This document shows positions 1-38,625 of a DNA stretch of 38,625 nt, piece by piece. Position 1 is the first letter of the stretch. The number at the start of each line of letters is the position of its first letter. Below the pieces are notes generated by a model. That model saw nothing but the letters and a program-made list of their open reading frames with translations. It searched no databases and was not told the origin of the DNA. Source of the DNA: Bacillota bacterium. GTDB taxonomy: Bacteria > Bacillota > Bacilli > Alicyclobacillales > SLC66. The translations under genes and the position numbers were made by a program. The stretch spans positions 1 to 38,625 of the forward strand of contig JAPNUP010000105.1 of NCBI GenBank assembly GCA_026627345.1. The letters run 5' to 3'.

Positions 1-237
1 GAGGTGATCGAGCGGCCCAACTTCTTGGAAAAATTCATCAAGCGCGTTCACATCGCGAAAATCGAGCGTGTACCCGGCGACTTTGCCGCCAAGCTTAGAC
101 TGCGCAGTCTTCAACTTCTCGGCAGACCGGCTCGCTACGATAACCTTGGCCCCGGCCTCTACAAATGCTTTCGAAACGGCTAAGCCTATTCCTGAGGTAC
201 CACCAATGATAACGACTATCTGATTGTCTAAAGACAT
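1..237 (-). CDS. SDR-family oxidoreductase, partial (N-terminus only)
   Basis: This is the first 79 codons of a short-chain dehydrogenase/reductase; the rest lies beyond the left edge. The N-terminus begins MSLDNQIVVIIGGTSGIGLA, with the NAD(P)-binding G-G-T-S-G-I-G turn of the Rossmann fold. Later come V-I-V-A-S-R-S (end of beta-2, where NADPH-preferring enzymes carry a basic residue) and the L-D-F-R-D segment that contacts the adenine. The ATG at 237 has a GGGAGG ribosome binding site a few bases upstream. A plausible promoter lies at 324-351. The catalytic Ser/Tyr/Lys part is outside the window, so substrate and activity cannot be judged. Confidence 0.85.
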   Translation of the reverse strand, partial: MSLDNQIVVIIGGTSGIGLAVSKAFVEAGAKVIVASRSAEKLKTAQSKLGGKVAGYTLDFRDVNALDEFFQEVGPLDHL

Positions 238-323
238 CGTCGTTCCTCCCAACGTTTGTGTAATGGCTCACTTTAGTGAAGCGAAATTTGACCCTAGGCT
301 CACGTACGAGCCATGCTTACTTT

Positions 324-351
324 ATCATACTTATGAACTTTTCTAAAGCAA
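324..351 (-). promoter_or_regulatory. Predicted vegetative promoter for the SDR gene
   Basis: Read on the minus strand, TTGCTT (346-351) is followed after 16 bases by TATGAT (324-329), which fits a SigA-type promoter. Transcription would start near 317 and give a leader of about 80 bases before the ATG at 237. A GGCTC/GAGCC inverted repeat (297-312) falls just inside the transcript. Confidence 0.5.
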
Positions 352-352
352 T

Positions 353-364
353 GACTGGCCAGTC
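353..364. promoter_or_regulatory. 12-bp perfect palindrome next to the -35 element, possible operator
   Basis: GACTGGCCAGTC is a gapless self-complementary 12-mer directly upstream of the predicted -35 box of the SDR promoter and between two same-strand genes. With no loop it cannot be a terminator, so a dimeric DNA-binding protein is the likelier reader. Chance occurrence cannot be excluded. Confidence 0.3.
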
Positions 365-384
365 GAGCGATGTTAACTTGAAAC

Positions 385-1824
385 TTACATTGACGGACCT
401 TGCTTCCCGTCCGTATCGGTTCCTGCAGCAAATCCACGGCGCGTCATTTCTCCCCATGAGCGGTTCCCACGCAGATAGTCAAAGAATGCCTGTGTGCGCC
501 ACAGTACTGTGAGTTGCCGATATCCGAAGTTTTCGATGACGCTTGCTGCAAAAAGAATGAGCAGATCAGTCACTCGTTCGTATTTATGAAAGCTGATTTC
601 TTCAATAAGCACAGAGCTTACTGACAGAAAGATTCCGTAGAGAATCGCGACAGATATGAATAACCAAAAAAATTGCAAATCTACATAACCGAACGCAAAA
701 GCGAGAGGAACCGTGATGTAGCCGGTTAACTCCACAATGGGTCCGAATAACTCAAAAAAGATAAAGTATGGAAAAGTAATGAGTCCAATTCGTCCGTAGC
801 GCGGATTAAACAACATCGCTTTGTGGAGGCGCAATGTATCCATCAGTCCGCGATGCCAGCGGTTACGCTGTTTGCGCAAAGTGGATAGATCTTCTGGGGC
901 TTCAGTCCAACAAACCGGATCGGGAACAAATTCGATGCGGTAGGGCCGCTTCCATTGTCTTAACTTGTGATGTATTCTGACCACAAGCTCCATATCTTCC
1001 CCGATACAACCAGATCTATATCCACCCACTTCGATGACGATATCTTTGCGAAATAGTCCAAAAGCACCGGAGATGATGAGGAGCATCTTCAAGACGCTTA
1101 ATCCCTGACGACCTAGCAAGAATGCTCGCAGGTACTCCACAACCTGCACGCGCACACGCCATTTATGTGGCACACGAGTTTCGATCACACGCCCAGCTTC
1201 AATGGACCCATCGTTGATGACTCGCACACTGCCGCCCGTCGCAACCACACGTTCAGGATCTTGCAGAAAGGGCCAGGCCACCTTAGCTAACGCATCTGGT
1301 TCTACGATCGAGTCGGCGTCGATAGCACATATTAAAGGAAACTGTGAAATATTGATCCCGGCATTCAGTGAATCTGCCTTGCCGCCATTCTCTTTGTCAA
1401 CCACAACAAGAGAGGGATAGGCCCGCGATTTATAGATCTCTACGATGGGCTGCGTTGGTACGGCGTCTACGGTCTCTTTTCCAATTGCGTATAGGGAAAA
1501 TTCGTTTTTCAGTATTTGTAAGGTATCATCTTGGGACCCGTCGTTGACCACAATAACCTCATATTGCGGATATTCAAGTAAAAGGAGACCTCGTACACTC
1601 TGGGCAATAGTTGCCACTTCATTGAATGCCGGGACGAGTAAACTGATGGGAGGCGTGTAACGCGCTTGAAAGACTTCGTGAGAGAACGTAGAGTATAACA
1701 TCTGCCGACGCACGGAAAACAGAGCTACGACGTTCAGCATCAGATAAAAGGAATTGATGGCACCAAAGTACAAAACAACAAAGTAGTTATAGATCGTGTA
1801 CAATTCGCGAGCGAAGCCACTCAT
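385..1824 (-). CDS. Processive family-2 glycosyltransferase (membrane, polysaccharide synthase type)
   Basis: This 479-residue protein has the architecture of HasA/NodC/PgaC/BcsA-type synthases. An N-terminal membrane segment (about residues 10-40) is followed by a cytosolic GT-A domain with V-N-D-G-S-Q-D-D near residue 93, D-A-D-S near 169-172, a G-E-D motif, and Q-R-N-R-W near 318-322 (the Q-x-x-R-W signature of processive beta-glycosyltransferases). Several transmembrane helices follow. Such enzymes polymerise a sugar from a nucleotide-sugar and extrude it; which sugar cannot be read here. The ATG at 1824 was chosen because it overlaps the previous stop as ATGA and has a GGAGG site. A longer in-frame start at 1878 adds a poor N-terminus. 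It is the last gene of an operon led by a hybrid kinase. Confidence 0.85.
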   Translation of the reverse strand: MSGFARELYTIYNYFVVLYFGAINSFYLMLNVVALFSVRRQMLYSTFSHEVFQARYTPPISLLVPAFNEVATIAQSVRGLLLLEYPQYEVIVVNDGSQDDTLQILKNEFSLYAIGKETVDAVPTQPIVEIYKSRAYPSLVVVDKENGGKADSLNAGINISQFPLICAIDADSIVEPDALAKVAWPFLQDPERVVATGGSVRVINDGSIEAGRVIETRVPHKWRVRVQVVEYLRAFLLGRQGLSVLKMLLIISGAFGLFRKDIVIEVGGYRSGCIGEDMELVVRIHHKLRQWKRPYRIEFVPDPVCWTEAPEDLSTLRKQRNRWHRGLMDTLRLHKAMLFNPRYGRIGLITFPYFIFFELFGPIVELTGYITVPLAFAFGYVDLQFFWLFISVAILYGIFLSVSSVLIEEISFHKYERVTDLLILFAASVIENFGYRQLTVLWRTQAFFDYLRGNRSWGEMTRRGFAAGTDTDGKQGPSM

Positions 1825-2867
1825 GGCAATTCCTCCACAGGCAAAGAACGGTGGCGGCTTGCAAAGGTAAACCACCATTGCTGACTGACCGGCAGATTTT
1901 CACCCGTCCACCCGAACTGTTGCAAAGCCATAGCAGCTTCCTTCGAAACACGAGAATCCCCGTCTGTCAGTCGGGCCACGATGTCCTGCTCATATTGCAT
2001 TGCGCCGAGCGTCGCGAGTGCGCGTACCGCCATCATGCGAACGACGGGGTGTGGATCCGTCAGACGCGACGCAAGTGAATCAGTAGCGTCCCTACCTTCG
2101 CATTGGGTCAGAGCACGTACCGCATTGATTCGAACTTCCGATTTTTCCGACTCGATAAACTGCATGAGACAGGGAACAGCCGAGGACGCGCCAATTTCGC
2201 CGATGATCCGAACGGCTAGCCCGGCATTGGGTGATGCCGGGTAGTCCTCTACAAACTTGGTCAGATAGGGAACAACGGCCCCCCCAATATGAATCAAGGT
2301 TTCTGCGAGGACGAGCATCATGACGCGGCTTTCCAATGTCAACAGGCGAACGAACTCTTCATACTCCTTATAGCCAAGGCGATATAGCGTCTGCGCCACG
2401 CGCACCCGGAGCATAACCAGCCTATCCGTGCGCAGCGCATGAATAAGCCCAGGCAGGCACTTGTCGGTTGCCATGACCTCTAGTCGAGCCATCGCCTTGA
2501 TACGCCTGCTCTTGAAGCGACTACGCAAGAGTAGTAAGTCTTGTTCCAGATACCCCAATGATTCATAGTGCGACCGCACAACCACCTGCATATCTCCCTT
2601 GATCTGCCGCGCAACGCGCACCAGAAATTCTTTCAGAAGATACTTCGGAAGCCGAACGGCGTGATCAGACCATTTCATCGGCGTCGCACCTTCTGCAACC
2701 AGAAAAAGCAGATACTCACGGCTCAGTTCATCGAGACGTCTTGTGCGAGAAAGCTGACGGCGTTGCGCGACATAGCGATGCATAAGTACCGCCACCGAGA
2801 GCCCAAGAACCACGACCATGAGAATAACAAACACATCAATGATTATGGCAACGACACTATCCACCAT
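1821..2867 (-). CDS. Membrane-anchored HEAT-repeat protein
   Basis: 348 residues. Residues 1-27 form a hydrophobic helix (V-V-A-I-I-I-D-V-F-V-I-L-M-V-V-V), followed by a soluble region with at least four HEAT/PBS-lyase-like repeats. The clearest is the segment around D-P-H-P-V-V-R-M-M-A-V-R-A-L, the typical D-x-x-x-x-V-R-x-x-A helix pair. HEAT repeats are protein-protein scaffolds, so this may link the upstream signalling proteins to the glycosyltransferase encoded 3'. The start at 2867 overlaps the response-regulator stop by 11 bases; a longer reading to 2945 would overlap far more. Its stop shares ATGA with the glycosyltransferase start, so translational coupling is likely. No enzymatic residues were recognised. 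Confidence 0.75.
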   Translation of the reverse strand: MVDSVVAIIIDVFVILMVVVLGLSVAVLMHRYVAQRRQLSRTRRLDELSREYLLFLVAEGATPMKWSDHAVRLPKYLLKEFLVRVARQIKGDMQVVVRSHYESLGYLEQDLLLLRSRFKSRRIKAMARLEVMATDKCLPGLIHALRTDRLVMLRVRVAQTLYRLGYKEYEEFVRLLTLESRVMMLVLAETLIHIGGAVVPYLTKFVEDYPASPNAGLAVRIIGEIGASSAVPCLMQFIESEKSEVRINAVRALTQCEGRDATDSLASRLTDPHPVVRMMAVRALATLGAMQYEQDIVARLTDGDSRVSKEAAMALQQFGWTGENLPVSQQWWFTFASRHRSLPVEELP

Positions 2868-3252
2868 TGACCACACCCAGCCATCGTTTGCAGCGCAGCG
2901 CGACTTCTGCTGGACTGAATGGCTTTGCCAGATAGTCGTTGGCACCTAACTCGAGCCCATGAATAACGTTCATTTCCTGTGCTTTAGCGGTTAACATGAT
3001 TACCGGGAGTATGGGCCACTTCTTGCGGATCTCAGTCAGCACATAGAACCCGTCGTACCCTGGAATCATGACATCCAAAAGCACCAAATCTGCAGAGTTC
3101 TGTTCCAGCCAATCGAGTGCGACTCGACCATCTGTCATTACCTCACAGGTATAGCCGATGTTCTCCAGTTTGAAGCGTAGTAAGCGGCATACATCTACAT
3201 CGTCGTCGACAATGAGGATGGTCGTCATATCAGTCACCCGCCTGACACTCAT
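2857..3252 (-). CDS. Single-domain response regulator (REC only)
   Basis: 131 residues containing only a CheY-like receiver. I-L-I-V-D-D-D (acidic pocket), L-V-L-L-D-V-M-I-P-G (phospho-acceptor Asp), M-L-T-A-K-A (switch Thr/Ala) and L-A-K-P-F (invariant Lys) are all present. There is no DNA-binding output domain, so it probably acts through protein contacts, perhaps on the HEAT protein or glycosyltransferase. The ATG at 3252 overlaps the kinase stop as ATGA and has GAGGAAAG nine bases upstream. An alternative ATG at 3228 (protein starting MTTILIVDDD) also fits the fold and would give 123 residues. Confidence 0.85.
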   Translation of the reverse strand: MSVRRVTDMTTILIVDDDVDVCRLLRFKLENIGYTCEVMTDGRVALDWLEQNSADLVLLDVMIPGYDGFYVLTEIRKKWPILPVIMLTAKAQEMNVIHGLELGANDYLAKPFSPAEVALRCKRWLGVVNGG

Positions 3253-6134
3253 GATAGAGAACTTTCCTCATAGACCACTTGAACTCGGGACAGATACGTT
3301 TCAAATTCCGCAAGAATTTGCTTAATCAAATCAGTGTTTTGCCTCTGCGCGGCCAACTCCATCTTGCTTCCGCATTCACTGATAAAATCAAATCCGTAAC
3401 CTGATCCACTACCCTTCATCTTGTGCGCCAAAGTCTGAATCACATCCAAGTGGCCTTCGCGAAGCGCCAACCAGATGGCCTTCACATCACCGGAACGGCG
3501 TTCCAGATATCCCGGGATGAGGGGCTTTAACTCCGTTTCTACTTTAACGACGATGTGTCCGTCACGAACCAAATGATCCTCCAATGCTTTTAGCAAAGTG
3601 CCTTTGCGGATAGGTTTGGTAAGATGAGACGTACAGCCTGCTTGCATGCTTTTCTCTGCATCGCCTGGCAAGGAGTTCGCAGACAAAGCGAGAATCGGGA
3701 CAGGTAGTTTGCCTGTATTTTTTTCCAGTTGCCGTATTTGGCGAGTCGCTGTGTAACCATCCACCTCAGGCATCTGGATGTCCATCAAAATCAGATCAAC
3801 GCACTCTCTACTGTAAATCTCGACTGCCTCACGTCCATCGCTGGCTAGCAAGATAAAATACGGCTCCTCTTTGAGGTACTGCTGGATAAGAAAACGATTA
3901 TCTTCAGAGTCTTCTGCGAGCAAGATGCGTTTGGCCTGTGGTTCACTACTAGCCAACTTTCCATGCGGGTCTTGTTCTCGAATGGGGCCACCATTTATCA
4001 GGGCATTGTGCACCGCTTGGACCACCGCATATTTTTTCACAGGTTTAACCAGATACGAAACAATTCCCGCATCTCGCGCTCGCTCGGCATCTCCAGGTCG
4101 ATGGTCAGAGGTGAGCAGTATCACACGCGACATACTAACTCCAGCATCATCGCGCAGTCGCAAGGCGGTCTGGTAACCATCCAAATCAGGCATTTGCGCA
4201 TCGAGTAGTACGGCATCAAACCCGTAGCCCGACTTTCGTGCTGTCTCGATCAAACGGAGGGCTTCGTATCCGCTCGCAGCCTCCTTCACAACGGCACCGC
4301 AGGAAACCAGCATTTCACCAATGACAAAGCGGTTGGTGCGGTTATCATCGATCACAAGTAGTCGTTTCCCAGAGAAAACCTTATGGCTGAGAACTCCCAC
4401 TTGCCCATTGTAATTCTCACCCTGATTTACCTCTTGTTCCACTTCTAGAGGCACGCAAAAGTAGAACGTACTGCCCTTGCCTACTTCACTGATCACTCCT
4501 ATGGATCCGCCCATACGTTCTACCAATTGTCGGGATATATCAAGACCCAGACCACTTCCGCCGTATTTGCGACTCGTCGATGCATCGGCCTGAGTAAAAG
4601 GTTCAAATACCGTCTCGAGTTTTTCCTCTGGTATCCCGATGCCGGTGTCGCGTACGCCGAAGTGAAGCGTCGTCCATCGCGGGGAGGCTATGCGTTGATC
4701 TGGCAGAACGCTTGCGCCTATCTTGTTTACAATCGGCTCAAGGCTAGTCGTGTCCACATGATTTCGAGTATGATCGACCGATACCTCCAACAGAATCTCC
4801 CCCGATTCTGTAAACTTGATGGCATTACCAGCCAAGTTGAGAATGATCTGTCGAAGGCGATCTGCATCACCAATGACCTGCTCGGGTACATCTGGGTCCA
4901 CGCGCACAGCAATTTCCAGCCGTTTCGTGTGAGCTCGCGGCGCAATGACGTCGGCCACCACTTCCATCACTTCACGGACTGAAAATGGGAGACTCTCCAA
5001 CTCTAACTGGCCTGACTCGATTTTCGAGAGATCGAGAATATCATTGATGAGTTTGAGTAACTGATCCCCAGATCGCTGAAATACCTCTACATACCTTCGC
5101 TGCTCAAACGTCAGCGAGGTTTCCATGAGCAAATCGGCCATTCCGATGATTGCGTTCATTGGCGTACGAATCTCGTGGCTCATCGTGGCGAGAAACTGAC
5201 TCTTGGCCAGTGTAGCCGCCATTGCTTTCTCACTGCTTTCACGCAGAGTTCGCTCGATATTCTCCTGAATCGTGACGTCCCGAACCGCTGCGACACGCAC
5301 CATTTCGTTACCTATATGAACATTTCTCGCCTCGACCTCGGCGCGAAAGTGACTGCCATCGCGACGTACTGCCGTAAATCGATACGAAGACTGCGATTCA
5401 GCGAGTCTCTCGCGTATGTCTGCTTGCACTTCAGTCGGCACCAGTGACAACGCTTGGATACCGATGACGTCTTCAATCGTTTCATAGCCAAAGATACGGG
5501 CAAATTGGCGGTTCACGTCTCGGATTACTCCGTTTCGTTGAACGGAAAGTCCTTCTATAGTCGCTTCCGTAAGTAGACGAAGGCGTTCTTCACTGAGTGT
5601 CAGGGTTTTCTCTAATTGTGTGCGATGTACAATGTCTAGCTCAGCTTCTACCCACTTAGACAGATCTTTAAGATGTTGCCGCTCGGTCTCTGAGAAGTGG
5701 CGTGCCTTGTTATCAATCAAACACAACGTACCGACTTTTTGGCCATTGCGGGCCCGAACAGGGTTGCCGGCATAAAAGTGTATGAATGGAGCCCCCACGA
5801 CGAGGGGATTGTCCCAAAACCGCTCATCCGCTGAGGCGTCCTCAATAACCATCACCTCATCCTGCAAGATGGCATGCCCGCAAAAGGAGATGTCCCGCGA
5901 GGTTTCTGCAGCCAGCATCCCTATCCTCGCCTTGAACCACTGCCGATTCGCATCGACGATGGTAATCACGACGGTCGGCACCCGAAAAATTTCACGTGCC
6001 ACTCGCACGATCCGATCGTACCTTTCCTCCGGTAACGTATCGAGAACCTGTAGGTCACGTATCGTTTGCAGGCGCATATTTTCATCGGGCGGCAATTTTG
6101 GAGTTATCACTGTACGACTCGCTCCCGCATTCAA
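3249..6134 (-). CDS. Hybrid sensor histidine kinase (GAF-PAS-HisKA-HATPase-REC-REC-Hpt)
   Basis: 961 residues, no membrane segment. Order: GAF domain (about 25-175, with F-C-G-H-A-I-L), PAS (about 185-295), HisKA with phospho-acceptor His320 in M-S-H-E-I-R-T-P-M-N, HATPase_c (N-box N-A-I-K-F-T, G-box D-T-G-I-G-I-P and G-G-S-G-L-G-L), REC1 (about 589-710, Asp in L-L-D-A-Q-M-P), REC2 (about 735-860, Asp in L-M-D-I-Q-M-P) and a C-terminal Hpt domain with His in A-H-K-M-K-G-S-G. It is a complete cytosolic phosphorelay in one chain. The likely partner is the REC-only protein encoded immediately downstream. Start ATG 6134 has only a weak ribosome site, but the next Met has none. The signal it senses is unknown. 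Confidence 0.9.
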   Translation of the reverse strand: MNAGASRTVITPKLPPDENMRLQTIRDLQVLDTLPEERYDRIVRVAREIFRVPTVVITIVDANRQWFKARIGMLAAETSRDISFCGHAILQDEVMVIEDASADERFWDNPLVVGAPFIHFYAGNPVRARNGQKVGTLCLIDNKARHFSETERQHLKDLSKWVEAELDIVHRTQLEKTLTLSEERLRLLTEATIEGLSVQRNGVIRDVNRQFARIFGYETIEDVIGIQALSLVPTEVQADIRERLAESQSSYRFTAVRRDGSHFRAEVEARNVHIGNEMVRVAAVRDVTIQENIERTLRESSEKAMAATLAKSQFLATMSHEIRTPMNAIIGMADLLMETSLTFEQRRYVEVFQRSGDQLLKLINDILDLSKIESGQLELESLPFSVREVMEVVADVIAPRAHTKRLEIAVRVDPDVPEQVIGDADRLRQIILNLAGNAIKFTESGEILLEVSVDHTRNHVDTTSLEPIVNKIGASVLPDQRIASPRWTTLHFGVRDTGIGIPEEKLETVFEPFTQADASTSRKYGGSGLGLDISRQLVERMGGSIGVISEVGKGSTFYFCVPLEVEQEVNQGENYNGQVGVLSHKVFSGKRLLVIDDNRTNRFVIGEMLVSCGAVVKEAASGYEALRLIETARKSGYGFDAVLLDAQMPDLDGYQTALRLRDDAGVSMSRVILLTSDHRPGDAERARDAGIVSYLVKPVKKYAVVQAVHNALINGGPIREQDPHGKLASSEPQAKRILLAEDSEDNRFLIQQYLKEEPYFILLASDGREAVEIYSRECVDLILMDIQMPEVDGYTATRQIRQLEKNTGKLPVPILALSANSLPGDAEKSMQAGCTSHLTKPIRKGTLLKALEDHLVRDGHIVVKVETELKPLIPGYLERRSGDVKAIWLALREGHLDVIQTLAHKMKGSGSGYGFDFISECGSKMELAAQRQNTDLIKQILAEFETYLSRVQVVYEESSLS

Positions 6135-6227
6135 AGTGATGGCTTCTCGCCATAGATATAGTCGCTGCCTACGGAGTCGTTTTCTCTGTCTGAGCCAACT
6201 CTACAGAAAATCTAGTGAATCGACAAT

Positions 6228-6256
6228 ATTCTATACTTGGTGGGTTTGGATTGCAA
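6228..6256 (-). promoter_or_regulatory. Predicted promoter for the kinase-glycosyltransferase operon
   Basis: On the minus strand TTGCAA (6251-6256), a 17-base spacer and TAGAAT (6228-6233) make a plausible SigA-type promoter about 95 bases upstream of the kinase start. The rest of the 258-base divergent gap (6135-6392) shows no gene. Confidence 0.45.
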
Positions 6257-6392
6257 AAGCGTCTGGCATCCCGATTACCACTATTCCTACTGTGCCTTGT
6301 CTTTGATCACCAGCCAAATTGAGCCAGAAGAATTGCAAATTAGGCATCTATGATTATTTCGCACATATGCTGTTCGGGGGGAGGAAGATGCT

Positions 6393-7661
6393 GTGAATCT
6401 TCATGTTGTTCGTGCAGGCGCATCCATTTGGAGTATCGCCAGTCAATACGGTGTGACACCGAACGCGATCCAGTCGCTCAATCAACTACCATCTAGCCGT
6501 ATCGTTCCGGGACAAACACTGCTCATTCCCACAAAGGCAAGATCGTACGCGGTCATGCCGGGCGATACACTCTCTACGATTGCCAGTAGCTACGGACTGA
6601 GTTTATCGGCATTGCTTGCGGCTAATCCGCAGATAAAGGGTACAGCCATTGCCTATGGCGACATGATCAAGCTCCCTGCCGTCTCTAGACCAGACAAAGT
6701 GGCACTTGGCTTTCTCGAATTGACGCAGCCTGAGGCAGACCGCATGCATGTCTCTACTAATGCACCCTACTATACCTATCTATCCTTATTCGGTTATGGC
6801 ATGAATACAGCCGGCTCTATCATTCCCGCTAAAGACAAGCCCGCGCTACAAGCTATGTCGCAAACCAGAGCCATGCCAGCCGCTACTTTTTCCAACTGGA
6901 CGGGTACGGACTTTAGCCCTGACGTAGTCCATACGGTATTGTCCAATGCGTCCTTGCGAGGACAATACATCACAGAAATGCTCAGTATTGTACAATCCAA
7001 AAGCTATCGGGCGGTGGTCATCGATTTCGAGAGTTTGCATGCCGCAGACAGGGAGTCATTTGTCCAATTCCTCGATCAACTATCGGATAAACTGCAACCT
7101 TTGCACATCGCGTTGATTGTCTGTCTGATGCCGATCACTGGTCACCTTGACTACGAGGGGCCAATCGTTCAGGCGTATGATTATGACGGCATCGCCAGGC
7201 ATGCCACATACATCATGCTCATGTCATACAACTGGGCCTGGCCCGGCGGGCCGCCCGGACCTATCGCCCCTCTGTCACTAGTCGAGGACAACATTCGCTA
7301 TGCCTTACAACAGATGTCGAGTCAGCAAATCCTGCTCGGGTTGATTCGCTATGGTTATGATTGGGCGCTTCCCTATCAGGCCGGTGAAGCTACCAAAACA
7401 TGGGGTGTGCAGGCTGTAGTGGAGAAAGCCATGTATGAACAGATTGCTATCCATTTTGACAAGCCAAGTGCGACTCCGTATCTCCACTACTGGGATGGCA
7501 ACGGCAAACAGCATGTCATCTGGTTTGAAGATGCGCGCAGTCTGCAATTCAAATTTCAACTTGTGCAAAAGTACCAGTTAGCTGGAATCGCAGCTTGGGA
7601 GCTGAGCGAGCGTTTTGCACAATTCAACCCACTTATGACTGACCAATTTCAAATTCAGTGA
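6393..7661 (+). CDS. LysM-GH18 spore peptidoglycan hydrolase (SleL/YaaH-like)
   Basis: 422 residues: two LysM repeats (about 1-47 and 51-96) followed by a glycoside hydrolase 18 barrel (about 105-415). Glu213 in V-V-I-D-F-E-S is the expected catalytic acid of the D-x-x-D-x-D-x-E-type motif, although the motif is abbreviated. The layout matches SleL/YaaH, N-acetylglucosaminidases that act on cortex muropeptides during germination and are deposited on spores. There is no signal peptide, as expected for a protein made in the mother cell. The start is GTG with GGGGGGAGG (6376-6384) eight bases upstream. The protein could instead act on vegetative wall, but the domain order favours spores. Confidence 0.85.
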   Translation: MNLHVVRAGASIWSIASQYGVTPNAIQSLNQLPSSRIVPGQTLLIPTKARSYAVMPGDTLSTIASSYGLSLSALLAANPQIKGTAIAYGDMIKLPAVSRPDKVALGFLELTQPEADRMHVSTNAPYYTYLSLFGYGMNTAGSIIPAKDKPALQAMSQTRAMPAATFSNWTGTDFSPDVVHTVLSNASLRGQYITEMLSIVQSKSYRAVVIDFESLHAADRESFVQFLDQLSDKLQPLHIALIVCLMPITGHLDYEGPIVQAYDYDGIARHATYIMLMSYNWAWPGGPPGPIAPLSLVEDNIRYALQQMSSQQILLGLIRYGYDWALPYQAGEATKTWGVQAVVEKAMYEQIAIHFDKPSATPYLHYWDGNGKQHVIWFEDARSLQFKFQLVQKYQLAGIAAWELSERFAQFNPLMTDQFQIQ

Positions 7662-7761
7662 AGGCATGTGCCTCGATCTGCCCCTTTTTGCCCTTCCCTC
7701 TCACCCCTTGCTACCTAGTGATACTATAGAGGTGCAAGGATGATGCGAGGGGGAAAGATCA

Positions 7762-8679
7762 GTGACAAAGAGACTGGATAGCCAACACGTGATCTACGCG
7801 ATGTCGTCGGCTCATCAACCCGTCATGACAGTCCAAAGCGAGGAAGAAATCGAAATCCAGACCTGTGATTGTTTCGAAAACCAAATTCAGGATGATACAC
7901 AAGATTTTGGGCGGTTAGACTGGGAACGCATCAATCCGGCAACCGGCCCTATCTACGTGGAGAATGCGGAGCCTGGTGATTTACTGATCGTATCGATCAA
8001 GAAGATAGAGTTGGCCAATCACGGGGTGATGACAACGGGCCCAAACCTCGGTGTGCTCGGCGATGAATTGTTACAGAACGTCATTCGTATCGTGCCGATT
8101 GTAGATGGCAAAGTCATTTTCTCGGACGACTTGCATCTGCCCGTCAATCCGATGATCGGCGTCATCGGCACTGCACCTCGGTCAGGAAGCATCCCCTGTG
8201 GCACGCCGGGCGAACATGGTGGCAATATGGACTGTAAACGCATCACAGAAGGCGCTCATCTTATTTTGCCGGTCAATGTGAAAGGAGCACTATTTGCACT
8301 AGGTGATCTCCACGCGGCGATGGGAGATGGCGAAGTGGCTGTATGCGGGATCGAAGTGGCAGGAAAAGTTACTGTGCAGTTCCACGTGATCAAGGGCGAG
8401 TCGTGGCCTGTGCCGATGCTTATAAACGATGACACCATCATGACGATCGCCTCTGAGACACTGTTGGACGATGCGGCCAACAGTGCGACGAAAAACATGG
8501 CTCACTTTCTCGAAGAGCAGTGTCACATGGAGAAGGCCGAAGCGACTTTCTTATTAAGCATCGCCAGTGATCTGCGCATCTGCCAGGTTGTGGACCCTTT
8601 GAAGACAGCCCGCGTAGAGTTGCCACGGTGGATCGTAGAGAAGAAAGGGTTTCGGTTTCCCGAACTTCAGAACAGTTGA
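7762..8679 (+). CDS. Acetamidase/formamidase family protein
   Basis: 305 residues matching the FmdA/AmdA family, zinc-dependent amidases that release ammonia from formamide or acetamide. Recognisable segments are the N-terminal T-G-P-I-Y-V-E-N-A-E-P-G-D-L-L strand, the G-V-I-G-T-A-P region, H-G-G-N-M-D-C-K, and L-G-D-L-H-A-A-M-G-D-G-E-V, the family hallmark with metal-binding His/Asp. Length is typical of the short bacterial branch. The GTG start has GAGGGGGAAAG upstream. It stands alone on the plus strand, 100 bases after the LysM hydrolase, and no amide or urea transporter is adjacent. Substrate is therefore unassigned. Confidence 0.85.
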   Translation: MTKRLDSQHVIYAMSSAHQPVMTVQSEEEIEIQTCDCFENQIQDDTQDFGRLDWERINPATGPIYVENAEPGDLLIVSIKKIELANHGVMTTGPNLGVLGDELLQNVIRIVPIVDGKVIFSDDLHLPVNPMIGVIGTAPRSGSIPCGTPGEHGGNMDCKRITEGAHLILPVNVKGALFALGDLHAAMGDGEVAVCGIEVAGKVTVQFHVIKGESWPVPMLINDDTIMTIASETLLDDAANSATKNMAHFLEEQCHMEKAEATFLLSIASDLRICQVVDPLKTARVELPRWIVEKKGFRFPELQNS

Positions 8680-8689
8680 CGCCAAGTAT

Positions 8690-8721
8690 GGTGCACAGGT
8701 TTAAGGTTAGACCTGTGCACC
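8690..8721. terminator. 11-bp perfect inverted repeat between convergent genes (possible bidirectional terminator)
   Basis: GGTGCACAGGT (8690-8700) and its exact complement (8711-8721) flank a 10-base loop. It follows the amidase stop and covers the last codons and stop of the opposing epimerase gene. Neither side has a U-rich tail, so it may be a weak terminator or a 3' stabilising hairpin. Confidence 0.5.
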
Positions 8722-9729
8722 AAGCTGCTCGAGCGCCTTGGAAGTCACCATGATGACCCGATCACACCATGCATCGAATGCGGGATCGTCCACCTGGCAT
8801 TCTGGATGCGCAAGGATGTACGCCACTGTCTCTTTGATTCCCTGATCAAACCTTGTCGTTGCGACGAAGCCCGGCACTAACCGCTTGATCTTAGCATTGT
8901 CAAAGACCACGGAGTTCGCCTTGTCCCCCAGTAGACCTCCCCGATAATCGACGTCGCTACAAGCGGCGAGAAACTCCGACGCGACATGCACCGCACGCAG
9001 TTTCACACCTAGCGCATCGGCAATGCTCTCATAGATCTGGTTCCAGGTCAGCGTCTCATCCGACGTGATGTGTACCGCTTCTCCGATCGCATGGAGATTG
9101 CCCATCAACCCGATGAATCCGCGCGCGAAGTCACTGTTATGCGTCATGGTCCACAAAGAGGTACCATCGCCGTGAATAATCACCGGCTTGCCGGCCAGCA
9201 TGCGTTTCGCCACCTGCCAGGATCCGCGTTGACCATGCACCCCGAGTGGGATCGATCGTTCATCATAGGTGTGACTCGGACGGACGATCGTGATCGGAAA
9301 GCCACTGTTTCGATACTGCTCAAGCAAGTAGTCTTCACAGGCAATTTTGTTACGGGAGTACTGCCATTGCGGATTGGACAGCGGTGTCCCTTCCGTCACG
9401 CGATAGTCAGATAAAGGCGTCTGGTACGCTGACGCCGAACTAATAAAGATAAACTGTCTGGTCCTCCCGTGAAATAAGCGGTAGTCTCGCTCTACATCAG
9501 CCTTCTCAAAAGCGATAAAATCCGCGACGACATCCCACTCCGTACCAGCGATCACTCGTGCCACCGACGCCTCATCGTGAATATCAGCGGTCAAGACTCT
9601 CACTCCAGCTGGCAGGCGATCACTGCGCTGCCCGCGATTGAGTACATACAAGTCGCAACCCTGCTCTAACAGTTGCCGGGTGATCGCCGTACTGATGATC
9701 CCGGTTCCTCCGATCAATAGTGCCTTCAT
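8707..9729 (-). CDS. NAD-dependent epimerase/dehydratase family protein
   Basis: 340 residues, extended-SDR type. The N-terminal M-K-A-L-L-I-G-G-T-G-I-I-S matches the G-x-x-G-x-x-G nucleotide-binding loop, and residues F-I-S-S-A-S-A-Y contribute the catalytic Ser region. The usual Y-x-x-x-K is represented by Y-S-R-N-K, and a V-R-P-S-H-T-Y segment follows. The start at 9729 has GAGGGGGAAAA just upstream. A longer in-frame ATG at 9762 overlaps the permease stop as ATGA but lacks a ribosome site. It is encoded downstream of the AEC permease, so the two may be cotranscribed. The substrate is probably a nucleotide sugar or small sugar derivative, but nothing here fixes it. Confidence 0.82.
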   Translation of the reverse strand: MKALLIGGTGIISTAITRQLLEQGCDLYVLNRGQRSDRLPAGVRVLTADIHDEASVARVIAGTEWDVVADFIAFEKADVERDYRLFHGRTRQFIFISSASAYQTPLSDYRVTEGTPLSNPQWQYSRNKIACEDYLLEQYRNSGFPITIVRPSHTYDERSIPLGVHGQRGSWQVAKRMLAGKPVIIHGDGTSLWTMTHNSDFARGFIGLMGNLHAIGEAVHITSDETLTWNQIYESIADALGVKLRAVHVASEFLAACSDVDYRGGLLGDKANSVVFDNAKIKRLVPGFVATTRFDQGIKETVAYILAHPECQVDDPAFDAWCDRVIMVTSKALEQLGAQV

Positions 9730-9758
9730 TCGTTTTTCCCCCTCGATTCTATCATTCA

Positions 9759-10679
9759 TCACGGATGCAAAAATGCGATCACCACCGTCACCGTGATGAT
9801 GCTAAAAAGCGTTGATGAAAATACTGCTTGCGACGCCAGGTCCGGCTCATTGTCAAACTCCACTGCCAGCAGCATGCTGTTGAGCGATGTTGGCACCGAG
9901 GAGGACAAGATGAGCGCATCCGCCACCAATCCGTGAATGCGCAACAGCGACACGACTGCCAAAGCGAGCAAAGGACTGACCAGTAACCGCAATGCATTGG
10001 ATAGTAGCACATCACCGAACTGTAACGACCATTTCATCTGCCCTAACTGCATGCCAAGCGTGGTGAGTGCGAAGGCGGTAAAGGCATTGACAAGATCGTG
10101 CAGCGGAATCATAATCGGCGTCGCGATACTGATATGCAGCAGGCGCAAGATAATCGCCAGCGGAATCATGTATACCGCCGGCAAGCGAAAGATCGCCCGC
10201 CAGATGTCGCGCGTAGCCATCTTATGAGCGTTGGCGCTGTATACGCCGTAGGTATTCGGCAAGATATTTTGAAACAGCATGACGATTACCTGTACCGACA
10301 GCGCCAGCGGATTGCCGTGAAAAGCCAGCTGATTCAGGGGAATCCCGTAGTTGGCGCTATTGTAAAAGAGGACACTGTTGCGAATCGCGCCAGCACGTCC
10401 ACCTTGATAGTGCCGCCATTTCATCACGAGCGTGACGACGGTGATCAAAGCCGCAAAAAAGATGAGAAAAAACAGCACCACTTGACCAATCACCAGTTGT
10501 GAAAACCTGGTCTGATAGATATCCGTAAACACAAGCGCCGGTGAAAACAGATAAAACAGCAACTTCGTCATCGTCTTGATGTCGAGGTGAAACACGCGTT
10601 GAATTGTGACGCCTCCTGCGATCATCAGACACAGAGGGATCACATTGCGTGTCAGAATAAAAAGCAGATACGTCAACAC
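9759..10679 (-). CDS. AEC (auxin efflux carrier) family permease
   Basis: 306 residues with about ten hydrophobic helices, and the family-typical N-terminus N-V-I-P-L-C-L-M-I-A-G-G. The two halves each carry an N-rich segment (N-S-A-N-Y-G-I-P-L in the first half, S-S-S-V-P-T-S-L-N in the second), typical of the inverted-repeat AEC fold. Bacterial members export or exchange organic acids such as malate or malonate; the substrate here is unknown. The start is GTG at 10679 with AGGG about ten bases upstream. The stop is about 30 bases before the preferred epimerase start, so an operon is likely. Confidence 0.82.
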   Translation of the reverse strand: MLTYLLFILTRNVIPLCLMIAGGVTIQRVFHLDIKTMTKLLFYLFSPALVFTDIYQTRFSQLVIGQVVLFFLIFFAALITVVTLVMKWRHYQGGRAGAIRNSVLFYNSANYGIPLNQLAFHGNPLALSVQVIVMLFQNILPNTYGVYSANAHKMATRDIWRAIFRLPAVYMIPLAIILRLLHISIATPIMIPLHDLVNAFTAFALTTLGMQLGQMKWSLQFGDVLLSNALRLLVSPLLALAVVSLLRIHGLVADALILSSSVPTSLNSMLLAVEFDNEPDLASQAVFSSTLFSIITVTVVIAFLHP

Positions 10680-10790
10680 TCATCATCCCTACGTGTACCG
10701 TCGAACCGGGGTACGAGACGGGTGGCATCTGTCACTAGATATCTCAGTGTACCACGATTTCTTAGAATCGATTGGCCTATGCCGAACGCC

Positions 10791-12905
10791 TTATGCGTGC
10801 GCGACCAGGTGCTCTGCTGTACGAAATGCTAAAGCGTAAATCGTCAGGACCGGGTTGACCCCGCCGTTTGTCACATGGACAGAACCGTCACTTACCCAAA
10901 GATTATCATAGCCATGGATACGACCGTGCGGATCGGTAACCGAGTCCACAGGATCATCGCCCATGCGCAGCGTACCCGCTTGATGCTGCCCTGCACTGAG
11001 ACCGCCGCCCGGCCGCGTGCGCCATACTTGGCGTGCGCCGGCCGCTTCTAGCCAGACCTCGGCTTGCTGCGCCAACGCGTTCGCCGCGCGCACGGACTCC
11101 GGATGGGCACCACCTGACAATGCGGCCACCGGTATCCCGAAGCGATCTTTGATTGTAGGCGACAGACGCACACGTGACGTAGCCATCGGTATCTCTTGAA
11201 TCGGCCCTTGGACATGGCTCGTGCGAGAGAAACTTTCGCGCATGACAGCCTTGCCGGAAAGCCCCCAACGAGGTGCATCGGGCGCCAGAGCACGGTACCA
11301 GTGAATGATGGGCAGACGAGTGAACTCGTTAGCCAATAGCCCCCCACCTACGATCCCGGTGCCTAAGTCATGGGAGAAGCGACGGGTAGCGATACTCACC
11401 CCAGGTCCCAGGCCATCTTGCACAGGCTCAGCAAATACACCTAACGCGCCCGCATACACATGTCCTTGCAAATGGCGGCCTACTTGCCCGAAGCGATTGC
11501 CGATGCCATCCGGTTCTGCCTCGCTCGCTGAGTGCAATAAAAGACGTGCGCTTTCGATTGCTCCCGCTGCCACCACCACATGTCCCGCCCGCACCTGCCG
11601 ACGCCTAACCGAGCCATCCGCGACGACCTGCACCAAACGAACGCCTGTGGCGTGTCGACCGGCTTCCGTGTCGATGCGCTCGACCATCGTATCTGTAAGC
11701 AGATCGCAGCGACCAGTCGCCAGCGCGCGCAGTAACATCGTGTTGTGTCCGCCATTTTTGCTATTCGTAGGGCACGCGAAGCCGATGCATTCGCCGCAGC
11801 GTCCACATGCCGCTCTCCCATCTCGCGAAACAGAGTTGATCAAGAGCGGCACAGGTCCCGCGTCCCAGCCCAACTTTTTCGCCGCTTGTGACAGACGCTC
11901 TGCTTCCTGCGTCTCGGGCAACGCGGGCATCGGGTATGGCCTCTGTCTCTCCCCGTTTCCTGTGTGAGCATTGCCATCACCAGACACGCCCACTTCCCAC
12001 TCCGCTCGCTCGTAAAAAGGCTCCAGATCCTCATAGCGAAGTGGCCAGTCACGCAGGCTACTGCCCTCCGGAACGCCGTAACGTGTCGCCATCCGAAAAT
12101 CATCGGGATGAAACCGCCATGCCTGCGCCCCGTATACTCTCGTGCCACCGCCGACTGTCATGGCGTTGTTGTGATAGTCCCCGTCATGCGGTAGCGTAAT
12201 GAACTCATCGCCCCGTTCAGACAACATAGTACGCGGATAGCCACGCAAAGCGGGACCGGTGTTATGCCCGTACAATGAGAAACGGTGATTGCGCAGATGA
12301 TCACGAGCGATCTGTTCATAAGACAGCCAACTGCCGCGCTCGACGACCAGCACGCGAAGTCCCGCCTCGGCCATCACCGCAGCTGCAACGGACCCGCCTG
12401 CACCGGCTCCTATGACTACAGCATCATACTGCCTGTTGATGTCATCAAACGTCTTTCTAGTAGGTTCAGTCTCAAGGCCTGGTATTGGACCCTTAGAGAT
12501 CGGCTCCGGGCGATAACCGAGCATGTCCCACGAAACACCATCGCGGTTTCCTCCAGATAAGGGACTCGCGTAGTACCCCTCCATCGCGAGCTTCATCAAA
12601 GTTGTAAAGAAGGATTGACAAGAGACAGGCCAGTGATTCATCCGTCCTGCTTCCAGATCGTGCAACAAAGCATCTTGATCGCCGCTGATCAAATCTGTGA
12701 AGGGCCCACCATGACGTGCCCACGCGTCTGCATTCAAGGCGAGCAACCCAGGTTTCAGCAGATCTGTCCAAATATCCGCATCTTCCGCGAATCGGCGTTT
12801 GAGGTATACAAGCGCTCCCGCTTGTGTGGCTGATGGCCAAGCGTCAGCAGGTATCAGCCGGTCGAGCGCCGCTGTCAAGATCGCCTCTGGAATCATCGCT
12901 TCCAA
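10791..12905 (-). CDS. GMC oxidoreductase with fused gluconate 2-dehydrogenase subunit 3-like N-terminus
   Basis: About 704 residues. Residues 1-165 resemble the small gamma subunit of FAD-linked gluconate dehydrogenases; the rest is a glucose-methanol-choline oxidoreductase. The FAD loop V-I-G-A-G-A-G-G-S-V-A-A-A is followed by V-V-E-R-G-S. A cysteine cluster C-G-R-C-G-E-C-I-G-F-A-C-P lies mid-protein, and the C-terminal H-V-T-N-G-G-V-N-P-V-L-T-I carries the GMC His/Asn pair. Such enzymes oxidise sugars or alcohols and pass electrons to the respiratory chain. A TTG at 12905 is preferred because AGGGGG lies seven bases upstream; ATG 12896 (MIPEAIL) is an alternative. No signal peptide or cytochrome subunit gene was seen nearby. 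Confidence 0.85.
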   Translation of the reverse strand: MEAMIPEAILTAALDRLIPADAWPSATQAGALVYLKRRFAEDADIWTDLLKPGLLALNADAWARHGGPFTDLISGDQDALLHDLEAGRMNHWPVSCQSFFTTLMKLAMEGYYASPLSGGNRDGVSWDMLGYRPEPISKGPIPGLETEPTRKTFDDINRQYDAVVIGAGAGGSVAAAVMAEAGLRVLVVERGSWLSYEQIARDHLRNHRFSLYGHNTGPALRGYPRTMLSERGDEFITLPHDGDYHNNAMTVGGGTRVYGAQAWRFHPDDFRMATRYGVPEGSSLRDWPLRYEDLEPFYERAEWEVGVSGDGNAHTGNGERQRPYPMPALPETQEAERLSQAAKKLGWDAGPVPLLINSVSRDGRAACGRCGECIGFACPTNSKNGGHNTMLLRALATGRCDLLTDTMVERIDTEAGRHATGVRLVQVVADGSVRRRQVRAGHVVVAAGAIESARLLLHSASEAEPDGIGNRFGQVGRHLQGHVYAGALGVFAEPVQDGLGPGVSIATRRFSHDLGTGIVGGGLLANEFTRLPIIHWYRALAPDAPRWGLSGKAVMRESFSRTSHVQGPIQEIPMATSRVRLSPTIKDRFGIPVAALSGGAHPESVRAANALAQQAEVWLEAAGARQVWRTRPGGGLSAGQHQAGTLRMGDDPVDSVTDPHGRIHGYDNLWVSDGSVHVTNGGVNPVLTIYALAFRTAEHLVAHA

Positions 12906-12949
12906 ATTGCAGCCCCCTGTCGTCGGTGTGACGTTACGTCTATTCACCG

Positions 12950-12975
12950 CTAGACTATCATCTATACATCTAGAC
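12950..12975. promoter_or_regulatory. CTAGAC-type repeated box upstream of the GMC gene
   Basis: CTAGACTATCAT (12950-12961) recurs exactly upstream of the next gene (14299-14310). A second CTAGAC starts at 12970, exactly 20 bases (two helical turns) after the first. It sits 45-70 bases before the GMC start, where a promoter or operator is expected. Confidence 0.4.
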
Positions 12976-13101
12976 ATAGGTGTAGAACCGTCGCACGTTC
13001 ATTTGTATCGTATCGCGTACATAGATCAAAACCTCAGACCCTGCTACATAGCGACTGGAGACTGAGCGGGCGTATTTGAAACAGCGCGGTCGAACAGTCA
13101 C

Positions 13102-14124
13102 TTATACACTCGGAAACCACTGACGTTCACCCGTGTATAGATTGACCAGTCGCGTGCCGTTGTAGATCGGACGGTGGTTGACCTCCCGGATCGTCACGGT
13201 ACAGTCATGCACCGCAAAGGAGACATCCACGCCTCCACGCGTCATAGCAGCCGAGGTGCCATCGACGATTTGAAACAGGCGCAGCATGGGCAACAGACGG
13301 CGTGCGAAAGTGGAGGGCAATTCCTGCTCCCCGTGATGATGGTAGCGGATGACATCGACCACATCTTGTTTCTGTCCATAATTGAATTGCGCCATGTCCG
13401 CGCTGCGATCCGCGTGCAATTTCCCCTCTTCAAAGACCACCTTCGGATCCACCACATCGCCTACGTGCAAATCCGGCTGTGACTTCCCCAAATCATGGTA
13501 GACAAACGCCTGAACGAGATCATCTTTCTCGATCCCTATTAAACGGGTCACACCTTGAGCTGTCAATTGCGAGAACAGCTTCAGACAATTGACTACATGC
13601 CGGTAGCCACCATCTTTGACGATGCCGGTAATCGTGATCTGCTTAGTCTTCGGATCGAACCGATCCCGGTACTCAGGTATCGATTTGAGTCGATACTCCA
13701 CTTTGCTGTTAGGCAGTGTCAACGCAAATGCCAGATCGAGTTCTTGTTCCATAGCCATCAGATGCGTGACATCTTCGCCGGTGATCAGCACCCCATCCGT
13801 AGCATTGCTGATGCGCACGGGAACGATGTTGATCGCAAGGATACGTCCATCCTGAGTCGCCCGCGTGATTCCTTTAATCGGCACTCCGGATTCGAGCACG
13901 TCGTGAACTTTCGTACGCTTACGATCTGCATAGTGCTTCCAGACATCGAGTTCGGAAAAGAAATCTTTCCCTTGATAGGAAATATCGGACAAGCCGAGGA
14001 TCTGCTTGGCAGAGTCATTGACAAAGGTCACGCGCAGTTGGTCGTCCAACAAGACGAGAATCTCGCTCATGGCATCCGCCATCGGTTGAAAAAGGAGTTC
14101 TCGATGATCCAACAAGTTCGTCAT
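13102..14124 (-). CDS. PAS-HD domain protein under cyclic-di-GMP riboswitch control
   Basis: 340 residues. A PAS domain (about 12-125) is followed by an HD-type metal-dependent phosphohydrolase domain (about 165-300). Candidate ligands are His176, His210-Asp211 in Y-H-D-L-G-K, His262-264 in Y-H-H-H-G-E, and Asp288 in I-V-D-G-T-S. The H-D-L-G-K and H-H-x-G-E segments recall HD-GYP phosphodiesterases, but the G-Y-P triplet is absent. ATG 14124 has AAAGGGGGCGG upstream. The leader carries a c-di-GMP-I aptamer and an intrinsic terminator, tying expression to that second messenger. A role as sensor or phosphodiesterase in nucleotide signalling is an inference from this. Confidence 0.8.
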   Translation of the reverse strand: MTNLLDHRELLFQPMADAMSEILVLLDDQLRVTFVNDSAKQILGLSDISYQGKDFFSELDVWKHYADRKRTKVHDVLESGVPIKGITRATQDGRILAINIVPVRISNATDGVLITGEDVTHLMAMEQELDLAFALTLPNSKVEYRLKSIPEYRDRFDPKTKQITITGIVKDGGYRHVVNCLKLFSQLTAQGVTRLIGIEKDDLVQAFVYHDLGKSQPDLHVGDVVDPKVVFEEGKLHADRSADMAQFNYGQKQDVVDVIRYHHHGEQELPSTFARRLLPMLRLFQIVDGTSAAMTRGGVDVSFAVHDCTVTIREVNHRPIYNGTRLVNLYTGERQWFPSV

Positions 14125-14153
14125 GATACCGCCCCCTTTATCGGGCTCCCAGA

Positions 14154-14179
14154 CAAAAAGACTCTGCCTGCGCAGAGCC
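14154..14179 (-). terminator. Intrinsic terminator of the riboswitch expression platform
   Basis: On the minus strand an 8-bp stem (GGCTCTGC / GCAGAGTC, one G-T pair) with loop GCAG is followed by TTTTT. It lies between the aptamer and the PAS-HD start codon. A competing pairing of GGGCTC with GAGCCC closer to the gene could serve as antiterminator. Confidence 0.8.
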
Positions 14180-14189
14180 CCGTCACAGA

Positions 14190-14278
14190 AAATGCCTGCA
14201 ACCCGGCGATCATAGACTCTCGTCCTTAGACCCGTGGCTTTGCGCCCGCACCTTTCGCTGCGTTTGCCCTATGTCCCT
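14190..14278 (-). promoter_or_regulatory. Cyclic-di-GMP-I (GEMM-I) riboswitch aptamer
   Basis: The minus strand carries the family's conserved blocks in order: AGGGCAAAC (14262-14270), a GCGAAAGG tetraloop hairpin, GCGCAAAGCCACGGGTCTAAGG (14224-14245, including the invariant GCAAAGCC and the tetraloop-receptor region), and CGCCGGGTTGC near 14198-14208. This matches the known GEMM-I consensus closely. It is followed by a terminator hairpin and then the PAS-HD gene, so the RNA should control transcription read-through in response to c-di-GMP. Whether ligand turns the gene on or off needs structure probing or folding. Confidence 0.9.
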
Positions 14279-14298
14279 ATGTATTTGATCCTACGTGA

Positions 14299-14321
14299 CT
14301 AGACTATCATACTAAGTCTAG
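14299..14321 (-). promoter_or_regulatory. Promoter/operator region for the riboswitch transcript
   Basis: CTAGACT (14299-14305) and AGTCTAG (14315-14321) form a 7-bp inverted repeat around a minus-strand TATGAT (14306-14311) that can act as -10. The predicted start point lies about 20-25 bases before the aptamer. No good -35 is seen. The left arm shares 12 bases with a site upstream of the GMC gene. Confidence 0.4.
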
Positions 14322-14379
14322 CAGTGCACCACGAAAAAAAGAGAGAGGCGAAATAGCCGCCCCTCCTACTCGATATTCT

Positions 14380-15114
14380 TTAGATTCTCCCGTGAAATAA
14401 GGATGTAATGATCGGGCCAGTCTTCCAATCGGCCAGTGTTTTCAGGAGATTGCCATCCGTGGTGATCAAAACGACCGCGATCAATAGCATCAACACACCG
14501 GCCATACGGTCCACCCATACCATACGCGTACCTAATCGACGAAAAGCCGCAACCAATGGCTTGGAAAACACGAAGGTCATCATAAACATAGCGGAAAACC
14601 CGATACTGTAGAGGATGAGAACCAACAGCTTTTCAAGAAATGATCCATGGATTCCGACAACTAAAGTCAGCGCCACAATCAGCGTCACTTGCCATCCAAA
14701 AGCTAACGTGAACCCGGTCAGGTACGACCGCCAGTACGTGGCACGCCCGCTGTGTGAGCGCGACGCCGAGAACCCCGCATCGTGCAACCAAGGCAAGCGC
14801 AGTACCCCCAGTCGCTGGAGCCCCAAGACGAGGAGCAGAACGCCCCCGACCACACCTGCATACCCCATCCATCCGCCGAAAGCTTTGCCTACGAGAATCG
14901 CGGCAATGCCCAAGGCGATGACCGTTGTAGAGAATCCTGTGACAAATGATAAACTATGTTTCAGTAGATACCACGTTTTGTCCGGACCCGCCGCAGCCTC
15001 GGCGGAGGTGCCGCTCAGGTACCCAATGTACGCTGGCAGCACACTCAAGAGTCACGGTGCGCAAAAGGATACGGCTCCTGCGATTGCGGAAAACGCCAAT
15101 AAAACGATCTGCAT
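14380..15114 (-). CDS. CcdA/DsbD-family membrane thiol transporter with in-frame TGA at the conserved Cys (selenoprotein candidate or nonsense mutant)
   Basis: From ATG 15114 (GGAGG six bases upstream) the frame reads 20 codons to a TGA at 15052-15054, then runs on without interruption for 223 codons as a typical CcdA protein with six hydrophobic helices. The junction is S-F-C-A-P-[TGA]-L-L-S-V-L-P-A-Y-I-G-Y-L-S-G. The family normally has S-P-C-V-L-P-L-L-P there, so TGA replaces the redox Cys and creates C-x-x-[TGA]. The second family Cys (G-W-T-P-C) is G-W-Q-V-T here. A downstream-only start (TTG 15048) has no ribosome site and would delete helix 1. It is last in a sulfur-transfer operon. 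Sec insertion, nonsense mutation or base error all remain possible. Confidence 0.7.
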
Positions 15115-15142
15115 TCCATGCCTCCTTCCTCGCACTTTAGCC

Positions 15143-16315
15143 TTACACGGTCCGACTACGCAGGATGCGCGCCGCCTCTGTACACGCAGTCAATTTGTCC
15201 ATCGCAATGTCTGCCGAATTCATCGGACGCTGAGCAAATGTCCCAAAGCCGCAGTCCGGATTGAGAAACACGCGATCTGCAGACACGTACTGCAAGGCGG
15301 CATTGACTTTATCGACGATACTGTCCACCGTTTCCACTTGCGTGACTCGCGGGTTGACTACACCAAGTCCTATCTCTGATTGCGCCAGAGACGCGAGCGC
15401 AGACAAATCCCCCGCTCGCGGGGTCGCATATTCAAGGACATACTGATCTATATCCAGGTTCACCAGATGAGGGAGCAGCGGTTCGTAGGAACCGCGTAGC
15501 AGCACGTCCTCCTGGGTACTCCAGTTTCCTCGACACACGTGCACACCTAATCTGGTTCCGCGTCCGCGAAGTCCTCGCGTCACGTCATTAATCAGCTCTG
15601 TTGCAAAGCGGAGTTCTTCCTGCGCATCAGCCTTCGCGGCAAGCGCCCCACACATGAACGTGCGATTGGCATTTTTCTGAGTAAATACCAATTCGGTCAA
15701 AACCGGTTCATCTAGTTGGATAAAGTCTACTCCCGCTTCGATCAGCTCTCCGATCTCCTCGCGCAAGATGCGCACAACATCTAGGGCCAACTCCTCTTTA
15801 GTCGGATACGCCCTTTGCGACAACCCTTCGACCCACATCGACCGAGTCAATAGGTACGGACCCGGTAAAGCGACCTTGATCGCTCGATCTGTGTGCTGGC
15901 GTAAAAACAGGTATTCTTGCAGAGCCAATGGTTTAGCTCTGCGGATTTTCCCTACGGCTGCGGGGTTCGAGAGCGAGTAGGCCGGTACGTCCAATGAACC
16001 TAGGATCTCTTCAAACCCTGCTTTATCCTCCACGTACTCCAGCAGTTGCGCCACTGTGAGCATGTCGACGTGTTCCAGTTTGTCAGCTACAAAGGAAATA
16101 AAGTTGTCGCGTCGTTGCTCTCCATCAGAGACCAGATCGACGCCCGCCTGTTCTTGCATGCGCAAACACGCCAGCGTCGCTTCTGCAGCCACTCGCTCGA
16201 ATTCTTCTTCTGTTATCCGACCCGCGCGCTTCTCGCGCAAAGCGCGTAAAACGTCTCTGGACCTAGGCCAACTTCCCACCACAGTCACCGGAAACAACGG
16301 TAAAGATCCTGGCAT
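15143..16315 (-). CDS. Cobalamin-independent methionine synthase II family protein (MetE C-terminal-like)
   Basis: 390 residues, equivalent to the catalytic C-terminal half of MetE. V-G-S-W-P-R-S at the N-terminus, D-G-E-Q-R-R-D-N, F-I-Q-L-D-E-P-V-L, H-V-C-R-G-N (zinc-ligand His and Cys) and N-P-D-C-G-F-G-T (third zinc Cys) are all visible. Stand-alone members of this family transfer methyl groups to thiols but often lack the folate-binding N-terminal half. The true acceptor or donor may therefore not be homocysteine and methyltetrahydrofolate. ATG 16315 has AAAGGAGGCG upstream. It sits between the TusA-OsmC and CcdA-like genes with short gaps, which suggests a sulfur-related rather than purely methionine-biosynthetic job. 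Confidence 0.85.
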   Translation of the reverse strand: MPGSLPLFPVTVVGSWPRSRDVLRALREKRAGRITEEEFERVAAEATLACLRMQEQAGVDLVSDGEQRRDNFISFVADKLEHVDMLTVAQLLEYVEDKAGFEEILGSLDVPAYSLSNPAAVGKIRRAKPLALQEYLFLRQHTDRAIKVALPGPYLLTRSMWVEGLSQRAYPTKEELALDVVRILREEIGELIEAGVDFIQLDEPVLTELVFTQKNANRTFMCGALAAKADAQEELRFATELINDVTRGLRGRGTRLGVHVCRGNWSTQEDVLLRGSYEPLLPHLVNLDIDQYVLEYATPRAGDLSALASLAQSEIGLGVVNPRVTQVETVDSIVDKVNAALQYVSADRVFLNPDCGFGTFAQRPMNSADIAMDKLTACTEAARILRSRTV

Positions 16316-16342
16316 GACGCGCCTCCTTTGTGGTCAGATGAA

Positions 16343-17059
16343 TTACAATGTCACCTCACAGCGAATGTCGATCTGCGCTGCCCGAGACAGCGTCTGGTAG
16401 AGTGGCGAGTGTGCCAGAACAGATTGCCAGAGACCGTGAATACTGGCTTCATCCTCCACCGTCGCGATATAGATCGTGCCGCTGACGTTTTGCACAGAAG
16501 GATCCCCATCCTCGATACCCAAGTGCGCAAGCACGTTGCCCAGTGAGGCGCGCAGCACGCATTCAACCTCATCGAGCACATGATTCTCCCGGGAGGCTGC
16601 GGCGCGCAGCCCTACCACCAGATCGGATCCAAGCGCCGCGAGCAGCAGATCCATCGCAGAGGGTGCCTCGACTTTCGCACTGAAATCCGCAGGCTGGCCT
16701 GCAGTGAAGCTGTGATTGCGCGCGAACACTTGAGCCGTCAGACCCGGCATAGCGCGAACGCGCACCGACCAGCGATAGCCCCGGGCTGCATCGAGATCGG
16801 ACTGAACGTCACTCTGACCCGCCCCTTTTTGCACAAGGTAGGAGGTGTGTGTCTCGTGCGGGGACACAGCCACGAGACTATGCCCGACCATTCGACACCA
16901 TGCCGGCAAGTCTTGTTCGACCGATGGTTCCCGACTCCGAATCTCCAGGATGCCACCCTCGCGGATCGGATCCATCGCTTTTTTAATGATCAGCAGCAGC
17001 CCGGACCCGCAATCCAAGTCACCGCCGTCACATACACCATCCACGTTTTGCTCTTCCAT
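16343..17059 (-). CDS. TusA-OsmC fusion protein
   Basis: 238 residues. Residues 1-75 form a TusA/SirA-like domain with Cys17 in L-D-C-G-S-G and I-I-K-K-A-M following. About 90-235 is an OsmC-like domain (A-P-S-A-M-D-L-L-L-A-A-L-G-S-D-L, where the family peroxidatic Cys would follow). Two oddities are visible: the usual TusA C-P-x-P is C-G-S-G, and the OsmC helix has G-S-D-L-V-V with no Cys. Sulfur-carrier chemistry through Cys17 is plausible, while peroxide reduction by the OsmC part is doubtful. ATG 17059 has GAGG five bases upstream; ATG 17062 is adjacent. It starts 16 bases after the DsrE-like stop. Confidence 0.8.
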   Translation of the reverse strand: MEEQNVDGVCDGGDLDCGSGLLLIIKKAMDPIREGGILEIRSREPSVEQDLPAWCRMVGHSLVAVSPHETHTSYLVQKGAGQSDVQSDLDAARGYRWSVRVRAMPGLTAQVFARNHSFTAGQPADFSAKVEAPSAMDLLLAALGSDLVVGLRAAASRENHVLDEVECVLRASLGNVLAHLGIEDGDPSVQNVSGTIYIATVEDEASIHGLWQSVLAHSPLYQTLSRAAQIDIRCEVTL

Positions 17060-17075
17060 CATGACCTCGCGATTG

Positions 17076-17435
17076 TCAGTATGTAATGCAAGAAGCGCCT
17101 TGTGACAAAAATTCGACCAACTTCGCTCCGCCGACAATGACGGCGCCAGGGATCAAGTCGTTCTCCGTCAAGCCCCGTTTTTTAAAACACGGACTGCACA
17201 CCCACACGGTGCCGCCAGCTTCTTGATAATTGTGTAGCAAGTCGGCCAAAGGTGCGAAGCCTTCCTCATGAATGTCTGAAACATAGCCTTTTTGCCCAAG
17301 GTAAACGCCTTCTGTACTGAGAAAGACTACCGTCTCTTGCCCTGAAGCCACTGCAGCGTTTGCCACCACCATGCCAACGGTTGCCTTGTCTGCATCATCT
17401 TTTGCATGCGTGATACTGATCGCCAGCTTTGCCAC
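17076..17435 (-). CDS. DsrE/DsrF-like sulfur-relay protein
   Basis: 119 residues of the DsrE fold. The N-terminal beta strand A-I-S-I-T-H is followed by A-N-A-A-V-A-S-G-Q-E-T-V-V-F-L-S-T-E-G-V, and C-S-P-C (Cys80 and Cys83) sits at the position of the active-site cysteine of DsrE-type carriers. Such proteins accept persulfide sulfur and exchange it with TusA partners, which matches its TusA-like neighbours on both sides. The start is GTG 17435 with AAGGAGGAA about ten bases upstream. Second gene of the operon. Confidence 0.85.
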   Translation of the reverse strand: MAKLAISITHAKDDADKATVGMVVANAAVASGQETVVFLSTEGVYLGQKGYVSDIHEEGFAPLADLLHNYQEAGGTVWVCSPCFKKRGLTENDLIPGAVIVGGAKLVEFLSQGASCITY

Positions 17436-17458
17436 GATACAATTCCTCCTTCACCTGT

Positions 17459-17698
17459 TTAAAGTGCTGCACCCGTGCGACGAATGAAATAGTGGCGAGT
17501 GCCTTCCACATCGCGGGTCTCCACCAAGTGTTGGGCGCGCAAAGTACACCAGGCAGGAATATCGACCCGCGCCCCGATGTCGTAGGAGACGACCTCGATC
17601 ATCTGTCCCACTTCCATCCGACGCATGGTCAAGAACAAATGCATGACCAACTCACCGCAACCTGTTGGCCCGGCATCATACACGATATCTGCTTGCAC
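17459..17698 (-). CDS. TusA/SirA-like small sulfur-carrier protein (atypical)
   Basis: 79 residues when started at GTG 17698, which has AGGGAGG eight bases upstream and places the first beta strand (A-D-I-V-Y-D-A-G) right at the N-terminus, as in TusA. ATG 17746 gives a longer, less convincing form. Cys14 in P-T-G-C-G-E-L occupies the place of the sulfur-accepting Cys, but the C-P-x-P motif is C-G-E-L, the same Cys-Gly change seen in the downstream fusion protein. A second Cys lies in P-A-W-C, also shared with the fusion. First gene of the sulfur operon. Confidence 0.75.
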   Translation of the reverse strand: MQADIVYDAGPTGCGELVMHLFLTMRRMEVGQMIEVVSYDIGARVDIPAWCTLRAQHLVETRDVEGTRHYFIRRTGAAL

Positions 17699-17772
17699 CT
17701 GCGCATCCTCCCTCATATCAGAGACCTGCCACAAACGCCTCGTCATGCTTTCACACCAAGCGCTTCTACAAG

Positions 17773-17801
17773 ATTATATGTCAGATCGCAGCGTTTTAAA
17801 A
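17773..17801 (-). promoter_or_regulatory. Predicted promoter of the sulfur-relay operon
   Basis: A perfect minus-strand TATAAT (17773-17778) lies 17 bases after a weak -35 TTTTAA (17796-17801). The start point would be near 17766, giving a leader of about 70 bases to the GTG at 17698. Confidence 0.55.
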
Positions 17802-17816
17802 GTATATTTCATGTCT

Positions 17817-17859
17817 ATCATTGCAAATATTTATGACCGGCAAATTCAGGCGCAATGAT
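17817..17859. repeat. 8-bp inverted repeat upstream of the sulfur-operon promoter
   Basis: ATCATTGC (17817-17824) and GCAATGAT (17852-17859) are exact complements separated by 27 AT-rich bases, lying roughly 50-95 bases upstream of the predicted start point, where an activator would bind. The rest of the 291-base gap 17699-17989 shows no gene. Confidence 0.35.
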
Positions 17860-17989
17860 CGAACTAGTGTCTCCCCAAAAAGTAGGGCGGTTTTGGCGTT
17901 CTTGCCAGGCCACTCATTATGAATCCCCCCTCATTCTGTCGCCTTCACAGTTCATTCTCTTTCAGTTGCGGAACCCACGAAAGCAAGAT

Positions 17990-19273
17990 TCACGTAGACT
18001 GATCGCGGGCAATAACTCGTCGTTTTTCCCGTCTCGCTATCCACCATCCCGTGACCCCGAGCGCTACGGGATACACAGTGGCCCAACCACTGAGCGGATA
18101 TAAAGCGACACAAACGACCAAAGGAACCAAAATGGATATGCGCCCTCGCCATCCTTCATTCCTTAGCAGTCTCCACGCAGAGAGCATAGCCACCACATAC
18201 AAAGTCAGAAACACGACACTCGGCCACGCGATCAGCGCTGCTAGATGTACATGAAAGGCCGTGTAAATCGAGAGCACGACAGCAAAATCTGCTCCCAACG
18301 CAAGGAGCGCGCCAACTGGTGTTTGACGGCGCTGATGCAGTCGTCCGAGAAAGGCTGGAAACACGCCTGTACGCGCTTGACTATAGACCATTCTCGAGAA
18401 TCCGGCTAGATTTCCATGGATGGCCACTAAGGTGATCAACAGCGCCACACCCCCTGTGACAGTTGCCCCGCCAGAGCCGAGTCCGACGCCTACCAATTGA
18501 CTGAGCGGGGCTGTTGAGTCCGCCCCGCCGTAGGCATGCGTTCCGACGGTCACAATGGACAGAGCGATGTAAAGGACGCCGACAATGAAAGGAGCCAAGA
18601 AAAATACCCGTCGCAGATCTCGAATCGGATCACGGAACTCTTCGGCAAGGTGCCCCACCATCTCCCAACCTACGAAGCACCAAAAGATCTCCACAGCCGA
18701 TGTGCCGATCGAAAACCATGATTCCGATGTCGTCGGCTCAAAATGCGCCAGTGTCATATGCGGGGCGGCAGCTGCGATCGCAATGACCATCAAAGCGGCG
18801 ATCAGCACCAGAATCAACACCTGCACCCACGCCGCCACATTGACCCCTTGCCAGTGTAGGACCAGCGACACCGTCAGCATAAGCGCTGCTATAGCCGGAA
18901 CCGTCCATGCGGCGAGCGAAAACGTGGCTGCCACGTAACTCGCTCCGACGAGCGCCACGATAGGTACACCGACTGGAATGGTCCCAAGAAACAACCAAGC
19001 CGTTATTCGCCCTGCTGTCTCGCCAAATGCCAGACGGGCGTACTCGACGATGCCACCCGCGTGCGGATACTTGGAACCTAGCCTTCCTAAGGTGCTGGCC
19101 AGAGGAAATGCCAATAGCGACATCAGCAACCAAGATACAATCGATGCCGATCCCGCCTGTTCGGCCGTAATGGCAGGGAGGATGAGAACACCCGATCCCA
19201 GAACGGAGCCTACAGCGATCGCGGTTCCTTGCACCCAAGTCAATGATCGTTTTAACTGCGCTTGCGTCGTCAT
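17990..19273 (-). CDS. APC superfamily amino acid permease
   Basis: 427 residues with about twelve hydrophobic helices. The N-terminal segment G-T-A-I-A-V-G-S-V-L-G-S-G-V-L-I-L-P is the unwound helix-1 substrate-binding motif (G-S-G) of the amino acid-polyamine-organocation family. E-I-F-W-C-F-V-G-W-E matches the helix-6 region with its conserved Phe/Gly/Glu. The closest recognisable subgroup is the YjeH/YfnA-like permeases, exporters or importers of amino acids; the substrate is not clear. ATG 19273 has GGGAG eight bases upstream. A second ATG at 19288 sits too close to its own purine tract. Confidence 0.82.
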   Translation of the reverse strand: MTTQAQLKRSLTWVQGTAIAVGSVLGSGVLILPAITAEQAGSASIVSWLLMSLLAFPLASTLGRLGSKYPHAGGIVEYARLAFGETAGRITAWLFLGTIPVGVPIVALVGASYVAATFSLAAWTVPAIAALMLTVSLVLHWQGVNVAAWVQVLILVLIAALMVIAIAAAAPHMTLAHFEPTTSESWFSIGTSAVEIFWCFVGWEMVGHLAEEFRDPIRDLRRVFFLAPFIVGVLYIALSIVTVGTHAYGGADSTAPLSQLVGVGLGSGGATVTGGVALLITLVAIHGNLAGFSRMVYSQARTGVFPAFLGRLHQRRQTPVGALLALGADFAVVLSIYTAFHVHLAALIAWPSVVFLTLYVVAMLSAWRLLRNEGWRGRISILVPLVVCVALYPLSGWATVYPVALGVTGWWIARREKRRVIARDQST

Positions 19274-19347
19274 TGGCTGCACTCCCATCCCTTTCTCTAC
19301 CCGTAACTGTACACAGAAGCATCTATCTTGTCATACAATAGATTTGA

Positions 19348-19521
19348 TTATATCAATCGAAACTAGATAGAGGACTCATGCTGGCGCTGCCATGGGGTGG
19401 GCCAGATTTTTCAGTCGTCACGCAGATGTGCTGGCATAAGGACAAGTGGATGTCACCGACGCTACGAGCGTTTATTCGGGTCACGAAAGATCTTCTAGAA
19501 GACGCGCTGCCAGCTCTCTAG
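19348..19521 (+). pseudogene. C-terminal remnant of a LysR-type regulator
   Basis: The plus-strand frame after an in-frame TGA at 19345 encodes about 57 residues ending in TAG. The core L-A-L-P-W-G-G-P-D-F-S-V-V, then W-H-K-D-K-W-M-S-P-T-L-R-A-F-I, matches the last strand and helix of the LysR substrate-binding domain (typically W-H-K-D-R-x-L-S-P-x-A-x-x-F). No helix-turn-helix or upstream domain is present. It is best read as the 3' stump of a deleted regulator that once preceded the MFS gene. An ATG at 19378 exists but has no clear ribosome site. Apart from this and the promoter below, the 434-base gap 19274-19707 holds no recognised gene. Confidence 0.65.
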
Positions 19522-19609
19522 TCAGATTGTTGAGGTGACACGCTCCACGTATTCTAGTCAAAGGACCTCCTCGTATGCTGCCAATGTTCGCGACGCAAGG
19601 GCTTACATA

Positions 19610-19638
19610 TTGACAGGCTGGTCCATAAAGAATATGGT
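19610..19638 (+). promoter_or_regulatory. SigA-type promoter for the MFS gene
   Basis: A perfect TTGACA (19610-19615), a 17-base spacer and TATGGT (19633-19638) precede the MFS start by about 70 bases. This is one of the best -35/-10 matches seen here. Confidence 0.7.
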
Positions 19639-19707
19639 CTAGGCTAGTCAGTCGCTATCGGTCAGCGAAAAGTCATTGCTTTTTCATTCAAAAGGAGGCG
19701 TGCTAAC

Positions 19708-21042
19708 ATGTCGCAGATGAACATGGAACAACTGGGGGAGGCTCGCTGGACCAGGAAGACGACTGGGATGTTCATCTCTTTCGTACTCGGCTTGGCGCTA
19801 GAATCCTACGTATTCTCCCTCTCGTCGATCGCGGTCTACTGGGTGACGATGCCGAAGTCATTAGGTGAACTCTTGCTCGCTTGGGCGCCCATCTGGCTTA
19901 TCATTGGGATCATGCTGGCAGGTCCCTTCTCCGACCGATTCGGTCGCAAGGTGACTTTGTACACGACCTTGATTCTGTATGCAATCGGAGGCATTCTTCT
20001 ATTTTTTAGCTTCACATACGTGATTATCCTCATTTCACTCGCCTTAATGCTGATGGCAGGTGGGGGGGAGATGAATTCCATCATGGTGGCCAGCCACGAA
20101 CTGATGCCGAGGAAGCACCGTGGTAAAGCGACGATGATGATCATCAATGGCATCAACTTAGGTGGACTGGTGCTGGCGATCTTGGCACTGACCACGGCTA
20201 ACCTGAGCGGCAAGTCGATGATCTATACCCAGCGTGACGTGGTAGCGATCGCAGTTCTAATCGTCGTCGCCATATTGTTCGCCACCCGTGTGAGTATGCC
20301 AGAGTCGTTCCTGTGGCTCCAAAGCAAAGGCCGCCAAGCGGACGTGCAGAAGGTCGTGTCGTCTTACTTCGGCTCGACCGTGGCCGCAGCGGCGGTGATT
20401 GCCGAGGCGAAGGCGTCGTCAGAGAGCACTGGGCCGAAGGGCCCGAAGCTCAGCGCAGGATACATGACGTTCACTATGATCATTATGGTGATCGTGGCAG
20501 CCGCAAATACGATCGGTTTTGGACTGATGGCCTATGCGTTGGCCTACGCGTTCTTTCCGCACCTGCAGCCGACCATCTTGGCCGTATTTGAAGGTGCTGG
20601 ATTCGTGATCGGATTCTTCGGCCTGATCGCAGACAAGGTGTCGAGAAAGAAGTTTTTGTTCTGGAGTTTCCTTGGAACGTTTGCGATGACCGCCATTGTC
20701 GGGTTGACGACCAGCGCATGGGAGCACAATATGGTGCTGTTCTGGATTCTGCTCATCGTTCTGGCAGGCATGAACTCGCTGTGCTACTTGACCGAAGATA
20801 CGGTCAAGGCGGAAGTCTGGCCGACACTCCATCGTGGAACACTGACCGCGGTCGCCCGTTTCATATCGATCGGTCTCTATATTCCGACGATCTACATCAC
20901 TGCCAGCATGTCGACGACTGAGTATGTGCTGTTCAATGCCGGAGTCTGGTTGATTGGGACGTTAGCCGCCGCCGCATGGCTCATTTGGGGTCGCGAGACC
21001 GGGCGTGGTCTGAGTATTCAGCAGGCTTCGGGCGAGGCTTGA
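19708..21042 (+). CDS. MFS transporter (metabolite:proton symporter type)
   Basis: 444 residues with about twelve transmembrane helices in two six-helix halves separated by a charged central loop (about residues 195-255). The helix 2-3 loop carries the MFS signature as G-P-F-S-D-R-F-G-R-K. The end of helix 4 has the acid/basic pattern E-L-M-P-R-K-H-R-G-K, and P-E-S-F-L-W-L follows helix 6, all typical of the sugar/organic-acid porter branch. Substrate unknown. ATG 19708 has AAAAGGAGG about ten bases upstream. A strong promoter and a long terminator hairpin isolate it as a single-gene unit next to a broken LysR regulator, which may once have controlled it. Confidence 0.85.
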   Translation: MSQMNMEQLGEARWTRKTTGMFISFVLGLALESYVFSLSSIAVYWVTMPKSLGELLLAWAPIWLIIGIMLAGPFSDRFGRKVTLYTTLILYAIGGILLFFSFTYVIILISLALMLMAGGGEMNSIMVASHELMPRKHRGKATMMIINGINLGGLVLAILALTTANLSGKSMIYTQRDVVAIAVLIVVAILFATRVSMPESFLWLQSKGRQADVQKVVSSYFGSTVAAAAVIAEAKASSESTGPKGPKLSAGYMTFTMIIMVIVAAANTIGFGLMAYALAYAFFPHLQPTILAVFEGAGFVIGFFGLIADKVSRKKFLFWSFLGTFAMTAIVGLTTSAWEHNMVLFWILLIVLAGMNSLCYLTEDTVKAEVWPTLHRGTLTAVARFISIGLYIPTIYITASMSTTEYVLFNAGVWLIGTLAAAAWLIWGRETGRGLSIQQASGEA

Positions 21043-21087
21043 GCACGGATTGCTATTTTCACCTCACTCCTTCCCTGTGAGCGCATG

Positions 21088-21127
21088 AATACGGACTCTC
21101 GCTTATACATGAGCGAGAGTCCGTATT
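21088..21127. terminator. Bidirectional terminator hairpin (16-bp perfect stem)
   Basis: AATACGGACTCTCGCT (21088-21103) and its exact complement (21112-21127) surround an 8-base loop, between the convergent MFS and sortase genes. The A-T pairs at the stem base give short U-rich tails in both directions. Confidence 0.8.
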
Positions 21128-21171
21128 TGTACCTGTATTATCCTAAGATCCGTACGCCCCAGACGAACTTC

Positions 21172-22266
21172 TCACAGTGATACAACGCGTACACTTTGTA
21201 ACGCTAAGCGACCGTTGTCGTTATGCGCAAGCAATGTGACTTGATATGCGCGTTCGTTCACGATCACGTCGATCCGTGCCGTCGCATTACTCAAGACTGT
21301 TTGAGACACGGTCAAGGTGACATTAAAGTCTGACTCGTAATGAACGGCAGTAAGCGAACTGCCCCAAAAAGGATTGGTCGTCAAAGGCTCGGTCACTAAT
21401 TCGCGAAGTGTACGACGATTCCCTTTCGCAGACTCTCTCTCGAACCCGGCCAATAACCTCGCCATCAAATTGGCTGCGGAAAGAGGCGCTGGGCTATCCT
21501 CGTAACGAGGCGTCGCGTCAGGCGCATATGCCAAGGAGCCCATGGGGATGCCACTTTGGGCAAACGTCGGGAGAAAAGACAGTCCTGCCTCTGGCAAGTA
21601 CTTAACGACCCCAATGCGCGCGCCTCCGAAGTATCGGGCGGATTCGCCTTCGTCCACTTGCTTGACGAGACGTGCGGTGACAAGATACCGGTACGGAGTC
21701 AAGTAAAGCGCATCTAGCGGGTAGCAGGTCTCCAGCATAATCGCGGGATAAGGAGTATTGGCCACTGGGGTTCCTGTCTTTACGATCTGCGTCTGGCTAA
21801 CCTTGAACTCATATCTACCATTTGGCAGTTGTACATCGACCAAGGCCCCATTGTGCAACTGATCGATGTTTCTAAACCACGTGGCATTGTGTGCCGCAAG
21901 AACAGCCAATCCCAGCTTCCCTGGCAAGACACTGCTCTCCAGATGTCCGACCGCCACCGACAACACGGTAGATCCATCCCCTTCCAAGATCGGCGCGGTG
22001 AGATGCAACTGAGGAATTTGCAAAAGTCCGACGGGATTGATCCCTGCCGTCAAGTCATCGCTTGACGTCGTTGCCACGGTGGGCGTAGTGGATAACGTAT
22101 CAGACGCCTGAGGAATCTGCGTGTGCTTCAAGCGCGTCTCCTCGAGAGCCACCAATTTACCCCCCATTAAAGCTGCGCGACCAAAAAAGAAGGGGACGCG
22201 GGCCATGAGCAAGAGTCCGCAGATCATGATGGCAATCCCCGTCCATAAGGCTATTTTTCGCGCCAT
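21172..22266 (-). CDS. Sortase family protein with C-terminal extension
   Basis: 364 residues. An N-terminal signal-anchor (about 5-27) and a Ser/Thr-rich linker (50-75) precede the sortase barrel (about 80-200), which has catalytic His126 (A-A-H-N), Cys181 (L-E-T-C-Y-P) and Arg193 (P-Y-R-Y). T-C preceded by L-E and followed by Y-P resembles class D/E enzymes. About 160 residues follow the barrel; their function is unknown and unusual in length for a sortase. ATG 22266 has GGGGGAAG upstream. The gene lies 59 bases downstream of a surface protein ending in a sorting-like tail, which is the likely substrate. The protein would work at the outer face of the membrane. Confidence 0.8.
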   Translation of the reverse strand: MARKIALWTGIAIMICGLLLMARVPFFFGRAALMGGKLVALEETRLKHTQIPQASDTLSTTPTVATTSSDDLTAGINPVGLLQIPQLHLTAPILEGDGSTVLSVAVGHLESSVLPGKLGLAVLAAHNATWFRNIDQLHNGALVDVQLPNGRYEFKVSQTQIVKTGTPVANTPYPAIMLETCYPLDALYLTPYRYLVTARLVKQVDEGESARYFGGARIGVVKYLPEAGLSFLPTFAQSGIPMGSLAYAPDATPRYEDSPAPLSAANLMARLLAGFERESAKGNRRTLRELVTEPLTTNPFWGSSLTAVHYESDFNVTLTVSQTVLSNATARIDVIVNERAYQVTLLAHNDNGRLALQSVRVVSL

Positions 22267-22325
22267 CCGTCTTCCCCCTGTTTTGTCACCACGTTCGCGC
22301 CGCCTATTAGGATTCCCTTCCTCAT

Positions 22326-23357
22326 CTAACCTCTACGTTTTTTGAACATCAGGGTGATAAGCGCTCCGAAAGCGAGTACCGCAAGTCCCTCGATGAGATC
22401 CCGCATAACAGGGATACCCGTAACTGGCGATGTGGCTCCGGCTACGTAAGTGGTAGTAGGGGTCTTCGCAGTAGGTACCGTAGCTGTTACTGTAGTAGGT
22501 GTCGTCGTTGTGGTAGTAGGTGTCGTCGTTGTGGTAGTAGGCGTCGTCGTTGTGGTAGTAGGCGTCGTCGTCGTGGTGGTAGGCGTCGTCGTCGTGGTGG
22601 TGGTAGGCGTCGTCGTCGTGCCTGAACCGGTCGTACTGCCTGTCGTGGTCGGCATATTAGCACATGGCGGGACGGTAATATGATCTGTACTGACAGTCGT
22701 CGCCGTCTCTGAAAGAACACGACCGACGATCGTAGAATTTGCGCCCACCGTGATAGCGGCGGGACTCATGATGGTCCCCTCAAACTGCGTATTGGCTCCA
22801 AGCGTTGTCGCCCCCCCAACAACCCAGAATACATCACACGCAGTAGCGCCATTTTCCAATGTGATGACCGTACCTGCCACAGTATTAAACGCCCCGGAAA
22901 TTTGGAAGATGTACACCCCTGCCCCACTAAGTGTAAGGCTCGGAGAAGCGACAATGTTACCAGCTCCGGAAAACGCGTATACACCAGGCGATAATGTTTG
23001 GCCACTAATATCCAGATTTCCGGTACTAGTCGGCAACTGCGAGTCGGCCTCTGAAATCGCGCCTACAAGTGCCAATGTAGCACTCTGGTACTCGGCATCG
23101 CTCGCGAAACTTGCCCCGTTCGTAATCGTAGGCGCCGACGTTATTCCGCCCGCACCAAACCCAACGTCGCCAGACACGAAGGTAGGGTCGCTGTTTGAAA
23201 TAGTCTGCCCCAATAAGGCAAATTGGCTTGCGGCACCAAGTTGCGGTGCGGTTACCGTAGAAGCAGAAGCCGCTAAGGCGGTCCCGGAAAACGCGACGGT
23301 GGATATCACAGCGGTTACTGCCATGAAGTATAGCGGAAGTGCCTTGTTGAGTTTCAC
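22326..23357 (-). CDS. DUF3494 (ice-binding-like) surface protein with sortase-type C-terminus
   Basis: 343 residues. Signal peptide at 1-29 (cleavage near A-L-A-A). A DUF3494 beta-helix domain spans about 36-230, with L-G-x-A-x-x-F-A-L-L-G, G-D-V-G, L-x-P-G-V-Y and V-F-W-V-V-G-G-A. A Thr/Pro repeat stalk follows (about 247-300), then S-P-V-T-G (310-314), a hydrophobic stretch (321-337) and the basic tail K-K-R-R-G. The tail has the layout of a sortase sorting signal, and a sortase is encoded directly 3'. DUF3494 proteins are known as ice-binding proteins, but many members in warm or acidic habitats have other, probably adhesive, roles. The GTG start directly abuts the stop of an upstream small gene. 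Confidence 0.85.
   Translation of the reverse strand: MKLNKALPLYFMAVTAVISTVAFSGTALAASASTVTAPQLGAASQFALLGQTISNSDPTFVSGDVGFGAGGITSAPTITNGASFASDAEYQSATLALVGAISEADSQLPTSTGNLDISGQTLSPGVYAFSGAGNIVASPSLTLSGAGVYIFQISGAFNTVAGTVITLENGATACDVFWVVGGATTLGANTQFEGTIMSPAAITVGANSTIVGRVLSETATTVSTDHITVPPCANMPTTTGSTTGSGTTTTPTTTTTTTPTTTTTTPTTTTTTPTTTTTTPTTTTTTPTTVTATVPTAKTPTTTYVAGATSPVTGIPVMRDLIEGLAVLAFGALITLMFKKRRG
22488..22610. repeat. 21-base tandem repeats encoding a Thr/Pro stalk
   Basis: About six near-identical 21-base units encode seven-residue repeats of six Thr and one Pro in the DUF3494 protein. Some units differ by synonymous changes, and one is lengthened by a codon. Copy number is probably variable between strains through slippage. 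Confidence 0.85.
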
Positions 23358-23522
23358 CTAATCATTCTTCTCTCTTATATCAAGGGTCGACGGATCTTGC
23401 CTACTCTTGAGGTGCACCACAGTCAGGAATCCAGTCGCCATCGATCCCAAAAAGTACAACAGGTGACCGCCAAATACGTTGCATTTTCTCCTCGCTGGAA
23501 GTGATCGGGGCGGATCTACCAT
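23358..23522 (-). CDS. Small membrane protein (54 residues), first gene of the surface-protein operon
   Basis: ATG 23522 has GGAAGAG eight bases upstream. The product has a basic N-terminus (P-A-R-R-K), one hydrophobic helix at about 16-37 (V-F-G-G-H-L-L-Y-F-L-G-S-M-A-T-G-F-L) and a charged tail ending R-E-K-N-D. Its TAG stop is followed immediately, with no gap, by the GTG of the DUF3494 gene, a spacing that suggests translational coupling and argues against chance. No family was recognised. A shorter frame with a GAGGAG site (23401-23484) overlaps it but looks less protein-like. Confidence 0.6.
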   Translation of the reverse strand: MVDPPRSLPARRKCNVFGGHLLYFLGSMATGFLTVVHLKSRQDPSTLDIREKND

Positions 23523-23536
23523 TGTTACCACTCTTC

Positions 23537-23590
23537 CATATTTTAATAATATACTAATATAATGATAAAGTACAGCTTTATATTTTAATA
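23537..23590 (-). promoter_or_regulatory. AT-rich promoter region of the surface-protein operon
   Basis: This is about 50 bases of nearly pure A/T in an otherwise GC-balanced region, directly upstream of the small membrane gene. ATATTTTAATA occurs twice (23538-23548 and 23580-23590). Several minus-strand -10-like hexamers are possible, so the exact start point cannot be chosen. Confidence 0.45.
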
Positions 23591-23652
23591 CCCTCGCCCG
23601 ATAGTAGCCCTTTGTCCTTGTCCGCCACTTTTCACTTTCATCGCCGACACGT

Positions 23653-23687
23653 AAATAGAACGCTCGTCGGTGTCGAGCGTTCTATTT
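23653..23687 (-). terminator. Terminator hairpin after the first bd-oxidase operon
   Basis: AAATAGAACGCTCG (23653-23666) and its exact complement (23674-23687) form a 14-bp stem with a 7-base loop, about 90 bases downstream of the cydB' stop. The stem ends in A-T pairs, giving a short U-run. Confidence 0.75.
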
Positions 23688-23777
23688 GCACACCTGGTAA
23701 ACACCACCACTAGTAACACGAGGAGGCGAGTCCATAGATAGAGCGACCGTCATGTCAACGTCATTCCGTCGCTAACC

Positions 23778-24833
23778 TTAGTGGTTCTCCTTGACGTGTG
23801 TGGCCACATACTCGGCGTCTACGAGAAAGAGACGTCTAAACCACAGTAGCGCCGGTGACAACAAGAGCAATCCGCCAATTAAGACGATCAAGGTCGAGAC
23901 AAACATCTGCTGATTGGCCGCTGCGCCACTGAAGGTCAAGAACGGATAGAGGAGATAGGGAGAATGCGCCACCGCATAACCCATCTGCGCTGTGACAATT
24001 TGTACGATACCCAGACCTAACTGCAAGAGTACACGCCACGAGCGAATGCTCTGATCACTTCGTTGTGCAGCCAAACTGATATAGCCTATGACAAAGGAAA
24101 GCAACGAAAGGCCGAAAAATATCCTCACCAGACCCAGATGCATACCTGTGACCATCAATGGCATTGCACCCGGATGACCCGCGGCCAGTGCCCATCCGCC
24201 AAATAGTAGACTAATCGGCCCCATCCACAGTGCGCCGTGACGAAAACGATGATAAGCCAAACGTTCGCCGGCTGCCTGCGCATACCTCGCCAAAAACAAA
24301 GACGACAAGTACAGAGCCAGTGTGACGCCAAAGCCGATAAAAGCATACACCTGCACACTCGTGAAAAAGGAGCCCACCTGCAAAGCATAGCTATGTGCGG
24401 TACGCGTCACATAGCCACCTTGAGACAGTGGCAGTAGAGCAATCAAGACACCTGGCAGCAACAATCCCGTGATGCCTGCCACGTAAATCATCTGCTTACG
24501 AAATCGCTCTGAAGCGTAGCCAAACTGAAGATACGCCCCGCGTAAGGCCAATAGGACGAGCAGAAGCGTCGCCGGAACCGCGAGTACCGTTCCGTAAGCA
24601 AAAGCAGCATCAGGAAACAGGCCAACTAGTGCGACGGGGATCACGATCAGAAACGCATTGATCAACTCCCATGTCGGTGATACATACGTGGAGGCCACTG
24701 AGGCTGTATTCCATCGTCCACGCAAGCTAAAATGGAGGCGCCAGTAGCTGGATCCAAAGTCAATTGCACCGAGTATGGAATACACAAAGATGAGTACCCA
24801 CAGAAACGCAGCTCCTACACCTGCTAAAGTCAA
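23778..24833 (-). CDS. Cytochrome bd-type oxidase subunit II (divergent copy)
   Basis: 351 residues, about eight to nine transmembrane helices. The N-terminal F-V-Y-S-I-L-G-A-I-D-F-G-S-S-Y-W matches the CydB helix-1 pattern (L-x-G-F-D-F-G-x-G), but the sequence is otherwise far from the second CydB in this window. CydB has no heme of its own and stabilises the CydA hemes. The start is TTG 24833 with AGGGAGG eight bases upstream. It follows the divergent subunit I gene with a 16-base gap and forms the last gene of an SQR1-cydA'-cydB' operon ending at a hairpin terminator. Confidence 0.82.
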   Translation of the reverse strand: MTLAGVGAAFLWVLIFVYSILGAIDFGSSYWRLHFSLRGRWNTASVASTYVSPTWELINAFLIVIPVALVGLFPDAAFAYGTVLAVPATLLLVLLALRGAYLQFGYASERFRKQMIYVAGITGLLLPGVLIALLPLSQGGYVTRTAHSYALQVGSFFTSVQVYAFIGFGVTLALYLSSLFLARYAQAAGERLAYHRFRHGALWMGPISLLFGGWALAAGHPGAMPLMVTGMHLGLVRIFFGLSLLSFVIGYISLAAQRSDQSIRSWRVLLQLGLGIVQIVTAQMGYAVAHSPYLLYPFLTFSGAAANQQMFVSTLIVLIGGLLLLSPALLWFRRLFLVDAEYVATHVKENH

Positions 24834-24849
24834 CGTTCTCGCCTCCCTC

Positions 24850-26226
24850 TTATCGCGGCACCGTTACATCTGGCTGTACAGGCGGAGTTGGCCCTGTTTG
24901 TACGACGAGCTCATCTGTCGTCAGTGGATGGTGAGTAAAATACGAGCGCAACGAGAGCACAGTCCCGATCAGTAACACAGTGAATAAAAGCATGAATCCA
25001 CCAAACATCCAACCGATGCCCGGTGCAGTCGTGACGGCTTGGTCGACCGTCATCATGCCGTAGATAATCCACGGTTGGCGCGCTTCCTCGGCGAACACCC
25101 AGCCGTCTTCAATCGCCACCATAGACAGGAACCCGGTGAGCACGATTACCCAAAGCAACCAGCGATCGTGCAGACGAGGCACGACTTTCCAACGGATCAA
25201 AAAATACACGAACGCCACGCCGATAGCGAAAGTCCCGATCCCGACCATCGTGTCAAACATGAGATGCACAGGAGCCAGTGCAGGCCAGGTCCAGCGCGGG
25301 AAGGCGTCCAGACCGATCACGGTGGCATTCAAGTGCGTAGTTGCCAACCAGCTCAAGAGACCTGGGATCGGAATCCCGCCCACAATTCGCTGTTTAGATG
25401 CCTGAACGATGCCACCGATCACTAACGGCGCATATTTGGTCGTATGAAACAAGCCTTCTGCGGCAGCCAACTTCTCCGGTTGATAGGTCGCCATCATCTT
25501 GCCCGCCGCATCACCGATAAAAGCCGTACACACCGCTGCAATTCCGCCGATGGACATCGTCAGTGTCAAATTCTTTTTATGATAAGCCCGCTCAAAGGCA
25601 GTGGCCTGCTTTTTAAGCAAACCGCGCGCAGCCGCGGCCGCAAAGACAAAAGCGACTGCCATATAGGCGGAAGCAAGGACGTGACCCAGTTCGGTCGGCA
25701 TCGATGGATTGATCATCGCCGCCCATGGGTTCGCATGTAGCACGCGGCCATCGACCCAGTCCAGTCCCGCCGGGGTATTCATAAATGCATTGACATCCGT
25801 GACCAGCAAGGCAGATAGACCTGCCCCGATCGCGACAAAAAGTGAACTGAAGATCCTCGCCTTTTGCGAAAGTCGCTCGCCGCCGTACACATAGATGGCG
25901 AGAAAGAGCGACTCCATGATAAAAGCGAACACTTCAAACTCAAAAGGAAGATTGATAATTTCTCCGACAACCTGCATAAATTTAGGCCACAAAACAGATA
26001 ACATAACGGCCACCGTGGTTCCGGTTACGATACCGACACCAACGAGTAAAATGGCCACTCGCGTCAATCTCTTGGCAAATAGGCGATAGGAAGGATCCTT
26101 TGTCCGCCAAAACATGACTTCGGCCATGAAGATCAGAAAGGGGATCCCTACTCCTAGTGTGGCATACGTAATATGGTACCCTAAGGTTACGCCAAACAGT
26201 GTTCTGGCCATGAGAACTTCTGACAT
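24850..26226 (-). CDS. Cytochrome bd-type oxidase subunit I (divergent copy)
   Basis: 458 residues, about nine helices. His18 in L-G-Y-H-I-T-Y-A corresponds to the heme-ligand His near the CydA N-terminus. The acidic helix segment is E-S-L-F-L-A-I-Y-V-Y-G, and P-T-E-L-G-H-V-L-A-S-A-Y carries a His at the heme b558 position. The usual W-I-M-T-E-M-G-R-Q-P-W is W-V-F-A-E-E-A-R-Q-P-W (about 376-386). The Met that normally ligates heme b558 is therefore Phe, and Gly is Ala. The quinol-binding loop is short. It may be a functionally altered bd-family oxidase. ATG 26226 has GAGGGG eight bases upstream. The gene follows SQR1 by about 50 bases. Confidence 0.85.
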   Translation of the reverse strand: MSEVLMARTLFGVTLGYHITYATLGVGIPFLIFMAEVMFWRTKDPSYRLFAKRLTRVAILLVGVGIVTGTTVAVMLSVLWPKFMQVVGEIINLPFEFEVFAFIMESLFLAIYVYGGERLSQKARIFSSLFVAIGAGLSALLVTDVNAFMNTPAGLDWVDGRVLHANPWAAMINPSMPTELGHVLASAYMAVAFVFAAAAARGLLKKQATAFERAYHKKNLTLTMSIGGIAAVCTAFIGDAAGKMMATYQPEKLAAAEGLFHTTKYAPLVIGGIVQASKQRIVGGIPIPGLLSWLATTHLNATVIGLDAFPRWTWPALAPVHLMFDTMVGIGTFAIGVAFVYFLIRWKVVPRLHDRWLLWVIVLTGFLSMVAIEDGWVFAEEARQPWIIYGMMTVDQAVTTAPGIGWMFGGFMLLFTVLLIGTVLSLRSYFTHHPLTTDELVVQTGPTPPVQPDVTVPR

Positions 26227-26279
26227 GAATAACACCCCTCTGCTTCGTACAACTCATGGACTCCTATCGTCTAACACCT

Positions 26280-27497
26280 TTACTGCAAACGATCGAGGTA
26301 GACATTGAGTAACCGCTGAGAAATGTCTGGTGGCATTTTCCCTTTAAAATGCAGTACATAGTCATCAAACGCCCGCTTCATAAAGCTAGACACGGCACCG
26401 TAGTACGCTATATCCATCGTGCCCCCGTACAAGGTATTGGAGCGAATGAGGGTCGCTTTGTGATTGCCCATGTTCATGATGCAAAAGATTTCAGGCTCAT
26501 AAGGACGGATATCCCCTTCACCAGTAATGTTTCGGCGAAGGATACTGGCGACCATCGCCCCTTGTTCGACAGCTAGATGCCCCAGTTTCGGAACAGTTCG
26601 CGCCGCCCCATCTCCAATCGCATAAATATCTGGATAGTCGAGGTGCTGGTACTGCTCATTCGTAGGTGCGAAACCAGCCTCATCACCGAGGCCACTGAGT
26701 GTCAGTACATCAGGCCCCCGATAAGTGGGAATGATAATCGTCAGCGCAGAGCGCATATCCGTTCCATCTGTAAACACCACGCGATCTTCTTCCAAATGAT
26801 CGATGATTTTATTGGTCTCCACCTCGATATCTTGCTTTTGCGCCAAGGCTCCAAACGCCTCGTGAACTTGATCTCCGACATCCTCGAAGAAAATCTCCGC
26901 TGGGGAGAAGCAGCGTATACGTGTTTGGCTACGCTTTCCGCGGTTTCTCAAGTGAGCATCGATCATAAAAGCCATCTCGCCAATCGGCCCTTCACAAGCG
27001 GCCATGAGAAACGGGGCATCAGGCGTACGCGTTCCTTGCACCATCGGAGCAGACCCGATCACAATATCACCTTGCGAGAAATTCGATACCGCTTCGGACA
27101 ACTGTGCAGCGAGTACGTCCGTGCACATCGAATGTCCATAGTCTTTAAACCCATCCACGCTAGAGAAATCTTTCTTGGCACCCAGAGCCACGACTAACGT
27201 GTCGTAAGAAATACTGGTTTCATCTTCTAAAATGACGCATTTTCCAATCGGGTCAATCTGTTGCACACGACTGCGAATAAAGCGTCCATACTTTTCAATG
27301 ACGGGACGAACTGCAAACGTCACGTCTCCCACCACTTTTTCCCCTACAGCCACTTCTGGCAGAGATGGCTTCAGCAAGAAACTTTCGCGTTCATCAATGA
27401 CCGTCACCTGCACATCGTAACGTTCAGACCACTTAACTACATGGTGAAACACCGTCATCCCGCCAAATCCAGCGCCCAAGATTACCAACCTATGCAT
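26280..27497 (-). CDS. Sulfide:quinone oxidoreductase-like flavoprotein (copy 1)
   Basis: 405 residues. The N-terminal FAD loop V-I-L-G-A-G-F-G-G is followed by V-I-D-E-R. A-I-G-D-G-A is the second FAD motif. Three Cys, at 125 (S-M-C-T-D), 168 (A-A-C-E-G-P) and 339 (I-F-C-I-M-N-M-G), are placed like the redox Cys triad of sulfide:quinone oxidoreductases, which distinguishes it from type-2 NADH dehydrogenases. The reaction would be sulfide plus quinone to polysulfide plus quinol at the inner membrane face. ATG 27497 has GAGGGG upstream. First gene of an operon with the divergent bd oxidase, so the quinol produced would have an oxidase encoded on the same transcript. Confidence 0.82.
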   Translation of the reverse strand: MHRLVILGAGFGGMTVFHHVVKWSERYDVQVTVIDERESFLLKPSLPEVAVGEKVVGDVTFAVRPVIEKYGRFIRSRVQQIDPIGKCVILEDETSISYDTLVVALGAKKDFSSVDGFKDYGHSMCTDVLAAQLSEAVSNFSQGDIVIGSAPMVQGTRTPDAPFLMAACEGPIGEMAFMIDAHLRNRGKRSQTRIRCFSPAEIFFEDVGDQVHEAFGALAQKQDIEVETNKIIDHLEEDRVVFTDGTDMRSALTIIIPTYRGPDVLTLSGLGDEAGFAPTNEQYQHLDYPDIYAIGDGAARTVPKLGHLAVEQGAMVASILRRNITGEGDIRPYEPEIFCIMNMGNHKATLIRSNTLYGGTMDIAYYGAVSSFMKRAFDDYVLHFKGKMPPDISQRLLNVYLDRLQ

Positions 27498-27525
27498 GAC
27501 TCGTCCCCTCTTTCATTGCCGATAT

Positions 27526-27628
27526 AACGAGTATATACGAGGTATTCATAACCAACTACTCGGGAAAAACCCTGAGCGCGCCTTGTGTACCTGTGCGTTA
27601 GGCACAGTCGAGAGCGAACGAGTATAAT
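27526..27628. promoter_or_regulatory. Divergent regulatory region with repeated AACGAGTATA box
   Basis: AACGAGTATA occurs at 27526-27535 and again at 27617-27626, 91 bases apart, between the divergent SQR1 and sensor-kinase genes. The second copy continues into TATAAT (27623-27628), a likely -10 for the kinase operon. The boxes could be binding sites of the neighbouring NarL-type regulator. Confidence 0.4.
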
Positions 27629-27668
27629 CATGGATGAGCTTTGGACGCTCGTAACAAGAGGAGGAGTC

Positions 27669-28796
27669 GTGAACGTGCCTGATCTCATTGCGATCGACGT
27701 CCTTTTCTTGCTCATGCTGGTCTTTCTCAATGGAACTTGGTTATTTAGACAAAGAAAGAGCCTAGCACGCACGAGACAATCTATTCGCATGGCTGATCTC
27801 TTCAATCAATTAAATGATGGAATTGTCATCATGGATCAAGACCGCATCATCACTTTCGTCAATCCGGCCGCGAAGAAAATGACGGGTTGGTCCATGGGCG
27901 GAATTGTGCCTTTTTGTGAATACTGCCAAAAGCGCACGATCCCGCCAGGCGAAAGACGGTGCCTATTAGCCGACGACCTATCACGACAGTACTTCGAATC
28001 ACAAATTGCTACCATCCAAGGCGGGCTCATAAACGTGGGCATGAGTCGTACATTTCTAGATCCGACAGTGGACGGGCGACGAGAAATGGTCATCACGATT
28101 CGGGACACAACGGCTCAGCATGCCGAAGCCGCGTTACGACTCACCCGGCAGTTGGCACAGCGAAGCCTGGAAATTCAAGATGAAGAACGCAGCCGCGTGT
28201 CGCTGGAACTTCATGATGGTATCACCCAAGACCTATTTTCTATCCAACTGGGGATTGAGCACGTACGGCGTAACGTGCGCGACCCCGCACTGAAAGATCA
28301 GATTACGGCGCTAGGGGGACGATTGGCAATCATCCAGGATGATGTTCGCATTCTCTCCCACCAACTGTATCCCGCACTTTTGCAGGAGCGCAACTTACCA
28401 GATGCCCTTCGCTCTTTAGCGCAAAGTATGAGCACCAGCGAATGCCATATCGATGTCACATGCGCGCACACTGAGGGCCTTGATTGGAATATCGTGATGG
28501 CGACCCACCTCTATCGAATTGCACAGGAAGCACTCCATAATGCCATGTCACATGGAAGCGCGACTCAACTCCAAATTTCACTGAGACGAACAGACGATAT
28601 CCTGCAGATGATGGTGACCGACAATGGCTCGGGGTTTGAACAAGCCTCGTCAGCAGCAATCGACAGTGGCTTTGGGATACGTAACATGCGCGAACGCGCG
28701 CTGGCGATGGGTGCGGATTTATCTATTTCATCCAGACTCGGCGAAGGTACTCAAGTAACGGTGACTTTAACCATGCGACCGGAGGGAGCAACATGA
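27669..28796 (+). CDS. NreB-like sensor histidine kinase with PAS cysteine cluster
   Basis: 375 residues. One N-terminal membrane helix (about 4-25) is followed by a PAS domain (about 45-155), a HisKA_3 domain with His182 in L-E-L-H-D-G-I-T-Q-D, and HATPase_c with D-N-G-S-G-F. The PAS holds Cys83, Cys86 and Cys98, spaced C-x2-C-x11-C, the spacing of the [4Fe-4S] ligands of the oxygen sensor NreB. The fourth NreB Cys position is Ala here. GTG 27669 (or 27675) follows AGGAGG. The upstream ATG at 27630 is rejected because it abuts a -10 TATAAT. The stop overlaps the regulator start as ATGA. It probably senses oxygen or redox state for the flanking oxidase genes. Confidence 0.85.
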   Translation: MNVPDLIAIDVLFLLMLVFLNGTWLFRQRKSLARTRQSIRMADLFNQLNDGIVIMDQDRIITFVNPAAKKMTGWSMGGIVPFCEYCQKRTIPPGERRCLLADDLSRQYFESQIATIQGGLINVGMSRTFLDPTVDGRREMVITIRDTTAQHAEAALRLTRQLAQRSLEIQDEERSRVSLELHDGITQDLFSIQLGIEHVRRNVRDPALKDQITALGGRLAIIQDDVRILSHQLYPALLQERNLPDALRSLAQSMSTSECHIDVTCAHTEGLDWNIVMATHLYRIAQEALHNAMSHGSATQLQISLRRTDDILQMMVTDNGSGFEQASSAAIDSGFGIRNMRERALAMGADLSISSRLGEGTQVTVTLTMRPEGAT

Positions 28797-29443
28797 AGGA
28801 TGCGATAAGCATTGTACTAGTAGACGATCATGAGATGGTTCGCCAAGGACTGCGACTGGTTCTGGAAGAAAATACTCATTTGCGAGTGGTCGGCGAAGCA
28901 GAAAGCGGGGAGGCAGCCTTACCACTTTGTACTCGCTTGCAACCTGACGTCATCTTGCTAGATGTTCACATGCCACAAGGAATGGATGGGATCACCGCCG
29001 CCGCGCATCTCAAACAGCTCTGTCCGTCAACTAGAGTCATTATCCTTACCATGTTCGATGACGAGGTACACGTGGAACGTATGTTGCAAAGCGGTGTGGA
29101 CGGCGTGGTATTCAAGCGTGATGCCGTAGCGGAACTCGTGCAGGCCATTGACTTTGTGGCCGATGTTCCTTACCTGCCGCAAGGACTATCTGCTCCTACG
29201 AAGGAACGGTTATACAAATCCTTACGAGGAGAGCGACCGGCACAGCCCCTTACTCCGCGAGAGACCGAAGTCCTGACTTTAATTGCTAGAGGGTATACGA
29301 GCAGGGAGATTGGTGAGCGATTATTTATAGGTATCAAAACGGTAGAAACACACCGCAAGCACATCATGGACCGCTTAGGGGTGTCGACGCGCGCAGACCT
29401 GATGACGGTCGCCCGCAGTATGGGTTTGACACCTGCCGAATAA
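28793..29443 (+). CDS. NarL/LuxR-family response regulator
   Basis: 216 residues: an N-terminal receiver (about 5-125; V-L-V-D-D-H-E, acceptor Asp in I-L-L-D-V-H-M-P) and a C-terminal LuxR-type HTH (about 150-212; L-T-P-R-E-T-E-V-L-T-L-I-A-R-G and I-G-I-K-T-V-E-T-H). This is the cognate partner of the overlapping sensor kinase. An acidic-pocket D-D and Lys in V-F-K are present, so phosphorylation should be normal. Likely targets are the two SQR-bd oxidase operons on either side, but no shared site was confirmed upstream of the second one. Confidence 0.9.
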   Translation: MKDAISIVLVDDHEMVRQGLRLVLEENTHLRVVGEAESGEAALPLCTRLQPDVILLDVHMPQGMDGITAAAHLKQLCPSTRVIILTMFDDEVHVERMLQSGVDGVVFKRDAVAELVQAIDFVADVPYLPQGLSAPTKERLYKSLRGERPAQPLTPRETEVLTLIARGYTSREIGERLFIGIKTVETHRKHIMDRLGVSTRADLMTVARSMGLTPAE

Positions 29444-29446
29444 AGT

Positions 29447-29500
29447 CGGGAACAGGGTGTGAGTCAGCTTTCAGGAAGCCGCCTCCACGCCGTGTTCCCG
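29447..29500. terminator. Possible hairpin between convergent regulator and beta-lactamase-fold genes
   Basis: CGGGAACA (29447-29454) pairs exactly with TGTTCCCG (29493-29500), and the inner GTGTG/CACGC can extend the stem imperfectly. There is no U-tract. It lies just after the regulator stop and before the opposing gene's end. Confidence 0.4.
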
Positions 29501-29516
29501 TTGGGACTGAATCATC

Positions 29517-30224
29517 TCATCCAGCCAAGTGTTTGACAGCGCAACGATTAGGGCCAATCTCTAGCTCGCGTGCTTCTACTTCGTCTAGCTTACGGTTCCC
29601 GCGATTCACATCCACGATGGTCGTGTAGTTTGGCGGTGTCAGGCCGATTTGCGCAATGACCGCTTCCGTGAATGTGTCTTCGCTCTTTTCATCAAGAAGT
29701 GGATTCTGCTCCCGTAAATGACCGTACGTTTCCCCGACAAATCCGCTTGCGTTGATCTCTGACGGGTCAGAAAAATGGGCTGGCAAGATGACCGTTGAGT
29801 CGTCGAGCGAGTCGAGTTTGTCCGTAACGGTCTGAAACAAAAGACCTGCCCACTCCCGTGCCTTCCCTCCCAGATCCGGACGTCCCAAGCCACTAATAAA
29901 AATCGTGTCACCAGCTAGCAAGTATTTGTCATTCACCAAAAACGAGGTGCTGCCAGGTGTATGCCCTGGGGTGGCGAGTGTCATGACTTTCATGACTGCA
30001 GCCCCAAATCGAAATGTCATGCCATCCGTCAAGGAACGAAACGGTAAAGAACTTCCCTGCATTTCTTCCGATGCAACCCAGTACGTACCGCCTGTGGTGG
30101 TGGCAAGTTTCGTCCCCCCACTGATATGGTCCGCATGACAGTGTGTATCGAGAATCTGTCTGATCTGGGCATGATACTGATGGGCCAAGTCTGCATAGAC
30201 TTGTGTGTGTCTCGCAGGGTCCAC
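29517..30224 (-). CDS. Persulfide dioxygenase-like metallo-beta-lactamase-fold protein, short N-terminus
   Basis: 235 residues of the ETHE1/CstB/YrkH type. The metal motif is T-H-C-H-A-D-H, followed by P-G-H-T-P-G-S, L-A-G-D-T-I-F-I and P-A-H-F. The C-terminal E-I-G-P-N-R-C-A-V is typical of the Bacillota persulfide dioxygenases. The first two beta strands (usually ending S-Y-L-I-G then V-V-D-P) are missing: the frame upstream keeps only S-Y-V-G and V-V-D-P before hitting a TAA. The start is GTG 30224 with GGGA five bases upstream. It is either naturally trimmed or a truncated gene. Its place between two SQR genes fits disposal of the persulfide they make, probably to sulfite with glutathione- or other thiol-persulfide. 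Confidence 0.75.
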   Translation of the reverse strand: MDPARHTQVYADLAHQYHAQIRQILDTHCHADHISGGTKLATTTGGTYWVASEEMQGSSLPFRSLTDGMTFRFGAAVMKVMTLATPGHTPGSTSFLVNDKYLLAGDTIFISGLGRPDLGGKAREWAGLLFQTVTDKLDSLDDSTVILPAHFSDPSEINASGFVGETYGHLREQNPLLDEKSEDTFTEAVIAQIGLTPPNYTTIVDVNRGNRKLDEVEARELEIGPNRCAVKHLAG

Positions 30225-30353
30225 AACATCCCACGATCTGACTTGTCCAACGTAGGATTATATCCGGCGACCTCGATCCCTAGAAGCCGTATGTTCCTAA
30301 CAATTCAGTGCAGGATATTACACGGGGTTCAAACACGAAGGAGTGAAACAATC

Positions 30354-31586
30354 GTGCGCAAACTGGTTATTATTGGTTCTGGATTTGGCGGCATCACTGT
30401 TTTTCACCATACCGTAAAATGGGCGTCTGCATATGACGTAGAAGTTACCGTCATTGATGAACGAGAAACCTTTTTACTAAAACCTTCCCTACCTGAAGTG
30501 GCACTCGGCGAAAAGCAGGTGCGAGACGTGATTTTTCCTTTGCGCCCTGTAATAGAACCGTACGGTCGCTTTATACGTAGTAAAGTACAGCAGATAGACG
30601 CAAAGAACAATGAGCTTGTTTTGGAGGATGCGAGTAAAATCCAATACGATTATCTGGTTATCGCTCTCGGTGCCGTAAAGGATTTCTCCAGTATTTCAGG
30701 TTTTAAGGACTATGGGTTTTCGATGTGTACTGACATCGTAGCTCCTCGGTTAAGCGAAGCCATTCATCATTTTCAAGGTGGCAATGTTGTCATCGGCTCG
30801 GCCCCTATGATCCAAGGAACACGTACGCCTGATGTCCCTTTTCTCAAGGCCGCCTGTGAGGGTCCTATTGGAGAGGTAGCTTTTATGATAGAGAGCGAGT
30901 TACGCAAACGTGGCTTGCGCGAAAAATCACGGGTGATATGTTTTAGCCCAGCGGAAATATTCTTCGAAGATGTAGGCGACAAAGTACATGTCGCATTTAA
31001 TAGCCTCGCTGAACAGCACGGCGTAGAGGTGCAAACGAATAAGATCATCGACCATCTTGAAGAAAAGCGGGTGGTTTTTGCGGATGGGTCTTTCTTAGAC
31101 TCCGATCTGACGATTGTAATTCCCGCTTATCGTGGAGCTGAAGTGATAGCACGTAGTGAACTGGGTGATGAAGCAAATTTTGTACCTACTGATGAAGAAT
31201 TTCGACATTTGGACTTTCCCAACATTTTTGCCGTAGGAGATGGCGCATCGCGCACAGTACCCAAATTGGGACACCTCGCTGTCGAGCAAGGTGAAGTAGT
31301 AGCAAGTGTTCTGAAAAGGGAAATTACAGGTAAGGGAGAGGTAAAAAAATATCAACCAGAGATTTTTTGCATTATGAATATGGGGCAACATAAAGCCACC
31401 ATGATTCGTTCGAATACCTTGTATGGTGGAACTACTGATATTGCCTATTATGGAATCGTATCCAGTCTAATGAAGACATCCTTTGACGATTTCACACTGC
31501 GATTTAAAGGTAAGATGCCACCCGCATTCACACAGCATTTGCTGAACCTCTATTTAGGTCGACTAGAGACAAAACAACAGAAATAG
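30354..31586 (+). CDS. Sulfide:quinone oxidoreductase-like flavoprotein (copy 2)
   Basis: 410 residues, aligning without gaps over the first 340 residues with copy 1 at 26280-27497 (roughly three quarters identical by eye). The FAD loop is V-I-I-G-S-G-F-G-G, and Cys125, Cys168 and Cys339 fall at the same numbers. GTG 30354 with AAGGAG ten bases upstream is preferred; a longer in-frame reading from 30126 would run through the opposing gene's start. The gene is visibly more AT-rich than copy 1. It is followed by a canonical cydAB pair, repeating the SQR-cydA-cydB order of the other module. Confidence 0.82.
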   Translation: MRKLVIIGSGFGGITVFHHTVKWASAYDVEVTVIDERETFLLKPSLPEVALGEKQVRDVIFPLRPVIEPYGRFIRSKVQQIDAKNNELVLEDASKIQYDYLVIALGAVKDFSSISGFKDYGFSMCTDIVAPRLSEAIHHFQGGNVVIGSAPMIQGTRTPDVPFLKAACEGPIGEVAFMIESELRKRGLREKSRVICFSPAEIFFEDVGDKVHVAFNSLAEQHGVEVQTNKIIDHLEEKRVVFADGSFLDSDLTIVIPAYRGAEVIARSELGDEANFVPTDEEFRHLDFPNIFAVGDGASRTVPKLGHLAVEQGEVVASVLKREITGKGEVKKYQPEIFCIMNMGQHKATMIRSNTLYGGTTDIAYYGIVSSLMKTSFDDFTLRFKGKMPPAFTQHLLNLYLGRLETKQQK

Positions 31587-31597
31587 TCATGCTGTGC

Positions 31598-31637
31598 CAA
31601 CATGAACCGCTGCACTGATAAGTGACGGTTCATGTTG
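31598..31637. repeat. 12-bp inverted repeat between SQR2 and cydA
   Basis: CAACATGAACCG (31598-31609) and its exact complement (31626-31637) flank 16 bases that can pair further (CACT/AGTG). It stands 12 bases after the SQR2 stop. Without a U-run it could be a partial terminator or processing site separating SQR2 from cydAB expression. Confidence 0.5.
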
Positions 31638-31713
31638 ACGCTGAGTCCTGAATAGTTTTCCAGTTATTACGCATTCTACATGGGATCATGTTTAGTGAAT
31701 GAGGTGGGTAAAG

Positions 31714-33111
31714 ATGTGGGCGGTTTGGCTCGATCGATGGCAATTTGGATTTACAACCGTATATCACTTTCTCTTTGTTCCGCTAACCATCGGTTTAGCG
31801 TTTCTGATCAGCGTCATGGAAACGATGTACGTTACGAAACATGACATCATGTATCGTCGGATGGCCCAGTTTTGGGGAAAATTATTCCTCATTAATTTTG
31901 CACTTGGCGTTGTCACAGGTATCATGCAAGAGTTTCAGTTCGGCATGAACTGGTCCAATTACTCCCGGTTTGTTGGCGACGTTTTTGGAGCACCACTCGC
32001 CATTGAGTCCTTAGCAGCATTCTTTCTAGAATCAGCATTTATTGGAACTTGGTTATTTGGATGGGACAAACTACCTCCTAAGATCCATGTATTATCCATT
32101 TGGATGGTCACGATAGGTGTCAGTCTATCCGCATTTTGGATTCTGACCGCGAACTCGTTTATGCAGGAACCTGTCGGCTATGTGATGTCGCACGGCCGAG
32201 CCCATATGAACAGTTTTGGTGCTTTAATCACCAATCCACAATTTAGAGTGGAATTTCCACACGTTTGGTTTGGCGCCTTAACTACAGGATCCTTTTTTGT
32301 AGCTGGTGTCAGCGCGTACTATTTATTACGCCGGAGAGAAATCCCTCTATTTGCGCAATCCTTTCGCATCGCCGTATATACTGGGCTGATTGCGAGTGTA
32401 CTGGTTGCTGTCATCGGACATGCACAAGGGCAGCACCTCATCAAAGCCCAGCCCATGAAGATGGCAGCATCAGAAGCACTGTGGCACACAAGTCCGTATC
32501 ACGCACCGTGGTCGCTTGTGGCATGGATTGATGCAAAGGATCATCGTAATCCTTTTGACATCGAAATCCCTTACGCGCTAAGTATTTTGTCTTATAACCA
32601 TACATATGGCTCAGTTCCCGGCATTGAAGAATTACAGGAACAGTACGTCAGTAAGTATGGCCCAGGAAACTACGTCCCCTCCGTTTGGGTAACCTTCTGG
32701 ACGTTTCGTGTCATGGTGCTTGCCGGGTCACTCATGATTTTTCTCGCCATGTACGGAGCATTCCGTGGTCTACGAGACGATGAAGGGCTAGCTAAACGGC
32801 GTCAATATCTACGCATTATGCCCTGGGCGATCAGTCTCCCATTTATCGCAAATTCCACCGGTTGGATTATGACAGAGATGGGAAGACAACCGTGGGCGGT
32901 CAATGGGTTACTGAAGACAGCAGACAGCATTTCACCAACCGTCGGAGTCCCTCTTGTTTGGACCACCATTATCGGATTTGGAATTGTTTACGCCGCATTT
33001 GCCGTAGTCGATGTCTATCTATTCGTCACCTTCATTAAAAAAGGACCCGACCCTGAACGAGGTCCTGAGGAAATGGACGCTGAAGCATTGCAGCCAGCAT
33101 TTGAACCGTAA
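31714..33111 (+). CDS. cydA: Cytochrome bd ubiquinol oxidase subunit I
   Basis: 465 residues, canonical CydA. It has heme-ligand His18 (T-V-Y-H-F-L-F-V-P-L), the acidic helix E-S-A-F-I-G-T-W-L-F-G-W, a His in F-P-H-V-W-F-G-A-L-T-T-G, heme b558 ligand Met386 in W-I-M-T-E-M-G-R-Q-P-W, and the short-Q-loop form common in Bacillota. It oxidises quinol and reduces oxygen without pumping protons. ATG 31714 has GAGGTG seven bases upstream; ATG 31699 is less favourable. Probably cotranscribed with cydB, and perhaps with SQR2. bd oxidases are comparatively sulfide-resistant, which fits the pairing. Confidence 0.93.
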   Translation: MWAVWLDRWQFGFTTVYHFLFVPLTIGLAFLISVMETMYVTKHDIMYRRMAQFWGKLFLINFALGVVTGIMQEFQFGMNWSNYSRFVGDVFGAPLAIESLAAFFLESAFIGTWLFGWDKLPPKIHVLSIWMVTIGVSLSAFWILTANSFMQEPVGYVMSHGRAHMNSFGALITNPQFRVEFPHVWFGALTTGSFFVAGVSAYYLLRRREIPLFAQSFRIAVYTGLIASVLVAVIGHAQGQHLIKAQPMKMAASEALWHTSPYHAPWSLVAWIDAKDHRNPFDIEIPYALSILSYNHTYGSVPGIEELQEQYVSKYGPGNYVPSVWVTFWTFRVMVLAGSLMIFLAMYGAFRGLRDDEGLAKRRQYLRIMPWAISLPFIANSTGWIMTEMGRQPWAVNGLLKTADSISPTVGVPLVWTTIIGFGIVYAAFAVVDVYLFVTFIKKGPDPERGPEEMDAEALQPAFEP

Positions 33112-33154
33112 AGATCATCAATGACGAAAACTTGAACAATGGAGTGAAGAGGTC

Positions 33155-34168
33155 ATGAGCCTTAATGTACTGTGGTTTATCATCATTACCGTATTATTTA
33201 CAGGCTTTTTTGTACTCGAAGGATTTGATTTTGGCGTGGGTATCATTGCCCCGTTCCTTGGTAAGACCGATGAACAACGTCGACTGTTAATCAATAGTAT
33301 CGGGCCCTTTTGGGATGCGAATGAAGTCTGGTTTATCTCTGCTGGCGCTGGCATGTTTGCAGCGTTCCCGGATTGGTACGCCACGTTATTTAGTGGCTTT
33401 TACATTCCACTGTTCCTTCTTTTAATCGCGTTAATGGCGCGCGGAGTCGCTTTTGAATTCCGAAGCAAGCTAAGTCACGCTCGATGGCGGACATTTTGGG
33501 ATTGGGCCGCCTTTGCTGGCAGTTTACTTCCACCGATGCTTTGGGGCATCGCACTCTCTAATTTAATGCGAGGTGTGCCGATTGATGCGCACATGAATTA
33601 TGTTGGTGGATTTTGGAATCTCATAAACCCATACGCGGTACTCGGCGGCATCAGCATGGCTTTACTGTGTTTGCTACATGGTTCACTGTTTCTAACTCTA
33701 CGTCTCAGTGGAGACCTTCGTGTAAGAGCGCGGGCTGCTGCCAAACGAATTGGTGTATGGACGACAATCTCCATGTTCTTGTTCGTTATTTATAGTTATT
33801 TCCAGACGGATCTCTTCGTGAAAGTGGGCCTTGACCCCGGGAGTCTGCCTGTCCTGGCTGGGATGACACTTATTTCCGTGCCGTTTCTCATCTTTACTGA
33901 GCATGATGGCTGGGCTTTCATACTCAGTGCTTTAACGATCGCCTGTTCAACGGCCACCGTGTTCTACGATCTCTTCCCGCGGGTGATGATTAGTTCCTTG
34001 AACCCAGCTTGGGACTTGACTATTTATAACGCCGCCAGTGGGCCCTATGCCTTAACCGTCATGTCGATCGTTGCGCTAAGCATTCTGCCTGTGGTATTCA
34101 TTTATCAAGGCTGGACATATTGGGTATTTCGCAAAAGGTTGGACGTTGGTGGACATTTGGATTACTAA
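33155..34168 (+). CDS. cydB: Cytochrome bd ubiquinol oxidase subunit II
   Basis: 337 residues, about eight helices. The N-terminal F-V-L-E-G-F-D-F-G-V-G is the CydB signature, followed by G-P-F-W-D-A-N-E-V-W, the family's most conserved segment. GAGG precedes ATG 33155. It lies 43 bases after cydA. Its stop overlaps the stop of the opposing cydC by four bases (34165-34168), with no room for a terminator. Confidence 0.93.
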   Translation: MSLNVLWFIIITVLFTGFFVLEGFDFGVGIIAPFLGKTDEQRRLLINSIGPFWDANEVWFISAGAGMFAAFPDWYATLFSGFYIPLFLLLIALMARGVAFEFRSKLSHARWRTFWDWAAFAGSLLPPMLWGIALSNLMRGVPIDAHMNYVGGFWNLINPYAVLGGISMALLCLLHGSLFLTLRLSGDLRVRARAAAKRIGVWTTISMFLFVIYSYFQTDLFVKVGLDPGSLPVLAGMTLISVPFLIFTEHDGWAFILSALTIACSTATVFYDLFPRVMISSLNPAWDLTIYNAASGPYALTVMSIVALSILPVVFIYQGWTYWVFRKRLDVGGHLDY

Positions 34169-35898
34169 AACATATCCATTTCGTAATCCCACATTTTCTG
34201 ATACGGTCCACTTTGGTGAATCAGTTCTTGGTGAATGCCCCGCTCAATGATAGAGCCTTGACTCAGGACGATGATTTCATCCATCGTCCCTATGCTTTTC
34301 AAGTGGTGCGTGATCCAAATCACGGATTTATGACGTGAGATAGCTTCTAGATTTCCCTTGATTTCGAGTGCCGTTTGCGCGTCTAACGCTTCCAGGGGTT
34401 CATCGAACAACAGAATCGGTGCATTAGCCAATACGGCGCGTGCAATCGCGATTCGTTGACGCTGTCCGCCTGATGGCACGTGACCAAATTCACCTATGAC
34501 TGTGTCGAATCCCTCTGGAAGAGGGTCTATCCAGGAACTGAGTTGTGCGACTTCGGCTACTTTTTGCAGTTCTTCAAGATCAGCCGTAGGCTTGGCAATT
34601 CTCAAATTATCAGCAATCGAGGCATTAAAAATCGGTGTGTGCGCAGAAATCACAACAAAGCCCGAGCGAACGACTTCTCCAGCCAAGGATCGCAGATCGA
34701 TATCGTCGATCGTCACAGTCCCTTCCTGTGTGTCCCAGAGCCGAGTTAACAAATGAATAATCGTGCTTTTGCCTCCGCCATTATGACCTACAATGGCCAT
34801 ATGCTTGCCAGGATACAAATCCAGGGTGATACCCGAAAGAATAGGGTTCCCAGATGTGTAGGAAAAAGATACATCGTTCATACGAACGTGCCAATGATCG
34901 GGAAGTCGCCGTCGATCATGATCACACGATGGGTCAGGAGTCTGTACCGGCCAATTTTTGATCTCTTGCAATCGGCGTACGGAAGCGACATTTTCACCCA
35001 GTGCCACGAACGTCATAGGTATTGGCAATACCGCCTCAAAACTAGCCATTGAGGTTAAGGCGACTACCGTCAACATGACACTTCCTAACAAGTGATGTTC
35101 GACACGTGGCATGGCGCACGCCAGCATAGCCCAGGCCGTTCCTGAGACAATGACAACAGTACAGGCTTCGATCACAGCTTGCCTGAGCACCAATTGTCGT
35201 TGATAAGTATTTAATCTCTCTTGCAAGATATCAAGGGCGCCTAAAAACTGTCTTCCACCGTCATCAGCCATCGATAGGTCTTGAGTTCCACTGACGAGGT
35301 CACAAATCTTCTGATACATACGCGAACGGCCATCCGTATAGGATTGATCGATTCTACGTGTACTCCAGTGTCCAACCATAGGCAAGATCACTCCTACCAT
35401 GGTCAGTCCCACCAATAACACGCAACCTAAAAGAAAACTGCCAGTGACACTGATGATGGCAAACGACAATCCCGCTGCCATAAACGCAACGATCGGTGGT
35501 GTAAGGACGCGAAGGAATACGTTCTGAAGCACTTCAATATCATTGGTAATCCTATCTAGAAAGTCCCCGATCGACCACTTTGCAAATGCAGACGGCCAAC
35601 GAGGTTCGAGCATAGAGTAGAATCGCGTACGAATGTGGGATAAGATTCGAAACGTCACATCGTGTGAGATCAACCGTTCAGCATAACGAAAGGCTGCCCT
35701 TGATAGGCCAAAGAACCTTACAGATACAATCGGTACCCACAGCAACAAAATCGTCGACGGATGGGTTGCCGCTTTGGCAATCAAATATCCTGCGATGGCC
35801 ATAAGTCCAATATTTGATGCTATCGACGAAAATCCAAGCCCGACAGAGAGCACCATGCGTCCCCACTGCCGATTCAACCAATGAAGTCCGGTTTCCAC
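34165..35898 (-). CDS. cydC: Thiol reductant ABC exporter subunit CydC
   Basis: 577 residues: a six-helix ABC exporter membrane domain (about 15-310) and a nucleotide-binding domain with Walker A G-H-N-G-G-G-K-S-T, signature P-S-G-G-Q-R-Q-R and Walker B I-L-L-F-D-E-P. Together with CydD it moves cysteine or glutathione out of the cytosol, which is needed to assemble bd oxidases. The start is GTG 35898 with AGGGGG upstream. It lies three bases after the cydD stop and converges on cydB. Confidence 0.88.
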   Translation of the reverse strand: METGLHWLNRQWGRMVLSVGLGFSSIASNIGLMAIAGYLIAKAATHPSTILLLWVPIVSVRFFGLSRAAFRYAERLISHDVTFRILSHIRTRFYSMLEPRWPSAFAKWSIGDFLDRITNDIEVLQNVFLRVLTPPIVAFMAAGLSFAIISVTGSFLLGCVLLVGLTMVGVILPMVGHWSTRRIDQSYTDGRSRMYQKICDLVSGTQDLSMADDGGRQFLGALDILQERLNTYQRQLVLRQAVIEACTVVIVSGTAWAMLACAMPRVEHHLLGSVMLTVVALTSMASFEAVLPIPMTFVALGENVASVRRLQEIKNWPVQTPDPSCDHDRRRLPDHWHVRMNDVSFSYTSGNPILSGITLDLYPGKHMAIVGHNGGGKSTIIHLLTRLWDTQEGTVTIDDIDLRSLAGEVVRSGFVVISAHTPIFNASIADNLRIAKPTADLEELQKVAEVAQLSSWIDPLPEGFDTVIGEFGHVPSGGQRQRIAIARAVLANAPILLFDEPLEALDAQTALEIKGNLEAISRHKSVIWITHHLKSIGTMDEIIVLSQGSIIERGIHQELIHQSGPYQKMWDYEMDMF

Positions 35899-35901
35899 TC
35901 G

Positions 35902-37677
35902 TTATCCCCCTACCTGAAACGTATCGAGTTGGCGCTGGTCACCCTGATTTCGTGATTCAATGGTGGTGACGCGACCGTTTCGTACCACAAATACTTTGTC
36001 CATGCGTTCCACTGTACTCAGTCGATGTGCGATAATGAGTACTGTCTGAGAGGATGGCAGACGGTGAATCACCTCTCTAAACCAACGCTCACTTTCGACA
36101 TCGAGGTGCGCGGTGGGTTCGTCTAGTAGCCATATAGAGCATGGCTTAAGCAGCATTCTGGCGACCGCGATTCGCTGAACTTGTCCACTACTGAGCGACA
36201 TTCCTCCAGAGCCTATTTTTGTTTCATATCCTTGAGGTAATAAGTGAACGAATGAATGAACCCCTGCCTGCTCGGCGACCCGCCAAACTTCATCCAATTC
36301 GGCGGATGGACGAGACATGCGAATGTTTTCTAGGACGGACGCGCTAAAGATGTGGGGACGTTGTCCAAGGTACGAAATGTCGCGTCTCCATGCGGAAATA
36401 TTCCCCTCACACAATGGTTCACCATGCACATAGATAGCCCCCGTCTGAGGACGAAGGGCGCCAATGAGTAAAGAAAACAAAGTGCTCTTTCCGGCACCGG
36501 ATGAACCGACAACAGCGATGTGCTCCCCGGCAGCTACCGATAAAGACACATCCTTTAAAACTGGTTCTTGCGTTTCGGGATAGGTAAAAGTCATTTGTTC
36601 GACCCGGAGAATAGGTCTACGATCCTTCAAAAGAGTTAAATCTGATGCCGACATCACCGGATCTTGTACACGATTGTCAGAGACTATACTGCTGCTTTGC
36701 ATCGGTGAAGTATTCAGGATGTCTCCAAGATGTTGAAGTGCGAGGCGACCTTCCATGCTCGCATGAAATTGACTCCCTAAACTTCTCAAAGGCAGATAAA
36801 ATTCCCCAGCTAACATAATCGTCAAAAGTGCATGTGTGAAGCTTAAATGGCCCGAGAGTAGTCGTAATCCAACGCCGACCGCCACCATGGCCGTACCGAT
36901 CGTCGAAATCAGTTCCATGGCAAAAGAAGATAGAAAAGCAACTTTTAATGTATCCATTGTGGCTTTACGGTACCGTTCTCCAACTTTCGCCACAACGTCT
37001 CTCTGTGCCTGACTTCGATTAAAGAGCTTAAGCGTTGTTAACCCTTCGATGACCTCGTAAAAATGTGCACCTAGGCGACGCATCGCGGCCCATTGCTTTT
37101 GCGTTTTCTGTCGCGCTACGCGACCAAGTAATATCATGAAAAAAGGGATGAGCTGGGCCGTCGTAAAGAGAATCAATCCTGAAATCCAATCCGTAAAAAA
37201 AACCACGATAAGAACCGCTGCTGGAATGACAATCGCGAGTACGATTTGTGGGAGCGCGAAACGAATAAAGGGTTCCACGCTTTCGATATCCGTATAAGCG
37301 GTGTGGATCCACTCACCGACCTGTTGCTGATTAACCTCACTGAGACCCTGTTGGAGCAAGTGAAGCGACAAACTCGATCGCAACTTGGTTTTGACTCGTA
37401 TCGCTAAGTGTGTTCCAGCCCATTGCACGACGTAACGACATATCCCGCGCACTAAAATAAGGAACCCTAAAAGCCACAGCATTCTCATCACCATAGATGA
37501 ACTTTCCATATGCGTGGGGATCCCTGTAATAAGCTTGGCAAACAAATATATTTGCGGAATCATGAATAGTCCTTCGACAACCCCGCTCAGCGTCGTCAAC
37601 AAAAACCACGGCCATGTTCCGCGTAAATCTTTTACAATTTTCCGCATACCTTGACTATATTGCATATGTATGATCAC
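35902..37677 (-). CDS. cydD: Thiol reductant ABC exporter subunit CydD
   Basis: 591 residues: a membrane domain (about 20-310) and an ATPase domain with Walker A G-S-S-G-A-G-K-S-T, signature L-S-S-G-Q-V-Q-R and Walker B I-W-L-L-D-E-P-T-A-H-L-D. It is the CydC partner. GTG 37677 has CAGGGA seven bases upstream; internal ATGs at residues 5 and 11 are alternatives. It is first gene of cydDC and runs toward cydAB rather than with it, so assembly factors and oxidase are on separate transcripts. Confidence 0.88.
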   Translation of the reverse strand: MIIHMQYSQGMRKIVKDLRGTWPWFLLTTLSGVVEGLFMIPQIYLFAKLITGIPTHMESSSMVMRMLWLLGFLILVRGICRYVVQWAGTHLAIRVKTKLRSSLSLHLLQQGLSEVNQQQVGEWIHTAYTDIESVEPFIRFALPQIVLAIVIPAAVLIVVFFTDWISGLILFTTAQLIPFFMILLGRVARQKTQKQWAAMRRLGAHFYEVIEGLTTLKLFNRSQAQRDVVAKVGERYRKATMDTLKVAFLSSFAMELISTIGTAMVAVGVGLRLLSGHLSFTHALLTIMLAGEFYLPLRSLGSQFHASMEGRLALQHLGDILNTSPMQSSSIVSDNRVQDPVMSASDLTLLKDRRPILRVEQMTFTYPETQEPVLKDVSLSVAAGEHIAVVGSSGAGKSTLFSLLIGALRPQTGAIYVHGEPLCEGNISAWRRDISYLGQRPHIFSASVLENIRMSRPSAELDEVWRVAEQAGVHSFVHLLPQGYETKIGSGGMSLSSGQVQRIAVARMLLKPCSIWLLDEPTAHLDVESERWFREVIHRLPSSQTVLIIAHRLSTVERMDKVFVVRNGRVTTIESRNQGDQRQLDTFQVGG

Positions 37678-37805
37678 CAGCGCATCCCTGAATCAGTACA
37701 ATCCCTCTTAGTTCTTGTTTCCATAAATTTACCCGAGCATACTTGGTAGGCATGGAAGAAATCCTACTCGCGATTGGCCTGATTTCAAATGTGTTTGGAA
37801 ATGGT

Positions 37806-37836
37806 TGCATAGAATCATACAGAGAAAGGCATACTC
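37806..37836 (+). promoter_or_regulatory. Candidate sigma-G (forespore) promoter
   Basis: TGCATA (37806-37811), an 18-base spacer and CATACTC (37830-37836) fit the sigma-G pattern (G-H-A-T-R, then C-A-T-H-M-T-A) except for the last base. It precedes a germinant-receptor gene, a typical sigma-G target, by about 29 bases, leaving just room for the AGGAGGTGG site. Confidence 0.55.
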
Positions 37837-37864
37837 TTCCTGTAATAACAGGAGGTGGACAGGT

Positions 37865-38625
37865 ATGCCGAATTCATCCTCGAGTGATCAGTCAGGCAGC
37901 TCGGCTGCCGGCAGCGGTACGCAGCCTCTGTCATCTCATGGTTTGCTTAACCCGGATACCTTTTGCGAACGTCCTATCTTTATGGAGATCGGGCTCAATG
38001 AGCAACTCTTACGGGGCGTCTTTACGCGCTGTTCCGATATCGTCTTTCGGACGTTCACCATCTTTGGCGCACGCAAAGCTTTGCTTCTGTACGTGGATGG
38101 ACTGATCGATTCCAAAGAACTCGAAGAAAACATCCTCAAACCGCTCACTACGGCCGAAGGTTCTACGATGTACGGACAGCAGTCGACGATCGCATTTTTA
38201 CAGGAGGTCGTGTTGCCGATCGGCAGTACAGAGACGGTGGACACCCTTCCGCGCGTGGTCAACATGGTGCTGCGCTGGCAAGGCCTGCTCCTGATCGACG
38301 GCGAGACGAAAGCACTGGCGCTTAGCGTATCCGGGTGGCCGCAGCGTGCCGTCGCGGAGCCTCAGACAGAGGCGGTGATTCGCGGACCGCGCGAGGCGTT
38401 TACCGAGAATGTGCGGACGTCGACCGCGCTCATTCGCAGGCGCATTCACACCCCCGATCTGAAGATGGAGAGCATGCAGATCGGACGCTACACGCAGACG
38501 CAAGTGGTGCTTTGCTACATCGAGAACTTGGCGAGCCCCAACCTGATCAAGGAGGTCAAAGAGAGGCTGAGTCGCATCGAGATCGACGCGGTGCTCGAAT
38601 CTGGATACATCGAAGAGTTGATCGA
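37865..38625 (+). CDS. Spore germination protein, GerA/SpoVAF family A-subunit (partial, 5' end)
   Basis: The first 253 codons run off the right edge without a stop. After a Ser/Gly-rich start the frame shows the N-terminal cytosolic domain of GerA-type A subunits. Recognisable parts are L-L-Y-V-D-G-L-I-D, L-L-I-D-G-E-T-K-A-L-A-L, F-T-E-N-V-R-T-S-T-A-L-I-R-R-R-I, I-G-R-Y-T-Q-T and L-E-S-G-Y-I-E-E-L-I. These proteins form germinant-gated channels in the spore inner membrane. ATG 37865 has AGGAGGTGG nine bases upstream. The gene is more GC-rich than the cyd genes before it. Whether GerA, GerK or SpoVAF type cannot be told without the rest. Confidence 0.88.
   Translation, partial: MPNSSSSDQSGSSAAGSGTQPLSSHGLLNPDTFCERPIFMEIGLNEQLLRGVFTRCSDIVFRTFTIFGARKALLLYVDGLIDSKELEENILKPLTTAEGSTMYGQQSTIAFLQEVVLPIGSTETVDTLPRVVNMVLRWQGLLLIDGETKALALSVSGWPQRAVAEPQTEAVIRGPREAFTENVRTSTALIRRRIHTPDLKMESMQIGRYTQTQVVLCYIENLASPNLIKEVKERLSRIEIDAVLESGYIEELI

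Follow-up and report, generated by a model that had tools for sequence, protein, structure and literature searches.

A CcdA-like gene with a conserved in-frame TGA at its TM1 redox position is predicted to encode a selenoprotein with a C-x-x-U motif

CcdA is an electron carrier with a six-helix membrane fold, related to the transmembrane domain of DsbD, and has a pair of redox cysteines placed on two helices, one in TM1 and one in TM4. A 2026 selenoprotein catalogue lists 119 families or subfamilies, none of which is CcdA (PMC13188914), and no paper naming CcdA as a selenoprotein was found by title and start of abstract in the open-access literature. TsoB, a rhodanese/DsbD fusion-like selenoprotein, is one distant precedent for a Sec form of a DsbD-like protein. 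A second system of relevance is YedE/YedF, in which YedF fuses TusA-like and DsrE-like domains (PMC5322559). Here we describe a CcdA-like gene, termed Sec-CcdA, in a window of 38,625 nucleotides (the whole stretch of DNA that was analysed). The codon at its TM1 redox position is TGA, and TusA-like and DsrE-like proteins are encoded nearby (Table 1).

The preliminary description of this locus had placed the start at an ATG with GGAGG upstream, followed by TGA at codon 21 and a frame that then stays open. All of this is evident in the sequence. The frame closes with TAA at 14382-14380 and the TGA is its sole interruption. TM1 begins S-F-C-A-P-[TGA]-L-L-S-V-L-P-A-Y-I-G-Y-L-S-G, codons 19-20 being Ala-Pro. 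On the sequence evidence set out below, the gene almost certainly encodes a selenoprotein in which UGA codon 21 is read as Sec, and very likely one that combines this residue with a CcdA-type redox site.

Table 1. Features of the Sec-CcdA locus (positions in the window).
Feature	Position	Strand	Basis or remark
Sec-CcdA gene	14380..15114	minus	244 codons plus TAA, TGA codon 21 read through
Ribosome site GGAGG	15121..15125	minus	sequence; six bases ahead of ATG 15114-15112
Cys18 codon TGC (C-A-P-U), putative partner of Sec21	15061..15063	minus	Cys in 6/6 TGA genes, 0/93 ordinary CcdA
TGA codon 21, putative Sec at the position of the TM1 redox Cys in CcdA	15052..15054	minus	TGA in 6/6 homologues
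Hairpin after the TGA, likely SECIS	15005..15046	minus	core stem 15042-15008, apical loop 15027-15023
Thr144 codon, site of the TM4 redox Cys in ordinary CcdA	14683..14685	minus	comparison with ordinary CcdA
MetE-like gene (Meth_synt_2 domain only)	15143..16315	minus	PF01717, 120.7 bits
TusA-OsmC fusion gene	16343..17137	minus	PF01206, 34.8 bits; PF02566, 30.4 bits
DsrE-like gene	17076..17435	minus	PF02635, 67.7 bits; conserved neighbour, 74-86% identity
TusA-like gene	17459..17746	minus	PF01206, 31.7 bits

Five other genomes hold a homologue with a single in-frame TGA at the corresponding codon, at 31-71% identity and, with the source genome, spanning three families. One belongs to another genus of the same family (G015, 63% identity) and one, from Alicyclobacillus sp. 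SP_1 (G044), to another family of the same order (71% identity). The latter was the one match in a scan of named genomes. The remaining three (G578, G568 and G481; 31-35% identity) come from another family of the class. Together with the gene studied here, they were set against 93 ordinary CcdA sequences returned by the same searches, a count that overstates independence because some are near-copies. All 93 carry Cys at residue 21 and at residue 144 (in TM4), with F, L, I, V or A at residue 18. Each of the six TGA genes instead has Cys at residue 18, TGA at residue 21 and Thr or Ile at residue 144. The exchange of the TM4 Cys for Cys18 was thus without exception across both sets. In sequence terms, a local C-x-x-U pair, its members about one helical turn from each other, has taken the place of the inter-helix Cys pair. 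The preliminary description had already recognised a TGA on the invariant family Cys, a C-x-x-[TGA] layout with Cys18, and Thr in place of the second family Cys; the first is borne out by the 93 ordinary sequences, and the other two recur in every TGA gene as Cys18 and the loss of the TM4 Cys.

Kinship with CcdA is clear at the level of profiles. A profile of Sec-CcdA and its homologues matched Thermus thermophilus CcdA (PDB 5vkv) over residues 4-228 with an E value of 1.5e-15. Only the G015 homologue passed the Pfam DsbD_TM (PF02683) cut-off (31.4 versus 27.1 bits), and the protein from the source genome had no Pfam match. The same genome also encodes a second, ordinary CcdA (C87), which is 31% identical and has no in-frame stop. 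Among 90 CcdA sequences the six TGA genes formed one clade (support 100/99). Judged by sequence, Sec-CcdA belongs to a CcdA-related family and is not a standard CcdA, because in each of the six genes TGA stands in place of the TM1 Cys and Thr or Ile in place of the TM4 Cys.

The gene neighbourhood was also compared. Genes for DsrE, TusA-OsmC and MetE-like proteins lie beside Sec-CcdA in every carrier, and a separate TusA gene is near it in all carriers except G015. The TusA-like and DsrE-like context pointed out in the preliminary description is thus conserved. Gene order depends on the clade, with Sec-CcdA after the MetE-like gene in the close clade and before TusA in the other. In a relative, G597 (C23; L147 1500-1647, L174), the cluster is kept, and of Sec-CcdA only about 48 codons remain from the C-terminal end. 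The MetE-like gene of this genome matches in two frames, as though components of the system were being lost in step. The constant neighbours and this apparent joint decay speak for a common role in the handling of sulfur (or selenium).

Further features of the neighbourhood were recorded. The true start of the TusA-OsmC gene is probably downstream of the listed TTG at 17137. Both TusA-like domains (16343-17746) have C-G-(E/S) in place of the usual TusA motif C-P-x-P (PMC5322559), marking an unusual TusA subfamily. A c-di-GMP-I riboswitch aptamer (14194-14278, minus strand; Rfam RF01051, 69.1 bits) lies between Sec-CcdA and a PAS-HD gene at 13102-14124, and probably controls the latter.

We propose that the cell's SelA, SelB, tRNA-Sec and SelD insert selenocysteine at UGA codon 21, aided by the hairpin just after the UGA. 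Sec21 and Cys18 would then form a C-x-x-U redox pair inside TM1, replacing the TM1/TM4 Cys pair. Reducing equivalents would be passed across the membrane via a selenenylsulfide/dithiol-type cycle at Cys18-Sec21, and the recipient of the electrons would be the sulfur-handling system of the co-encoded TusA, DsrE, TusA-OsmC and MetE-like proteins. Four things can be read from the genomes: a conserved UGA, the Sec machinery, an exchange of residues and a gene cluster. From these we infer Sec insertion, the C-x-x-U chemistry and the electron-carrier role. On balance we lean slightly towards Sec-CcdA being a C-x-x-U electron carrier serving this TusA/DsrE/TusA-OsmC/MetE-like cluster. More tentatively, it may represent a new Sec family that acts inside the membrane, in which the Cys pair has become a one-helix C-x-x-U and serves a so far undescribed sulfur (or selenium) pathway built on TusA-DsrE-OsmC-MetE as its dedicated selenium-dependent relay.

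The selenoprotein could instead import a sulfur or selenium compound across the membrane and pass sulfane sulfur (or selenium) on to TusA/DsrE, with Cys18/Sec21 as the relay site. The constant TusA and DsrE neighbours would suit such a role, as would loss of the TM4 Cys, which ordinary CcdA needs for its electron shuttle. YeeE/TsuA, thought to work with the TusA-like protein YeeD, offers a model for import of this kind. A Sec-containing YeeE/YedE transporter family is moreover listed in the 2026 catalogue (PMC13188914). However, the homology of Sec-CcdA is to CcdA, an electron carrier, and not to YeeE/YedE, and the TM1 redox position is kept. An AlphaFold model predicted six long helices, and as a poor model (pLDDT 49) was of no help in choosing between carrier and transporter. 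We consider an importer the main alternative to the carrier, but unlikely.

The C-x-x-U carrier would depend on selenocysteine being made and inserted in this bacterium. The source genome holds selA (588 bits), selB (389 bits), selD (333 bits) and a tRNA with anticodon TCA, identified as tRNA-Sec by both ARAGORN and Rfam (53.2 bits against a gathering score of 47). The preliminary description had named absence of this machinery as a ground for refuting a selenoprotein, and with all four genes present that ground falls away. The selD gene has one in-frame TGA (L070, G000:C152:29951-30877), followed by a hairpin of standard form, GGUCC-GGG-GGACC, and is itself a selenoprotein gene. Thus, the Sec machinery appears to be in use. 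Two selD types occur among relatives, with G016 and G017 having both. The tRNA-Sec gene (L001 1459-1555, G000:C98) is immediately preceded by a tyrosine-recombinase-like integrase gene (197-1342), an arrangement suggestive of integration at tRNA-Sec. All five of the other Sec-CcdA carriers have selA. Most selA-positive genomes of the source genome's family are without a Sec-CcdA gene, and the wider spread of selA indicates that Sec-CcdA is an accessory gene.

The same searches bear on whether a suppressor tRNA, or misreading, might put Cys or Trp at the UGA. In other bacteria a tRNA-Cys with a UCA anticodon is known, and the residue at this position is Cys in every ordinary CcdA. However, the sole UCA tRNA in the tRNA-Sec search was tRNA-Sec itself, with a long variable arm and accompanied by the full selA/selB/selD set. 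The remaining seven loci read in that search were ordinary tRNAs. Sec would also explain the retention of TGA, and not TGC or TGT, in all six genes. Insertion of another amino acid is thus highly improbable.

Selenocysteine at codon 21 would also call for a SECIS element after the TGA. The preliminary description had put forward a hairpin at 15028-15044. It proved weak (-3.1 kcal/mol over a 27-nt stretch, z +0.8) and is not kept in the homologues. It was dropped as unstable and unconserved, the hairpin at 15046-15005 (-23.2 kcal/mol, z -4.0) being the better candidate. When the 16 codons that follow the TGA were recoded synonymously 1000 times, no variant reached the stability of the native sequence (p < 0.001). 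The same test gave p = 0.013 for G015, 0.002 for G044 and 0.009 for G568, and weak values in two of the three distant homologues (G578, 0.475; G481, 0.086). The ordinary CcdA of the source genome gave p = 0.47. The combined value over the six sequences, which are not independent, was about 6e-7. Two compensatory pairs were found in the close clade (three close homologues), G-C to A-U and C-G to U-A.

A published rule for bacterial SECIS elements places the loop 16-37 nt from the TGA, with G in the first two loop bases and an MFE of <= -7.5 kcal/mol (PMC13188914). Here the loop starts 24 nt after the TGA, and both spacing and energy are within the rule. An invariant G (column 31; 15024 here) is found within the loop or at its edge in each of the six RNAs, but in this one it falls outside the first two loop bases. 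For G578, G568 and G481 there are alternative loops that fit the G rule, differing in energy by no more than about 1-2 kcal/mol. RNAalifold returned only -1.9 kcal/mol over the six RNAs, compared with -13.6 and -11.2 kcal/mol within the two clades, indicating that the hairpin elements have drifted. One common helix for all six was rejected on these energies. The stem register differs between the two clades. The hairpin is a likely, if unproven, SECIS that departs from the strict published rule in the place of this G.

Conservation of the TGA itself was assessed across the six genes, where it occupies one alignment column within an invariant F-C-A-P-[TGA]. The preliminary description had asked which codon the relatives use here, and in all five it is TGA, not TGC or TGT. 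That five homologues, all from other genera, share it at this codon excludes chance. Codon comparison downstream of the TGA found synonymous change near saturation (pS 0.71-0.86) with dN of 0.16-0.87, and dN of 0.07-0.83 upstream, over only 20 codons. Both parts of the gene are therefore under protein constraint, as expected of one protein. A nonsense mutation, a base error or initiation further downstream might be suggested by the 222-aa ORF from TTG 15048 in the mechanical ORF list and by the truncated gene remnant in G597, but the first two are ruled out by an identical TGA in six species at near-saturated synonymous sites with protein conserved on both sides, and the TTG start would cut into TM1 and remove Cys18 from a conserved stretch (codons 1-20, F-C-A-P invariant), leaving this explanation a negligible chance.

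We also looked for a Cys form of the Sec-CcdA subfamily. None stood out in 399 genomes of the class, where scores drop from 134 bits (the last TGA form) to 95 bits (ordinary CcdA), and none was found in 398 genomes of the phylum. The Cys/Sec pairing thus rests on ordinary CcdA. Among the matches listed in a plasmid search with Sec-CcdA, all were below 60% identity and the best was annotated CcdA.

Membership of known selenoprotein families was checked against NCBIfam 20.0. Only TsoB (NF045694) was matched, weakly, by the three close homologues (17.8-44.6 bits, profile positions 189-392 only). Membership of TsoB was rejected, as these scores are far below the curated cut-off of 805 bits and there is no rhodanese domain. 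TsoB itself was not found above its cut-off in the 398 genomes of the phylum. Membership of YedF was also rejected, since TusA and DsrE are encoded separately and TIGR03527 was not among the matches listed. By the 2026 catalogue and NCBIfam 20.0, the stand-alone C-x-x-U CcdA is a new selenoprotein family. Because it is missing from both, automatic gene callers are likely to lose its first ~20 residues and its active site. The proposal would put Sec into a redox site expected to lie within the membrane, and the coordinated rewiring of that site would amount to a natural experiment on electron carriage by CcdA/DsbD proteins. It also provides a testable link between selenium and the conserved TusA-DsrE-OsmC-MetE cluster.

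Compared with known systems, Sec-CcdA resembles the CcdA/DsbD transmembrane domain (PF02683; 5vkv) in length and in a TM1 motif with Pro before the redox residue. It differs in having TGA for the TM1 redox Cys, Cys at residue 18 and no TM4 Cys. TsoB is likewise a predicted selenoprotein with a DsbD-like stretch, but has two Sec residues (UxxxxU) according to the catalogue (PMC13188914) and a rhodanese part that Sec-CcdA lacks. As in YedE/YedF, a membrane protein is linked with TusA-like and DsrE-like domains, but here that membrane protein is CcdA-like and not YedE-like.
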